DNA from: Alphaproteobacteria bacterium | GTDB taxonomy: Bacteria; Pseudomonadota; Alphaproteobacteria; JABAAW01 | Direction: 5' to 3' | Length of the DNA: 6,401 nt | Assembly (NCBI GenBank): GCA_014239005.1 | Contig: JABAAA010000049.1 | Location: 1,791 to 8,191, forward strand | In this document: one piece after another, positions 1 to 6,401 of the stretch | How positions within the stretch are numbered: the stretch's first letter is position 1 | Layout of the letters: each line of letters opens with the position of its first letter | Translations under genes and position numbers: made by a program | Notes under the pieces: generated by a model | The model's input: only the letters and a program-made list of their open reading frames with translations | What the model was told of the DNA's origin: nothing | The model's database searches: none

Positions 1-665
<665 letters not shown>

Positions 666-669
666 CTCC

Positions 670-2433
670 TCAGACGAGCATCTTGCCGTCGTCCGAAACC
701 TCGGCTTGCTGCTCGTCGCCCAACAGCATCTCGTTGTGCGCAGCCCCTGAGGGAATCATCGGAAAGCAGTTCGCGTGCTGATCGACGCAGATATCCGCAA
801 GCACCGCGCCCGGATGCTCGATCATCTGCGCAATCACATCGTCGAGCTCGGAGGGCTTCGTCGCGCGCAAACCCCGTGCACCGTAGGCTTCGGCGAGCTT
901 GACGAAATCGGGCAGGGAAGCCGTGTAGCTCTCGGCGTAGCGACCGCCGTGCAACAGCTCCTGCCACTGACGCACCATGCCCATGTATTGGTTGTTGAGA
1001 ATGAACACCTTCACCGGCAGGCGTTGCTGGACGGCGGTCGAAAGCTCTTGCATGTTCATGAGGATCGAAGCTTCGCCGGCGATGTCGATGACGAGCTCGC
1101 GGGGATAGGCGAGCTGTACGCCGATGGCTGCCGGCAAGCCGTAGCCCATCGTTCCCAGTCCTCCTGATGTCATCCAACGTCGAGGCTTTTCAAACGGAAA
1201 GTGTTGCGCTGCCCACATCTGATGTTGTCCTACTTCGGTGGTGATACGCACCGCTCGGTGTTGGGTTGCTTGCACCAAACGTCGGATCGCCTCTTGGGGT
1301 TGGATCTTCTTGTCGTCGGCGCGAAAGGCGAGCGAGTTGCGCTTGCGCCACTCGTCGATCTGCTGCCACCATCGCACGAGCGCTTTTCCTTGTGCTGTTT
1401 TTTTGTCTTGCGCCAAGCTCTGCCATACGCGCAAGAGCTCTTTGAGGGCGAGCCCTGCGTCGGCGCAGATTTTTATATCGGCGCGCACGATCTTGTTGAT
1501 CGAGGAGGGATCGATATCGATATGAATCTTTTGTGCGTTGGGAGCGAAGGCGTCGAGCCTTCCCGTGACTCGATCGTCGAAACGTGCGCCGACGCACAGC
1601 ATGACATCGCAGTGATGCATGGCGAGGTTTGCCTCGAAGGTTCCGTGCATGCCGAGCATGCCCAAGAACTGCCGCATCGACGACGGCACACCGCCCAGCC
1701 CCATGAGCGTGAGCGTGATGGGAAAGTTTGTCGTGTCGACAAGGCTTTTAAGACATCGACTTGCCTCGTCGCCCGAGTTGATGACGCCGCCACCTGCGTA
1801 AATAATGGGCTTTTTGGCGACCAGTAGCGCTTCGGCGGCTTGCACGATGGCGCGGGCGTCGGGGGTGGAAGGCGGACGATAGGTGCGATGACGGATGTTG
1901 TCGGGCGCAACATAGGGAGCGAGTGCAAATTGCACATCTTTCGGCAGATCGACGACGACAGGACCCGGTCTGCCGCTGCGTGCGATCGAGAAGGCTTCGT
2001 GGAGCGTGCGTGCAAGCACTTCGGGACGACGCACCAAATAGTTGTGTTTGGTGCAAGCGCGGGTGATGCCGGTGGTGTCGCATTCTTGGAAGGCGTCGGT
2101 TCCGATCAGGTGTAGAGGAACTTGTCCGGTGATGCAAACGATCGGCACCGAATCGAGCAGCGCGTCCGTCAGCCCTGTCACCGCGTTGGTCGCGCCCGGT
2201 CCCGAGGTGACGAGCAACACCCCGACCTTGCCGCTAGCGCGCGCATAGCCCTCGGCGGCGTGCGCTGCGCCCTGCTCGTGGCGCACGAGGATGTGGCGCA
2301 GGCGATTTTGCTGGAACAAGGCATCGTAGATAGGCAAGACTGCGCCGCCGGGGTAGCCGAAGATGCACTCGACACCCTGATCGATGAGAGCTTTCACCAC
2401 CACTTCGGCGCCGGTAAGGGAGGAGGAAGACAT
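670..2433 (-). CDS. ilvB: Acetolactate synthase large (catalytic) subunit
   Basis: This thiamine diphosphate enzyme joins pyruvate to a second 2-keto acid, the first common step of branched-chain amino acid synthesis. The 587 residues are a normal length. An N-terminal ThDP domain at about 5-170 contains FGYPGGAVLPIYDAL and the catalytic Glu53 in RHEQGAAHAAEGYARASGK. A central domain follows at about 195-330, and a C-terminal ThDP domain at about 390-550. In the last, the metal-binding motif reads GEAS (453-456) with LNNQYMGMVRQWQ following at 479; Glu454 sits where most family members have Asp, exactly 27 residues before Asn481. The start is the ATG at 2433-2431, which gives the usual short lead into LTGAEVVVKAL. 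There is no purine-rich ribosome site, because the upstream mRNA is U-rich. ilvH follows after four bases. The symbol ilvI would be equally valid. Confidence 0.97.
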   Translation of the reverse strand: MSSSSLTGAEVVVKALIDQGVECIFGYPGGAVLPIYDALFQQNRLRHILVRHEQGAAHAAEGYARASGKVGVLLVTSGPGATNAVTGLTDALLDSVPIVCITGQVPLHLIGTDAFQECDTTGITRACTKHNYLVRRPEVLARTLHEAFSIARSGRPGPVVVDLPKDVQFALAPYVAPDNIRHRTYRPPSTPDARAIVQAAEALLVAKKPIIYAGGGVINSGDEASRCLKSLVDTTNFPITLTLMGLGGVPSSMRQFLGMLGMHGTFEANLAMHHCDVMLCVGARFDDRVTGRLDAFAPNAQKIHIDIDPSSINKIVRADIKICADAGLALKELLRVWQSLAQDKKTAQGKALVRWWQQIDEWRKRNSLAFRADDKKIQPQEAIRRLVQATQHRAVRITTEVGQHQMWAAQHFPFEKPRRWMTSGGLGTMGYGLPAAIGVQLAYPRELVIDIAGEASILMNMQELSTAVQQRLPVKVFILNNQYMGMVRQWQELLHGGRYAESYTASLPDFVKLAEAYGARGLRATKPSELDDVIAQMIEHPGAVLADICVDQHANCFPMIPSGAAHNEMLLGDEQQAEVSDDGKMLV

Positions 2434-2468
2434 AAAAAGCAGGAAAAAACAGAAAAAAGCAGGAAAAA
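2434..2468. repeat. Phased A-tracts, about 10-base period
   Basis: On the plus strand there are four A-runs at 2434-2438, 2444-2449, 2453-2458 and 2464-2468. They are separated by GCAGG, CAG and GCAGG and their centres lie about 9-10.5 bases apart. The unit is close to AGGAAAAAGC. A-tracts repeated once per helical turn are known to bend DNA, so this may be intrinsically curved DNA directly upstream of ilvB. It could also simply be a slipped-strand tandem repeat. Confidence 0.75.
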
Positions 2469-2501
2469 GCAGCGCGTGCAGTTGTTCTTCAAGGGCTTAT
2501 T
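2434..2501 (-). promoter_or_regulatory. miaA-ilvB spacer / ilvB 5' leader, T-rich on the coding strand
   Basis: This 68-base gap is the longest non-coding stretch in the window. On the coding strand its half nearest ilvB is a series of T5-T6 runs separated by CCTGC-like steps, ending at the ilvB ATG, with no Shine-Dalgarno sequence. The half nearest miaA contains GCACGCGCTGC followed by T5, but that could form only a three-pair stem, so I do not call a terminator. A 32-codon frame (TTG at 2492, stop at 2394) runs through the leader and overlaps the ilvB start. It could be chance. The U-rich leader may serve ribosomal protein S1 binding; this is inference. Confidence 0.4.
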
Positions 2502-3554
2502 CTACACGAGATCGCCGCGAGGGCAAGAGGCTTCACCCCATATTTGCACGACCTTGCGACAGACGCCGTCGCAGTCTTCTACGACCGAATCGCTGACGGT
2601 GTGTTGTTGCGTTGCGTGATGCGGCAGTTGATGGCGCATCCATGTCAGCTGTCGTTTGGCGTAATTTCTTGTTCGCTGTTGTCCTTGTTCGACCATCGTT
2701 TGCCAGGAGATTTCTCCTTTGCAATAGGCTTCGATTTCTTTCAAGCCCAGCGCAGCACGCAAGGGGCTGTCCCAAAAATTTTCCAAAGGATTTTCTAAAG
2801 GATTTTCTAAAGAGTTTTTTGGGGGCGTGGCATTTTCTGCGTTGAACCTGCGCACTTCTTCGATGGCGCCTTGTTTCAGCATGCGTTCAAAGCGTGTGTT
2901 GATCGTTTTGTAAAGGATGGTACGAGGGGGGGAGAGGGTGATCAGTAGGGGTTGTTCTGTTTGTGCGAAGGGGGAGGGTTGTTGGTCGCCTTTGCGAGCG
3001 TCGAGGAGTGAGGCGTTGCAGGTTTCAAAAAATTCAAGCGCGCGCACGATGCGGTGTTGGTCTTGCGGAGCGAGCGTTTGGGCGGTATTGGGGTCGCGTT
3101 GTTGTAGTAGGAGGTAGAGGTTGCGTCCTTCTTTCTGCCAACGTTGCACTTGTTGTCGCGCTTGGGGAGAGGGTTGGGGAAGTTCGGTCAGTCCTCCGAG
3201 CAAGGCTTTAAGATAGAGTCCTGCTCCTCCGCAAACGATGACGGCATCGGAGGGGTGATGGTGCTGGAGGTGACGGAGCAGGGTTCTAGCTTGTTCTGCG
3301 TAGAGTCCTGCGGAGAATCGTTCTTGTGGAGGAGCGATGGCGTAAAGGTGATGGGGGGTTAGTTTTTTGTCTGCGGCGGTGGGTTGTGAGGTAAGGATGG
3401 GGAGGTGTGTATAGAGTTGGAGCGCGTCGGCGTTGACGATGTGGGTTGCGGTGTGAGGCTTGAGGTGTCGAGCAAGCGCGAGGGCGAGATGGGACTTGCC
3501 GCAGGCGGTGGGACCGAAGAGAACGAGCGGACGGAGGGGGTGCGGGGATGCGAT
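2502..3554 (-). CDS. miaA: tRNA dimethylallyltransferase, apparent ATC start
   Basis: MiaA transfers a dimethylallyl group from DMAPP to N6 of A37 in tRNAs that read codons beginning with U. The frame is intact. Counting from the ATC at 3554-3552: P-loop GPTACGKS at 14-21, VNADALQLY at 40-48 (active-site Asp43), PHHLYAI near 71, GGAGLYLKAL at 109-118, DPNTAQTLAPQDQHRIVRALEF in the middle, TRFERML with its conserved Arg, and the C-terminal TRNYAKRQLTW. At about 350 residues it is longer than the usual 300-315, partly through a NSLENPLENPLENF insertion before the ALGLKEI motif. No ATG, GTG or TTG occurs in frame between the stop at 3611-3609 and the P-loop; the first is a TTG at 3203, too late because it would remove the nucleotide site. 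The conserved Thr of GGTxLY is Ala111. The start is uncertain, the family is not. miaA follows flgK by 7 bases on this reading and precedes ilvB by 68. Confidence 0.9.
   Translation of the reverse strand: MASPHPLRPLVLFGPTACGKSHLALALARHLKPHTATHIVNADALQLYTHLPILTSQPTAADKKLTPHHLYAIAPPQERFSAGLYAEQARTLLRHLQHHHPSDAVIVCGGAGLYLKALLGGLTELPQPSPQARQQVQRWQKEGRNLYLLLQQRDPNTAQTLAPQDQHRIVRALEFFETCNASLLDARKGDQQPSPFAQTEQPLLITLSPPRTILYKTINTRFERMLKQGAIEEVRRFNAENATPPKNSLENPLENPLENFWDSPLRAALGLKEIEAYCKGEISWQTMVEQGQQRTRNYAKRQLTWMRHQLPHHATQQHTVSDSVVEDCDGVCRKVVQIWGEASCPRGDLV
2779..2814. repeat. Three tandem 12-base units inside miaA
   Basis: On the plus strand, TTTTCCAAAGGA, TTTTCTAAAGGA and TTTTCTAAAGAG stand head to tail at 2779-2790, 2791-2802 and 2803-2814. 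The length is a multiple of three, so the frame is kept and the protein gains the LENP repeats at roughly residues 247-258. The stretch is much more A/T-rich than its surroundings and sits in a loop before the conserved ALGLKEI segment. It is best explained by slipped-strand duplication. Confidence 0.85.
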
Positions 3555-3561
3555 GACGTTT

Positions 3562-5175
3562 CTACACGCTCGCGAGCAGGTCGTCCAACATTTCTTGCAC
3601 CGATACGATCACCCGCGCGTTCGCAGCGAATGTTCTCTGCAACTGGCTGATCTTCAAAAACTCCTCGTCCAAGTTCACACCGACAAAGTTAGACAACAAG
3701 ACTTGCAACTCCTCGCGCGTTCCTCGCTGCTGCACCGCCCGATCGTCGTACGCCACCACCACATCGTTCAACCTGACCGAAATTCCTTGCACCAAGCCGT
3801 AATAGTTCTGATTCTCCTGACGCAAAGAAGGCGGCAAAGGCAACGGGGCTGTCCCGCCCCCCAAGGCAACATCGATGTTCTCAGCCTGCACGGCGGGGGG
3901 AAAGTTGCGTTCCGCCAACTGAAATGCCGACAAAATGTTTCGCGACGAATCCGATGTCTCCAACGCCTCGCGCAACTCCAACTCAAAGGTGTCGCTCCCT
4001 ATCGTGACGCTGTCCGAATTGCCGTTGAGGATCTCACGAGAAAGCTCGACGGTAAAACGAAACAAATTGTTCGCCGAAGCGCCCGTCGCCACAAACAAAT
4101 CTCGACGCGCCAAGTCGTCCAAGTCCGCCTGCGCCACCCCTCGCTCTCGTAGCTGCTGGACGCGCGACAAATGGAAGACATCGTTCAACGAAGTCGACTG
4201 CGCACCCTCCGCCGTACCCTGAACGCTGCCCGACACGAACGCACGCGCCAAACTCTCCAGCTGGTCTTCATACTTGGCAATCAAGGCGACATCCTCGTCG
4301 GTGCTGATCCTGCTCGTAGCCCCCTCGCGCACCAAGTCGAACAACGCCGTCAGACTGCCCGGACCCAACCTGTTGACATCGTCGTTGGCAACGACATCGC
4401 TATCGACATTCAAGGTGAACTGCTTGCTGCCTCGGTCGTAGCGCAGCTCGTTGGTAATGCCCCCCAACAGCAACGCCCTGCCGTTTTGCAAGTACAGGTT
4501 CTTCGCACCCTTGTCGTCCTCCAACACTTGCAGCGAGATTCGCTCGGCTATGTTGCGCAAGATCTCCTCACGCTGGTTCTCCGCGCCTTCGCCTTGTCCC
4601 GCGTTGCGCGTGCGCGCGACCCGAGCATTCGCATCGCGCAACTGCCCGACCAACCTGTTCACCTCTGCGGTCTGCTGCTCGATCTGATCGTCGAGACGAA
4701 AACGCAGACGCTGCAAGCTCGACGCCGAAGAACGAATCTGCAAGGCGAAATCTCGCGCGCCGGCAACAAACTCGTTATAGGCACTCTCGCTTTCGGGCGA
4801 TGCTTGCAAGTCGCGCAAGGCGCGCTCGAACCTGTTCAACGCAAGATCCAAGGCGGGGGCATCAAAATCGCCCTCCCCCGATGCAATGCCTCCCAAGCCC
4901 GCTTCGATTTTCAACTCTTCGGTATAACGCTGCAAGGTGGAGCGATAGGAAGCCTCGGAAATCTGTTGCGTGTAGCGCCGCTCCAAGCCCTCTGCCGTGA
5001 CACGGCGCACGCGCGCGATACGCACCAAGTTCAGATCGGTCGTCGAGAAGTCAACCTCGTGGCGATGATAGTTCGGATTCTCGGCGTTGGCGATGTTCTG
5101 CGAGCCCAAGCGCACCGCATCGCTCAAGGTCAAGCTGGAAAGAGCCGCGCTCCGCAAGGTCGAAAACAACGCCAT
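3562..5175 (-). CDS. flgK: Flagellar hook-associated protein 1 (hook-filament junction)
   Basis: FlgK is exported through the flagellar type III apparatus and forms the first junction layer between hook and filament. The 537 residues carry both end signatures of the axial family. The N-terminal rod-type motif, with SLTLSDAVRLGSQNIANAEN at about 14-33 followed by PNYHRHEVDF, starts the N-terminal helical region. The C-terminal motif GVNLDEEFLKISQLQRTFAA with NARVIVSVQEMLDDLL ends the protein. Between them are long alpha-helical segments (about 80-200) and a variable middle, as usual. The ATG at 5175 has AGGGGG five bases upstream. The gene lies 9 bases after the FlgN-like gene, its expected chaperone. 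flgL does not follow; miaA does. Codon choice is unlike the neighbours: Leu in the first 23 codons is five TTG and one CTT, and G/T-ending codons prevail throughout. Confidence 0.95.
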   Translation of the reverse strand: MALFSTLRSAALSSLTLSDAVRLGSQNIANAENPNYHRHEVDFSTTDLNLVRIARVRRVTAEGLERRYTQQISEASYRSTLQRYTEELKIEAGLGGIASGEGDFDAPALDLALNRFERALRDLQASPESESAYNEFVAGARDFALQIRSSASSLQRLRFRLDDQIEQQTAEVNRLVGQLRDANARVARTRNAGQGEGAENQREEILRNIAERISLQVLEDDKGAKNLYLQNGRALLLGGITNELRYDRGSKQFTLNVDSDVVANDDVNRLGPGSLTALFDLVREGATSRISTDEDVALIAKYEDQLESLARAFVSGSVQGTAEGAQSTSLNDVFHLSRVQQLRERGVAQADLDDLARRDLFVATGASANNLFRFTVELSREILNGNSDSVTIGSDTFELELREALETSDSSRNILSAFQLAERNFPPAVQAENIDVALGGGTAPLPLPPSLRQENQNYYGLVQGISVRLNDVVVAYDDRAVQQRGTREELQVLLSNFVGVNLDEEFLKISQLQRTFAANARVIVSVQEMLDDLLASV

Positions 5176-5180
5176 CGCAG

Positions 5181-5186
5181 CCCCCT
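5181..5186 (-). promoter_or_regulatory. Ribosome binding site of flgK, overlapping the flgN stop
   Basis: The minus strand reads TAGGGGGCTGCGATG: the AGGGGG overlaps the last two bases of the upstream TAG stop and lies five bases before the flgK ATG. A ribosome ending on flgN would sit on this site, which suggests translational coupling of chaperone and cargo. Confidence 0.7.
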
Positions 5187-5808
5187 ACACCTCGCGCCCG
5201 GAGGCGAGCGAGTGCGACAACGACGTCGAGCCCCCCTCGCTCAAACGTCCCTGCGACGTGTACAACTGAGGTCCTTTGTCATTCTCACCTTGCGCAGCAT
5301 CCGAAAGAGCTTCCAGCAGCATCTCCGAGGATGTCAGCGCCGCCTTCAAGCGCAATCCGTTTCGGCGCAAGGCTTCCTCGAAGCGAACATACAGCGTGCG
5401 CAAACGCTTGCGCACGCCTCGATCCAGCGTTGTAACGAAAGCGGAAAGCTCGCCATGCCCGTCCTCCCCTTTCCCTTTCAGACGCGAAAGTTGCAGATCG
5501 TGTTGCGCAAGCAAAGCCTCCTTCTGCTCCGCTTTGAGGCGAAGGGCGTCCAACGAAGAACGTTCCACCACCATGCGCGTCTCCTCCTCGACGACCTCGG
5601 TCGCTTGCACAACGACGCGCGCCAAAGGTGTCAGATCGCCAAACAGCTCCAAAGAAACAGCACGCCCCGAAGGAACAGCACGCTCCGCAGGTACGGACTT
5701 GACCGATACCTCGTCAGCCCGCAGATGCTCTGCTTGAGACTGCTCTGCTTGAGGCTGCTCTGCTTGAGGCTGCGCTGCTTGAGGCTGTTCGTCCTGTTGC
5801 TGGTTCAT
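5185..5808 (-). CDS. flgN: FlgN-like flagellar export chaperone (probable)
   Basis: FlgN binds FlgK and FlgL in the cytoplasm and delivers them to the export gate. The assignment rests mainly on position, directly before flgK and after flgJ, and on the type of protein. The 207 residues are acidic at the start, then helical and charged, with no membrane segment. Residues 52-110 (with ATEVVEEETRMVVERSSLDAL and then LKAEQKEALLAQHDLQLSRL) have the FlgN pattern of a long helix with a K-x-x-LL turn; a second helix covers about 120-170. The first 28 residues are a QPQAE-type repeat made by a 15-base tandem array, which lengthens the protein beyond the usual 140-160. The ATG at 5808 overlaps the flgJ stop (ATGA) and has GAGGAG eight bases upstream. 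It could instead be an unrelated coiled-coil flagellar protein. Its codons end in G/T, as in flgK. Confidence 0.68.
   Translation of the reverse strand: MNQQQDEQPQAAQPQAEQPQAEQSQAEHLRADEVSVKSVPAERAVPSGRAVSLELFGDLTPLARVVVQATEVVEEETRMVVERSSLDALRLKAEQKEALLAQHDLQLSRLKGKGEDGHGELSAFVTTLDRGVRKRLRTLYVRFEEALRRNGLRLKAALTSSEMLLEALSDAAQGENDKGPQLYTSQGRLSEGGSTSLSHSLASGREV
5394..5417. repeat. Perfect inverted repeat inside flgN
   Basis: GCGTGCGCAA at 5394-5403 and TTGCGCACGC at 5408-5417 are exact reverse complements around a four-base loop. In the mRNA this would be a GC-rich ten-pair stem, roughly mid-gene, encoding the GVRKRLRT stretch. No T-run follows on the coding strand, so it is not a standard terminator. 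Confidence 0.7.
5726..5785. repeat. Four tandem 15-base units at the 5' end of flgN
   Basis: On the plus strand, TGCTCTGCTTGAGAC, TGCTCTGCTTGAGGC (twice) and TGCGCTGCTTGAGGC stand head to tail. The two middle units are identical; the outer ones differ by one base each. The length is a multiple of three, so the array gives a repeated five-residue Q-P/S-Q-A-E/A block at about residues 8-27. The copy number could vary between strains without breaking the frame. Confidence 0.9.
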
Positions 5809-6194
5809 CGTGCTTGCTCCTCAAGAGTCAATGGTCGTTGGATCGCGGGGTCGTTGAGTTGTTGGGTTGTCGTTTCTTGCGTTGTCTGTTGCAGGGTCAA
5901 GAGCTGTCGGTAGACGAGGTCGGCGATTCCTATGCCGCCACGTTTTGCCAAGATCTCTGCGTATTGCTCGTGGAGCTGCGATGTCCATATTTTCTCTGCG
6001 TTGCTGCCTCCTCCGAACGCGTCTTCTTGGGGTTCGGGGATCAGGTCTTCGAGGATGGTGCGCAAGAAGAAGGCTTCGAACTTTTCTGCAGCGCTTCTCG
6101 CTTGTTCCTTGCCGCCGCTCGCCGTGTCGATGACGGGCGGAGGTGCGGGCGGCGAGAGCAGGGGAAGGAGGTCGGGGCGGCTGGTGATGTCCAT
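5805..6194 (-). CDS. flgJ: Rod-binding protein, one-domain FlgJ (CheL type)
   Basis: The N-terminal FlgJ domain caps or guides assembly of the flagellar rod in the periplasm. This 129-residue protein has only that domain: AAEKFEAFFLRTILEDL at about 35-51, then NAEKIWTSQLHEQYAEIL and AKRGGIGIADLVYRQLL ending near 98. The muramidase domain found in enterobacterial FlgJ is absent, as is normal in alphaproteobacteria, where the protein is also called CheL. A Pro-rich segment (15-20) precedes the domain and a Gln/Thr-rich tail follows. The ATG at 6194 has no visible ribosome site; the 33-base gap to flgI is mostly a tandem repeat and is in frame with flgI. The stop overlaps the flgN start. Codons end mostly in C, unlike flgN and flgK. 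Confidence 0.9.
   Translation of the reverse strand: MDITSRPDLLPLLSPPAPPPVIDTASGGKEQARSAAEKFEAFFLRTILEDLIPEPQEDAFGGGSNAEKIWTSQLHEQYAEILAKRGGIGIADLVYRQLLTLQQTTQETTTQQLNDPAIQRPLTLEEQAR
5817..5822 (-). promoter_or_regulatory. Ribosome binding site of flgN
   Basis: GAGGAG on the minus strand, eight bases before the flgN ATG and inside the last codons of flgJ. It supports the ATG at 5808-5806 as the start and fits translational coupling through the ATGA overlap. Confidence 0.75.
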
Positions 6195-6218
6195 GTTCGT
6201 ATCCGTGTTCGTGTCCGT
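6195..6218. repeat. Two tandem 12-base units in the flgI-flgJ gap
   Basis: On the plus strand, GTTCGTATCCGT (6195-6206) and GTTCGTGTCCGT (6207-6218) differ by one base and fill 24 of the 33 bases between the flgI stop and the flgJ ATG. On the coding strand the gap is in frame with both genes and would read QLVTDTNTDTN. It leaves no room for a Shine-Dalgarno sequence. Confidence 0.8.
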
Positions 6219-6227
6219 GACGAGTTG

Positions 6228-6401
6228 TCAGAGGATGACGAGGTCGGCTTTGAGGGCGCCGGCGGCTTTGATGGTTTGCAGGATTTCGATGAGGTCGCGC
6301 GGCGTTGTTCCGAGTCGGTTGAGTCCCTCGACGAGTCTTCGCAAAGGCACGCTGCGCGGCAAGAGAGCGACGGTGTTTCCGTCGGCGGTTTGTTGTATGA
6401 C
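6228..6401 (-). CDS. flgI: Flagellar P-ring protein, C-terminal end (runs off the window)
   Basis: FlgI forms the periplasmic P-ring around the rod. Only the last 57 codons are visible. They read through LPRSVPLRRLVEGLNRLGTT, then PRDLIEILQTIKAAGALKAD and the end LVIL, which is the conserved FlgI C-terminus: the VxxLNxLGxTPRDLIxILQxIKAAGAL pattern is diagnostic. The TGA stop is at 6230-6228. flgI followed by a rod-binding flgJ is the usual alphaproteobacterial order. Leu codons in this piece are eight CTC, two TTG and one CTG, in contrast to flgK. Confidence 0.93.
   Translation of the reverse strand, partial: VIQQTADGNTVALLPRSVPLRRLVEGLNRLGTTPRDLIEILQTIKAAGALKADLVIL

Follow-up and report, generated by a model that had tools for sequence, protein, structure and literature searches.

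How is MiaA made, if it is made at all, when its reading frame offers no ATG, GTG or TTG codon where the protein should begin? The question arises at a flgK-miaA-ilvB locus on contig C280 of G000, a draft genome whose 336 contigs total 1.48 Mb (completeness 69.9%, contamination 2.87%). The window, i.e., the whole stretch of 6,401 nt that we analyzed, encodes MiaA and IlvB proteins whose closest named relatives are mostly alphaproteobacterial. The relevant features are as follows.

5175-3562, minus strand: flgK, 537 codons plus TAG (3564-3562), intact, with a conserved C-terminus
3608-2502, minus strand: miaA frame, 368 codons, open after the TGA at 3611-3609
3557-3555, minus strand: GTC, putative start, in frame, 4 bases past the flgK stop
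3554-3552, minus strand: ATC, putative start, in frame, 7 bases past the flgK stop
3515-3492, minus strand: miaA P-loop GPTACGKS, read in frame
3203-3201, minus strand: first TTG of the miaA frame, the start taken by gene callers, giving a 233-aa product without the P-loop
2433-670, minus strand: ilvB, downstream of miaA, with an ordinary ATG

The miaA frame is shifted by +1 against that of flgK, with 47 bases shared between them. Two in-frame tandem repeats are also present in the window. One lies within miaA (12-base units, 2778-2812), and the lengths of the relatives differ at or near this site; the other (15-base units, 5726-5787) is located in the frame 5808-5185.

A start-codon script, run on the miaA frame from the TGA at 3611-3609, returned the TTG at 3203 as the first ATG, GTG or TTG, in agreement with the first-pass annotation. 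That annotation had also described the segment from the flgK stop to the P-loop as free of these codons in every frame, and the script likewise found none over positions 3564-3502, from the flgK TAG to inside the P-loop. The frame itself clearly encodes MiaA: it scores 190.5 bits with the TIGR00174 model (cut-off 148.65; profile positions 3-278 of 288) and 209.4 bits with PF01715. The 233-aa product from TTG 3203, to which protein P0002 is identical, reaches 99.5 bits with TIGR00174, under the cut-off, and lacks the P-loop. A standard gene call therefore yields a stump here, and the state of miaA would be mis-annotated.

For comparison, we used 119 other proteins (P0003-P0121), in 116 of which a P-loop was recognized. 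The motif GPTACGKS is shared by two of these 116 MiaA proteins, while 113 carry GPTASGKS. The ATC at 3554 had been proposed as the best candidate start, yielding a normal MiaA N-terminus. It lies 13 residues and the neighboring GTC at 3557 lies 14 residues before the P-loop, compared to a median of 11 in the 116 proteins; the proposal thus holds for the N-terminus, and the two codons together are the best-placed near-cognates. A further near-cognate codon in the frame is the ACG at 3584. At the homologous N-terminus of MiaA, the window therefore presents near-cognate codons and no ATG, GTG or TTG.

We surveyed start codons in 61 contigs of G000, covering about 30% of the draft, which were compared against 84 stretches taken from G001, G002 and G005. 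Restricted to non-overlapping best open reading frames (ORFs), the survey accepted 192, from which 26 were dropped as their 5′ end ran off the stretch and eight as their relative itself lacked a start close to the edge of the alignment, leaving 158 informative genes. The script found a standard start in 156 of them, the other two being rplD and miaA. Inspection placed a GTG start of rplD just beyond the survey cut, leaving miaA as the sole gene without a start among the 158. A smaller, earlier run on non-overlapping best ORFs flagged one of 101 informative genes, again miaA. A version that admitted all six-frame ORFs flagged 27 of 173; most of these were shadow ORFs lying in other frames, and this version was replaced. 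With miaA alone among 158, the idea that near-cognate starts are a general habit of G000 is unsupported. By analogy, a single such gene would not be out of line for the class Alphaproteobacteria: for Caulobacter crescentus, the portion of PMC4117421 available reports rare near-cognate codons as starts of 0.25% of the mapped genes, including GTC observed by LC-MS.

Three miaA genes from the same genus, in which the 5′ end can be seen, allow a comparison of the start region (G001:C376, G001:C299 and G002:C100, with 72%, 66% and 51% identity to the gene in the window). Each of them carries an ATG near the P-loop. The spacer between flgK and miaA, in view for two of them, measures ~219 bases in G001:C376 and ~90 bases in G002, versus the 7 bases to ATC in the window. 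When upstream frames were compared, a junction like that of the window was not found upstream of P0003 and P0004, and the C376 spacer sequence, searched for elsewhere in six genomes of the order, matched only itself. The 5′ part of the G003 miaA was not recovered, and the flgK contig of that genome ends 13 bases past flgK; miaA, flgK and ilvB were unmatched in the G004 draft, which is uninformative on the junction. From the sequences compared, spacer and start were likely both lost in the lineage of the window.

Because the relatives carry ATG, a near-cognate codon at the start of miaA is no conserved regulatory device of the infC type. The first-pass annotation had named an ordinary start in close relatives as evidence against an ATC start. 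Such starts do exist in the three same-genus genes, which speaks in part against the proposal; in the window itself, ATC or GTC may still be used. As for infC, by reading, its start is ATG in G000 and G002 and GTG in G001; the infC genes of G005 (L021) and G004 (L025) show no ATG, GTG or TTG before the conserved N-terminus, and ATA, ATT or ATC look like their starts. The presence of two distinct miaA genes in G001 (C376 and C299) suggests a mixed bin.

An assembly or consensus fault, in which collapse of the spacer or an erroneous base conceals an ordinary miaA start, has to be considered in a draft as fragmented, incomplete and contaminated as this one. Just beyond the window there is an unclosed join of 100 N, flanked on both sides by the same 55 bases, and the contigs G001:C299 and G003:C22 both end in the same flgK-miaA spacer, which marks the spot as hard to assemble. 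The N run itself (G000:C280:1691-1790; L014) is located inside ilvC, just left of window position 1. Against such a fault, G000 holds a single version of the junction, and the breakpoints leave both proteins whole. Moreover, FlgK and IlvB have siblings in the protein collection, encoded by contigs 5153 and 9055 bases long, and as these siblings differ by two residues each, another strain has evidently been assembled. No full-length near-identical MiaA is listed, though; the only near-identical entry is the 233-residue form (three cluster members), and the next matches listed are at most 68% identical. This missing full-length sibling would count for a real start loss over an artefact, as an indirect argument, the choice of cluster representatives and the members not being visible. 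We consider an assembly or consensus fault rather unlikely, and rank it third among the readings.

Is the frame, then, still under selection? Pairwise dN/dS values of miaA are 0.33 (window-C376), 0.36 (window-C299) and 0.36 (C376-C299), all rough at dS of 0.5-0.7. By branch, the window value of 0.35 is not raised relative to the 0.31 and 0.40 of the relatives. We found no stop and no frameshift in the 368 codons, and the MiaA motifs are preserved. At 106 otherwise invariant columns, the MiaA of the window has three unique residues, within the range of 0-5 in 13 other sequences. Within a closer clade of eight sequences, no other member has as many unique residues (17 of 173, against 2-9 in the others). 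This could reflect an outside position of the window sequence among the eight, and it also fits looser constraint, as does the lower third-position GC (0.56 in the window vs 0.69 and 0.65). The loss at the junction leaves flgK complete and removes no conserved residue of MiaA, a pattern that continued selection on both proteins would produce.

The absence of a standard start could also mark a young pseudogene, in which spacer and start were lost, MiaA is not made in useful amounts and decay of the frame has yet to set in. The dN/dS of miaA is about three times that of flgK (0.11, window-C376) and ilvB (0.12, window-C299), in line with this reading, and E. coli miaA mutants are viable with slower growth (PMC12249760, in excerpt). 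In addition, the genus already has a reduced i6A pathway, as MiaB, the next enzyme, is apparently absent. With the MiaB model (L126-L131), a true MiaB was found in the outgroup G005 only (452 bits). G001-G004 (drafts 64-86% complete) encode one MtaB-like protein each, just under the MtaB cut-off in G001 and above it in the other three; in G000, the profile models found neither MiaB nor an MtaB-like protein in a draft that is 69.9% complete. MiaB was likely lost in the genus, given that none of the five same-genus drafts, incomplete as they are, shows it. MiaA would then make i6A37 only, a situation in which weak or lost MiaA may be less costly.

The pseudogene reading also draws on the MiaA protein P0015 of a different species in the group: gene calling begins it at an internal codon, leaving 216 aa that score 118.3 bits, under the TIGR00174 cut-off. 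P0015 sits on a contig of 1,625,166 bases; lack of a start, a frameshift and a genuine truncation would all fit.

Against a pseudogene stand the lack of a second lesion, the unraised dN/dS of the window branch and the state of the genome, which is not widely decayed: among 119 shared genes, two look frameshifted away from assembly gaps (six candidates read). These two, at ~3141-3184 and 7574-7716 of L064 (G000:C279), appear frameshifted relative to the relatives and may be real pseudogenes or contig errors. A start loss might also be too recent to have left traces, in which case dN/dS would stay unchanged. We regard the pseudogene as a serious possibility and rank it second, after weak coupled translation.

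The first-pass annotation had also raised a +1 shift at the flgK stop that would fuse FlgK to MiaA, in accordance with the +1 relation of the two overlapping frames. This alternative finds no support in the codons read or the homologs listed. By reading, the codons before the flgK stop offer no good site for +1 re-pairing or slippage, the end point of FlgK is the same in 15 homologs listed (none longer than 548 aa), and the product would tie a cytosolic enzyme to an exported hook protein. We consider such a fusion very improbable.

The reading we tentatively favor, at somewhat less than an even chance, is that MiaA is translated weakly and coupled to flgK, from the ATC at 3554 or from its neighbor, GTC 3557. 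Loss of the spacer would have taken away the old miaA ATG, one transcript would carry both genes, and ribosomes terminating at the flgK TAG would reinitiate at GTC or ATC, 4-7 bases on. The resulting MiaA output would be low yet enough to hold the gene under selection. The gaps of 4 bases to GTC and 7 bases to ATC are as short as those of termination-reinitiation pairs. In gene pairs of E. coli and Haloferax, overlapping or very closely spaced frames show strong reinitiation, which has mostly disappeared by ~20-40 nt (PMC10666635, in part); the junction is thus within reach. Because IF3 favors strong start pairs and disfavors weak ones (excerpt of PMC10158994), a low MiaA output is to be expected.

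By reading, no clear Shine-Dalgarno site is seen before the ATC at 3554, which counts against this start; in Caulobacter, such a sequence is present at 24.6% of the starts (PMC4117421, available portion). RNA structure at the junction was no better than in shuffled sequences. A promoter consensus scan found no site in 3300-3900 or in 4700-5300 of L015, and the same two intervals hold one terminator-like site each, both inside flgK. In sum, the full-length MiaA frame, the unraised branch dN/dS and the position of ATC and GTC at the usual N-terminus count for a weak coupled start, and the ATG in relatives, the bias of IF3 against weak start pairs, the unique residues and the lower third-position GC count against it. 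A more far-reaching version, which we think quite unlikely, would make miaA a translational satellite of flgK, with AUC/GUC reinitiation letting i6A37 track flagellar expression at a fixed low rate; the species that encodes P0015 may then have taken the same route.

If ATC or GTC is used, the locus would represent a natural, lineage-specific switch of a housekeeping gene from ATG to a coupled near-cognate start, and a clean case for testing start-codon choice by post-termination ribosomes. If neither is used, it would provide a snapshot of a tRNA-modification pathway under loss. Among the matches listed, judged by title and beginning of the abstract, literature naming flgK and miaA holds nothing on their junction, and no paper addresses a bacterial AUC/ATC start codon; the available parts of PMC5576327 and PMC11005335 do not contain an ATC start.

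Several known systems resemble single aspects of this locus. AUU starts occur in infC and pcnB. Like these, miaA here would have a near-cognate start in a housekeeping gene; the infC/pcnB-type starts are retained as regulated starts, whereas that of miaA is not conserved and the relatives use ATG. The near-cognate starts of Caulobacter share with miaA the alphaproteobacterial host, GTC among the codons and the scarcity of Shine-Dalgarno sites, but they were demonstrated by ribosome profiling and mass spectrometry, whereas the miaA start is predicted from sequence alone (PMC4117421, as far as available). Termination-reinitiation pairs likewise place the downstream frame no more than a few bases from the stop of the first gene; in the pairs described in the accessible part of PMC10666635 the start codons are ordinary, and the coupling of flgK and miaA is putative. 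In a frame-shifted lambda cI, unusual start codons rescued active protein in the absence of a usable standard start, although this was a plasmid construct that supplied a strong ribosome-binding site, unlike miaA (PMC6397469, in excerpt). The rpoS gene of an E. coli isolate, in which ATG changed to ATA, resembles what is proposed for miaA in the lineage-specific loss of the start, the intact frame and the reduced product; there, a single substitution removed the start, whereas in miaA the spacer is missing as well (PMC12864459, part of the text).
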